Source: Siphonodentalium dalli
Taxonomy: Eukaryota; Mollusca; Scaphopoda; Gadilida; Siphonodentaliidae
NCBI GenBank assembly: GCA_032622095.1
Contig: CP136067.1
Location: 75,356,705-75,420,704 of the forward strand
DNA: 64,000 bases
Direction of reading: 5' to 3'
Shown: piece by piece, positions 1-64,000 of the stretch
How the letters are laid out: each line of letters begins with the position of its first letter
Numbering within the stretch: the first letter of the stretch is position 1
Position numbers and translations under genes: made by a program
The notes under the pieces: generated by a model
Told to the model about the DNA's origin: nothing
Database searches by the model: none
The model's input: the letters and a program-made list of their open reading frames with translations, nothing else

Positions 1-560
1 ACGTCTCCGTCCGTACGTCCTTCCGTATGTCCTTCCGTACGTCTGTCCGTACAAACATTTTGCATTATTGTTCAGCAACCGCGGGGCAGATTTAGCTGAT
101 ATTTGGTATGGTGATAGAGCAGCATGGGGGAACAGCTACGTGCATAGCGCGGGTTTCGTCCACCAATTTTCACCAGAGTTATGGCCCTTTTTTAACTTAG
201 AAAATTCAATTTGGTCTGTCCGTACAAACATTTTGCATTATTGTTCAGCAACCGCTAGGCATATTTAGCTGATATTTGGTATGGTGATAGAGCAGCATGG
301 GGGAACAGCTACATGCATAGTGCGGGTTTCATCCACCTATTTTCACCAGAGTTATAGCCCTTTTTTTACTTAGAAAATTCAATTTTTCTCTTGTTTTTTG
401 GGTTTCCAGATGATAGCATGAGCTTTGGTGGTATGATTGCAATGATCCCGTATTTTTGTGGATCAGTTATATGAAAATACATGTCAAGTGCGAATTTGGG
501 TATGATCTGATGATTTTTGCCAGAGTTATGGTCCTTTTTTCAACTCAGAAAATTTGAATT
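1..560. repeat. Tandem repeat, about 173-bp unit
   Basis: 'gtctgtccgtacaaac' recurs at 41 and 214, each followed by 'tttagctgatatttggtatg' and a shared tail 'ttttcaccagagttatggcc'. A third, diverged unit runs to about 560. The 5' edge is a 'gtccgtacgtccttccgt' run cut by the window start. Open frames here are by-products of the repeat. Related phrases recur at 20585-20680. Confidence 0.8.
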
Positions 561-779
561 TTCGCTTGTTTTTGGGTTTCCGGATTGCTTGTTTTTGGGT
601 TTCCGGAATTTCTAGAAGTGATGATTGTACGAACTTCTTTTGGAATGGTCATATAGACCTCCTCGGATATCCGCAGTTTCGTCCATGCTTAATCCGAATT
701 GCTACGGTCGGGTGCAAATGCCACGCGACAGCGTACCTCTTGTATTCTTAACCACCACCTATCCAGTTGAACTCATTAT

Positions 780-1920
780 ACCCTGATTTGCAAAGTAAAC
801 ATTGGGGGTATATTGGATTGAATTTGTCTGTCTCTCAGTCAGTCTGTCCTCCCATCCATCCCTCTGTTGGGATGTCTCCATCCGTCCATCAAATTCTTTC
901 TTCTCCAGATACATTTTAAAGACCTAATGGGTTTATATATTTTGGTGTGGATGTCCCCTATTAGTGACTCACATTCAGATTTGTTCAAATGAGTTCATCA
1001 GGTCATATAGGTGAGAAGCCAGGGCCATAACTTTTTCTCTCCATAGTAATTCTTAAAACAACTTCTTCTCAAGAACTTAGTTTATGTTTAGTATGGAGGG
1101 CCCTTCGGTGACTGGTTTTTAAATTTGTATACATGGGGTCATTTTTAGGAAACTTTTGAGGAAAATCAGTTCTCTTTAACTCTTAAAATCTACCGTTTGA
1201 AATTTCTAGATGAATGGATCTCATAGATGGGGATTCACGTTTGTTCAAATAGGGGCAGAGATAAGAGATTTAACTCTCAACCACCCACCCTACCTGTATC
1301 TATGCTGTTTGTTACTGGTATAACAATATATAGATTCCTATTGATTTCTAAGCTGCCTGGGTGATGGGCAATGAGGCGGAAGTGTAGAGGGGGTGGGGTT
1401 TTGACCCCCTACTTTGATCAAAATCTTAAACAGTTGGAAATTTCATGCCTGATACAACATTAGTTGTAGATTTGATTTTTCAACCAGTAACAGTCCACAT
1501 TTTCCTACTTCGGGTTAAACTGTTAGACCAAAATGGCCACAAATTTTAACATTATGGGCGATGTCAGGTTGGTCATTTCCAAGTTCTAGAGATTGAAGTA
1601 CTGGTACTGGTTGTAAAATTTAATTCTAAGAGGGATGTGCAAAAGGAATTTTGTGAACTTACGACTGTGGTCTGGTTGTCTTGCTTAAAAAGGGTAAGGG
1701 GTTGGAGATTTGTCAGTGGTGTGCAATTGAAAATTTCAAGGTGAAGAGCCTTGCTCATCTGAGAACCTCCAGCTATTTCCCTGTTTAGAATTACTTATCT
1801 TAAGTGATTTTGACAATTACTGACTGTTGTAGTCTTCAGAGTCCCGGTCTTCTCAGTCTTTACAGTCAGGTGATCGACCCCACAGTCATTGACTGTCTTG
1901 TTAAAATCCGGGTTTTATTC
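780..1920. repeat. Dispersed repeat element, copy 1 (related to 28976-29945)
   Basis: This contains 'tttggtgtggatgtcccc', 'cagatttgttcaaatgag', 'ccagggccataac' and ends with 'gaccccacagtcattgactg'; the same series in the same order occurs at 29080-29930. Positions 1369-1560 ('gaccccctactttgatc', 'acagttggaaatttc') resemble 41450-41560 and are probably a separate inserted fragment. It is a non-coding element built from diverged units. Confidence 0.7.
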
Positions 1921-3722
1921 TTGTTTTTTTCCTTATCTCAAGATGCTGTTTAGTATAATGGAAAAGAAAAGTGTACGCATAAATCATGCACCTGGCCAAT
2001 TATGCCTGTAGGGCCATGATGTTTAAAAAAACGTCACTCGCCATAGATTTTTAAAAAATGCAAGGCACCAAAGTGCTCATTATAATACTTGTTTTATAAA
2101 AGCTTGGTACCCATGCAAGTGCCAATATGAAAACAATGGTACCCCAAGTGCTCCAAAAGTATTGACAGTCTGGAAGATCAGTGGCATTAAATCAAAGGCC
2201 CACAGTTGACCCGTTTCCAATAATTCTACATTCATTTTCGTAGTCAGAAATGTATTCAGTATGATCAAGCGTATTACACGACCCACTTTTTGAACATTGA
2301 ACTTACCGGTAGTCACAAACCGTAGGCCTTTACAATGTTAAAATTATGACCGAGTAACCATATTTGGTTCCGAATAGGTGACAGATTGCTTCTTGGTGGG
2401 GAACCAAAAGACGAAGATGATGTTTTCAGTGTCTTTGACTGAAAAACCATGCACTTTGAAAACCTGTGGCTTATATTTCCATTGGGATGGTCTCTCGCAC
2501 AATGTTGAATCACTCTTTCGATGCACTCTGATTTCCATGGACAGAAATAATATGAATTTGAAATGCATTTTCACTGAAAAGATATCATCAAAATACATAT
2601 CAAAACTAATCCGTAACAATTAAATGCTCGCAAAGATTCAGGAACACCTATTAAAGAATCTGCAGCTATTTAAAATGGTCTCAAAAATCCATAGCGGGCA
2701 TTAAAGAATCCGGAGCACTTTTTACTTTTTACTTTTTAAAATGCCAATAACTCGACGAAATATGCGTTTCTGTTATTTATTTTAACAATATTAAATTTGT
2801 TCATCACAACTGAGACTATATATTGTACAAAATCAACACCATTGTATTTTGTAAGCTATCAATTAGTAGTTTTCATCCCCTGTGGGATTTTACTATAAAA
2901 GCATTCAGTTGGTAACGTTCATGTCTAAATTACAGGTTTCGATCAGTGGTGGATGTAAACATTGCAATACTAGCTAAAAACAAAATGGTAAAACACTGCA
3001 TCTAAATTTGAGTTTGGACAGTGGTTTGGATTAATTTTAATCTCCCAGATTATCATGGGATAAGCATTAATTTTCAGAAGTTATTCATTGGGCGATACTC
3101 GCAAATTATTTTTAGCACTGCTCGCAAAGAATCAGTTTGTGCATGAGCCAGGCCTGTCCAAGAAAATAGCCAAAATATCCAGAAATTATCATTAGACTTG
3201 ATTGGTTTGGTATATACCCCTAAACCTGCCTAAACAGCTTTTTTTTTACATCCATACACTCTTTTTATTAAGGGCAATAAATACAAAAGTTATACCTCCA
3301 TGCTCTGATGGATGCAATGTGCTACCTAATTTCTTGCATGATTTAACACTGCCATATGTAATTTATAATAACATAGGCACCAACTAATACATATTTTCAA
3401 TGTTACTGGAATTTGATAAAACTTGTAAAATATATCAACTGCACGTTCGAAATATTGACCATTAAGCTGATGAAATATTAACTCTTTATAAACCCCTTTA
3501 TGTATTGTATAACACAATACTTTTTGGATCGTTGAAGGCTAATAATATTGTTGTTTAAATTGACCTTCAACCTTTAAGACTTCTCCCTGATAACAGTCCA
3601 TTATGTCATAAATGAATAGGGATAAGCTACTTCTCTCAATTTGAAACATCGAGGCTGGTCCCTGTCTGTCACCAGTTACATTCATGGAGTGTGTACAGTG
3701 CTTAATCTTTCTATGGTTACAG
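1921..3722. other. Intron or 5' flank of the ankyrin gene, no gene seen
   Basis: AT-rich sequence with no open frame showing protein character. No upstream ankyrin exon in phase 0 was recognised. The only structure noted is a loose repeat of 'attaaagaatc' at 2650-2710. Confidence 0.5.
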
Positions 3723-3795
3723 GCTGCCTATAACGGGGCATGTACAGTTCTCCATTGGTTGTTTGAGAAAGGAGCTGATCCTAATAGCCTGGATC
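3723..3795 (+). CDS. Ankyrin-repeat gene, internal exon (first one visible)
   Basis: Bounded by a pyrimidine-rich acceptor ending 'ttacag' and a good donor 'gtgagt'. It reads 24 codons plus one base in frame 0: AAYNGACTVLHWLFEKGADP and then NSLD. This is the second half of an ankyrin repeat (the A-x-G-x-x-x-x-L-x-x-L-hydrophobic-x-x-GADPN pattern), a helical protein-interaction module. The preceding exon must end in phase 0 inside the same repeat and was not found upstream, so the gene is truncated at the 5' side of the window or its upstream exon is unrecognised. The remaining base joins exon 7338-7502 to give a His codon. The exon is too short to stand alone; support comes from splice sites, the repeat pattern and phase agreement with three downstream exons. 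Confidence 0.85.
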
Positions 3796-3984
3796 GTGAG
3801 TACCACAATAGTTGATCAAGCGATTTTTGTGCCCATTTTAAAGGATTCAACCTTATAAAAGAGACTGAATTTATGATCCGTTCAATTCTTTTAGCATGAG
3901 GGCATACTAGATTGTTCAAAAAAATAATAGTCAAATAGTTCAACTCAAATCAAATTATGTCGGGAGCTATGTCAGTTAAAAGAT

Positions 3985-5440
3985 GCGCAGAAATGCAATG
4001 AATGTACCAGGTATATTATTGAACCCACAGATGGACTTAAATCTATAACCTTGGTATAACTGCTCTATTTTATGGCTGATCTGGTTGGTCCTGTCACTGA
4101 GAATAATATTGTCCATCATGACCTGGAGTGTGGGGATGAGAGACCCTTGGGCCAGATATATGATCCAAGCGCCCAAATCTGTCAGTTTGTTCCATTCGGT
4201 AATTGCAGCTGGTAGGAAAGAATCCATATAATAAGTCATAGTTAATATTCGGGGGTAGTCTTATATGTTCAAATCTGAAGTTATATCTGGAATTGTTTGC
4301 CTGAATTGGTCGTACATAATTTCTTAAAATTGATGGAGCAGTTCCACTATCATTTATAAAAATTGGCATAGCTTGTGTTTTCTACGACGTGAGGAGAGGA
4401 GTTACCAGCCAGTTTATGATAAAAGACGCGCATTACTCGTACTGATGGTTGCACCTGTTACTATTCAGGCCATTTCGTCCTGAATCTTTTCAATGTCATC
4501 ACTAATATAATCAGGGCAGTTATCCCACACGGGAGGCATATTCCAGTATTGGTCGGATAAATGTGTTTTAATGTATTTTTTCAAGCATTACTCTGCATAG
4601 CATGTATCTACCGTATGTTTACGTGCTAAATTTACTTGACTCCATGCTATGGTCTGCAAGCATAGATCTGATGTGGATACTCCAAGAGCCCATATGTTAT
4701 CGAAAGTAAGTCCCAAAATTTACCAAATGTTTATGGCTGTCAACCTCGACAATTGTCGCAGTTCCGATGGTCAGATGTGGGTGATATACTGACCAGTGTT
4801 TCTTTCCTGGAGATTAAGAGGGCTTCCGTTTTCAGGGGATTGAATTTTACAAGCCATTCTGATGTCCAACACATCAATATAAATCAAAAATAGAAGGGGG
4901 CCTAATACCGAGCCTTGTGGGACACCAGCTGTTACATCTTGTAATTCCGAGTGTGTGCCATCTATGACAACTTGTTGTTGCCTACATTCAAGATACGATT
5001 TCATTAAGTTATACAAGTTTCCACTTATACCCACTTTTGTCAGTTTGTTCAAGAGGCCACGGTGCCAGACTTTATCAAACATTTTCCTTATGTCGCAGAA
5101 TATACACCGGACCTCTTTTCGGTCATCTGTTGATCAACATATATTGTCATATATTTTGGTAAGTTGGAAAACTGTTTAGTCATTGCACATGCAACCAGCT
5201 TGGTAAAATGATAGGAGTTTGTTTTCATCAAGAAATTCCCATAGATTTTTATAGATACATTTTTCATAGACCTTTGAGATGCAGCTTAGTAGGGAAATTT
5301 AATTTGATATAAGACTGGGATCACCGCTCTTGAATATAGGTGTAACATATTGGGAACGCTTCCACTGGGGTGGGTAGTAGCTGTTGAATATACTTATAAA
5401 GGCGACTTCAAATAGATCGGGCCCGGATTGAGTGGAACTT
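3985..5440 (-). pseudogene. Decayed non-LTR retrotransposon reverse transcriptase (CR1/Jockey/L2-like)
   Basis: On the minus strand, in order: a thumb-less N-terminal RT part near 5300-5440 (PPQWKRSQYVTPIFKSGDPS), [20 protein letters not shown] at about 5020-5080, [13 protein letters not shown] and [20 protein letters not shown] at about 4880-4990, then after a frame change a WLVKFNP-type segment near 4810-4860, a 'SHKHL' segment near 4730, and a C-terminal 'DSFLPAAITEWNKLT' at about 4180-4225. Stops and frameshifts are scattered throughout. The block between the PQG motif and WLVKFNP is missing, so the catalytic Y/FADD motif is lost. This is a dead copy lying in an intron of the ankyrin gene, antisense to it. 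No endonuclease domain was found. Confidence 0.85.
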
Positions 5441-7337
5441 CTTCTTTGATCAGAAAAGGATATTTGAAGGAAAAGTTTCGCCCAATGGTTGAGAGAGATA
5501 GGACAACAACATTATGACAGATATTTTAATGGTCAAATTTGGAAGACGACTTCATTTTCCCCTCTGCTAGAAGGCGAGAACTTCTCCCCAGTCGCCTCCT
5601 AGGTTGGGGCCTGATTGAGCTTATTAACATGGTAACTTCAAGAAATGCCAATTAAATGATTCCATTGATAACTGATATTTCAGCAATGTCATTTCTAGTT
5701 TGAAAACCATCTTAGCCTGACAATTTTAGGCAAAGGAATGACCTTTAATACAGAATCATTACAGGTCAGGTCAAGGACACCCACTGTTTATGAATTTTCT
5801 GCTGTTTGCAGTTTTATTCGAAGATACTGATACATTCAAAATAATATAATATGTGAGACAGGAATGAAATAAAGACACGCAGTGACGACTGATGTACGTT
5901 TATTCCCTTTTTATCAAGTTATCATGTTGGGAGTTGATTTGCGCCCCGGCAATCTGTCTTGTTTTTCCTTCTGTCACGACTCACGTGCCCGGTGTGTTCT
6001 CTGATAGGCTGTTCGAATTCTACTGCATTATTTAACATGCATTTACCTGCAGGCCTATCAATCTCTTTTGTTTTTGTTTTTTTCACTAATATTAATTTAA
6101 AGTATACTTTATTTAAAAAAGATTAAAGACACGGTTGGCCTTGGCGGTGGGTATCCTGTGAAAATATCTACACCCGTCAAAAACCGCCACAAACAGAAAG
6201 AACATCAAAATGTAGATAGACTTTGTCCGTATACAAATAAGAAATATCGCATAAACAGTATGTTATGGTCATATATTTGACCATTGTTATGTAAACAAAA
6301 GCATAAAAAGTTACTTTTCTGGTGTTTGTTTATATTATGACGGTAAACATAAAGAGCGTTCTTTGTTGGTGAATACCTGATATGGAACTAATAAAGAGCG
6401 TTTATGCCATTTGTGTGTGATTAGCCAGTAGCATTGTGCTGTCTTCTGTAACACAATCAGGCTCTTGCTTAGGTAAAATATAGTAGGTCTCTGATAACAT
6501 ACTGTTTACGCGATGGTCATGGTATATATGAACGGAACTGTATGCGTTTTAATGTTTTTCTGTTTACGGTGTTTGGAACAAATATGAATATTTTCGACAA
6601 TTAAGGCCGCACGTGCCTTTAAACATATAATCACAATCATTTTCAATCAGTTTGTGTATAAAAATAAATCACTTGCTCAGACATCTAACACTGATGATAG
6701 ATGTCAGATCAGTCGAAATTGGAACAGACCTGTCGTCGGCGACCACCTGTCATGAACGACCATTTTGTATTGGCAAAATGGGTGGTCTAGCTCTCATAAC
6801 AGGTTTCACTGTAGTTAAAATGAAGTGAAATGCTCGCATGGGGTATTACAACATGCATAAAAAATAATCATGTATTTTCATCCAAATTAGTTCTACGGAG
6901 TGTCATTCTTCATATATATGTTATCGCTGGTTTCGCGACACCGCAAATGTATTCCCAGCTAGTAATTATTCAGTAACCCATGACAAATTTCTTGAACACT
7001 GGCTATTTCTGAAAATGGATTTTAAATGGTGTGTCATGCTCAAATGACATCACTGATTAAATGATGCCAACAACAGAGTGTCATTCTTTCATATAAATTA
7101 TATTTACTATTACAATTTTGCAGTATTATATACATTGCAGTTTAACATGTTCATTGCTAAATGATGTCACAATGCCATGTGCTGGACCATTGAAGTACAT
7201 TATGGCCACTTTCCGGTGGAAAATATAATGGGAACAAAAAAACAGGATGTTAACATGTTGCCCATTCAAGGTGAATAAGTAATGCTTTTGTGAAGATGAC
7301 ATTAAAAATTATGTTGTTCAATTTCTTGACCTTTTAG
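5441..7337. other. Intronic sequence without a recognised gene
   Basis: AT-rich. A short inverted match links 'acagtatgttatggtcat' near 6257 and 'gataacatactgttta' near 6495, suggesting a decayed small TIR element. An 'aataaag' followed by a 'gtgacgactgatgtacg' stretch near 5870 could be an LTR remnant, but nothing confirms it. Confidence 0.4.
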
Positions 7338-7502
7338 ATTTCGGCAACACACCTGGACATTATGCTGCTCAGAAGGGACATGCAGATTGCTTTAACTGCT
7401 GCCTGCAGCATGACGGGGAGTTAAAGATTCAGAATGTGAATGGAGACTCCTTGCTAGATGTGGCCAAAAAAGCTGGACACCCTGTGCTTATAGATGACGC
7501 TG
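7338..7502 (+). CDS. Ankyrin-repeat gene, internal exon with a complete ankyrin repeat
   Basis: The acceptor is 'cttttag' and the donor 'gtcagt'; phase is 1 in and 1 out. Joined to the previous exon it reads H-FGNTPGHYAAQKGHADCF, a canonical ankyrin repeat (G-N-T-P-x-H-x-A-A-x-x-G-H), then a more divergent repeat ending NGDSLLDVAKKAGHPVLIDDA. Layout of the visible tail: ankyrin half-repeat at residues 1-24, full repeat at about 25-57, degenerate repeat at about 58-79. The final base G joins 'TG' of exon 20991 to make Val. The following intron is about 13.5 kb and contains a DIRS-like element and several MITEs. ANKRD42-type proteins have comparable 'NG...LDLA' repeats, but I cannot assign an orthologue. 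Confidence 0.88.
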
Positions 7503-7619
7503 GTCAGTAGTCGGCTACTTATTTTTCTGAGATGTTCATTTGTTCCAGTGTTGAGCTCTTTAAGAAGTGAACTGTGGGTTCAGCGTGGTCACAATCGGTG
7601 CATAACAGATGCATTTATT

Positions 7620-8925
7620 AGCTCAACTTACTTTTGTAAGTTTGAGCTATTGCCATGGCTTGGTATCCGTCGTCCGTTTGTGCGTGTGTGCGTGATGCGT
7701 CAACAATTTCCTTTAGCACGGGCTACAGTTCGTACCTTTGGTCCGATTATTATGAAATTTGTCATGGATGTTGACATTGACATGTAGATGGGAACGAGTC
7801 ATTTTGGGGTCATTCGGAAAAAAAACATGGCCGCCAGTGGCCATCTTGGATTTCAAAATTCAATCCATTAGCACGGGCTACAGGCCGTACTGTTCGTCTT
7901 ATTGTCATGAAATTTGTCATGGATGTTAATATTGACATGTAGATGGGAACGAGTAATTTTGGGGTCATTTGGCCAAAAAACATGGCCGCCGGCAGCCATC
8001 TTAGATTTTACTCTTTGCATGACTAAATCCTTTGACACGGGCTACAGGTCGTACCTTTGGTCAGATCATCATAAAATTTGTCATGGATGTTAACAATGAC
8101 ATGTAGATTAGAACGAGTCTTTTTTGGGTCATTCGGGCAAAAAACATGGCCGCCAGAAGCCATCTTGGATTTTACTCTTTGTATGACTAAATCCTTTAGC
8201 ACGGGCTACAGGTTGTACCTTTACTCTGATCATCATGAAATTTGTAATGGCTGTTGAAATTAGAATGTAGATGGGAACGAGTCATTTTGGGGTCATTCGG
8301 ACAAAAAACATGGCCACCAGCAGCCATCTTTGATTTCAAAATTTTATCCATTAGCACAGGCCACAGGTCGTACTGTTCGTCTGATCATCATTAAATTTGT
8401 CATGGATGTTAATATTGACATGTAGATTGGAACGAGTAATTTTGGGGTCATTCGGCCAAAAAACATGGCCGCCAGCAGCCATCTTGGATTTTACTCTTGG
8501 TATGACTAAATTCTTTAGCACTGGCTACAGGTCGTACTTTTAGTCTGATCATCATAAAATTTGTCATGAATGTTAATAATGACATGTAGATGGGAACAAG
8601 TCATTTTGGGGTCATTCGGCCAAAAAACATGGTGCCAGCAGCCATCTTGGATTTTACTCTTTGTATGACTAAATTCTTTAGCATGGGCTACAGGTCGTAC
8701 CTTTAGTCTGATCGTCATAAAATTTGTCATGGATGTTAACGGTGACATGTAGATGGGATACAATCATTTTGGGGTCATTCGGCCGAAGACATGGCCGTCA
8801 GCAGCCATCTTGGATTTTACTTTTCTCTTCATGTCTATAAACTAGTATTAGACATTCAACTTTCCACATTCCTAATCGCTCCATTGACTGTAATACATTA
8901 AATTATTCCCTTTCCAAGTTGAGCT
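7620..8925. mobile_element. Non-autonomous element with a core array of seven ~160-bp repeats
   Basis: The ends are inverted: AGCTCAACTT at 7620-7629 and AAGTTGAGCT at 8916-8925. The left end also folds as a hairpin (AGCTCAACTTAC, TTTT loop, GTAAGTTTGAGCT). The core is seven units marked by 'gccatcttgga' near 7841, 7998, 8161, 8324, 8480, 8643 and 8804, so the period is 156-164 bp. Terminal hairpin plus a ~160-bp core array resembles Helentron-associated (HINE or pearl-like) elements described in bivalves. Class assignment is inference because no Helitron protein is present. Units in the opposite orientation occur at 56010-56690. Confidence 0.75.
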
Positions 8926-8944
8926 ACAGTGTCATTGACACTTT

Positions 8945-9410
8945 CATATAATTATACCTCCATCCCAAAAGATGTTGGTGGTGTATACCAGATTACATGC
9001 ATCCGTCCATCCATCCGCTCATTTATCATCAGAGGGCTTTCAAAAGAGGGTTCATTAACATTGTTCACATTTTCCAATCAAGTGTTATCCCTCTTTGTTT
9101 ATCTGAAAATGTTGGATTTCTGTCTTTCCGCTCATATATCTCAACCACGGGTTATCGGAACTCGATGGAATTTGGTATGCAGGTTTGACATCAGGAGGGC
9201 TTTCAAAAGAGGGTTCATTGTTCACATTTTCAGTTCGAGAGTTATCCCACTTACTTTATCTGAAAATGTTCGATTTCCATCTGTCATTTGTTAGAATTGT
9301 CAAGTAATTTGTTCGTTCATCACATTTTTTTTTTTAATTTGCTGTCCGTCCTGCTCATATTTCAGCTTTCACATTGGGGGTATCCCAGCACCCGTGGTGC
9401 ATCATCTTGT
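8945..9410. mobile_element. Short dispersed element with two ~150-bp internal repeats
   Basis: It begins near 'gatgttggtggtgtatacc' and ends near 'gggggtatcccagcacccg...gatgatg' in reverse orientation, giving imperfect inverted ends. Inside, 'agggctttcaaaagagggtt' occurs at about 9033 and 9197. A 'ccgtccatccatccg' run follows the left end. It sits immediately after the element ending at 8925. Confidence 0.55.
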
Positions 9411-10576
9411 TTATCTTAAAGTGAATAACACTTCACAAGGTACTAATAGTTTGATATTTAAAATTTGTTTAGTTTGTTTAATAGATTGTCAGTTCAAGCA
9501 GAATGTCTACACTCATGACCTATTATTTGTACACTCCAAAATATGATTTACATAAACAGCATTATATGCCGAATGTCAAGACAATATTCCTGTTTCCTAG
9601 CATGGAGACAAAACAACAAGAAGCATGGAAATATGTCAAGAAATGTCATATCAAGTGTTCACTTTGTGCCAAGTCTGTTTATGTTATGAATTTGATGACG
9701 CTTGATTCCTGATTTACCAGGAGGAACGTATGAAATTTTACCGAGTATGTATCATGTTTTGTTTTTAAATGGTGTTGTCATTAGTGGTTAACTGGAATAT
9801 TTGGAATATAGTATTAATTTTATCTGTTCTATGCTCTCTTAATGGTATGGTGTACTGTGAAGGTCTATAAGTATATAACAGCACTTTAACATAACTATCA
9901 TCACAGATTGATGAACCTATTCACTCTGATACCATATATATCCTCTGAGGACAGGAGAAGGTCTATTGGGGGCATGTAAGATCCTTAATGCAATGAAACT
10001 CAACACATGCAACACATGGAACAGAAAGGTAACCCATCCAGGTGGAGATCAGGTTCAACATTGCTTATCTTTGTTGATCTAATAGTAATCACTGCTCAGC
10101 TAGCATAGAATATCTGCATTGCATGGGCAGGTTAACGGATATAATATGGATGCTTATATGGATGCAAAGCTTCTATCTAAACAACTAAGTGATATATATT
10201 CCAATTTCAAATTTATATGTTTAAGACATGTGAACAAATATACATGTTACACCCTATACTGGAGATATCATTGGTATGTGAGCATGGGGTTTTTTATGAG
10301 ATTCTTATCAATGCATTACCCTGTATATTTTTCCAGCTAGCAGTCTGTCATGGCAGTAAGTATTGTGCATGATTATTGCTCTCACAACTGTTTCGTGCCA
10401 ACCTGATTGTGTGTATATAATGTCAGGGTCATATGAGTCGATCACTATCAAATTTAACTTTAATTTCAGTATGGAAATAATTCAGAAATTAAGGTTGGCA
10501 GACATCATAGCTGAGTAATGATTTGGGACAAGTATGCATGTACCTTCTGTGCTATGAAAATGCCAAAATGGAGACT
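9411..10576. other. Intronic sequence, nothing recognised
   Basis: AT-rich DNA without coding character or clear repeats. Confidence 0.5.
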
Positions 10577-10702
10577 TAATCACATATATTGTGTATTTAA
10601 TCACATATATTGTGTACTTAATCACATATATTGTGTACTTAATCACATATATTGCGTACTTAGTCTCATATATTGGGTACTTAATCACATATAGTGTGTA
10701 GT
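10577..10702. repeat. 21-bp tandem repeat, six units
   Basis: The unit 'taatcacatatattgtgtac' plus one T repeats six times with a few changes. The period is a multiple of three, which explains the open minus-strand frame across it. Confidence 0.9.
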
Positions 10703-11113
10703 TGATTAGGCTCTGGATGTAGGCTACACACGCCAACAGACATATAGCTGATGTTCCAAATACATGGTACTAACTCATTTTTAACCCAAATATGTCACCC
10801 TCCAATACTCCAACTAATCAATACAGCAGTTTCCATAAAATTAGATTTTTTATGTAACTTTCATACATTGAAAACAAATTTCTCTGAAGCTATTTTCTGT
10901 TGATGTAATAAATCTCCCTCAGAGAGGATGATTGCATCGCATTGGCATTATAGTTTAGCTTGTGAATCCAAATTGTCCAAACTATTGATCATATGATAAA
11001 TCTCATTTGGAATGTTATTGCTTCTTATCTTAAAATTACATGAAAAGGTATTGACGTTACATGATAGACATGCATTAATTGTTACAGCCTGTACAGGCAT
11101 ATATTATTGTAGT

Positions 11114-11380
11114 TTAACCCTTTCTATACCAAATGGATTCTCCCACTCATTTATAAAAGTTTACATTGGAATGATCTATTGATAATTTGGAGGGGTGTTG
11201 AGGTAAATAAGCAGACATCAGTTTTAGGAAAAAACAATATGATTGCAGAAGCATTCATTTTTTTTTTGGTGGGAAATGTTCAAATAATAAGTTCAACAGA
11301 CAACATATGGTTGTTTGTTGAACTTATTACCTGAACATTATCTAAGGAAATTATTCATCAGTGAGTATAGAAATGGTTAA
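11114..11380 (-). mobile_element. TTAA-flanked MITE (piggyBac-type), copy 1
   Basis: TTAA at 11114-11117 is followed by CCCTTTCTATA, and the other end reads TATAGAAATGG followed by TTAA at 11377-11380. A foldback pair (aataataagttcaacaga / gttgttgaacttattac) lies asymmetrically inside. The length, 267 bp including both TTAA, equals that of the copy at 21553-21819, which is in the opposite orientation. TTAA duplication with CCC-starting TIRs is the piggyBac hallmark. Confidence 0.85.
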
Positions 11381-11684
11381 TAAAAAGCATACACATTACA
11401 TATACCAGTTAAACTGGAACCCTTGTGCTTCTTATTAAATACTTGAACTGGGGAATTTTATTTTCTTGGAACAAGATTAGAGAAATATAGCTATGATTGC
11501 ACTCACTATGCTCATAGTGATCATAGGATCATTCTATTGTTTTAAACTTCCACTTGTAAGATAGCCATCATTATTCCTGAGAGATACAGAGGACTTATTT
11601 GATAAAGTATTACTAAAAGTAATGCAAAAGTAATTGAATTACATGACTTTTTGTGAAGCAATGCATTACCTTGCATTATATGTA

Positions 11685-11862
11685 CTCTCAGGTGCCTAAT
11701 AATCCTGATGGCCTAATAATAGTGAAGGATGGTGATTTATGCTGAAAATAATAATAGTGATGGCAATTTCACTAAATGTCTCAATGCCAAATAATAGTGA
11801 TCATTTGGGAATTTTCTCCAAAATTAATAAGCATGCCGGCACTATTATTAGGCAGCTGAGAG
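11685..11862. mobile_element. 178-bp TIR element flanked by TA
   Basis: TA at 11683-11684 and 11863-11864 flank CTCTCAGGTGCCTAATAAT and its near-perfect inverse ATTATTAGGCAGCTGAGAG. It is non-coding. TA target duplications fit a Tc1/mariner-type MITE. Confidence 0.7.
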
Positions 11863-11864
11863 TA

Positions 11865-12700
11865 ATGAAGAAAAAAGGATCCATTAATACACATTACATT
11901 CCATTACTAGAGAAAAAGTTATGCATTGTAAGCATTACACATTACCATTACCTCATCCCTGGTAACATGATAGAAATATGTCTTTGGCAAATTGTTCACT
12001 CTCACTGAAGCAAGCACATTTGAAGCAATGAACACTCATACTGAGTAGGGTGCCTCCTTAGTGAATGTTCAGATGACCATGATTCAATCATAAGTGGAGG
12101 AATCGGGCCAGACAAAATCATGGATAGTTTGTTCACACTATAGCGATGTCATTGTGCATGATGATATCATAGGTTGTTCGTAAGCATATGATTGACTACT
12201 CTACGATCTTTCCAGCTATGATTTTTATGTACACACGACTGCGATTATGTCTCAAGTGGAGGTATCCTTGATATTATTTTTTTATTTGTGATATTGATGT
12301 GAGCATGCACGGTCCAACTACCGGTTACTTCATACAACGGAAATCCTTCCACTTACAATTGAATCGTGGTCGTCTAAACTTTCACTTAAGTCTGATATAT
12401 ATATTAGTTTGAAGCAAAATTGTTGAAAAAATAAATTTCATCCATTTAGAAGCTTTGATCCATATTCTTGACTTGAATGGTGCCATTAGGTTTCCTATGA
12501 CGGAGATGTCTATAATTTTGGAAGAAATAATTAAGAATGTTTGATCAATTCTTGGTACCCCTCTCTTGGTGGTAGTACTTTGGCAACTCTGTATCATACC
12601 ATAAATTCCTTGTATAAAGGAGATGACTACTTATAAGTTTGGTGGAAATTGATGACAAAAATGGTTTTTATAAATGTTTATGTCGCTACCCTCATCCCTG
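11865..12700. other. Intronic sequence, nothing recognised
   Basis: AT-rich, with repeated 'cattac' words at 11880-11960 that also occur left of the MITE at 11685, so that element probably landed in an older repeat. No gene is seen. Confidence 0.4.
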
Positions 12701-12823
12701 AGATGGATGGTGTCACATAGATATCTTTATATACACACCATTAGATTCTCTATATCATGGAGATGGACATTGTCACATAGGTATCTTTATATACACACCA
12801 TTAGATTCTGCATATCATGGAGA
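12701..12823. repeat. 60-bp tandem duplication
   Basis: 'tatctttatatacacacc' and 'attagattct' recur exactly 60 bp apart (12722 and 12782), with 'tgtcacatag' before each. Confidence 0.85.
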
Positions 12824-13745
12824 TGACTATATATATCAAGTTTAGTTTAAATCAATGACAAAAATATATTTTATTTTAAGTTTGATACCCATCCCTAATT
12901 CCTGATTCTTGACACCAATGCTCTCAGCACCAACATACAGGTCATGCAAACTCAACATGAGAGCAACATTCACTAATTAGACCCCAGTTTGTGAAAATAC
13001 TAGTAGAGTACATTAAACTTATCAAACTATTATTATTTTAAATGGACTATCCCTTAGGGGACCATGATAATTGGCCATTTTGGACTATGGAGTCCATGTC
13101 AAATTTATACATTGTACAATGTTCACTTTAACGCTAACCTCTGTAACCCTGGCGCTCTGATTATACTATTTTTATTTCAACTTGCAGGACCCTGGCACAA
13201 AGAGAGTTATTATTCTTCAAGTTATATGTACACATATCAAAGTCACATCAATTGTATTTATAATTGTTCTTTTCACATATACTTCATTGTGATATGTCAC
13301 TATTTGTAACTGCTGGGTACTGGATGTTCATTTAAAGACATATTATGGACTTGTATGTGTGTGTGAAACTGATAAGTTAGTACTCAGGCACTGTGCCAAC
13401 TGAAGGAATGTAGAATTCTACTAACACCGCCGAAAATCTCAGCAAAATCGACCACACCGCTCTATAGAAAACATCACATGAACAACGTGCAATTGTAAAT
13501 ATTTACATCTCGATTCGGGACGAAACAAACGGCGATAAACCAATGCAAATGATTTCGCCACCGAAAGTCATTGAATTTAATTGATATATATGAATGATGG
13601 TGTGTGTTGTAAATCTGGATTTATATTCGTAAAAATAACTACTAAGAGTATTCTACATTTCTATTTGATCTCCTTACCGGAGTGTTTCACATCACTTTAA
13701 GAAATGAATGTAGTGTATTTATTGAAGGGTATATGAACAGTTTAA
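12824..13745. other. Intronic sequence, nothing recognised
   Basis: No open frame of protein character and no clear repeat. The GC-rich spot at 13425-13560 ('caccgccgaaaatctc...cgattcgggacg') has no recognisable coding signal. Confidence 0.4.
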
Positions 13746-14470
13746 GGGGAAAGGATACCTACTTCTTGGATATAGAAAACTAAAAAAATGTCCATCCATA
13801 CAAATATTTAGTATTGCTCACTCTCTAAACTGAGCATCGGGGGCATATGCCATGATTGGTGTTGAACTTTCTATTATGTCCATCATGGATTTCACATTTG
13901 AATCCATCGGCACACACTGCCACACAGGCTGCAGGCCACAATTGTTGGCAAAATGTTTTAAAAATTTAACTAAATCCTTTGGCACCCCCTATATGCCACA
14001 TCCCTGATCCATGGTCACCAAACTTCATATGGATCATTGGGTGGCCTCCAGATGGGAGCTTACCATTATTTTTTTAATTTCATTAAAAAACATGGCTACC
14101 AGCAGCCATCTTGGATTTCACTTTGAATCCATAGTTATTGGCGTTTTGTTAAAAAGGTATAGTGAATGACCTTTGTGACCATTGTTTGAACTGCAAAGAT
14201 CTTCACACTAAATGTGTTCCAAACTCCACAGGGACTAACACATCAATGCAAGATATTCAAACTACATTCATGTCTTATATTTATAAACTACATTCATGTC
14301 TTATATTTATAAAGCTACATTCATGTCTTATATTTATAAAGCTTTTTCTTTATCAATTTCTATTAAGATCAGCTGCCCATTTTAGGGGGAAAGGTTACCC
14401 ACTTCATGGGTATAGATAATAAAAACAATTTTCATCAATACAAATATTTAGTATTGCCCACTCTCTAAAC
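13746..14470. repeat. Direct-repeat-flanked unit with 160-bp-family sequence and a 27-bp tandem
   Basis: 'acaaatatttagtattgc' occurs at about 13800 and 14443 with similar flanks ('gggaaaggatacctacttc' / 'gggaaaggttacccacttc'). Between them lies a 'catggctaccagcagccatc' unit like that in 7620-8925, and at 14258-14342 three to four copies of 'ctacattcatgtcttatatt' plus 'tataaag' in a 26-28-bp tandem. Confidence 0.65.
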
Positions 14471-15160
14471 TGTGTCGAGTTTTGAAAAAAAAGAAAAAAG
14501 GAAAAGAGTCTTATACCAATCCTTGACTCAGATGATAATGAGACATATTACACTTCAATCTGTGCGATGTGAGTCATGTTTTACAAGAAATGGATTCAAG
14601 TATGATGAATCAAACAGGCTTGAGATGATCATTTCCATCTGAAAATATTCACATGTTTCAAACTTAAATATTTTCTACTTTTAGCATGATTTCCACAATT
14701 TCCTGCTCATCCAACATTCATTTTAATACATGTATTACAATATTCACATAACTCTAGTTCAAGTGTTATGTTGAAGTAACAATATTTTCACAAATATCTG
14801 GGAAAATCCAGAACTTTGGCAAAAGGAATCTTCACATATGTTCAGTCGAAAAATGTGATGAAGCAGAATCAATATGTCACAAATGTTTAAATGTTGTGTT
14901 CATCCGAAAAACTTAAATTTTTAGTTCAACATTGGGCAATCAATCAGCCGTTCAGTGACTATTTTCCACATATCATCTATCAAATTATTGGTGGAAAGTG
15001 TAACAGACAGACAATCAATTGGTTTTGATGATAGGTGACATTATTCGTTTGAAGAGTCACTGGTAAAACCAGGCTTTATAATTCCCTCATGAATTATGAC
15101 ACATTATCATCAAACAGACATGGATCATTCGACCCCCAAGAATACACAGTGAATAAAATT
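14471..15160. other. Intronic sequence left of the DIRS-like element
   Basis: AT-rich, no gene or repeat recognised. Confidence 0.4.
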
Positions 15161-15352
15161 ATATTTCCGCCAAAGGAAGCCCTCACACTGAACTATATGG
15201 ATAGATGTCCTGCGTTTGTAAACCATAGCAGAAAAGGGTTAACTTTTTGGTCGCCTACGGTAACTAATGGTCAGTGGCTTGCCTCGGTATCAGTCACGCA
15301 TGCGCAGTCCCAATATAATTCACTGTACAGATTGAATTAGCCAGTTTATTTT
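15161..15352 (+). repeat. Left inverted terminal repeat of the DIRS-like element
   Basis: It starts ATATTTCCGCCAAAGGAAGC and runs to 'gccagtttatttt'. The inner part (for example 'cagtggcttgcctcggtatc') is almost perfectly inverted at 20190-20350. The outer 30 bp differ between the two ends (CCGCCAAAGGAAGCCCTCAC here, CCTTAAAGAAAGCCTGAAC on the right), which allows the two ends to be told apart in the internal region. Confidence 0.85.
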
Positions 15353-15593
15353 TCTGCTACCAACCGACCGGATCATAAGGGAGTATTTTTCCGAATTTGT
15401 CGTTTAACAATAGCGACAAATTCAATTTATCGATACAATAATTACTGGTCGCCTACGCGTTCGTTTTTATAATTATCGTTTCGAATTCACGGACCGTTTC
15501 GTTTCAAACATATAATTGTTCGTGTTTTTCGAATAGGCGGCTGACTTCAAAATTTTCGAATATGAAAATCGACATTTCGCCATAATCAGCCGC

Positions 15594-16290
15594 CATTTCA
15601 AGGCCTTACGAGGCGCATAGACTACTGTGAACAATTCATCTATGTAATTATTATAGAACCTATAAGGTATGATATAATTTGTCAGATATAAAAAATGCCA
15701 CGTGATTCGCTAACGGAAGTCTCCTAATTTCGTGGGAATTTATTTACGCGTGGACATTTATTTAGCAATAATTACCATCGCTACTGACGCTATCTATCAT
15801 AATGTTATGAACAACATTCTTTCTCATAATACTTTGTTGTTTTATGGTTCTATACCACTGATCCAGATGTGTTGGTCACATTCGAACTTAAAGTTGATAA
15901 CATTAACATCTTGGTTTATCAATGTCAAAACCAGATACCATTTCAAGGCCTTACGAGGCGCACAGATTATTGTGAGAAATACATCTATGGAATTATTATA
16001 GCACCTATAAGGTATGATTGAATTTGTCAGATATCAAAAATGCCACGTGATTCTCCGCCGGAAATATCATAATTTCGTGGGAATTATTTTGACGTTTTAA
16101 TGCGTGGAAATTTATTTAACAATCATTCCATCGCTACTGACGCTATCTCTCGTCATGTTATGAACAACGTGCTTTCACATAATACTATGTTTCAATACAA
16201 ATGATCCAGATGTGTTAATCACGTTTGACCTTGAAGTTGATTACAATCTACCCAAGAATACTGACAGTTGATTAGTTCTTGGTTTATCAA
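15594..16290. repeat. 346-bp tandem duplication inside the DIRS-like element
   Basis: 'catttcaaggccttacgagg' occurs at 15594 and 15940. The following 250-300 bp ('atgccacgtgattc', 'gctactgacgctatct', 'gttatgaacaac', 'gatccagatgtgtt') repeat in order with about 10-15% differences. Confidence 0.85.
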
Positions 16291-16399
16291 TGTCACATGC
16301 ATAACAATAACTTCATATGACAGTAGTACCGTAGTGCTACGAATAAATCTCAGCCATGTCATAGAGGTATGTCGATTAATAGCTACCTTGTATATACCG

Positions 16400-16700
16400 C
16401 TATTCTCAAAGTGATTGACCAGAGAAACGGGGTGATACCCCGGTCATGACCGCGGTGATACCGGTAATAAACGGTAGCGGTATCGAGACGGTCATGGCGT
16501 GAAGTTACGGTATTGGGTGATGATACAGTGGTCTTTTAGCGGGCACCGCATTAATTCTGTGGAATACCGCGGTGATTTTCATGGAACTCTTTTAGGGGAG
16601 GTATTTACTCGCGCATGCTTGTTCGCGTTAACAAGCGGTATCGGTGCCGCGGTGTTGGAGGATACCGCGGTATAGTACCGCCATATTAACTGGGTGACAC
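16400..16700. repeat. Cluster of degenerate 'gataccgcggt' words
   Basis: About ten variants of 'gtgataccgcggta' or its inverse lie within 300 bp, GC-rich compared with the surroundings. The motif core ACCGCGGT is itself palindromic. Confidence 0.5.
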
Positions 16701-16999
16701 CACGTTATTGGTGGTTAATTACTTTAAGTATGGCGGTAGGTCTAATGAACAATAGCTGCGATTATACACCAGCCGGTTCAGCAAGCCGGTCTGAACCAGT
16801 GGGCTTGTAAATTTCTGAGAAGGATCCAGGGATGTTTTTCTACCTGCTACAGGTTTGGGCGCTCAACCTCTGGAGACCCTGGGGATAGTAATTATTAAAG
16901 TGGTTCTCCATTATTTCAACAAATTTTTCTAAGAGAAGAATAATTCAACAACTAAACATGAAAATCGGATGAGATAGTCTACTAGTATGATATAGAGCC

Positions 17000-17845
17000 T
17001 TTATTTGCACCATCTCTGGATCCTTCCCAGGTAGTATTTCTCGGTCGGATCTCTTCTCGGGCAGGAACAGTTCACGCTCCCCCGATTATGCCGCGGCATT
17101 AAATCAATTAGTGGGGAAGTGACCGGTGGCGATGCAGGGGTACTTGGGACCCCCAGGACATTTGGTCCCACACCGGCGCAAGCGGTTCTGTGTGCTGAAG
17201 TTGCCAAAATCGCGTGCGAACGTAACGACACCGGCTGGGCGGCCTACGGCGACTTCGGCATAGGGCAGTGGCCCTACCCATGAGGTAGCAAGCCCGGTCC
17301 CCTTGGTCACGATCTATATAAAGACACGGCCTTGCCTGCCTCTCAGCCGTCTTGGGGTTTCTGCTGCAATGGCCTCTACCCATCGTTCTGCTTGGACAGG
17401 ACATTCAGCTTGGTCGGGACCACCTGCATTTGGGGGGGGGGGGGCTCACCCCGGTCCGATGGCTTCCGGTTATCAGAAGGAACCAGTTTTGGCTATGGGA
17501 TTCTTCATTTCGACACTGGACTCCAAAATTGGAACTCAGTTTATCAGCCTTAAAATTCCATGGGAGGTATTTACTCCTCGATTGAGCCATCGCCGGAATG
17601 GGCCTCCCTCTAGTGTTTTGTCGTCCATTATTGCAGGTCGTTCCGACGCTAGGGCAGAGAGCGACATGCTATCCTTACACCCCAAGGCGTCTGAGGCTTT
17701 CGATGACGACCCATCTGCGCACAATACGTCAGACTGTGGGTCTTTTCGGTCGTCACAGTCTGGCATCGGTAAGGCAGAAGCTGCGGATCGTGATTTCCTA
17801 TCTACGGATTATCTCATCTATAGGCTTCTTCCTACTGAACTATGA
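17000..17845 (+). pseudogene. Weak gag-like coding remnant inside the DIRS-like element
   Basis: This is a GC-richer island. One frame (about 17110-17280) reads AQAVLCAEVAKIACERNDTG and WAAYGDFGIGQWPYP before a stop. Another (17303-17845, 180 codons) has a Ser/Arg/Asp-rich stretch AGRSDARAESDMLSLHPKAS and EAFDDDPS, in the style of low-complexity gag proteins. A poly-G tract at 17431 breaks any longer frame. The part at 17590-17720 is echoed at 19607-19740 ('gggcctcc.tct', 'gcaggtcgtt', 'gctaaggcggagag'). The assignment to gag is inference from position and composition only. Confidence 0.35.
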
Positions 17846-18183
17846 ACTCTCAAGCCCTCCTGGCACGCCCTGCGCAATCGTACCACCGTCTTCAAAATGC
17901 ATCGAGAACTCGATCTATCTTACCTGTGATATACATTTCATAGGTAAGTGACACGACCCGCGACTGACACACTGGTCAATAGACTTCACACATGAATGAA
18001 GCACATTTACATGGAAAGCATTTCTCTTGTCACGTGCCACAACGACCCTGCCAATGGCCTGGCCGACAGAGTACATCTCATGGCTCTTCATACTACTATT
18101 ACCAATATCAATTTGATTATCTGGCACATGGTAATAAAATTAACAGGGCACTGCACGCCTATAGACAACAGACAATAACGCGG

Positions 18184-18600
18184 GCAAAGACGTTTGCACT
18201 GTCCATCTCAGCTTTCTAGGAAGCTCATTGACTAGCGTTATAGACCTTTCTTTGCAGGCAGGGGACCACCCAGTCCGAGTGGATCCCAACCCCATGGCAC
18301 CCGATCATACGGGCCTGAAACCATGCTGCCAACTCTGCGCGCTTCGGTATATGCCGGAATTGTCCTATCAACATTCGACAATAAAAACAGGCAAAGACGT
18401 TTGCGCTGTCCAGCTCAGCTTTCGAGGAAGCTCTTTGACTAGCCATCAAACCTTTCCTTGCAGGCAGGGACCAACCCATATGAGGGGATCCCAACCACAT
18501 GGCACCAGCCGCCCAATCATAAGGGCCTGAGATCATGCTGACAACTCTGCTCGCTTCGGTCTATGCTGGATTTGTCCTATTTTCCTTAAACCTGCCTTCA
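18184..18600. repeat. ~208-bp tandem duplication
   Basis: 'gcaaagacgtttgc' at 18184 and 18392, with 'tcagctttc.aggaagctc', 'ggcaccc/agc', 'gggcctga' and 'ttgtcctat' repeated in order. Period about 208-212 bp, two units. The open frames on both strands are side effects. Confidence 0.8.
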
Positions 18601-20032
18601 ACAGGACCACTTAGGTTGGGGGAGCTCCTCTCCATCATGGCTCTTAAAATTCAATAAGTAACAACATTATAAAGGGATGTGTGTCCTTTACTAGGAGGAT
18701 AAAAATTTTCATTTGTTTCCTTAATCAGCGAGCCTTTTTGGAGGGGGTCTTCCCCTAGTTTGCTGCATGCCTCACACTAACATATCACACACCTAGGTCG
18801 TTCTGCTGCATGTTTGGGGGGGAAAGTGACATGATGTTCTGGGCAGAGGCTGAGAACTGAATATTCCGCATGGTGACAATTTACCCGTGGTTATCATCTG
18901 ATTACATTGTACATCATTTGAACTGATTTCAGTTGTCAAAGAGCCAAAGGGCCTTCTGCAATGATCTCATTGTGACTTATAGATCACCTTGATATATAAT
19001 TTTTATATCATTTTTATATATTTATATCAGTCCTTCCCAGGAGACGGGAGTGATTGCTCTCTAACCCGTATGCACTCGTAATTTTCAATTCACGTGTGCT
19101 AAAATTCGCACCCGTCCTTCTTCACAACATACTAATGGAGACTGTAATTGTTGGTTCAATATTGAACTATTTTAAGGTTTATTTAGATGCTTTACCATCT
19201 CAGTGCAACTATGGCATATTAAAGTGTAACTAGACATAGGTCTATTCCACAATGACTTTTGGTTTGAGCAAAAACCAAACTTACATGTACAATTATGGTA
19301 TCGTATGGGTGCCATATTACACCCGTCTTCTGCATTACGGGAGCAAATAAATGCTCTCGGTGTGTTTTCCTCATGGGAAGGACTGTTTATATACTCGTAA
19401 GATTTGTATCACAGGATTTCTGTCGGATATCCTGTGATGCATCGGTACCTCAGAGAGGGCTCCTTCTGTTCAGATGGCTTGACTCCATTATCGTTGTACA
19501 ACCTGTTTGGCCTAATGGGTTCTCAACTCAATCCCTGTGTCAATAATTTGGCATCAGGTTCTCTGGCTTTTTCTTTGGCGAATAGCAGTTAGTTAACTTA
19601 GGTTGTCTCGCCATCGATGGAGTGGGCCTCCGTCTGCAGGTCGTTCTGTCGCTAAGGCGGAGAGTGAGTTAGTCTCCTTCCTTCATGATCCTGCATCATG
19701 GGACCTTGACAAGTGGGACCTTAGAACAGACAGCTGAAGAAGACGACACAGAGAGGAACGAAGAGTTTCTTCTAACGTTATACTTGCTCGGTTCGCTCGC
19801 AACTATGCATTGGATGGCACCTCATGGGATGTTTGTTTCAAAACAAGGGGGGCGGTACACATTTGAGCAATATAGCACTCTAACTATATGAGTTATTTCA
19901 CGTAAATAATCCTAACAGATTCATTAAAGTGTTCATATATGGTACAATCATTTTAGAAGAGTACCTTTACTCAAAATTTGGCTATTAACTTTATTGCTCG
20001 TGCCTCCTCCTGGGCTTGCATTCTAATCCATA

Positions 20033-20124
20033 GAGTTCAGTGTGAGGGCTTCCTTTGGCGGAAATATGATATTTTTAAAAATATAATATATATTTCCTTA
20101 AAGAAAGCCTGAACACTGAACTAT
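20033..20124 (+). repeat. Internal complementary region of the DIRS-like element
   Basis: 20034-20067 is the reverse complement of the left outer end (GCTTCCTTTGGCGGAAATAT at its right side), and 20090-20122 is the reverse complement of the right outer end (ATATTTCCTTAAAGAAAGCC). They are joined head to head by AT-rich sequence. In DIRS-1 this region templates the circular junction during replication. Confidence 0.75.
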
Positions 20125-20189
20125 CATAGGGCCCTCCCATGGCGGTGCCATTCCCAACCCCGCGACTCGCCAATCTTCTGATTGAGTTG

Positions 20190-20404
20190 AAAATAAACTG
20201 GCTAATTCAATCTGTACAGTGAATTATATTTGGACTGCGCATGCGTGACTGATACCGAGGCAAGCCACTGACCATTAGTTACCGTAGGCGACCAAAAAGT
20301 TAACCCTTTTCTGCTATGGTTTACAAACGCAGGACATCTATCCATATAGTTCAGTGTTCAGGCTTTCTTTAAGGAAATATATATTATATTTTTTAAAATA
20401 TCAT
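20190..20404 (-). repeat. Right inverted terminal repeat of the DIRS-like element
   Basis: From AAAATAAACTGGCTAATTCA through 'gcatgcgtgactgatacc' to 'ggctttctttaaggaaatat'. It is the inverse of 15161-15352 across about 180 bp with few mismatches and has its own outer AT-rich extension. Confidence 0.85.
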
Positions 20405-20990
20405 AATTTGTGTTTACAAAAAGACAAAGGAGAATTAACAAATTTCGAACACAATTAAAATATAAGCATTCATGAATTGAAAATAATTACTGCACATCTA
20501 TATTGCATCCTGAATTGAATCTAGTTATTGTCCATTTGCTTTTGGTTTCCTGATGATAAGTTTCATATGTCTGACTGAATGGAATGAAATTTGGTATGTG
20601 AGTTTACTAGCCCAAAATACAGGTCAAGTTCAAATTTGGGTTCAGCCCACCAATTTTCACCAGAGTTATGGCCCTTTGTTGGAATTACCCCAGGCATATT
20701 TTGACTCGCCCCTAGCGATGCTCATTTAATTGGCACCTCATACAGGCCATTTTATGACCAGATTTCTTATAAAATTGCCTGACTAATCACAGTTGTTGGC
20801 CATTATAAATATAAGCAGTAGTACATGTAATAATATCTCTTCTTGCTTATACTACTGCTAATATTTATTTATATTGGCCACCGACTGTGAATAAATTATA
20901 ATTTATATTAATATTCTACATGTGACAAAAGTTTTTGTGTTGCAATATCAGAATTAAAATTGTTCAACATTTCCATTTGATTCTTTCCAG
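20405..20990. other. Intronic sequence before the third visible exon
   Basis: 20570-20690 carries a fragment of the 173-bp family seen at 1-560 ('aaatttggtatgtgag', 'ttttcaccagagttatggcc'). The rest is AT-rich with no further feature. Confidence 0.5.
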
Positions 20991-21132
20991 TGAGGAACAA
21001 AAAAACATGCCCGCTGTGCTTTCACAAGTTTAAAAAGAATGACTATGACCGACAACATCCTATTCCGACTGTGATGAAGAAGATATGTAGTGCTAAGCAG
21101 GGCATCTATAGAAACCCAGTGCCAAAATTACA
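20991..21132 (+). CDS. Ankyrin-repeat gene, internal exon encoding a Cys-rich segment
   Basis: The acceptor 'ttctttccag' is strong. The donor is the 'gtatgt' beginning at 21133, leaving phase 2; without splicing the frame runs into TAG five codons later. The translation contains VRNKKTCPLCFHKFKKNDYD and, further on, PTVMKKIC. The C-P-L-C knuckle (tail residues 86-89), followed by His at 91 and 102 and Cys at 112, could form a small zinc-binding module, but spacing is not that of a standard C2H2 or RING finger, so this is inference. The segment is basic. The exon lies directly after the ankyrin repeats and I do not recognise it from a named family. Confidence 0.8.
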
Positions 21133-21552
21133 GTATGTATGTTAGAAGAGACACCACCCTGTCCCCAGGATACTGTTTCTGGCCTAAAAGAGTCTGACCG
21201 AGGTCTTGATACACACATATGCTGTCAATTATTTAGCCATGTATTATGTGTACTAAGTTAGTACTGGATATACACATAGGGCAGCAAAAAGATATATGTC
21301 AACGCTTAGGTCATTATTCCATTGTTTTGATAAACTTTCTCATTTGTTTCCTCTTAAGTAAACCTTTTCCATATTACCCTCTTGTTATATCAGTGACTTT
21401 CATGGAACCATCATTGTTGAAATTGAATCATCTGATCTTGAATATAAATTTTGTATCACTGCAATGCTGTCTTTTAAAGTTTCACATTGGTAAAGCGTAA
21501 AGACTGACTACTGTTATCCCTAAATGTTAAATTGTATATGACCTTACCTGGG

Positions 21553-21819
21553 TTAACCCTTTCTATACTAGTAAAAGCATTATTGATGAGTAGTTCCCTT
21601 GGGAAATGTTCAGATAATAAGTTGAACAAAGTCCTTTGTTGAACTTATTATCTGAACATTTCCCTTCAATGAATATGACTCAGTCTGCTCTTGTATTATC
21701 TTTTCATATGTCTATCATCTGTTATACTACCTGAACACCCCTCCAAATGAACAATAGACCATTCCAATGTGTACTTTTATAACTGAGTGGGAGAATCCAT
21801 TTAATATAGAAAGGGTTAA
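21553..21819 (+). mobile_element. TTAA-flanked MITE (piggyBac-type), copy 2
   Basis: TTAA at 21553-21556, then CCCTTTCTATA; the other end is TATAGAAAGGG and TTAA at 21816-21819. A near-perfect internal palindrome (gggaaatgttcagataataa ... ttattatctgaacatttccc) spans about 21601-21664. It is the same length as, and the inverse orientation of, 11114-11380. Confidence 0.9.
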
Positions 21820-22228
21820 ATGTGAAAACTACCTGAGTTCTGTGTAATTTAACCTATCTGGAATATTGTCCAGGGGGAAAGTGATGAAACGATTTGTTGA
21901 TTAGTTGATGTCGACGAATTGTTCACCAGAAGTTGACTCCAGAATCCCAAGTCGATTAGTTGCATTAAATTGCGCACAGAGTGCACGCACTAGTATGTTT
22001 TAACAGAACAATGGTACAATGCAATATACTAACAATTGCAATTACAGTGTTAAAAGTTAAAACAAAACCTGCTCTATTTAGTAGAATTACTTACACAAAC
22101 ACCAGTTATGAAATTGACAATGTCGCTAATAAATAAACATCTTTGCGTGATGGCCGATCAAAGATAACAGTATCAGCTGCTGCGCTTTGAAGCCTTTCAA
22201 TTTGTGTCATGTCACATCACTTGCACAT

Positions 22229-23905
22229 TAGAGCTGAAATGGACAGCCAGATAACCGGTTATCATCCGGATAACGACGTAACCGGTTAGAAAAAAATGAA
22301 CCGCACGAAACCGCATCCCGCTCTGTCAGTTGAATGTGTATCCAGGCAGGATAGTTCAAAGCAATGATGTCACTGAATCAGTGAATCTGTCATCTGATTG
22401 ACACCCCTCAGACTCGGTATTATTTCGTGTTGAAATTTGAAAAGTGAACACGGCTATCGATCAACTCTGCGAGAATTAACAATAAATGCCATTACAGGGA
22501 ATCGCATAAATGGGAAGTGTGGGCGAATTTCCGATTGGTAGAAGACAATGCAAACAAAAAAAAGAAGTTCAAAGTTAGTGTCCGCGATCATGATACCTAC
22601 GAATAATTCGAATACTGAATAGGACTGTGACCTAACTGACCTTCCTTTTAGTTCTATAGTTATTATACCCCCCGCAACGAAGTTAGGGGGGGTATACTGG
22701 AGTCAGCTTGTCCGTCCGTCGTCCGTCCGTCCGTCGTCCGTCCGTCCGTGGACACAAATTTGTCTGGAGTTTTTCTCAGTCGTTTTTTGATCAATTTCTG
22801 TGAAACTTGGCACAGACATCAAACACCATGGGAACCTGTGCACCTGCGATTATGACGTCTGTCGGACTTTTTTTGGTGGAGTTATCCCCCTTTTTCGACT
22901 TAGAAATTTTTTGCAACATGGATAATTTTGTCCGAGCTTTTATTCCTACATTTTTCGGTCAATTTTTAAAAAACGTGGCACAGATATTTATTACCATGGG
23001 AACTTGTGCACCTGCGAGTATGACGTCTGTCCGACATTATTTGGTGGAGTTATCCCCCTTTTTCGACTTAGAAACTTTTTTTGCAACATGCATAATTTTG
23101 TCCGAGCTTTTATTCCTACATTTTTCGGTCAATGTTTTTTAATCTTGGCACTGATATTTAGTACCATGGGAACCTGTGCACCTGCGATTATGACGTCTGT
23201 CCGACATTTTTTGTGTGGAGTTATTCCCCTTTTTCGACTTAGAAATTTTTTCGCAACATACATAATTTTGTCCAAGCTTTTATTCCTACATTTTTCGGTC
23301 AATAGGTTTAAGATTAGGGTTATGGTTGTACACCTGCAATGGGAACTGTTATTTTATTATTTTAACTAAATGTTTACTGACATGTGAAACATCTTAGTAT
23401 TTTAAAAACAGGGGGGTATCCGTAGTCCCATTGGGACAGTCACACCTCTAGTTAGTTATTACTTTCTAGTCTTTATTTATAATTCATTGGAGGATATACC
23501 AATGATGATAATGATATATTACAGATCTTTAATATATAGTTTTGTTACTCGTTTTACCAATACCCATACTATTGTTACTCGTTTTACAAATGCCCAAACA
23601 TATGCTGATCACTGGCAATTGCAAATAAGCGAGCCCCCTGCCATTCACAAATTTCACTTGCTCATTCGCCATCAAGAGAGCCAGCAAAAGAACAGTGAAT
23701 GCGTGTTTTTGAATATCGTTAAATGCCGTGAATAAGGTCTTTATTTCAGCTACTATTTCTCACCTAGGTTTGTCCCTGAAGCATGGCAAATGTCAACATA
23801 ATTAGTCTGAGAGAAATCCGCTAGAAATTAGCGGTTAACCGGTTGAAATCCGTCTAACCCCAATGATTAACCGGTTAGAAGAATGGGTCAACCGTTTCAG
23901 CTCTA
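22229..23905. mobile_element. hAT-type non-autonomous transposon with 8-bp target duplication
   Basis: TTGCACAT is duplicated perfectly at 22221-22228 and 23906-23913. Inverted ends are TAGAGCTGAAATGG and CCGTTTCAGCTCTA. Sub-terminal AACCGGTT words occur near both ends (22250-22290 and 23830-23875). No transposase frame is present. An 8-bp duplication with TA-starting TIRs fits the hAT superfamily. A second element (22666-23452) is nested inside. The whole lies in the last intron of the ankyrin gene. Confidence 0.85.
22666..23452. mobile_element. Nested element with three ~170-bp repeats and a 9-bp target duplication
   Basis: TAGTTATTA is present at 22657-22665 and 23453-23461. The ends carry 'taccccccgcaacg' and 'caggggggtatccgtag' as imperfect inverted parts. 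After a 'gtccgtccgtcgtccg' run come three units marked by 'accatggga' at 22824, 22992 and 23163. Open frames across the units are repeat artefacts. Confidence 0.75.
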
Positions 23906-25710
23906 TTGCACATCTCGTGGACTCAGTGTGGAATTAATTCAATATGAGACTATGAGTATGGACTAATGTGTCCAGATATGGTATGATGAATATATCATAG
24001 TACAATCATGGATGGATCCAGGGACCTTTTGATACAGGTAACCGGTTTGGGCGCCCAAACTCCCGGGCGCCCAAACTCTAGACGACTATTATTATTTAAT
24101 TTTTTTTAACAGAATAAAACACAAAACGAACATACAAAATCATAAAATACACTACTCAACTATCTATTTTAATGGATAAATAAGTGAATCTTTCTTTTGG
24201 TAGTTATTTTAAATAAAATTGCTGTCAGAATGCGCTAAATTTTCAATTAAACTTAATCGTTTTAGCGGTTAATTGTGTTGCCAATTTTCGAGGCATTGTA
24301 AGGGAGGTCACTCGGGATCCCAGTATCGTTAAAAAGTGGAACACTAAAGCGTAAACCGAACCGAAACGGATCGACCATGAAAAGACAATCAGATCGCCGC
24401 GTGTGTAGTCATATCTCTTCAACGAAAACGAAGAAAAGCAGGTGCTAATTAATTATTATAACAACATCTTTGTAATTGAAATATTCATTCAAATAGAACC
24501 CACAATTTGAATGTGTTTGTTTTTCCACTTACATACGTTTATTGAGGTTAGCCATTTCGGAGAATATAGACTAAGAGAAGTTTTATACCGTTATCTATCT
24601 TTGTTTACTTCAAAGTTATAATGGCGGTCATTTTGAAATTAATAGAGATGAATTACTAATTGGAGAAAACTGTTTTTACAACAAAAATGTTTTACTACTT
24701 ACCATATGGGTACGTTTACTAATGATATTAAATGTTAATCGTTATTCATCCTTCAGATTTTTTTTATAACTAAGACTCAATCTGATTGACAATTCCCCAA
24801 TCATTTGTTGCAGTCATTTGTATAATGTATGGTATGCCTTTTATGAAAGTTTCATAATTTCAGGGTTCAGGAATACCTATTGAACTAAATTATATCTGAC
24901 CATAAACTATGAACATTTCCAATCCCAATCATAACATAACAAAATTCACAAAGTTACTCTTGAGAAACTAATCAAATTTAACTCTCAGTAAAATTAAAAA
25001 TGTTGACTCGGAGAGGCCCAGATTCGCTCTCAATACATTGGATTTTCAAAAAAATTCCTGGGGAGGGCCCCCGGACCCCCCCTCTAACGAGTCTCGATGT
25101 ATCATCCGCGAATATGGGAACTCGTTAACAGCAGTTATATCACAGTGATTTACTTTAATTTTAAAATGATATCAACTATAATTTGATGACCTATTTAAAG
25201 GTAGTACTAGTACTTACTACATTGTTGACAATGTTGGGTAGATTAAAAGAAATTATCATTAGACAAATTTCTGGTTTATTTAGTACTCAATAGCCAACAT
25301 TGTAAAATGGAAGTTTTCCATGTGAATGGGGGTTGTCGATTAGTTGACTGCAACTAATTTTTTGACTGTCAATTAGAGTACGACTACGAGATACGTAGTT
25401 GTTTCAACACTATGGAGGGATACCGTGTTATTGGATCAATTGATGTCAGGTTAGTCTTCAATCTATTTGACCCCTCAGGGAAGTTATCGAGGGGATCTAG
25501 ATATCTTATAATACCTAGAGTTATAAACAAGACCAATTATAACTGAGTCAATGATCACTGATATTTGATTCATATTGATGAATTGTATATTGTTATGATG
25601 TAAGAAAAAGAAAGAAAGGGTAGGATGATGCCCATTTATGGGTATTGTGGTAAAAAATTGCATAAAGGATCTTTACTCATTTCATCAGTTTATCTCTTTC
25701 GTTTTGTCAG
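23906..25710. other. Intronic sequence with transposon debris
   Basis: 'tttgggcgcccaaactcccg' and 'ggcgcccaaactc' at 24046-24078 form a short repeat (a related phrase is at 16855). 25057-25085 has a G/C-rich 'ggggagggcccccggacccc' string typical of old DNA-transposon ends. A degenerate inverted pair around 21890-21960 and 25325-25400 ('tcgattagttg') hints at another old element. No gene. Confidence 0.4.
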
Positions 25711-25867
25711 GAATGCTCCTACACAACTGGAAATCAACAGTTCTAAGCGTGAAGTGAAAATCCCGAAAGCTTCTAAGCAGAAGGTCGAAGACAGAGACTT
25801 TGCTGCTAAATACTACGGAGAATATCTTGATCCAAATGACATATTCCACTTCAAAATTTCTGAATAG
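25711..25867 (+). CDS. Ankyrin-repeat gene, terminal exon with stop codon
   Basis: The acceptor is 'gttttgtcag'. 'CA' from the previous exon plus the first G makes Gln, after which the frame is open to TAG at 25865-25867. The four exons total 537 nt, exactly 179 codons including the stop, so the visible tail is 178 residues. This exon encodes a polar, lysine-rich stretch (KREVKIPKASKQKVEDRDFA) and an acidic and aromatic end (YYGEYLDPNDIFHFKISE). It has no signal peptide, membrane segment or recognised domain. The protein is probably an intracellular adaptor, inferred from the ankyrin repeats only. The 3'UTR begins at 25868. An AATAAA at about 27119 is a possible but distant poly(A) signal. 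Confidence 0.85.
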
Positions 25868-28205
25868 ATCATCTCTCAATTGCTATACAAAATACATACT
25901 GAATTTTCTCTTCATTTTAAAACCAATAATTTAGACAGTGTCGAAAATTTCAGACAGAAGATACATGTGATTAGACATAACAAGAAATTTAGTTTTCTCC
26001 TAACCCGACCGATCCTCCAAATAATCACCAAATTTTATTGCCCTCCATCAAAACAAATTTGTGTTATGCAATCAGTCTTCGTTGGCTGTGGATTGCTCAA
26101 GATCTTTGTTGTGTGCTTTTCACAAAGACCAACGGTGACCGAAACCGGCTTAAATTAACTTCCGCATAAAACATGGCCGCGCTCATGAAAACCACAGCCG
26201 TCAAATTTTGTCACATGGAAATGACTTGAAATTGATGGAAGATATTTGAAGTAAACCATTGAATATAAATGTATTTGTTTACCCTTTCACCATCACAATA
26301 GTGGGTAAAACTCTTATTAACTCAGGGCACTATACATGTAGTTGTCCAGCTGGTGAAAAAAAAAATCTACCCACCGACTGACCTATTTTTGGGGCTCCAT
26401 CAGGGAAAACTAACCTGTATTTTTTTAGGCCTTTAAATAGTCCTAAAAAACATGATGGCTATGATTTGACACAGAGAGAAGCTATGTTTAAGGGATTTTG
26501 GTTTGCCATGGGTTCACTTTAGGCCCCTGCGAAGCTTCAAAGATTTGATTCGGTGTCGACATCGGCGATCAGATTCGGGATCGAAACCGAATCGGCTCTG
26601 CGATTCGTATATTTTAAAATAGGCCTACTCTTTCCCGTTTATGGGGACAAACTACCAAAATGTTTATTTATGGAGCTCAATTGATATGATGGGCCAATTG
26701 CTGCAATGTACCGTGTTTACCCATCTAAAGTTTCATTACGCGATTATGTCCAGTCGCAGTCCATGGCCTTTTCACGGATGTCATTACGTGTAACACTGGT
26801 GGTTCTTACACAATGCTCATGCTCATGCAAATTAGATGTCAGAAGGCCAAGTTTCTGAAGCGGGCCGCACACTCCGGGTTGATGATTATTTTGGTTTCTG
26901 GGTGACAGCTTTATTTAGAGTTTTCTGTTTGTTTTCAAATTTGACATATGGATTACTCGCTATGACCCTTTGTTTAAATTATCACTAGCATAGTTTGCCA
27001 CGCCCTATCATGTTTAAAATCCATTTTCGCACATCAAAACTAAAATCCTTGTAAAATGTAATTATTTTTTATCAGGAATAATTTCTTTCCAGAAAAGGAA
27101 TAACCCAATTATGTCAGAAATAAAATTATTGATGTCAATTAATTAATTGATGTTGGTCAGTCCTATTAAAATGATGTCAAATACTCAAACATCTGTGATA
27201 ATTTGTGGCACTACCTCCTCCCCACAGGTAGAATTGTTTGAATAGTGCAATTTGAATTCTCTCTACTATTCATCTTATTTATATAAGTCTTGAGTGGATT
27301 TTTTTTCAGTATGTATCATGGTGTGTTTGGGTTATATGGTGTTCTTCTGCGAGAAAATGGTATGTTCGGATATTTGAGTGAGGGATGTGATTTGATATGT
27401 ATATCAGACGTTATTTATGCTTTGATTTTAACAACAGTGGGTGTTTCTAGCCCACAACTGGAATTAATATGTAAAAATTTATATTTATGATTTATGTTGA
27501 TTCTATCATTGTTTATTTGATTGATTTCAAAAATAATTATGTTGCAAATTAAAGTTGGGCTGACCATTCTTATCAAACTTTCTCGTTGTTATGAATCCAT
27601 TGTGGGGCTAAATACATGCATTTTATTAAATACATGCACTGATGTTTTTGGTTGAGTTTTTCAAAAAACTCGACCTATAGTTTGTGAGGTTAGTTCGCAG
27701 GCGGCGGGCATCAACATATGGCATTAGCGCAATAACTTTAACAAATTATCAACTGATTTTGTTGCTATTCAGTGTATGAGACTTGCACTATATGAGCAAA
27801 TGTGGCTTACTGGAATTCAAGCTGGTAATCGTCCTAAGAAATAACGATTGGAAATTGAATCACGACAAAATAGTCTTGAAACAAACAAAATAGATATCAC
27901 ATGCATGCAGTGAATCCACAGCGACAAACTTCAATAGCATGGCTCTCTTAACTTGCGAGTGGATTCTGAATGGGGGGGGGGGGGGTGCGGGTCAACCATA
28001 AGCATGACGTGATGGACAATAAGGCAGTTTTTCCTGATTAATATTAACTTGCATTCAGCCCATGCTAAACTACGATGATGGCGGCACATTGGCCCAGTTC
28101 ATAATGCATTTTTCGAAAACCCACTTTGTTCACCACACAAGGTGTGAATATATACCCACCTTCCACTCATTCATGTATGTGTGAACAGGTTGTGGTTTTA
28201 ACTTT
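25868..28205. other. 3'UTR and intergenic sequence after the ankyrin gene
   Basis: No further exon was found. There is a poly-G tract at 27974-27986, and a hairpin 'gagtttttcaaaaaactc' near 27654 starts an unclassified repeat fragment. The open frame at 25880-26158 has no protein character. Confidence 0.45.
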
Positions 28206-28315
28206 TGTCAGATAATCACCTCGGCAAGTATCTGATACACAAATAATCACCTGTGGCTGCTTTGCGGCCTTAGGTGATTATTTGGCCTCATTACTTGTCT
28301 CGGTGATTATCCTTT
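28206..28315. mobile_element. Small palindromic element
   Basis: 'gataatcacctcggcaagta' is inverted as 'cttgtctcggtgattatc', and 'aataatcacctgtggc' as 'gcggccttaggtgattattt', giving a nested hairpin of about 105 bp. Confidence 0.7.
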
Positions 28316-28975
28316 ACATAGTGCGCCAAATATTGAGATTTTCGTATTTTACAAATTGACACCTGCATACCGTTTTTTGTGGAAAATCTCAAAATGCCAA
28401 ATCATATTAGCTGTCCAGTAAAGATATTCCGAGTCTGGATGAGGACACCCGAAACCATTGTAATTACTTGAGAAAAAACTGTATTCGCCAAGACAAGGAT
28501 CAGTGCCTCGGCGGCCAGACTATGATAATTATATAGTACTCAAAGGTTCCTGACACAAAAATAGTCATAACAGCTACCGGTAGTACCAATTTCCCTACAT
28601 ATCGTCTAAGCTGATAAGGAATGCTCTTTATTGTTAATGTATTGGTCAATGGCACCATTTGTTCGGAATCAATCGATGAATGTTCACAGAACCTACACTT
28701 AACAAGATGACTGTTAGAGGCATCTTGGTGTGTCCAAAATGTCCATATATGACGAGGCAATCGTCCACATTTTGCATTTGAATTTAGTAAATTCCAACTT
28801 CAATATCAGTTTTGAGATGAACAAAGACGGAATAAGCCATGCATGATACTTGCGATAATAGTGATATACCAATCAACAGATTGTCTAATCACATTTTGAT
28901 ATCATAAATATCATATGCCGTGTTTGTTTTAAGCATACAATTATGAAATGCACTTGAGTTCCAACTCGTTTTTAG
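28316..28975. other. Intergenic, nothing recognised
   Basis: AT-rich sequence without coding character or clear repeat. Confidence 0.4.
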
Positions 28976-29945
28976 CTCACCTGAGACGAAGTCTCCGGTG
29001 GAGCTACAGTCATCACTCCTCGTCCGTCCATCTATCAACAATTCTTTGAACATCTCCTCTGGAACCGTAAGACCGAATTTGTTCATATTTGGTGTGGATG
29101 TTCCCTAGGTGACTCTCATTCAGATTTGTTCAAATGAGGTCACTGGGTCAAATAGTTGCGAAACCAGGGCCATTATACCTCTATTCCTCCATAGTAATTC
29201 TTACAACGACTTCTTGTCCAGAACCATTGGGCCGATTTAGCTAATATTTGGTATGGAGGGTCCTTGGGTGACTGGTGTTCAGATTTGTTCAAATGAGGTC
29301 ACCCGGTCAATTAGTTGAGAAACCAGGGCCATAACTCACAGTAAATTCAGTAATTCTTAGAATGACTTCTTCTCAAAAAATATTGGGCCGATTTATTTTG
29401 GTACGGAGGGACCTTGGGTGACTGGGGTTCAGATTTGTGCAAATGGGGTCACTGGGTCAAATAGTGTCAGAGCCAGGGACATAACTCTAAAAAAAAAATT
29501 CATTTTTGCATTTTGGCCTTTGGTATGGAGGATCCTTTAGTGACTGAGATTCAGATTTATGGATAATTGGGCTTTAAACATGTCTAAATGGTTTTATAAA
29601 AAGGCGCTTTGTGAGATTGGAAATTTCTAACAATTGAGAAAGTTTGAGATGTCGGTTGTGAAATTCCAACCTAAGACTTGGGAGTCTGGAGCCCGGTCGG
29701 GAGAGGACATGTTGAGCTGGAGAGGAATGGGGGGGTGATCAGTAGTGTACAGTTGGTAATTTAAAGGTGGATATTCACTGATCTACATACATGAAGCCTC
29801 TCTAGCCACATATCCTGTTTAGATCTACTTCTTTTAAAGTGATTATGAAAAGTTCTGACTGTTGTGGTCTCCAGAGTCCCAGTCTTATCAGTCTTTGCTG
29901 TCTTGTGGGCGACCCCACAGTCTTTGACTGTCTTGTATTTTTCAA
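28976..29945. repeat. Dispersed repeat element, copy 2 (related to 780-1920)
   Basis: It starts 'agctcacctgagacgaagtc' with an immediate hairpin (gagacgaagtctc) and has units marked by 'cagatttgttcaaatgaggt' at about 29122 and 29281. It ends with the 'gaccccacagtctttgactg' tail shared with the copy near the window start. Such 'agctcacctgag' elements are common in marine invertebrate genomes. Confidence 0.7.
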
Positions 29946-29962
29946 AAGGTCAACAGAATATA

Positions 29963-30180
29963 TGCAACAAATAAATGAATTTGAGCCACGGATTAGTGCA
30001 AAATACACTCGTGTGCTCTGTGAACGATGCAAACAACATGATAATTATAATGAAAATGAATTTATGACTCCATGCAGTCATAAATTCATTTTCATTATAA
30101 TTACCATGTTGTTTGCATCCTTCATAGAGCACACAAGTGTATTTTGCACTAATCCATGGCTCAAATTCATTCATTTATAT
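29963..30180. repeat. Large hairpin with ~105-bp arms
   Basis: Left arm 29963-30069 ('gaatttgagccacggattag ... gaaaatgaatttatgac') and right arm 30078-30180 are inverse copies with a few mismatches, separated by about 8 bp. The right arm is the first ~100 bp of the duplicated segment. The second copy at 35931 begins with the right arm only. Confidence 0.9.
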
Positions 30181-32695
30181 ATTTTCATTTACATTACTTT
30201 TATGGCATGAAAGATATTTAAAATTTCACTGTTTTCAGTTACCAAGAACATCTGTAAAATATATTTTAATCAAAAGCTCATTATTTTCATTAGAAAGGCA
30301 ACTACCTCAATGGTATTTAAATTCGCGCAGTATCCGTCGGTGCGCGAAGTTAAAACTGAGCGGAGTTTAGACCAAACCACAGGGAAACGAGAAGGCTATA
30401 TAATATCGACGAGTTACATATACATTGCGGAAGGTTGGACCGACTATTAAGCGTTTATGACTATAATTTACTTGCGGGCAACCACGTGTAAACCATTAAT
30501 GATATGTACATGTATGACGTAATTATATAGCAACAAATCATGGTAACATCATTGATGTTGAAATACTTGTGAAAAATACACATATTGCAGGCTGAAGATG
30601 CACGAAAGCACGTTGCCCTATTCACAACGCTGACGTGACATCGTGACCATACCGCCTGTGTTAGTTGATATGTCAATACAACACACCGCCAACTTTTGAT
30701 TTTTTCTTATGAAAGTTTTCTATATGTGGTTGCAGGTTCATCTAAATTATGTTTATAACTATTTCAATATCAGAATAATTATATGGAGCGTATAGACACC
30801 AGTCTTCACAACACATATTGATGATGCAGTTATGTTATATTTATGCACGATGTAAAGCCGTCGATCGTGATGGTGTTTAATATGCACACATATCTTCATT
30901 GACGATAAAGATCTCAAACTGTCATCAAATCCATTTACGAAAATAGTTTTGTCAGTTTTGAATTCACGCAGCTAGGTGCGCTTATTCAAAACTGAGCGAA
31001 AAATAGTATTGCGCGAATTTCCATACGAGTAAGGTACCCGTAAATAATTTTCTATTCTAAATTTATGAATTATTTTCATGTCATGCCTGTTGATCAATGA
31101 ATAATAGGGCTCAGATGAGTTGTGGGTCATGGACCATAACCAAGTTGAAGCTGCACCACCATATCTCTTAACACTGTGGTCGTATTCTAGTTGATTGCTC
31201 CTTGCTTGAGTGGACCACACTGCATATCAACATTTGTTTTCATTGTTTGTGACTGCTTTATTCTTCATTATAGTTTTTGGGGGTATGATGCTATATTATG
31301 CAATTAAAAATCTAACTCAACATGATACAAATGAAGCCTCCTCTCTTAGAGCCAAGACAATAAACTATTTGGTGATAGGTTTTACATAGAGATGTGTAAA
31401 TCAATCTAGTGGGTTCGACTAATATTTTGAGGACACCTGGTTATCATATCGCCACGAAGAAACAGATGTTTTAAGAAATGTCCAGGTGGGCCTCTGTTCG
31501 TGGTGCTATACTGGCTAATTATTCGCAGCTTAAAATAATTGTATCAGCTACATGTGCCCGACACTGATCGATATTTTAAGTTGTTCTAAAAATGAAAGAA
31601 ATCCTCTGTAACTGGCAGATGTACCCTTGTCATATATGCCAGTATAGGAGAACCGTGAAAAGTCATAATTATGCTACTGACTGTGTTTTCTTTTATCTCA
31701 GAAAAAAACTAAATTTGACTGCACGATGTGACCACTATTTTTGAACAGGCCTATACATTTCCATCTCTCTTGATAAATTGTATCTTTTTTGGACAATATC
31801 TTGAACAGGAATGACTCAATTTTATTATAATACATGAGAACATGCCATCCTTTTGGCGGTTCAATTGAGGTCCCTCGTTTTGCAAGCAAGAATATATGTA
31901 TCTCTTAAATAGAATGACAAATAAACTTTAAATGTTTCTTCTTTTATATGCTGGCTCACTATATGAATGCCCTGATTCCCGTCCCCATATAAATATGAAA
32001 TTTGTGAAGATATAATTGTTCAAGTGACTTAATTCGATCACCATTTGTCAAGGTTGTGAAATTAGAACGAATTATGGAGATATCTATATTTAACATTGGT
32101 GGATATCGGCGACTAAAACATTCTTATGAATGCTATATTGCTCCTCCACTCTCCATCCCTGACCTAAATGCACCAAGATGTGCCGTTGTTTAACGCACGT
32201 GATTTGATTCCTCGTCTCATGGAGAAGAACTGCGTGTATGAATTTAGTGGAAATAAGTGCTAACACATTTGTATCAGCTTTGGTGCCCCCCCCCCTGACT
32301 CGAACGGCGCCATATCATAGAGATGATTATGCATAAGTTTGGTGGAATCAGCGACAGATATATTTAATAATTTTTGCTGCCCTCCCATGTTCTACCCCTG
32401 ACAACTGCGTCACTTTAGAAAATTTAAACCACACCATTATCTTCCTCGTAAAAAGTTACCCCTGTCAGACCCATTTTGTGCCATCTAGATGGTCCCACAT
32501 GAAGTTCTATAGAACAGACAGACGATCGCAGATGTAGGCACCAAAGGTGGCGTCTATATAACACACGATTTGATTCATCGTATCATTGGAGAAGAACGTG
32601 TATGGATTTGGTGGAAATTGGCGCTAAGCATACTTTTTATCAGTTTTTGTGACCCTCCCCTCCCTATCCCTGAATCAAGCGAAGCCACTTCACTG

Positions 32696-32850
32696 CATGA
32701 AAAGCGAGATTTATAAAATATAAATTTATGTCGCATAAATTTAGGACCCTAAATTTATGCATGCATTTATGCATATTAAATTCGCCTTTATACAAAAATA
32801 TAAATCTCGCATTTATATTTTTAAATCCCGCATAAATGTCGCATTAATTT
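32696..32850. repeat. AT-rich palindromic cluster (copy 1; copy 2 at 38561-38715)
   Basis: Short interleaved inverses such as 'tataaatttatg', 'cataaattta', 'tttatgcatgcatttatgca' and 'cgcataaatgtcgcat' occur within 150 bp. No coding content. Confidence 0.7.
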
Positions 32851-33359
32851 CGCTCATTACTGTAACCAACGGCGGGTTTAATTCTTGGCCCATAATTTAA
32901 TTACTACCATGTGGATATGTGAGACATGTATCATTAACACGAGCTAACGGCTGGATACAGGTTTCTTTGTCTGCGAACAACGCTGATGCGAAGACGTGTG
33001 TGAATAAGATGGGAACTCATTTTACCAAGGGTAAGTTAACACATATGTGGCTATGAAATGAAGGTATTTCACAATTTATGTTGCCGATTCATTCTTTCAT
33101 CAATTCGCAGCGTGATCGACACATGTCAAAATTAATATTTGATTATACAGAGACGTCGGAATAAGGTTATTCTATCGCGTGAAAATGTGGTTTTGTGAGA
33201 GTGATTCCACCCTTAGCCAGATCGCAAATAAAATGCCGTACATTACAATTAAATATTTTGCTAAACAGGCTAAAATATCGCGTAAAATGTGGAGTTGGAA
33301 GCGAGATTTCACCCTTGGCTATGCAATTCATTGTACAATATATCCATGATGTAATCCGG

Positions 33360-34640
33360 TTTTGAAGTTTAATCGCGTAAAATTGCAATTGTGTGTCATG
33401 GAAGGGTGATATCACCCTTTGCCAGCATAACATATAAATTCATTGTACAATATATCCATGATGTAATCCCGTTTTGAAGTTATAATCGTATAAAACTGTG
33501 ATCATGGAAGGGTGATATCACCCTTTGCCATTTCACATATAAATTAATTGTACAATATATCCATGATGTAATCCCGGTTTCGAAGTTTTAATCGCGTAAA
33601 CTTGTGGTCATGGAAGGGTGGTATCAGTGTCACCCTTTGCCATATCGCATATAAATCAATTGTACAGTAAGTCCATGATGCAATCCCGTTTTGAAGTTTG
33701 AATCGCGTAAAATTGCAATTGTGGTCATGGAAGGGTGATATCACCCTTTGCCAGCATCACATATAAATTCATTGTAAAATATATCCATGATGTAATCCCG
33801 TATTGAATATTATAATCGTATAAAATTGTGATCATGGAAGGGTGATATCACCCGTTGCCATTTCACATATAAATTCATTGTGCAATATATATCCATGATG
33901 TAATCCCGTTTCGAAGTTTTAATCGCGTAAAATTGTGGTCATGGAAGGGTGATATCAGTGTCACCCTTTGCCATATCGCATATAAATCAATTGTACAGTA
34001 AGTCCATGGTGCAATCCCGTTTTGAAGTTTGAATCGCGTAAAATTGCAATTGTGGTCACGGAAGGGTGATATCACCCTTTGTCAGCATCACATATAAATT
34101 CATTGTACAATATATCCTGATGTAATCCCGTTTTGAATATTATAATCGTATAAAATTGTGATAATGGAAGGGTGATATCACCCTTTGCCATTTCACATAT
34201 AAATTCATTTTGCAATATATCCATGATGTAATCCCGTTTCGAAGTTTTAATCGCGTAAAATTGTGGTCATGGAAGGGTGATATCAGTGTCACCCTTTGCC
34301 TTATCACAAATAAATCAATTGTACAGTAAGTCCATGATGCAATCCCGTTTTGAAGTTTGAATCGCGTAAAATTGCCATTGTGGTCATGGAAGGGTGATAT
34401 CACCCTTTACCATATCACATATAAATCCATTGTACAGTAAATCCATGATGTAATCCCGTTTTGAAGTTTGAGTAGAGTAAAATTTTGGTGATGGAAGCGT
34501 GATATCACGCTTTGCCATATCGCATATAAATTCATTGTACAATAAATCAGTGGTGTAACACAATTTTGAAGTTTTAATCCCGTAAAGTTGTTGCCTTGAA
34601 GGGCGATATCACTCTTTAGCAGAAAACAAAAATTCTTATT
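33360..34640. repeat. Satellite array with palindromic core, copy 1
   Basis: About twelve monomers of 105-117 bp. Each carries GGGTGATATCACCC (perfect palindrome) or a variant; cores start near 33404, 33510, 33616, 33733, 33840, 33948, 34064, 34170, 34275, 34392, 34497 and 34606. Every third core is the interrupted form GGGTGATATCAGTGTCACCC, so the higher-order period is about 330 bp. Minus-strand open frames (repeated ISPFHDHN...) are by-products. Confidence 0.9.
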
Positions 34641-34959
34641 TTAGTTTGTTTATACTTATTTTCGATGTGATCACTTAATTATTTAATTTTTATTCTTTAT
34701 TGTAGAGACTACGAAAATTGACGACGGCAAGATACAACCATGATACAAAGTGCTACGTTCAAGTTGTTATATTTGTGACTGGTATAACCAACAATAGGGC
34801 AGCATGTTGATGGCAAATTACTACACATGGAGATACCAGAATCGGGGCGACACATATGTATATGTATAGTTAGATATACACATCAGTGTCGCCATATATG
34901 CTGGTTACAAGCCAAATGTCACCCTAAAGTATATTTCACAAATATATATATGGATATAT

Positions 34960-35400
34960 ATGTTCAAATCCAAATTTATACCGGGTATAAATGTGGATAG
35001 ACTATAGTTTATAGCCAGAATGAATGTAGCTACATATATTTATGCAGGTTTATTCCGTGAATAACTTGTATAAATTTGAGTTTATAACCAGAATAAATGT
35101 AACTACATACATTTATGCAACTTTATTCAGTGAATAAATTTGTATTTATGCATAAAAGGTAGACAATAAATGAATGCATAAACGTGCGAATAAATGCTAG
35201 TTTATCCTGCTGAATAAATGCGGGTTTATTCACTGAATAAATTGAGTATAAATGTCGGCCTTTATTCATGAATAAATTGTGAATAAATGTGCATAAATTT
35301 CCGGATTTATGCACCTTTATTCAGTGAATAAATTTCTGATTTATCCAGATTTATGCACATTTATCCGGAATTTATGCAATGAATAAATTCCAGTTTTCAT
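34960..35400. repeat. Cluster of TTTATTCA-n-TGAATAAA palindromes
   Basis: 'tttattcagtgaataaa' near 35122 and 35319, 'tttattcactgaataaa' near 35226 and 'tttattcatgaataaa' near 35263 are mixed with 'tttatgca' and 'gaataaatg' words. Copy 2 carries the same cluster, split by the transposon at 41117. Confidence 0.8.
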
Positions 35401-38400
35401 GCAGTGCCTTTGTCATCTTTAAACAACACCAATAGACTCATTATGAAGATGACTATATATAAAATTGGTGGAAATCGGCGACTAACTAAATTCGTATCAA
35501 ATTTAGTGCCCCATTTCTCACCCAAACGGCACCAATTTGGCGTGTACCATATTATTAGATTCATTGTATCACGAAGATGAATATGTAACAATTTGGTGGA
35601 AATCGGCGCTAAAATAGTTGTTATCAGTTTGGTGCCCCTCTCCCCATCCGTGCTCCCCTATTTCGAACGGAGCTACTTTTGACATCTTTAAACCACACCA
35701 CTAGATCCGCCATAGCATGGAGATCATTATGAACAAGAAAACCATAGTCAGAAATGGTAACGCCACCAAGATCATATTATTAGCCATAAATATAAATTAT
35801 AATATAATTATAATATAAACTAGCTTTCAAATTCCATGTGGGAAATTTGGATACTTCCAGAAAATGTACCACGTTTTCCCGTTTCTCGTGTTATACATTA
35901 CATTCTTCAAGCTGTCTCGCTTTTTATTACATAAATTCATTTTCATTATAATTACCATGTTGTTTGCATCCTTCATAGAGCACACAAGTGTATTTTGCAC
36001 TAATCCATGGCTCAAATTCATTCATTTATATATTTTCATTTACATTACTTTTATGGCATGAAAGATATTTAAAATTTCACTGTTTTCAGTTACCAAGAAC
36101 ATCTGTAAAATATATTTTAATCAAAAGCTCATTATTTTCATTAGAAAGGCAACTACCTCACTGGTATTTAAATTCGCGCAGTATCCGTCGGTGCGCGAAG
36201 TTAAAACTGAGCGGAGTTTAGACCAAACCACAGGGAAACGAGAAGGCTATATAATATCGACGAGTTACATATACATTGCGGAAGGTTGGACCGACTATTA
36301 AGCGTTTATGACTATAATTTACTTGCGGGCAACCACGTGTAAACCATTAATGATATGTACATGTATGACGTAATTATATAGCAACAAATCATGGTAACAT
36401 CATTGATGTTGAAATACTTGTGAAAAATACACATATTGCAGGCTGAAGATGCACGAAAGCACGTTGCCCTATTCACAACGCTGACGTGACATCGTGACCA
36501 TACCGCCTGTGTTAGTTGATATGTCAATACAACACACCGCCAACTTTTGATTTTTTCTTATGAAAGTTTTCTATATGTGGTTGCAGTTTTACTTCTTTGG
36601 GTTCATCTAAATTATGTTTATAACTATTTCAATATCAGAATAATTATATGGAGCGTATAGACACCAGTCTTCACAACACATATTGATGATGCAGTTATGT
36701 TATATTTATGCACGATGTAAAGCCGTCGATCGTGATGGTGTTTAATATGCACACATATCTTCATTGACGATAAAGATCTCAAACTGTCATCAAATCCATT
36801 TACGAAAATAGTTTTGTCAGTTTTGAATTCACGCAGCTAGGTGCGCTTATTCAAAACTGAGCGAAAAATAGTATTGCGCGAATTTCCATACGAGTAAGGT
36901 ACCCGTAAATAATTTTCTATTCTAAATTTATGAATTATTTTCATGTCATGCCTGTTGATCAATGAATAATAGGGCTCAGATGAGTTGTGGGTCATGGACC
37001 ATAACCAAGTTGAAGCTGCACCACCATATCTCTTAACACTGTGGTCGTATTCTAGTTGATTGCTCCTTGCTTGAGTGGACCACACTGCATATCAACATTT
37101 GTTTTCATTGTTTGTGACTGCTTTATTCTTCATTATAGTTTTTGGGGGTATGATGCTATATTATGCAATTAAAAATCTAACTCAACATGATACAAATGAA
37201 GCCTCCTCTCTTAGAGCCAAGACAATAAACTATTTGGTGATAGGTTTTACATAGAGATGTGTAAATCAATCTAGTGGGTTCGACTAATATTTTGAGGACA
37301 CCTGGTTATCATATCGCCACGAAGAAACAGATGTTTTAAGAAATGTCCAGGTGGGCCTCTGTTCGTGGTGCTATACTGGCTAATTATTCGCAGCTTAAAA
37401 TAATTGTATCAGCTACATGTGCCCGACACTGATCGATATTTTAAGTTGTTCTAAAAATGAAAGAAATCCTCTGTAACTGGCAGATGTACCCTTGTCATAT
37501 ATGCCAGTATAGGAGAACCGTGAAAAGTCATAATTATGCTACTGACTGTGTTTTCTTTTATCTCAGAAAAAAACTAAATTTGACTGCACGATGTGACCAC
37601 TATTTTTGAACAGGCCTATACATTTCCATCTCTCTTGATAAATTGTATCTTTTTTGGACAATATCTTGAACAGGAATGACTCAATTTTATTATAATACAT
37701 GAGAACATGCCATCCTTTTGGCGGTTCAATTGAGGTCCCTCGTTTTGCAAGCAAGAATATATGTATCTCTTAAATAGAATGACAAATAAACTTTAAATGT
37801 TTCTTCTTTTATATGCTGGCTCACTATATGAATGCCCTGATTCCCGTCCCCATATAAATATGAAATTTGTGAAGATATAATTGTTCAAGTGACTTAATTC
37901 GATCACCATTTGTCAAGGTTGTGAAATTAGAACGAATTATGGAGATATCTATATTTAACATTGGTGGATATCGGCGACTAAAACATTCTTATGAATGCTA
38001 TATTGCTCCTCCACTCTCCATCCCTGACCTAAATGCACCAAGATGTGCCGTTGTTTAACGCACGTGATTTGATTCCTCGTCTCATGGAGAAGAACTGCGT
38101 GTATGAATTTAGTGGAAATAAGTGCTAACACATTTGTATCAGCTTTGGTGCCCCCCCCCCTGACTCGAACGGCGCCATATCATAGAGATGATTATGCATA
38201 AGTTTGGTGGAATCAGCGACAGATATATTTAATAATTTTTGCTGCCCTCCCATGTTCTACCCCTGACAACTGCGTCACTTTAGAAAATTTAAACCACACC
38301 ATTATCTTCCTCGTAAAAAGTTACCCCTGTCAGACCCATTTTGTGCCATCTAGATGGTCCCACATGAAGTTCTATAGAACAGACAGACGATCGCAGATGT

Positions 38401-39224
38401 AGGCACCAAAGGTGGCGTCTATATAACACACGATTTGATTCATCGTATCATTGGAGAAGAACGTGTATGGATTTGGTGGAAATTGGCGCTAAGCATACTT
38501 TTTATCAGTTTTTGTGACCCTCCCCTCCCTATCCCTGAATCAAGCGAAGCCACTTCACTGCATGAAAAGCGAGATTTATAAAATATAAATTTATGTCGCA
38601 TAAATTTAGGACCCTAAATTTATGCATGCATTTATGCATATTAAATTCGCCTTTATACAAAAATATAAATCTCGCATTTATATTTTTAAATCCCGCATAA
38701 ATGTCGCATTAATTTCGCTCATTACTGTAACCAACGGCGGGTTTAATTCTTGGCCCATAATTTAATTACTACCATGTGGATATGTGAGACATGTATCATT
38801 AACACGAGCTAACGGCTGGATACAGGTTTCTTTGTCTGCGAACAACTCTGATGCGAAGACGTGTGTGAATAAGATGGGAACTCATTTTACCAAGGGTAAG
38901 TTAACACATATGTGGCTATGAAATGAAGGTATTTCACAATTTATGTTGCCGATTCATTCTTTCATCAATTCGCAGCGTGATCGACACATGTCAAAATTAA
39001 TATTTGATTATACAGAGACGTCGGAATAAGGTTATTCTATCGCGTGAAAATGTGGTTTTGTGAGAGTGATTCCACCCTTAGCCAGATCGCAAATAAAATG
39101 CCGTACATTACAATTAAATATTTTGCTAAACAGGCTAAAATATCGCGTAAAATGTGGAGTTGGAAGCGAGATTTCACCCTTGGCTATGCAATTCATTGTA
39201 CAATATATCCATGATGTAATCCGG

Positions 39225-40505
39225 TTTTGAAGTTTAATCGCGTAAAATTGCAATTGTGTGTCATGGAAGGGTGATATCACCCTTTGCCAGCATAACATAT
39301 AAATTCATTGTACAATATATCCATGATGTAATCCCGTTTTGAAGTTATAATCGTATAAAACTGTGATCATGGAAGGGTGATATCACCCTTTGCCATTTCA
39401 CATATAAATTAATTGTACAATATATCCATGATGTAATCCCGGTTTCGAAGTTTTAATCGCGTAAACTTGTGGTCATGGAAGGGTGGTATCAGTGTCACCC
39501 TTTGCCATATCGCATATAAATCAATTGTACAGTAAGTCCATGATGCAATCCCGTTTTGAAGTTTGAATCGCGTAAAATTGCAATTGTGGTCATGGAAGGG
39601 TGATATCACCCTTTGCCAGCATCACATATAAATTCATTGTAAAATATATCCATGATGTAATCCCGTTTTGAATATTATAATCGTATAAAATTGTGATCAT
39701 GGAAGGGTGATATCACCCGTTGCCATTTCACATATAACTTCATTGTGCAATATATATCCATGATGTAATCCCGTTTCGAAGTTTTAATCGCGTAAAATTG
39801 TGGTCATGGAAGGGTGATATCAGTGTCACCCTTTGCCATATCGCATATAAATCAATTGTACAGTAAGTCCATGGTGCAATCCCGTTTTGAAGTTTGAATC
39901 GCGTAAAATTGCAATTGTGGTCACGGAAGGGTGATATCACCCTTTGTCAGCATCACATATAAATTCATTGTACAATATATCCTGATGTAATCCCGTTTTG
40001 AATATTATAATCGTATAAAATTGTGATAATGGAAGGGTGATATCACCCTTTGCCATTTTACATATAAATTCATTGTGCAATATATCCATGATGTAATCCC
40101 GTTTCGAAGTTTTAATCGCGTAAAATTGTGGTCATGGAAAGGTGATATCAGTGTCACCCTTTGCCTTATCACAAATAAATCAATTGTACAGTAATTCCAT
40201 GATGCAATCCCGTTTTGAAGTTTGAATCGCGTAAAATTGCCATTGTGGTCATGGAAGGGTGATATCACCCTTTACCATATCACATATAAATCCATTGTAC
40301 AGTAAATCCATGATGTAATCCCGTTTTGAAGTTTGAGTAGAGTAAAATTTTGGTGATGGAAGCGTGATATCACGCTTTGCCATATCGCATATAAATTCAT
40401 TGTACAATAAATCAGTGGTGTAACACAATTTTGAAGTTTTAATCCCGTAAAGTTGTTGCCTTGAAGGGCGATATCACTCTTTAGCAGAAAACAAAAATTC
40501 TTATT
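39225..40505. repeat. Satellite array with palindromic core, copy 2
   Basis: The duplicate of 33360-34640 at offset 5865, with the same order of monomer types and a handful of substitutions (for example the core near 40140 reads AGGTGATATCAGTG). Confidence 0.9.
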
Positions 40506-41116
40506 TTAGTTTGTTTATACTTATTTTCGATGTGATCACTTAATTATTTAATTTTTATTCTTTATTGTAGAGACTACGAAAATTGACGACGGCAAGATAC
40601 AACCATGATACAAAGTGCTACGTTCAAGTTGTTATATTTGTGACTGGTATAACCAACAATAGGACAGCATGTTGATGGCAAATTACTACACATGGAGATA
40701 CCAGAATCGGGGCGACACATATGTATATGTATAGTTAGATATACACATCAGTGTCGCCATATATGCTGGTTACAAGCCAAATGTCACCCTAAAGTATATT
40801 TCACAAATATATATATGGATATATATGTTCAAATCCAAATTTATACCGGGTATAAATGTGGATAGACTATAGTTTATAGCCAGAATGAATGTAGCTACAT
40901 ATATTTATGCAGGTTTATTCCGTGAATAACTTGTATAAATTTGAGTTTATAACCAGAATAAATGTAACTACATACATTTATGCAACTTTATTCAGTGAAT
41001 AAATTTGTATTTATGCATAAAAGGTAGACAATAAATGAATGCATAAACGTGCGAATAAATGCGAGTTTATCCTGCTGAATAAATGCGGGTTTATTCACTG
41101 AATAAATTGAGTATAA

Positions 41117-42642
41117 GGGCGCGTACACATGGCCAGCAAGAAAATATCAGGTATGCCCCATGTGACTTACTTGACCAATGAAATAAATAATACCGGAAAA
41201 TATCCGACGAAGGCAGCGCGCTGATATTTTATCGCCAATTGGTGATATGTGTTCACCTTGATAGGTGGCCATCGGTATCCGTTAACTAATCTCGCGGGGA
41301 TATGATCGTAACAATTCAAGCGCTCGAGTTATGATCCATCAATAGTATCGTCTGTTTCAACATACGACGTGTTTCCATTTTTTATTGGTTGTCAGAACCG
41401 CTGATGTATTATATATATGCATGTATATACGTGTGTGCAGAGACGTGACGACAGGGGGGGTTGGGGGTGTCCCACCCCCCAACTTTGGTCAAAATTTTCA
41501 ACAGTTGGAAATTGCATACCTGCCAAAACATTAGTTGGAAATTTCACACCAACAATAGGTTGAAAATGTTCTTGTATAGTTTGATTTTCAAAAAAAAACT
41601 TGGGGGAATTAATTTTTTTGGACCAATATTTGCATATTTTCCTATTTTTGGTAAAAAAATATGGTCTGAAATGGTTATCAGTTGGAAACTTTCCAACCTC
41701 ATGCAGGGGGTGACAGGTTGGAAATTTCCAACACTTGGAAAGCTTGTGTCCTGGTCCCTCCCCCATGGCCAGTCAAAAGTAAAAAACTGCTAGTTAATTT
41801 AAGAAAACAATATTGTCATACATTTGGTCAACATTGTCATTGGAATTGTCATCAGTTGTAAATTTTCCAACCTAAGTGGGGTGTCAGGTTTGAAATTTCC
41901 AACTCTATGAATGCTTGAGGATAGTCTAGATGGTAGGATTTTGCGATTTTCTTGTTAAGATTACAAAATTTTCGCATACCGGACCGAACCATGGTCTAAT
42001 ATTAGGTCTAAGAGCACTGAGGTGCAAGGGGTGCAAATGGAATTATAGAAAACTTGTGTTTGGTATGATTCTGATTCAAGGGGGGGGGGGGTGGTGCAGT
42101 TGGAATTTCCCAAGGTGGACAGACCCCAACGGAAACCCTCTAGCCACGTCCCTGTGTGTATGGGGATGCTTTATAATTTGGTACCTCACATGCCTTGACT
42201 TAGTTGTTTTACTTTAATTTGGACTGTATGTACGTTTCGAATAAGAAATTGTTGGCGGCTCCTCGCTCTTCTCGCATATGGGATGTGGCCCAGGGCCGAA
42301 CACACCAACGTCTGTTTAGATGTCGTTTCGTGTGTTCATGAAGAACACACATCCCTACTCCAACGACGAGGGCGCGTTCCTTTCTCGTTAAAATAGGTGG
42401 CATTTTAAATATTCCATAACACTTTATAACTCTATGAATATTCGATATGGACTATAGGTTGTTTGTCCGCAGTAATTCACTTCAACAAACACGACTAACA
42501 CTAGTCACATTGAGCTCAATCAACGCCATATAACCCGCCGCTTTCTCACGGGCGTAATCTTTGCAGCAAGAAAATATCAGAGTACAATTGTACCTGATAT
42601 TTTCTTGCAGATATTTTCTTGCAGCTTCATGTGTACGCGCCC
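41117..42642. mobile_element. PIF/Harbinger-type non-autonomous transposon with TAA duplication
   Basis: TAA at 41114-41116 and 42643-42645 flanks inverted ends GGGCGCGTACACATG and CATGTGTACGCGCCC. Extended inner matches are 'agcaagaaaatatcag' near 41140 and repeated 'gatattttcttgcag' near 42595. The unoccupied site GAGTATAAATGTC is preserved at 35245-35257 in the other duplicate. A 3-bp TAA/TTA target and GGGC-starting ends are typical of PIF/Harbinger. It is 1,526 bp with no transposase frame. 41450-41960 contains sequence related to 1380-1560 (runs of 'ttggaaatttc' and poly-G). Confidence 0.9.
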
Positions 42643-43373
42643 TAAATGTCGGCCTTTATTCATGAATAAATTGTGAATAAATGTGCATAAATTTCCGGAT
42701 TTATGCACCTTTATTCAGTGAATAAATTTCTGATTTATCCAGATTTATGCACATTTATCCGGAATTTATGCAATGAATAAATTCCAGTTTTCATGCAGTG
42801 CCTTTGTCATCTTTAAACAACACCAATAGACTCATTATGAAGATGACTATATATAAAATTGGTGGAAATCGGCGACTAACTAAATTCGTATCAAATTTAG
42901 TGCCCCATTTCTCACCCAAACGGCACCAATTTGGCGTGTACCATATTATTAGATTCATTGTATCACGAAGATGAATATGTAACAATTTGGTGGAAATCGG
43001 CGCTAAAATAGTTGTTATCAGTTTGGTGCCCCTCTCCCCATCCGTGCTCCCCTATTTCGAACGGAGCTACTTTTGACATCTTTAAACCACACCACTAGAT
43101 CCGCCATAGCATGGAGATCATTATGAACAAGAAAACCATAGTCAGAAATGGTAACGCCACCAAGATCATATTATTAGCCATAAATATAAATTATAATATA
43201 ATTATAATATAAACTAGCTTTCAAATTCCATGTGGGAAATTTGGATACTTCCAGAAAATGTACCACGTTTTCCCGTTTCTCGTGTTATACATTACATTCT
43301 TCAAGCTGTCTCGCTTTTTATTACACCAGCTGGAGGGCCCGACTTCGTCCGGGTTGTTCCCATGAATTCCAGC

Positions 43374-43566
43374 GTGACGGAATCACCAAATTTTACGGAA
43401 TTTCACTTTTCTGTGGCCTATAAAATCTAAAATTTTGACCAGTAGGGTACCGCTTAAAATGAAAAACATTGTACATACTATACCAAGTTGCTTAGTTATA
43501 TACAATTATATGTGTATTTAAGTATCATCTCACTCTGGGTCAAATTGTGTCCGTGACGGAATCACC
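43374..43566. repeat. GTGACGGAATCACC motif pair, left of the palindrome element
   Basis: The 14-bp near-palindromic motif occurs at 43374-43387 and 43553-43566, the second preceded by 'gtcc'. The same motif occurs beyond the other end of the adjacent transposon. Confidence 0.7.
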
Positions 43567-43699
43567 AACAAAAGTGCCATCAATATGAGGGTAGGTCCGT
43601 ATGGCAAGCCGTTTTCACATTTTCGATTGATTTGAACTTAAGTCCAATTATTTGGACTTAAGTCCAAATCATTGGACTTAAGTACAAATAATTGGACTT

Positions 43700-43880
43700 A
43701 AGTCCAAATAGCGAATTGTACTTAGGTCCAAATACCACATAATTGTGAATTCGGCGAGGAATTGTACTTAAGTCCAAATGAATTACACTTAAGTCCAAAT
43801 ACCGATATTTTCATCTATTTGGACTTAAGTCCAATTCCTCGCCGAATTAACAATTATGTGGTATTTGGACTTAAGTACAA
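43700..43880. repeat. Inverted repeat within the left palindrome block
   Basis: 'accacataattgtgaattcg' plus 'gcgaggaatt' is mirrored by 'aattcctcgc' plus 'cgaattaacaattatgtggt', so the left block is itself a hairpin with palindromes along both arms. Confidence 0.85.
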
Positions 43881-44539
43881 TTCATTTGGACTTAAGTCCA
43901 ATTCATATGTATAAGAAACGCCCCCATCATATATTAAGCAGGTCTGGTTTTGCTCATAGGGCGGAGTTGTGGGAAAATGGCCGTATATCGATAATAATGT
44001 TACCAGAGTCCGACCAGGTAGATAAAATACCACCCCTTGCTCTTTATAAATTTAACCTGATAAAAAAGTTACAACTTATGTACAGGGTCCACACTCGATC
44101 GAGGCTGCATGCACTAATGGAATTATGGCTGCTAATTTGTTTATATATAAAGCGTATGTTAACACTGATTCTGAGCAATATATAATGTAAATTATTTTTG
44201 CAATTTCCTTCTGACCAAGCTAATTGATGCAAAGAAGTCTCTGTATAGAATAGATTGACAAAGTTAACCGAGGCTGTGCTTCACGCAGTCATTACAATAG
44301 CAATAGAAGGGGAGTCACTCTAATCTGTTGTTTTGGCATAATTCGACTTTCGAATACACCCTTATTACATTGAGTTTGAAAACCGAGCAAATTATACAAA
44401 TAAGACACTTAGTAAATGCAATAAACGAAACTGCGTGTAGCCTACACTACATGCTGTCAAATAACAATTGAATCAAGTCGTGAATTAATTTTACTTCATT
44501 CATGCATGCAGTTAGCATTTATTAAGATGCCAATTCGGA

Positions 44540-44718
44540 TTCGAAACATTTTCAATCTCGGCATGCCGAAACAAGCCACGTGGCAAAGGGGACGTACGGA
44601 GTTAGTCTTGGAGTCAGGAATGCCCTGGTTAGTACGGAGTTTGACTGTCAATCAAAACCTGCAGGAATATACCATTACAAAGAAGGGGACTATCGTTTCA
44701 AACCAGATGAATTGGACT
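44540..44718 (+). other. Coding-like fragment inside the palindrome element
   Basis: One frame reads VAKGTYGVSLGVRNALVSTE, then FDCQSKPAGIYHYKEGDYRF and KPDELD before entering the palindrome array. Its composition (Gly, Tyr, Asp, balanced charge) looks more protein-like than other frames here, but there is no start codon, splice site or recognised family. It could be a captured exon or chance. Confidence 0.25.
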
Positions 44719-45211
44719 TAAGTCCAAATGAATTGGACTTAAGTCCAAATGAATTCACTAATTGGACTTAAGTCCAAATAAGGGTGTATTCGAAAGTCCA
44801 ATTATTGGACTTAAGTCCAATTATTTGGACTTAAGTCCAATTATTTGGACTTAAGTCCAATTATTTGGACTTAAGTCCAATATTTGGACTTAAGTCCGAA
44901 TCAATTCGCTAATTGGACTTAAGTCCAATTAATTTGGACTTAAGTCCAATTCATTTGGACTTAAGTCCAATTATTTGGACTTAAGTCCAAATAATTGGAC
45001 TTAAGTCCAAATAATTGGACTTAAGTTCAAATCAATCAAAAATGTGAAAACGGCTTGCCATAGGTCAGTACTATTGAAGAACCCTGCTCATTCAGCCAAA
45101 CTGACCTGGAAAAAGTTCTCAATGAGCAAAGTAGATACATTATACTTGCAGAAAAAAGCCGCATTGCCACACACTTGTGTGTATATTACTAGTTAACTCG
45201 GTTTGTTCGCC

Positions 45212-45247
45212 GTGACGAAATCACACAACGGGCGTGACGGAATCACC
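45212..45247. repeat. GTGACGGAATCACC motif pair, right of the palindrome element
   Basis: The variant GTGACGAAATCAC at 45212 and the exact motif at 45234-45247. Confidence 0.7.
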
Positions 45248-45867
45248 GTGCGATTTTTTTAGGTATAGTTTTTTGTGTAACAAGTACGGACATTGTCATA
45301 AAAGCATAAAACTTGGCACATGTGTATATTAGGTCCCACGTATTATTTTCAGATATGGGGGCAATCACGAAAATACTTTCCATGGCAACTGATGCTATGC
45401 GACTGTTTTTACCTTAGAAACGGGTTATTGGTAGGGGTTAAACCGTTATTTTACTAAAATATATGTGCAAAAAGGGGATACTATGGTAATTGAGGCAGAT
45501 TGTGATATGGGAAATGTGACAAAAATAACATTTCCACACATGCCTCACTATTAACCTAGAATGACCCTTGAGCTGCTTGAAGTGATATTTTGGTTCATTT
45601 GACCTTATGTGGCAAAATATGAAAATATGCGTTGACTGCGCATGCGCGCATCATTGATCCCCAGTCACACAATATCTGGTGTTTAAGAGATTGTATAGTG
45701 AGGGCAATGACCATTCCAAAATATATTCATTGGATAGTAATAATGAAATACAGAAGAAGCAACAACATTCCCCGATGACATGCTTATGATGCAAATACCC
45801 ATTATCGGTATCCATGGCCGCTTTTTCGTGGAATTCATGTTCCCATCTGCTTTCCGGATAAAGGCGC
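45248..45867. other. Intergenic, nothing recognised
   Basis: AT-rich; no gene or clear repeat. Confidence 0.4.
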
Positions 45868-46385
45868 GATTTGACCTTGAATTGACTATTTTTAAAGTCA
45901 AGGTCAGGTCGGGGTCATGATTGGACCCGCCCAAAACACTCCCCGGAGAAAAGTACCCCTAGGTATAAAATTTCGTCGAAATCCGTCCGTTTTATCCGAT
46001 TTGACCTTGAATTGACCATTTTGAAGGTCAAGATCAGGTCGGGATCACGATTTGACCCGTCCAAAATACCCCCCGGACAAAATTACCGCTAGGTATCAAA
46101 TTTCGTCGAAATCCGTCCGTTTTACCCGATTTGACCATGAATTGACCATTTTGAAGGTCAAGGTAAGATCGGGGTCACGATTTGACATGTCCAAAACACT
46201 CCCCGGACAAAAGTATCCCTAGGTATAAAATTTCGTCGAAATTCATCCGTTTTACCCGATTTAACCTTGGATTGACCATATTGAAGGTCAAGGTCAGGTC
46301 GGGGTCACGATTTGACCCGTCCAAAACACTCCCCGGACAAAAGTACCCCTAAAAATCAAATTTCGTCGAAACCCATCCTTGGTTA
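45868..46385. repeat. 130-bp tandem repeat, four units
   Basis: 'cgatttgaccttgaattgac' or close variants begin at 45868, 45998, 46128 and 46258, exactly 130 bp apart. Each unit carries 'aaggtcaggtcggggtca', 'ccccggacaaaagta' and 'aaatttcgtcgaaa'. Confidence 0.95.
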
Positions 46386-47399
46386 ACACACGATCGCATG
46401 CTTTCCAAAGGGTGTGGTAATTATCAATATCAGCACATGTGCTAATCTGTGTCGGACTATTTTATTGAGGATACCGCATTCGGGGTAACACTACAGCTTG
46501 TAAAGCGACCAATTCGCAGCTTTTACATCGACCTAATCCCGCATAACACCAGTGGATATTATATTTTCAAGCACAGTATACACCGGTGGCGTTAATAAGT
46601 TGGTGGATATCGGCGATAAAAAGTTGTTCTGCCCTCCACATTTTCTGCCCCTGACAACAACAGCGTCACTTTAGAAAATTCTAACCCGCACCATTATCTT
46701 TCTCGGAAAAAGTTACCCCTGTTAGACCCCTTTGGTGCCGTCTACATGGACCCCTGTGAAGTTCTATAGAACACAGACAGACAGACATTCGCAAATATAG
46801 CTATAGATATATATAAAGGTATGTGGCACGGGCTCAGTGGAATAAATCACTTCCAGTCTTTCTTTCACTTTCAGTCTTTCACTTCAAGTTGGTGAACATT
46901 AAATGTGTGTCACCCCTCCGTGCTTGCCATGAGGAGGGTACCACCCCCTCCCCCTGAATCCTGAATACCAGTTAATTTTGGGGGGTGAATCCTGAATACC
47001 AGTTAATTGGGGGGGGGGGGTGAATCCGGAATACATGTTAAGAAATATTATGCGATAAGTGACATACAAATTGACACCGGTCGCGTTATGAGGCCGTTAT
47101 GATACGATTAATGATACTTTATGATGGCATGGTGGTCGAATATGCCCAAGAAGCTATTCTACCCACTCATTCATACAGATAGCTAGCACAAAAATATTAT
47201 TTTGCGCCATCAAAACCTGGGTCCAAGATGTTTGCTTGAACCTGAATACCAGTTAATTCGGGGGTATGAATCCCGCGTACGGCTTCAAAACACCCTGAAT
47301 CCCGCGTACCGAAAGGGGGGGGGGTGATACAATCCTTGAGGGCTGATTGAAATGCTACGCTGAGGAGTCATTTAAGCATACCGATGATGGAAAATAAAT
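46386..47399. other. Repeat-derived intergenic sequence
   Basis: 46590-46800 resembles 32380-32530 of the duplicated segment ('gcgtcactttagaaaatt', 'gaagttctatagaacac'). 46930-47330 has repeated 'cctgaataccagttaatt' with poly-G tracts at 47010 and 47318. No gene. Confidence 0.55.
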
Positions 47400-48390
47400 T
47401 AAGAAATTGCCATTAAATAAATAAAAGGTCGCAGACCACATGTCCCCCGACTTGAGTGGTAAACTTCATGATTGGATTTGTTAGAAGGATACTATTTGCA
47501 ACAGTGTTATACAGTATATAGATGTTGCAAACCACCGCAAAATTTCTTGGACAAAACAACCCGATGAACAAACGCATGCAAACGCGAAAAAAATTATATT
47601 TTTGTATTAGCTATATAGATGTTGCAAATCACCAACATGTTAGGAACAATATCCCAGAGTTTCAAATCTCTACATTTAAAACCGTAGGAGGAGTTGATTA
47701 CACCATGAAGGTACCCAATCTCATCCAAAAGGCAAAAATGTTCCAAATTTTCTAAGTCGAAAACCACCCCAAAAATATGGAAAAAATTATATTTTTGATT
47801 AGCTATATAGATGTTGCCACTCACCAACATGTTAGGAACAATATCACAGAGTTTCAAATCTCTACATTTAAAACTGTAGGAGGAGTTGATTACACCATGA
47901 AGGTACCCAATCTCATCCAAAAGGCAAAAATGTTCCAAATTTTCTAAGTCGAAAACCCCCCCAAAAATATGGAAAAAATTCTATTTTTGATTAGCTTTAT
48001 AGATGTTGCAAATCACCAACATGTTAGGAACAATATCCCAGAGTTTCAAATCTCTACATTTAAAACTGTAGGAGGAGTTGATTACACCATGAAGGTACCC
48101 AATCTCATCCAAAAGGCAAAAATGTTCCAAATTTTCTAAGTCGAAAACTCCCCCAAAAATATGGAAAAAATTATATTTTTGATTAGATTTATAGATGTTG
48201 CAAATCACCAACATGTTAGGAACAATATCCAAGAGTTTCAAATCTCTACGTTTAAAACTGTAGGAGGAGTTGATTACACCATGAAGGTACCCAATCTCGG
48301 ACGCACGGACGCACGGACGGACGCACGGACGGACGGACGAGGGTCATTTCTATAGTCCTCCGACGGAAACGTTGGGGGGGGGGGGACAAT
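47400..48390. mobile_element. Dispersed element with four 192-bp repeats
   Basis: 'accaacatgttaggaacaat' at 47631, 47823, 48014 and 48207 gives periods of 191-193 bp. The array ends in a 'cggacgcacggacg' run and a poly-G. 192 is a multiple of three, so minus-strand frames (MEHFCLLDEIGYLHGV repeated) stay open for more than 100 codons without being a gene. Confidence 0.85.
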
Positions 48391-49499
48391 AAACAAAGGC
48401 TAAACAAACACATTTCTTTCAAAAAGGTGGTAAGTGTTTTATCCTGTTTTGAGCCCAATTGACAGTATAAGCTATCTGCACAGTACATAAGTTACTCTCC
48501 ATTGTAGATCCATAACTCCATGCACAATGCTTTGAAGCCACTGACAATCCGAGCCAAAAACACTATCCAACACAAACACTTAAAATATTTCGTCATGATG
48601 GCGAGATATTTGCAAATCCAAATAAAAGAATAACAGATAACAGAAGCTGAAACGTATGTAGTCTGGTCGATAAACTCAAATTTTAGGGTCAACCTAGAAT
48701 AAATTTGGAATAAGTTGTTTTATATATCATTTTGAAGAGGAAGATATCCTCTATAACATATCCAAAATCCGCTAAAATCTGATTTTTGTAATTCAAGATG
48801 GCGTCCAATATGGTTGCCATTTTCCGTTAAGTCAGTTTGTTGCAATTTGATGCAATTATAGTGAGAATATCTTGTCATATGTATACATTTTTATGAAGTT
48901 AACATATAATGCCACCTTTTTATACCAAAATTGGAACTCCCTGCCCAAGATGGCAGCCAAAATGGCGACCGGAAGTGGAAAATGTTAAGTTTTTTGCTGT
49001 TATCTTTAAGATAAGTTTCTGCTGTTTGGAAATTTGTTGAGAATTGTGACTTTAGTTTGTATTTTGGCATGTTAACTGACCATCGGGGAAATAAAATATG
49101 CCATTAGTTGGGTCCCCACCCCTTCCGATCATTCAAAAATTCGATTTTACAGAACGCGGTATAACATTTCACAAAAAAATCACCATTGGGATTATAGACA
49201 TATTTCATCAAGAAATTGGAAGGACTGTGCAATATAAGTGATGTATTCTATTTCTTATGGACATTCTAACTCAATGGCACAAATATTGTCACTTTGGCTC
49301 AAAATGGCGGCCAAAATATGAAAAATGGTAAATATTGCACCAGTGTGCCGTGCAACCTCTTACAAGTTTGGTTGATGAACAAAATTGACTATTCTATCTT
49401 ATATACATTGAATACTAACATTTCTGATGCACCTTGATTAATTGTTACTATTTTAATTATGGGATTTGTTTTTATGACAAACTTGGCATCAAAATCGGC
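48391..49499. repeat. Diverged units with 'caagatggcggccaaaatgg' cores
   Basis: The core recurs near 48797, 48951, 49302 and 49627 with 'gaaaaatggtaaa' style tails, spaced by roughly 155-350 bp. This is probably part of the foldback element that follows. Confidence 0.55.
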
Positions 49500-50099
49500 A
49501 AAACATCGCTTTTCAGGTTTGCACAATTTTTTCAAGTAAAATGTAACTATTTTGGTATCAAATGTGCTTTTTATTTTGATCTATCTTAAATGTGTGACAT
49601 TGATGTGTTTTAGACCGAATTTTACTCAAGATGGCTTGCAAAATGGTAACCAAATATTGTAAAAAGTTGATTTGTCACATTTATTCCTAACATTATTCTA
49701 AGCTGTTCCGAAAATGTTGCAAATTGTGACTCACTTGGTTATTAAACATGCTACTTAATCAACTGACAACTAAATGTTATATTATGGTTGTCCCATTACA
49801 TTATGAGGCATAACAAATCATTTTAAGGGATGCTGTATGGATTTTTGTCGAAATCTTGTTTTGGGATTCTGTCTATGTTTTTGAACGGAAATGGGCAGAA
49901 CGTTGAAACGGAACTGAGAGGGATCATATTATGTGGCTACTCTAGCCCATTAACATCAACATTTATTAACTTATACACTATTGTCAGGAAAGCAGTTTCC
50001 TTCGTATTGCATACCAAACGCTGTTAAGGTGGAGAACACTCTGATGTGATATCTCTATCGGTAAACATATCTTTAAGTTATAGCGATAGGAAATCGATA

Positions 50100-50815
50100 G
50101 TCACCAATGCAACTCACACATGACCATGCAGTCAATCCACATATACATGAACACCACATACATGAACATATGTCACTCGCTTTATACACATACACCACGC
50201 CCACTACTATACAGCCACACATGGGTATACCCATACACCCAACACATGGCCATATATCAGTGAGTAACCATGCAGGCACAGCAGGTATACTCCTACACAT
50301 CACCCATGGCCATATAGTCACGACCTGTATACCTATTCACTACATTTATGCACTGACCTCTTGTATACCTATTCGCCTCACCATTGGTCATACAGTCACT
50401 CCATGTATATGTATATATTTGCGATATGCATGGCCATATAGGCGCTCAAGATATACATATACACCACAACGATGACAATATAGTCACTCCCGGTATATAT
50501 TTTCGCCACATTCATGATCATACATCACTTATTGTATACATATTTGCCTTACCAGTGGTCAAAAGTCACTCCCTTCCAGTCCTTCCAGATATACCAATGT
50601 CCCGAACGCGCACACGGCCATTCATACACTCCAAACGTGCATATACACCTTACCATGACAATTCAGCCTCTCGCTGTATACTCATAAACCACACTCGTTA
50701 TCACACAGTCACTCCTTGTATACCAATGCACCTCAACATGAATTTTTTGCCACACTTGCACTCCCTATATACATATTGGCCACATCATGGCCATATGGCC
50801 ACTCAAGATATACAA
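50100..50815. repeat. Degenerate ~48-bp minisatellite, block 1
   Basis: Units of the type 'cacccatggccatatagtca' followed by 'ctcctgtatacatattcac' recur about every 46-48 bp. Because the period is a multiple of three, long His/Thr/Pro-rich frames appear on both strands; they are not genes. Confidence 0.85.
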
Positions 50816-51459
50816 GGGCTCGCGTCTGGCAGGTAATGAGTCGAAACGTAATGGTGATATTTGCTTAGTATGGCACATAGTCAGCAATCTGCAATTGATG
50901 ATGATCTTATCCAAACATTTTGGCATATTTTCAACTCATTGGGAGCAATTTCCAAAAATGTCTAACTCTACTTTTTGCATAAAATAAAATCTTGTTTTTT
51001 GTGGGGTACGTTCTAAAACTATTTTCAAATTTCCATTAAACCGCTCCAGGATCCAGCTTCCACCTCAACATTCATGTCATAGAACGGGGATCAATTTGTC
51101 TGCGAGAAATTGGGACCTTGCTCATCATATATTTAGCCTCGAATATTCTGTAATGTGCCTAGCAGACATTCTCCCCTTTCTTTTTACATTCATACATTTA
51201 TGTACCATCTTCATTGTGCGGGGAAATTATATGACGGATAGGATGTAAGCATTATTTCTTTCACTATACTTATGTTGACAAACGGAAATGCATTATGGTC
51301 CGCCAGCCAGTGCTCCATTCTGACTTGTTTTTGTCATTCCGGAGGACTAGGTATGATTTCGTTGACCCGGACAGATGTGTCACATTGTCAGACACACCCT
51401 TACATTTTTTGTTAGCCTATACTTACCTGTATTGGTTGGTTGTCTGTATTTGTTAACCC
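50816..51459. other. Spacer between minisatellite blocks
   Basis: Unique-looking AT-rich sequence, no gene. Confidence 0.4.
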
Positions 51460-52235
51460 ATGACCATAGAGTCACCCCAGGTGTATATATACATCATCAA
51501 ATACATACAGTCCTTCTAGCTATACCCATACCCCGCACATACGGCCATTCGTACAATTCAGACTTGCAAATACAGCTCAACCATGACAATGCAGCCACTC
51601 GGTGTATTCTTACACACCCCATCCATGAACACTCAGCTATTCACTGTAAACCGGTACACACACCAATGACAATACAGCCACCATAGATAAACATACATCC
51701 CACCCATGACCATGATGTCACTATCTATATACACAAGCCCGACAATGACCATCAAACTGTACTCCAGGTATGCATATACACTTCAACAACATTGAACGTG
51801 CAGTCATTTCATGTACACATGCACATTGCCCACAACCATACAACCACTCCATATTTGTCCATACACCCCATCCATTACCATACAGCCAACGCGGGTATAC
51901 ATATACACCCACCCATGACAATACAGCCACCCAATGTACACGTATACCTCCCACCCATGACCACACATCCACTCCATATATACATACACAACACAAAGAT
52001 GGACAATGTAGCTAATCTCGCGATACACATACACCACTTCAATGACCAGACAGCCACTCCATGTATACATGTTCACCTCACACATGACCATAAGCGGCTC
52101 CTTATATACCTATCCAATATACATCTGAACGTGGACACCCCACACATGACCATATAGTCACACATTGTATAACTATTTACATAATTCACGAATACAATAA
52201 CTCCCGTATACATACTCACCTCACCTATGGCCATA
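51460..52235. repeat. Degenerate ~48-bp minisatellite, block 2
   Basis: The same unit as 50100-50815 ('acccatgacaatacagccac', 'tccatgtatacatatacacc'), about sixteen copies. Confidence 0.85.
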
Positions 52236-52554
52236 CAGTCAACAGCCATACACACTTTATTAAGTTGATCAATGTTGATTCTAATGGGCCAGAATATAAC
52301 ATCTAGTTGACTAAGTAGCATGTTTAATAACCAAGTGAGTCACAATCTGCTACCTTTTCGGAACAGCCGAGAATAATGTTCGGAATATATGTGACAAATC
52401 AACATTTTACCAAATTTGGTTGTCATTTTGCAAGCCATCCTGGGCAATATTGTCTAAAAAAACCTCAGTGTGACACAGTTAGCACATATCAAAACAATAA
52501 ACACCTTTGATGCCAAAGATAGTTCCATTTGCTTGAATAAATGTTACTTTCAAA

Positions 52555-52857
52555 AGATGCCAATCTACAACATTCCATAGGTATATTTTTCCAGTTCTTC
52601 GAAAACCTCACTTTATTTCGGTAATGTATTGTAAATTCACCAACGAACACAAATCTGCGACACCTACATCACCCGTTCTAGAATCTGAATGACAAATGGC
52701 ACAAAACCATTTTTCCGGAATAACAAAGTCGGAACGAAATAAAATCGAAACCTAAATTTAAAGCCCGCGAAATTCAAAAATATTTGAAAGTGCGTGCGGT
52801 TTTCGAACTTAGGCGCCAGAAAACTTAAATCTGTTTATGTTTGCGTCATACTATACT
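52555..52857 (+). repeat. 303-bp direct repeat, copy 1
   Basis: It starts 'gatgccaatctacaacattc' and ends 'tatgtttgcgtcatactat'. It is practically identical to 54113-54413 in the same orientation, and a partial inverse is at 56777-56911. No gene. Confidence 0.95.
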
Positions 52858-54112
52858 ATGGTTATATGTAACTAAACACCCCTGGTGTATAAATAGGTTT
52901 ATCCATAACTTAACCTTAACTCCTATTGACATATCACCTCTTGTTTTCATTGATTTGGATGGGTAGAGAGCTAGCCCATGCAGGCCAACTTCTTTATCAA
53001 AATGACTGACTCGCAATAATATCACCTTCTGTTTTAGTTGGAGCGACTCGTGATAGCATTATATTATCTTCGGTATATATTAGTTGGGGCTACTCGCAAT
53101 AGCATTACTTTCTGTATTAGTCGAGGCGACTTTGATTTTTCTTCAATTTTCGAGTACACAGGCACACCATATGAGGGAAGCAAGCCCTCTGTGACACCAC
53201 ATTCACACTATATGGCCATGGAAATACTATAGATTTGTGCAAGAGATACTGATTTAATAAAAAAAACTAGAGCTCGAGGACTGAGACACCAAAGCTCCAG
53301 GAATGAGACACAAATTTTTTGGACAGGGATGCTGATAATATGAAAATATGGTCCCCCCCCTGATTTAAGTCAATAAGTAAACCATATGAGGTAAGCAAGC
53401 CCTCATGCAATGATATCACATGCATGCTATAGTATATGACCATAGTAATGGCCAAAATCTGTGCAAAAATACATTAAAATCATCATATAAAAAATTACTA
53501 GAGTTCCGGGAAGGAGACATCAATTCTTTGGATATAGGGATGCTGATAATATGTAATTAGGGATTATCATTGTTGAACACATAGGCCCTACCGATACTCT
53601 CAGTTGACTCTTGAGTACTCAGGCTAATTCAAAGAGGTTAAAATTAGCCCAATATGCTCCCCTTGTGTTGCTATGTGATACACCAGGTCATGCCAATAGT
53701 TTATGGGTAGGTTATACACTCTTAGAACCAGAAGTCCTTCCGAGAACCCAAAAAGGTTCTTCACCTTGTCACAATAGGAGCACCTTATTTGGTGCTTCGA
53801 AGGACCCCATCATAAGGTTCTACTGAAGAACCATATCATAAGGTTCAACAGAAGAACACCAAGATGGTTCTTAAAGGAACCATACTATGAACATGGTTCT
53901 TCATGGAACCTTTATAAGAACCCCAGATGGTACTTCGGAGCACAGGAGCTTGGAATTTGGTCAAAACCACTCTTTTATTGGCGGAACCACCACCCGGGAC
54001 CAAAGGTCACGGAAGGAACGAAACAGAAAATTGTTGCCACCTATTTTGAACTCAACTGTATTCCTACAAAAAATATATTTTCACTAAAAACTTTTGGTAC
54101 CTCTTACACCTT
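52856..54112 (+). repeat. Giant inverted repeat, left arm
   Basis: It runs from ATGGTTATATGTAACTAAAC to 'tacctcttacacctta' and is inverted at 56912-58172 with only a few differences (a C/G homopolymer differs by about 4 bases). It includes 53700-53950, rich in 'gaaccataaggttc' and 'ggttcttcatggaacc' palindromes. No protein-like frame; open frames appear as mirror pairs in both arms. Confidence 0.95.
53700..53950. repeat. Cluster of short GGTTCT...AGAACC palindromes
   Basis: 'aggttcttcacc', 'aggttctactgaagaacc', 'aaggttcaacagaagaac', 'atggttcttaaaggaacc' and 'atggttcttcatggaacc' follow each other about every 20-30 bp. The inverted copy is at about 57075-57325. Confidence 0.85.
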
Positions 54113-54413
54113 AGATGCCAATCTACAACATTCCATAGGTATATTTTTCCAGTTCTTCGAAAACCTCACTTTATTTCGGTAATGTATTGTAAATTCACCA
54201 ACGAACACAAATCTGCGACACCTACATCACCCGTTCTAGAATCTGAATGACAAATGGCACAAAACCATTTTTCCGGAATAACAAAGTCGGAACGAAATAA
54301 AATCGAAACCTAAATTTAAAGCCCGCGAAATTCAAAAATATTTGAAAGTGCGTGCGGTTTTCGAACTTAGGCGCCAGAAAACTTAAATCTGTTTATGTTT
54401 GCGTCATACTATG
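54113..54413 (+). repeat. 303-bp direct repeat, copy 2
   Basis: The same sequence as 52555-52857; both end at 'gcgtcatactat' and then diverge. The first ~135 bp are part of the inverted arm. Confidence 0.95.
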
Positions 54414-55517
54414 CTCATTTTTGAAGATCTAATCCTATGTTTTGTGCATTTTCCTGAAAATGTCTGTATTTTTCTGTGTCTGCTGTTCTTCATTAGACTG
54501 AATGGTAATTTGTACATATATTTCATATTTAATTTATTTCTATTTATGGCACGACCACCTGGTATTGTTTTTTTCTTCTTGTTTTATGTTCGTTATGTAC
54601 AGGTAGGCCTATATGTACTACTTGACTTTGTAATGCTACTGGTTGCAATGATTGGTCATACAGGGACCAAAACTCTCAAGCTCCCTCTCTCTCTCTCATA
54701 GGAGCTTGTGTCGCGCTCCGTTGTATAGGCCTAAAATATCCATCATATAATAGTAATAGTAATCAACCAACTGATTACTGGTCGAATATCACGAAGTAGA
54801 AGAAAAAGATATATAGACTCACGGGGAGGCCTGGTATATATGCCTATGCATGAAGCGATTCCTTTGTGCGTTTTGGTGCAGATTCGTTGCCAGAATATCT
54901 TAATTATTTCCACATCAAATGCTGGTTTTTACTAGTTCTGACGAACAAATATATGTCTTAGTTGATGAGAGAAGACATTTTTCTTGAGTTAGGTAACGAT
55001 ATTGGCCATGCATATATAGATCGAGTGTTTAGTTTCGCGAAATTCAAATTTGTCAATGTAGGGTACAAAAACTCGCCATTAATATGCCAAATACAGTAAC
55101 AAAATGTAATAAGATTCTTTAATGTAAGAGCACAAAATTAACCTGCGTATTCTTCACAGTATACGTTTTATTTGTGCGTTTGCAAGTTGTATATAATACA
55201 AACTGGTTTACCGAATAACTAGTTTATAAATTTGAGTTAGTGATAAACTCGCTAACATAAATTTTATTTAATAAGCAACTATAAGTATTGTCAACTGTAC
55301 CGGTACCAGGATCTATAAATAGTATACGTGACTCGTGACTCGTGTGTCGTAACGAATCAGCACCAAAACTCTCAAAGAATGGCTTTATGCATATGATTAT
55401 ATAGCCTGTGCTCATGAATTGGAAATTCAATTTTTAAATTCAAGACAGCTAGCCACCATCGGCATTGTTTTAATCAAAATCAAAAATACCAAAAAAATAT
55501 TAAAAACATTATTTAAT
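54414..55517. other. Centre of the giant inverted repeat, left part
   Basis: Single-copy AT-rich DNA with a (CT)n run at 54683-54698. The frame at 54399-54701 is hydrophobic and AT-driven with no recognised family. Confidence 0.45.
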
Positions 55518-55526
55518 GTAACTTTC

Positions 55527-55999
55527 GCTGATGGGGTCACTGTCACAAGGCTCCGCGATCCGATCACATTCGTAGCCAGGTTTTTTAATCGATCACAAAT
55601 GTAGCCAGCTTTTCTATGGCGATCACATTTGTAGCCAGCTTTTCATATTCAGGCGAGCCTCAATGAACACGATCAGGTTAATCTAATTTTTCTGAGTTGA
55701 TGGATGAAAACAACTTGAATTTAGTTTTGATATAAGTTCATTTATAACCTGATGTTTCGGATCAATGTCGTTGGAATGCTCGAATTATATTCCAATATAA
55801 GTTGATAAACGAAGTCAGTTTTGGAGCATGACGTCGACATTTTAGTCACGAACGTGATGACGTCATATTTCGGGCAATATAAACCACGAATTAGAAAAGC
55901 TGACTACGAATGTGATCGCCGGTGAAATAATCTGGCTACACTGGCTACGAATGTGACCGTCACTGACCGGAGTCTTGTGACAATGACCCCATCGGCGTA
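55527..55999. mobile_element. TIR element, about 470 bp
   Basis: 'gatggggtcactgtcacaag' near 55532 is mirrored by 'cttgtgacaatgaccccatc' near 55974. Inner inverted parts 'cgatcacattcgtagccag' and 'ctggctacgaatgtgacc' occur as two copies per side. It sits inside the centre of the giant inverted repeat. Confidence 0.8.
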
Positions 56000-56009
56000 A
56001 CTTTCATGG

Positions 56010-56690
56010 TCGATGAAACGAGTGGCTGAAATCCGACGGCGGCCATGTTTCTATGACTAATTACACGACGATCGCACCAATGTTACAGTCTCTAGCAATG
56101 AACCGTTCTCATTTTGATACCAATTTCATGACCCATGAACAATTTAACGATGATCGGTTCATCGACATAGGCCTAGGTGTTATTGATTTAATTATATATG
56201 CGGTGTTGTCGCTGAAATCCGACGGCGGCCATGTTTCTTTGAGAATTCACAGCAAAATGACTCGTTCCCATCTATATGTCAATGTAAACCTCCGTGACAA
56301 ATTTAATTATGATCGGACCAACACTGCGACCTCTTGCCCACGGTGCTAAATGATGCAATTTTGAAATCCAAGATGGCTGTTGGCGGCCATTTTTTTCATG
56401 CAAATAAGCCCAAAATGACTCGGTGTCGTCTATATATCAATGTCATGATCGATGAACAATTTCGTGATGATATAGGAGCATCGGCACAGGCTCTATGCTG
56501 TGTAATTGATTAAGATTTATCTAGTATTATCACTTAAATCCACGATGGCTGCAAGTGGCCATGTTTTTATGCAAATGAGCCCAAAATAATTCGTTCCCAT
56601 CTAGACGCCAATGTTATCATCCATCAAAAAGTTCATGATGATCAGTGCATCGGTACGGTCATGTAATAAACATGTAATCAGCAGCTATGT
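56010..56690 (-). repeat. 160-bp-family tandem units in reverse orientation
   Basis: 'cggcggccatgttt', 'aaaatgactcgttcccatct', 'tcaatgt..acctccgtgaca' and 'cacggtgctaaatga' are the inverse of the unit at 7620-8925. About four diverged units. Confidence 0.75.
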
Positions 56691-56776
56691 TCGAAATTAT
56701 AAACGGTACTTTCATGCTATCCGTCTCCGGATCATAGTTTTAAAGTTTCCGCATATTTTGGTACCAGTTCCGCTAC

Positions 56777-58172
56777 TCAGATTCTAGAACGGGTGATGTA
56801 GGTGTCGCAGATTTGTGTTCGTTGGTGAATTTACAATACATTACCGAAATAAAGTGAGGTTTTCGAAGAACTGGAAAAATATACCTATGGAATGTTGTAG
56901 ATTGGCATCTAAGGTGTAAGAGGTACCAAAAGTTTTTAGTGAAAATATATTTTTTGTAGGAATACAGTTGAGTTCAAAATAGGTGGCAACAATTTTCTGT
57001 TTCGTTCCTTTCGTGACCTTTGGTCCCGGGTGGTGGTTCCGCCAATAAAAGAGTGGTTTTGACCAAATTCCAAGCTCCTGTGCTCCGAAGTACCATCTGG
57101 GGTTCTTATAAAGGTTCCATGAAGAACCATGTTCATAGTATGGTTCCTTTAAGAACCATCTTGGTGTTCTTCTGTTGAACCTTATGATATGGTTCTTCAG
57201 TAGAACCTTATGATGGGGTCCTTCGAAGCACCAAATAAGGTGCTCCTATTGTGACAAGGTGAAGAACCTTTTTGGGTTCTCGGAAGGACTTCTGGTTCTA
57301 AGAGTGTATAACCTACCCATAAACTATTGGCATGACCTGGTGTATCACATAGCAACACAAGGGGAGCATATTGGGCTAATTTTAACCTCTTTGAATTAGC
57401 CTGAGTACTCAAGAGTCAACTGAGAGTATCGGTAGGGCCTATGTGTTCAACAATGATAATCCCTAATTACATATTATCAGCATCCCTATATCCAAAGAAT
57501 TGATGTCTCCTTCCCGGAACTCTAGTAATTTTTTATATGATGATTTTAATGTATTTTTGCACAGATTTTGGCCATTACTATGGTCATATACTATAGCATG
57601 CATGTGATATCATTGCATGAGGGCTTGCTTACCTCATATGGTTTACTTATTGACTTAAATCAGGGGGGGGGGGAACCATATTTTCATATTATCAGCATCC
57701 CTGTCCAAAAAAATTGTGTCTCATTCCTGGAGCTTTGGTGTCTCAGTCCTCGAGCTCTAGTTTTTTTTATTAAATCAGTATCTCTTGCACAAATCTATAG
57801 TATTTCCATGGCCATATAGTGTGAATGTGGTGTCACAGAGGGCTTGCTTCCCTCATATGGTGTGCCTGTGTACTCGAAAATTGAAGAAAAATCAAAGTCG
57901 CCTCGACTAATACAGAAAGTAATGCTATTGCGAGTAGCCCCAACTAATATATACCGAAGATAATATAATGCTATCACGAGTCGCTCCAACTAAAACAGAA
58001 GGTGATATTATTGCGAGTCAGTCATTTTGATAAAGAAGTTGGCCTGCATGGGCTAGCTCTCTACCCATCCAAATCAATGAAAACAAGAGGTGATATGTCA
58101 ATAGGAGTTAAGGTTAAGTTATGGATAAACCTATTTATACACCAGGGGTGTTTAGTTACATATAACCATGAA
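56777..58172 (-). repeat. Giant inverted repeat, right arm (with partial 303-bp repeat)
   Basis: 56777-56911 is the inverse of 54113-54247, and 56912-58172 is the inverse of 52856-54112. Near identity across about 1.39 kb. The arm ends at CATATAACCAT. Confidence 0.95.
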
Positions 58173-58477
58173 TTGCGCTGCAATTGATTGCGCTTAAGCG
58201 CAATTAATTATTAAATGTGAATTTGGCCTCCCATAGTGGTGGTGTTGACTGTTCACTCCTCTCTGTAGACACCGGAGGTCGCGGTTTTGCCGGTTTGTAG
58301 TCGACGTCCAGATTTGGAGATGGAGTAAGTGGTCTCCATCCCCAGTTCCAAGCCGGAGACATGGGGTGGGGCGGAGTTTTGAACAGTCCACAAACTTGAT
58401 CAAAATTCGAAAAATATCACACGTACGTAAAGGCTTGCGTTCTAAATCAAATTTCGCTCTAAATATTGGTTGGTAGA
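58173..58477. other. Intergenic, short palindromes only
   Basis: 'aattgcgcttaagcgcaatt' and 'aattgcgctgcaatt' at 58172-58207 are palindromic. The rest shows nothing. Confidence 0.5.
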
Positions 58478-59131
58478 TTAAAGGGGTACTGTACCCCAAT
58501 TTCAATAAATTCCCGGTGACAATAGCGATCTAATATGAATATTATATTATAAAATAACTAATTTGAGTCGACGATGTCTACTGAAAACGTTCCGGTTAAC
58601 AGGCTATCGTAAAAGTTAAATTGAATTATTTAATATAAATTCATTTATGGCTGGAGTCATAAAATGGAGAATTATGCCATTACGAGTTACCGTTCTTGAA
58701 ATCGCATATGTTGCGTGTCTTTTATCGACGGTCGACGTTCGCGAACATTATTGAGTTGCAAACAAAACATGTTACCTGCAAAAGAAGGCCCGTTATAACC
58801 GATTCGGAAAAAAGGAGAAAGAAACAAAGAGTCATAAAGCGTCAAGTATTTTATAGGGAGTGAGATTGTTCGATGGAAGAGATTGAATGCATCAATCGAA
58901 GCTGTGAGCAATGAACTTCCGGTTCTTCCTGCGACCGCGTCTTCTCCGGTGAAGGTCAAAAACATGGCGCGTAGTTTGAAATCGTAGTATTTTTGTTTCC
59001 AAGATCAATATTTCCTTCGCTAAATTAGGTTTATACGAAACTCATATAACACGAACACAATCTAACTTGAAAGTTATTTCAATGGGAGTAAATAAAAAAA
59101 TCGCCTATCTTTGTGTACAGTACCCCTTTAA
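58478..59131. mobile_element. 654-bp TTAA-flanked TIR element
   Basis: TTAA at 58478-58481 then AGGGGTACTGTAC; the right end is GTACAGTACCCCT then TTAA at 59128-59131. The ends are perfect over 13 bp. A TTAA duplication suggests piggyBac-type mobilisation. A minus-strand frame at 58687-58965 (92 codons) has no recognised family. Confidence 0.8.
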
Positions 59132-59163
59132 GGGTGAAATCAAGTTACGGTACCAATTTTTAA

Positions 59164-59625
59164 TGGGGATTCCCATGCAAATCTGCGGAGCAAACGTTAC
59201 AGAGTTGCACATACTTCTGAGTGTAACTTGATATGGTATTAGAAACAACAGGTATTAAAAAAAAAATTGGGGGGGGGGGGGGTCCGCATGGAAGTTGTTC
59301 AATTATAATTTTGGTGTATTTATTTTTGAATTTTATATTGATTATTCGAATGTATAGGGCATGTAATTTAATTCCAGAATTTTTATTTTTTTTTAAATTT
59401 GCAAAATGTTTTAATTTACCTGGTGCACCTGTCAGTTAAATGTTTAGTTGGTGGACCCAACTATTCAAACAGAGCAAGACGCTCTCGAATATAGAATATA
59501 TGCTCTGATAATAAAAGTCAGGTTTACGGACTATTAAATGTTATGACTGTTCAATGATTTAATTGATTCCCGAACAACGGCTTCATACATAACATTTGCT
59601 ACGGAGATTTGCATGGAAATCTCTA
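59164..59625. mobile_element. TIR element, about 460 bp
   Basis: 'cccatgcaaatctgcggagc' with 'aaacgttac' near 59172 is mirrored by 'cataacatttgctacggaga' and 'tttgcatgg' near 59588. A poly-G tract lies at 59270. No coding sequence. Confidence 0.65.
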
Positions 59626-59689
59626 TACACAATTGGTCACTTGACGAACAAATTCAGTCTATTTTGGCACAGTAACTGTCATTTTGGTA

Positions 59690-60676
59690 GGGTAATGTGG
59701 GGCATAATGCGACACATAAGCACATTAGACCCCATCATGCCACTAAAAAACGATAAATATTTCCACTATACATATTAATACTCACACTTGCCTGGGAAGC
59801 ACCAATTTCTGAACACCATTAATTACTCCCCGTCGACGTACCCAATCCGTCGCATTATGCCCCATATACGGGGTACAATGCGACACATTTGACATTACAA
59901 CATCAGCATATATATATATATACCGAACTTAAATGCAAGATGGACTGCAGTTTCTTTTCTTTTGTGGATTGAAACAATGTATACGCGTTATTTAAAGTCA
60001 TAGCAGCAGACCAATTCGAGACATTTTATTTATTCATATGGCGGGTGAAATAGCACCATAAAGTTTTGATTTCAGGAAAATGTCCGGGGTAGGGTTAACA
60101 ATAATTATTTATCTATATCATGTTTTAATGTTTGGGAATGATCGAATATGTTTTTTTAATTCTTTTCTTTTGAACTAAGGTTACGATAACATTTATTTTT
60201 CCAGGTTTGATTTCCGATATGTCTAATCATATTTTTTCTCGTAGGCCTATACTGGTTGTTCCCGAGTGTCGCATTATAACGAGACAACCTGCCACTCCCC
60301 CAATATGAGTGAATGTGAATAACTGATGTACATAGAACTGGTCAACTTAGTATATAACTCGTCTTAGTTTACCAAAATACGCATGTAGCTTTGGTGGTAG
60401 TGGTAAGATGTTCTCGTTTTAACATGTATAAGACCTACCGAAAGTTATAAACCATTCAAAAAGGGGGTCACCAAATGTGGGTACCCCAACTCCGGCGTTT
60501 CGCATGTGATATTAAACAGTCATAATGATGTCGGTCCAATTGGGATGTCCACTTCTATGATTGGTCTTACTAAAATAATAAATGTGCGATTCAACTTCAG
60601 TCATGGAAAATCATATGGCCTGATAACGACCGTCTGTCGCATTATGCCCCGCTTCGCATTATGCCCCACATTACCC
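59690..60676. mobile_element. 987-bp TIR element flanked by TA
   Basis: TA at 59688-59689 and 60677-60678 flanks GGGTAATGTGGGGCATAATG and its perfect inverse. Further copies of 'gtcgcattatgcccc' or its inverse lie inside near 59850, 60268 and 60637. No transposase frame. Confidence 0.85.
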
Positions 60677-61047
60677 TAATGTAATTGTGTCAGCTGGCAT
60701 GACATTTTCAAACGTCCTTGCCAGGCAGTGGTACCGCATTAAAATTGTTGTGCCAGTGTTTGGACTACCGCTGTATAGCCTACATGTATACCGTTTTTTA
60801 AAGACACTGCGCGCATGTCGCCTATAATATTTATCCGATTGCAGTGGCTACAGGTTAACTGGTGTGAATATTCATCACATCGCTTTGAAAAATCACCTAG
60901 TAACGATGACCAGAATTTTAAACTGTGTTTTGTGTGAGATTTTATTGTTGCGGAACTCGCTAACTGCAATTCGTTTGTGATCACATATTGAGTGATCTAT
61001 TGAGATAAAGGTAACAAAACATTAAAAGTGGTGTTTAGTGGTATTGG
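60677..61047. promoter_or_regulatory. Upstream region of the zinc-finger gene
   Basis: The interval between the TA-flanked element and the ATG must contain the proximal promoter if the gene is single-exon. No clear TATA box, initiator or CpG island was seen. The call is positional. Confidence 0.3.
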
Positions 61048-61764
61048 ATGGCTGCTCGGGAAAATTTCGATGGAGCACATCCGTACGAAGTTGGTGAGAC
61101 GTATCTGTGCGGTGTGTGTGGAGATTCATTCACAAGTACAAAACAAATCGAGAATCATATGTCATCTCACACAGAAACAGAAACACACAGGACTAGCTTG
61201 TGCTCAGAAACCACAATTCGACCATACTCCTCTTCAGATCAAGCTGGATATTGTAATCCCGGAAGTTCATCTGATAATATCACTGATATTCATGTTCGTA
61301 ACCTGGTTGGGCTATTTGACAACGGAAATATAAAAATTGGTGATATACTGGCGAGTACTGAGAAATTCAATAATAATAATGGGCTAACAGGGAAATTAAT
61401 TAAATGTCCAATGTGCCCACGTGTCTTTGGTAGCCGTGGTGCACTACAAGCTCATGAGAGGAGACATTCTCGAATTCGACATCATAAGTGCGACACATGT
61501 GGGAAATTGTTCTCTGACCGGAGCGGACTTGCGAGACACTTGCTCATCCACGCAGGAACAAAGGATCATAAATGTGGTGTATGCACAAAATCATTCACTT
61601 TACCACATCAGCTGGTTGAACATGCCAGGACACATACCAAGCTCAAACCATTCAGATGTGACTTGTGTCCTCAGGAATATTCACATTCAAACACTCTCAG
61701 GAGACATAAAATGAAAGCTCATCCAGGGTATTCTAACAATAATGTGATGCATCTTTCATTATGA
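61048..61764 (+). CDS. C2H2 zinc-finger protein with five fingers, single exon
   Basis: The open frame is 238 codons. The start is supported by an in-frame TAG at 61036-61038, 12 nt upstream. Five C2H2 fingers are visible: C21-C24-H37-H41, then C120-C123-H136-H140, C148-C151-H164-H168, C176-C179-H192-H196, and C204-C207-H220-H225 (the last with H-x4-H spacing). Fingers 2-5 are closely spaced, although the linkers (for example THTKLKPF) only partly match the TGEKP consensus. Finger 1 is isolated by a Ser/Asn-rich linker of about 79 residues. There is no KRAB, BTB or ZAD domain. The likely role is as a nuclear sequence-specific DNA-binding protein. AATAAA at 61958-61963 is a plausible poly(A) signal. 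No splice is needed, but an upstream 5'UTR exon cannot be excluded. Its orthologue is not recognised. Confidence 0.9.
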   Translation: MAARENFDGAHPYEVGETYLCGVCGDSFTSTKQIENHMSSHTETETHRTSLCSETTIRPYSSSDQAGYCNPGSSSDNITDIHVRNLVGLFDNGNIKIGDILASTEKFNNNNGLTGKLIKCPMCPRVFGSRGALQAHERRHSRIRHHKCDTCGKLFSDRSGLARHLLIHAGTKDHKCGVCTKSFTLPHQLVEHARTHTKLKPFRCDLCPQEYSHSNTLRRHKMKAHPGYSNNNVMHLSL

Positions 61765-62154
61765 TGTAACAGGTTCTTGTTTGTTCAGAGCGGCAGTTGT
61801 CACATTGCAAGCATGCATGCAGTAATTCAGGGTTTCCGCACTACAGGGGCAGCATGTCTCTTTCCACTCACACAAATTCCCCCTCTGACATATTCCCCTA
61901 CCTGCAGCATGATCCACAGATTAATGCCTATATCATATGCCTGTGTATCTGCCACTAAATAAAACCAGCAGGGAATGAAAAACGAAGACAATTTGATTGG
62001 CCACTAAACACCGATCACTAGTGACCATTTTGCAAGAAAAGAATGCTATTCTGGGCAACACACATTGAAAATAATTGCCGCATTCTCAAAGATATCGAAG
62101 CGGACAAAAAGTCACATACTTGATTGTGCCTGGTTTCATTGCAATTACGTTCGG
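61765..62154. other. 3'UTR and intergenic sequence
   Basis: The 3'UTR probably runs to about 61980. A 61-codon frame here has no protein character. Confidence 0.45.
61958..61963 (+). terminator. Candidate poly(A) signal of the zinc-finger gene
   Basis: AATAAA lies 194 nt after the stop codon of the zinc-finger gene on the same strand. Distance and orientation fit a short 3'UTR. The hexamer is common in AT-rich DNA, so this is suggestive only. Confidence 0.45.
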
Positions 62155-62296
62155 GAGATAAATATACTCTGTTGAGTTGGATATTCAGCTATTCGAGCAT
62201 GAAAACATTTTGTGAATGAAACGGCTTGCCGACGAGTTAACTGTTTTCATGGTCGAATCCCGGAATATCCAACTCAACGGGGTATGTTTATCTCCA
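62155..62296. mobile_element. Hairpin MITE, about 140 bp
   Basis: 'ggagataaatatactctgtt' with 'gagttggatattc' is mirrored by 'gaatatccaactcaac' with 'ggggtatgtttatctcc'. Inner 'cattcgagcatgaaaac'-type and 'gttttcatggtcgaat' arms also pair. Confidence 0.75.
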
Positions 62297-63939
62297 TAGT
62301 TATTCAATCCATCGACAAAGTTTCTCAGAAACTGCAAAACATGGATACGTTTCATGTGTTTACAACACCAGAACAACTTCCTGTTAACCATGTCTATAGA
62401 AAACAACGTTCTGGTTGACTCGATTATGCGATTCCTGGCAGCGGTGACATATTTTACGGCATAATTGTCAATGACACCGTGCTCCATTCAAAATGTGTGC
62501 ACGCTTCAGCGACCGATGCTGGGGAATCAAAAACTTATATAAAGTTAGCAACCCTCAGCCAATCAGAATGCCTGTTGCAGTGACAACTATTTGATTTTAA
62601 TTACAATATCAAATAACACACTGTTCTGATTTATGATTTATATACATGTAGACGTGGACCAGATGTTAACCACCGAAGGATGATCAGGAACATATCATGT
62701 TATAACATGTTTTAATTAATGTTACGAAGTCCGATATAGAAATAAATTGCAAATATTAACAATTTCCTCTACCGTTGTTGGTGGCGGTACAATTTTTTTT
62801 TCGGTATAGTTATTTTACCCAAAGATATACATGTAACTTGATGTTTAAAACAACATGTTTTGTTGCCCTTACATTACTTAACCCTTCAAATTGTCAAAAA
62901 TAAGACTATTTTTTTATAGTGCCTTGATGTACCATTTTAATAACAATCTATGACATAAAATATGATTAAAATACTATAACTATAACATCATCATTTGGAA
63001 CATGTGTCTCAGAAGGTGCCCATAGAGTAATAGAAAATAGCTGAAATCATAGAAACATTTCCCCCGTCTCGCTCCCAGAATGCAACATAATTCAAACTAA
63101 GATATAGAGTTATTCCCCTTCCATTGAAAATAATAGACTTTGCAGTAGGTAGTCCAGATGAAACTTAAGCACAGAAAACACGTCGGGTACCTCAATAAAA
63201 ACAACATGTTCACAGTTTATTATATTACCGGTACCGTATATCATATGCCACCAGTACAAAATCTGGTGACTTTTTGATGTTCTGACCCATCCTGACAGGG
63301 AACTTTATAACATTGTACAAACAATTAAGGCAGGGAATATATGTCTTGGTTAATACTTGTTCCTCAATAATCTACTTCACAGTAGGGGTGGTCCCAGCTT
63401 GTGATTGCATGCTTTTTATGACTTTTGTGAGTTGATATCACAATAAACATTGAATTAATTACCCTTGAGAAATTCCATGATTCCAAACGACGCAAAGCAA
63501 ATTGCTGACAAAGTCACTTAAATCATGCAATTTCAGGTTTGGGATCTTCACCTAAAGTGAAATACATTATTAAGGAGCAGTTAATATATCATCTGCACTG
63601 CTTTTTCAATGTTATAAACTTCCCCATGACAACATCAAAAAGTTTACAGGTTTTGTACTGGTGGAATAAAATCTCAATGGACATAGATACATATAGTCCA
63701 GTGCATTTATGGTTTTACCCAGAACTACAGTAATTCCAACATAATTTTTTTATGCTGGAATAGATCTGTACATAAACCCTCCATAAACAACATACCAAAA
63801 ATTTAAAAAAAAATCAACAAAAGGGAAATTGGTGTATTTCGTGAACAAAATTTGGTAAAATTATCAATTTATGGAATTTCAGCGATGTACTCTGCTATAT
63901 ATTTTGAGACTTGCGTATATGTGTGTGTATATGTGTATA
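62297..63939. other. Intergenic, nothing recognised
   Basis: AT-rich, no coding character or clear repeat. Confidence 0.45.
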
Positions 63940-64000
63940 TTTGTCCTATATAGACTCCAAAACGGCTGCACCGATTGTGCTCAAACTTCCCATCTAAGGT
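63940..64000. repeat. Start of a dispersed repeat, cut by the window end
   Basis: 'tgtgtatatgtgtatatttg' is followed by 'gactccaaaacggctgcacc' and 'gattgtgctcaaact', the wording typical of the first unit of tandem-core elements like those at 780 and 28976. Confidence 0.45.

Follow-up and report, generated by a model that had tools for sequence, protein, structure and literature searches.

A candidate Mutator-like Foldback element whose sub-terminal arrays are built from a 16-bp palindrome

What kind of element carries, a short distance inside both of its ends, dense arrays of one and the same palindrome? The question is raised by a 1,459-bp element with inverted-repeat ends at positions 43602-45060 of the 64-kb window (the whole stretch of DNA that was analysed, which is probably animal DNA, with a GC content of 37.6% and many repeats). 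A preliminary description of this DNA had proposed an element of this length with terminal inverted repeats, and this is borne out. The terminal inverted repeats, 108 bp each (left, 43602-43709, + strand; right, 44953-45060, − strand), are identical at 103 of 108 positions, and each holds four palindromes at exact 20-bp spacing. Their 20-bp tips are identical and are the sole two matches to this sequence in the window at up to 3 mismatches; the end sequence of the element at both tips is TGGCAAGCCGTTTTCACATT. The outermost 10 bp, TGGCAAGCCG, at 43602-43611 (+ strand) and with the same letters at 45051-45060 (− strand), can be read as an imperfect dyad in which positions 2-9, 3-8 and 4-7 pair, nucleotides 5 and 6 are unpaired and 1-10 is mismatched. 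Three such pairs have a probability of 1 in 64 by simple arithmetic and could be chance.

The element is known from its one copy in the 64-kb window, where neither a further copy nor an empty site of it was seen. Outside the element, 5 sequences in the window come close (up to 3 mismatches) to the first 14 nt of the tip, versus 4.55 expected from 20 resampled sequences, and are therefore chance occurrences. One tip-like pair in opposite orientation, at 60695 (+) and 62218 (−), about 1.5 kb apart, was rejected as a relative of the element: its 40-nt ends agree at 13 of 40 positions and its flanks carry no duplication. The second member of this pair (62218-62231), like the other near-matches no commoner than chance, sits inside an imperfect 142-bp hairpin (76%) at 62154-62295, which holds GAAACGGCTTGCCG, two mismatches from the element tip. 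An exact search for a palindrome pair and for the 20-bp tip gave 0 matches each in viral and prokaryotic contig collections, where zero is expected for an animal element and which are uninformative on its copy number in the host.

The palindrome, TTGGACTTAAGTCCAA, is 16 bp long and occurs 24 times in the window at up to 3 mismatches, with all 24 copies inside the element. Chance expectation is 0.41 copies, and 24 copies were reached in 0 of 100 shuffles; at up to 4 mismatches there are 29 matches in the window, the five extra ones scattered outside the element. The copies form a left sub-terminal array (43632-43901) of 10 palindromes, 4 of them perfect, and a right sub-terminal array (44712-45030) of 14, of which 12 are perfect, and they occupy 59% and 70% of the length of the two blocks, respectively. 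With 16 of the 24 copies exact, the preliminary count of about 24 CTTAAG-centred palindromes, many exact, filling both sub-terminal blocks is confirmed. The same description had five consecutive copies at exactly 20-bp spacing, which does not hold: the longest exact run is four copies, seen three times (43632-43692, 44805-44865 and 44955-45015), and in the middle run a fifth copy follows after 19 bp. The 22 within-array spacers comprise nine of 4 bp, five of 5 bp, one of 3 bp and seven of 8-30 bp; the 15 that measure 3-5 bp place copies 19-21 bp apart from start to start, and the tandem units that TRF detects in the arrays measure 20-21 bp. At both ends of the element the outermost palindrome starts exactly 30 bp from the tip, which links the array to the element ends, and at either end this copy carries the identical single deviation TTGAAC.

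Deviations across the 24 copies amount to 10 of 384 positions, and seven of the ten affect the second G or the C that pairs with it, a single symmetric position (TTGNACTTAAGTNCAA). Conservation continues just outside the palindrome, with A at −2 in 22 of 24 copies and T at +2 in 23 of 24, and with these flanking letters the dyad measures about 20 bp. Judged from the letters, a two-fold binding site that tolerates change at one position would vary in this way, and the likeness among copies overstates constraint because they share ancestry by duplication. The preliminary suggestion that the spacing is near two helical turns fared unevenly. The 24 centres are significantly in phase at 10.0 bp per turn (R=0.56, p~0.0005) but not at 10.5 (R=0.28, p~0.15) or 10.25 (p~0.21), and the left block alone shows non-significant phasing at all three values.

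Repeats within both blocks show that the arrays grew by duplication. The left array contains an inverted repeat of 67-nt arms, 43713-43779 (+) and 43817-43883 (−), 96% identical, which makes 43713-43883 a long hairpin when folded single-stranded. In the right array, a 49-nt segment at 44733-44781 (+) has a second copy at 44884-44932 (92% identity), and TRF finds a period of 150 across 44710-45030, the trace of a duplication of about 150 bp. Single-strand folding is strong in both arrays (z −22.35 and −27.65), a trivial consequence of their palindromic make-up. Between duplicated segments, mismatches affect 4 of 128 positions inside palindromes versus 8 of 98 outside, a difference that is not significant (Fisher p=0.13). 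This sum covers three pairs (I1, which takes in flanking TA, I4 and D4) and omits two overlapping pairs (I2, with 1/64 inside and 2/12 outside; I11, with 1/32 and 1/15).

The flanks bear on the class of the element. The sequences immediately outside it, TAGGTCCGTA on the left (43592-43601, + strand) and TAGGTCAGTA on the right (45061-45070, + strand), form a direct repeat identical at 9 of 10 positions at length 10, a probable target-site duplication, and at each length from 3 to 9 the flanks share at most 3 matching positions. A match this good at any length from 3 to 12 arose in 86 of 200,000 random TA/TA pairs drawn from the window (~4e-4) and in 47 of 200,000 unconstrained random pairs; at the separation given by the element length, 7 of 62,517 window positions match at 9/10 or better, the element site among the seven. 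The element had been described as TA-flanked, and TA is indeed present at both edges, but the description is incomplete, as the TA is the edge of the 9/10 match over 10 bp. On the letters of the flanks, a target duplication of 10 bp that later acquired one mutation appears a better reading than TA only, which is unlikely. The one mismatch agrees with the inverted repeats of the element having diverged from each other by a few percent.

Several families have target sites unlike this one. The target of piggyBac is TTAA, which is absent at the element, where the flanks read CGTA and TAGG. PIF/Harbinger elements duplicate a 3-bp TWA, and the flanks here match at 0 of 3 positions at that length; hAT and P superfamily duplications are 7-8 bp long, lengths at which 1 of 7 and 0 of 8 flank positions agree. 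Families that target TA alone find their TA here, yet embedded in the longer flank match. ATon elements, which have terminal inverted repeats and insert between an A and a T without making a longer duplication, measure <500 bp (PMC3422177); a flanking A and T are present at our element, but the 10-bp flanking repeat and the 1,459-bp length argue against membership. MULE target duplications are reported to measure 8-11 bp, together with unusually long inverted repeats (PMC6446971), or 8-10 bp with inverted repeats >100 bp (PMC5225508). The flanking repeat at this single site, at 10 bp with nine identical, lies within the 8-11 bp range, and the 108-bp ends (103/108) reach the length typical of MULE inverted repeats.

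The internal region (43902-44711) is without recognised coding capacity. Six of the 18 stop-to-stop frames of at least 35 aa that overlap the element were compared with Pfam, and none scored above the curated cut-off. All 22 stop-to-stop frames of at least 110 aa that are closed within the window are without a MULE match in Pfam, the only curated matches among them being a reverse transcriptase (4771-5133, − strand) and C2H2-type zinc-finger models (61039-61764, + strand). Searches of Rfam at gathering scores and for tRNAs returned 0 matches each.

The neighbourhood is itself repetitive. Four matches to CGTGACGGAATCAC (up to 2 mismatches; one with 1 mismatch) lie at 43373, 43552, 45211 and 45233, all in one orientation and within about 230 bp of the palindrome element, on both sides of it; the element may have landed inside another repeat. 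A tandem duplication of about 5.85 kb (30079-43325), which stops 276 bp to the left of the element, consists of copies at 30079-35931 and 35930-43325 that are 99.5-100% identical apart from a 1,526-bp insertion; it could be real or an assembly product. The insertion is an element at 41117-42642 with tips GGGCGCGTACACATG and CATGTGTACGCGCCC and TAA on both sides, and its empty site, gagtaTAAatgtcgg, is preserved in the other copy of the duplication at 35244-35258, so that both the insertion and the 3-bp duplication it made can be seen directly. By duplication length, we take this element to be Harbinger-like. Motifs GAATAAAT and ATTTATTC are dense, in both orientations, at 35091-35388, 40956-41107 and 42664-42782 (18 of the 25 in the window), a cluster that the 1,526-bp element splits in the second copy. 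Tandem arrays at 33325-34617 and 39190-40482 have a unit of about 111 bp and a higher period of 328, and many of their units hold the perfect palindrome AGGGTGATATCACCCT or a variant of it, seven being perfect per array copy. An inverted pair of segments of about 1.39 kb, 99.6% identical, occupies 52858-54246 and 56777-58169, and the second of these adjoins a lone palindrome, TTGCGCTTAAGCGCAA, which has the core CTTAAG as in the element.

So, what is the palindrome element? On balance, we consider it probable that it is a non-autonomous cut-and-paste transposon of the MULE/Foldback type, mobilised in trans, with dyads that dock transposase dimers. The inverted repeats, the end-linked array and the 10-bp flanking repeat with its one mismatch are observed. 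The superfamily is drawn from duplication length and end design, the same reasoning by which Tetris, a non-autonomous Foldback element of Drosophila virilis, was placed in Mutator on its 8-10 bp duplications and Foldback design (PMC4079207). In design, the ends correspond to those of Foldback and Muta1-like elements, which have a tip motif and tandem sub-terminal repeats; here the 20-bp-spaced array begins 30 bp from the tips. Against this reading count the one copy, the mismatch in the duplication, and the 8-9 bp duplications of all 14 of 14 MULE families in the mosquito Aedes aegypti (PMC5225508).

The way such an element would work can be outlined as a model. A transposase encoded elsewhere in the genome would move it in trans, and the element tips would be the cleavage ends. 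Each 16-bp palindrome, or about 20 bp with the A at −2 and the T at +2, would probably dock one dimer of the DNA-binding part of the transposase, and the 10 left and 14 right sites would raise local concentration and specificity and aid the pairing of ends. By analogy with Galileo and with piggyBac/piggyBat, we propose that a dimer may dock on each dyad and that the arrays would help to find and pair the ends. The preliminary interpretation as a transposon with sub-terminal dyad arrays stands; its further reading as a binding array is a prediction, and among conceivable uses of the dyads protein binding is the most plausible. A more specific version, which we regard as possible though doubtful, is that the arrays are a platform for tiling, on whose 20-bp two-fold units transposase dimers would line up at 20-bp steps into a filament that pairs the ends. 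If true, this would make a Mutator-like/Foldback array built on a dyad and not on a directional repeat, an architecture for which no counterpart was found in open-licence papers among the matches listed.

Other explanations differ in what they make of the dyads or of the superfamily. The dyads could be by-products of array growth, through slippage, unequal exchange or inter-arm conversion of hairpin-prone palindromes, and bind no protein, an account that is compatible with any superfamily. The strong single-strand folding of both arrays is in its favour, as are the 67-nt inverted repeat and the duplication of about 150 bp, by which copies spread, and the lack of a significant difference in conservation inside and outside the palindromes. 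We find it somewhat unlikely given the symmetric 30-bp placement, the near-invariance of seven of the eight symmetric positions and the conserved flanking A and T, the weight of which shared ancestry inflates. Two-fold sites are suited to dimeric DNA-binding proteins of any kind, and the arrays could instead serve regulation or silencing by binding a host dimeric factor such as a nuclear receptor or a homeodomain protein; as they lie at both ends with inverted symmetry, which is what end recognition predicts, this is very unlikely.

The superfamily could also be another one. A TA-targeting element, Tc1/mariner-like or ISL2EU-like, with inverted repeats expanded to a palindromic array would account for the TA at both edges, but it is unlikely, since the further flank agreement, 9/10 in total, would then be a coincidence of about 4e-4 and the tip, TGGCAAGCC, differs from the usual start of Tc1/mariner ends. 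The element could also be Foldback-like but belong to a different superfamily, for example to P, as Galileo does, or depend on an undescribed transposase; the poor agreement of the flanks at lengths 7 and 8, those of Galileo/P and hAT, makes this quite unlikely. Both have precedents: direct repeats and palindromes make up the 355-bp inverted repeats of Mcmar, a nematode mariner (as cited in PMC3169594), which shows that the mariner group can evolve such ends, Galileo (P) has Foldback-like repeats bound at several sites by a THAP domain (PMC3688188), and Foldback-like ends occur with different transposase classes (PMC3169594). Finally, a plain satellite or tandem repeat with no link to transposon ends, the case that the preliminary description had itself set against its reading, would explain the TRF units of 20-21 bp. 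It is hardly credible here, where all 24 copies (up to 3 mismatches) lie inside the element within 1.4 kb, in two blocks equidistant from matching tips, with none elsewhere in the 64 kb.

Returning to the reading as a Mutator-like Foldback element, how new is its design? The preliminary statement that no named family has this design was too strong, as Muta1 and Tm1 have ends of a similar kind (PMC5225508, PMC3169594). These Mutator-like/Foldback elements have 8-9 bp duplications and long composite inverted repeats, in which a short terminal motif is followed by units of 12-14 bp. The design class is already known, and the fully dyadic repeat unit is the new, unusual part: a sub-terminal array with a perfect 16-bp palindromic unit was not found in open-licence papers among the matches listed, and the element's own letters had no match in that literature.

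Muta1, a Foldback type 2 element of Aedes aegypti, has 145-bp inverted repeats that start with a 10-bp imperfect palindrome, in which the 5th and 6th nucleotides are unpaired, and continue in a sub-terminal part of nine 12-bp repeats with 3-4 bp spacers; short sub-terminal tandem repeats occur in 10 of 12 long-repeat MULE families of that mosquito (PMC5225508). Our element resembles it in having inverted repeats >100 bp and a sub-terminal array of short repeats with mostly short spacers. Its tip TGGCAAGCCG could also be read like the 10-bp dyad of Muta1, the end of which was compared by its description and not by its letters, although the three pairs may be chance. The non-autonomous derivatives of Muta1, with unrelated interiors, are a further likeness (PMC5225508). 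The repeats of Muta1, however, are nine 12-bp units, not called palindromic in the available text, with 8-9 bp duplications, whereas the element has 10 and 14 dyads of 16 bp and a 10-bp flanking repeat.

Tm1, a Mutator/Foldback element of the Phantom subclass in root-knot nematodes, has between 1 and 9 consecutive units, mostly of 14 bp, per composite repeat, duplications that are commonly 9 bp, MITE-like members, and, in one member, a gene for a MULE transposase of Phantom type (PMC3169594). In the unit consensus printed for Tm1, CGATTCAGTATCGC, we read CGAT and ATCG as inverted arms, and the unit is only partly dyadic; the Tm1 tips are asymmetric 7-bp motifs, and the sequences differ from those of our element. 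Tetris likewise has no conserved reading frame, but its inverted repeats hold tandem repeats, TIR-220, and the word palindrome is absent from the available portion of the paper (PMC4079207). MuTAnT of Medicago, Mutator-like and Foldback-shaped, has modular inverted repeats, TA-rich sites and 9-bp duplications (PMC4486113). Because MuTAnT inserts in TA-rich sites, the TA at the edges of our element is no argument against a MULE; MuTAnT differs in targeting TA microsatellites and in that a palindrome array is absent from its description as available.

The proposed role of the dyads has models outside Mutator. The long inverted repeats of Galileo contain repeats with sites for its THAP-domain transposase, although Galileo belongs to another superfamily, and three binding sites were found in a 1.2-kb inverted repeat (PMC3688188). 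The same source, in 2013, described a binding-site function for the tandem repeats in Foldback and Phantom elements as untested. In piggyBac/piggyBat, palindromes near the ends are bound by a dimer of the cysteine-rich domains of the transposase, and piggyBat differs in having three palindromes at its left end and none recognised at its right; sub-terminal sequences of piggyBat are reported to be inhibitory (PMC11707139). The near-invariant two-fold unit described here makes the element an unusually easy case for asking whether such arrays enhance end pairing, inhibit, as reported for piggyBat, or are by-products of growth.
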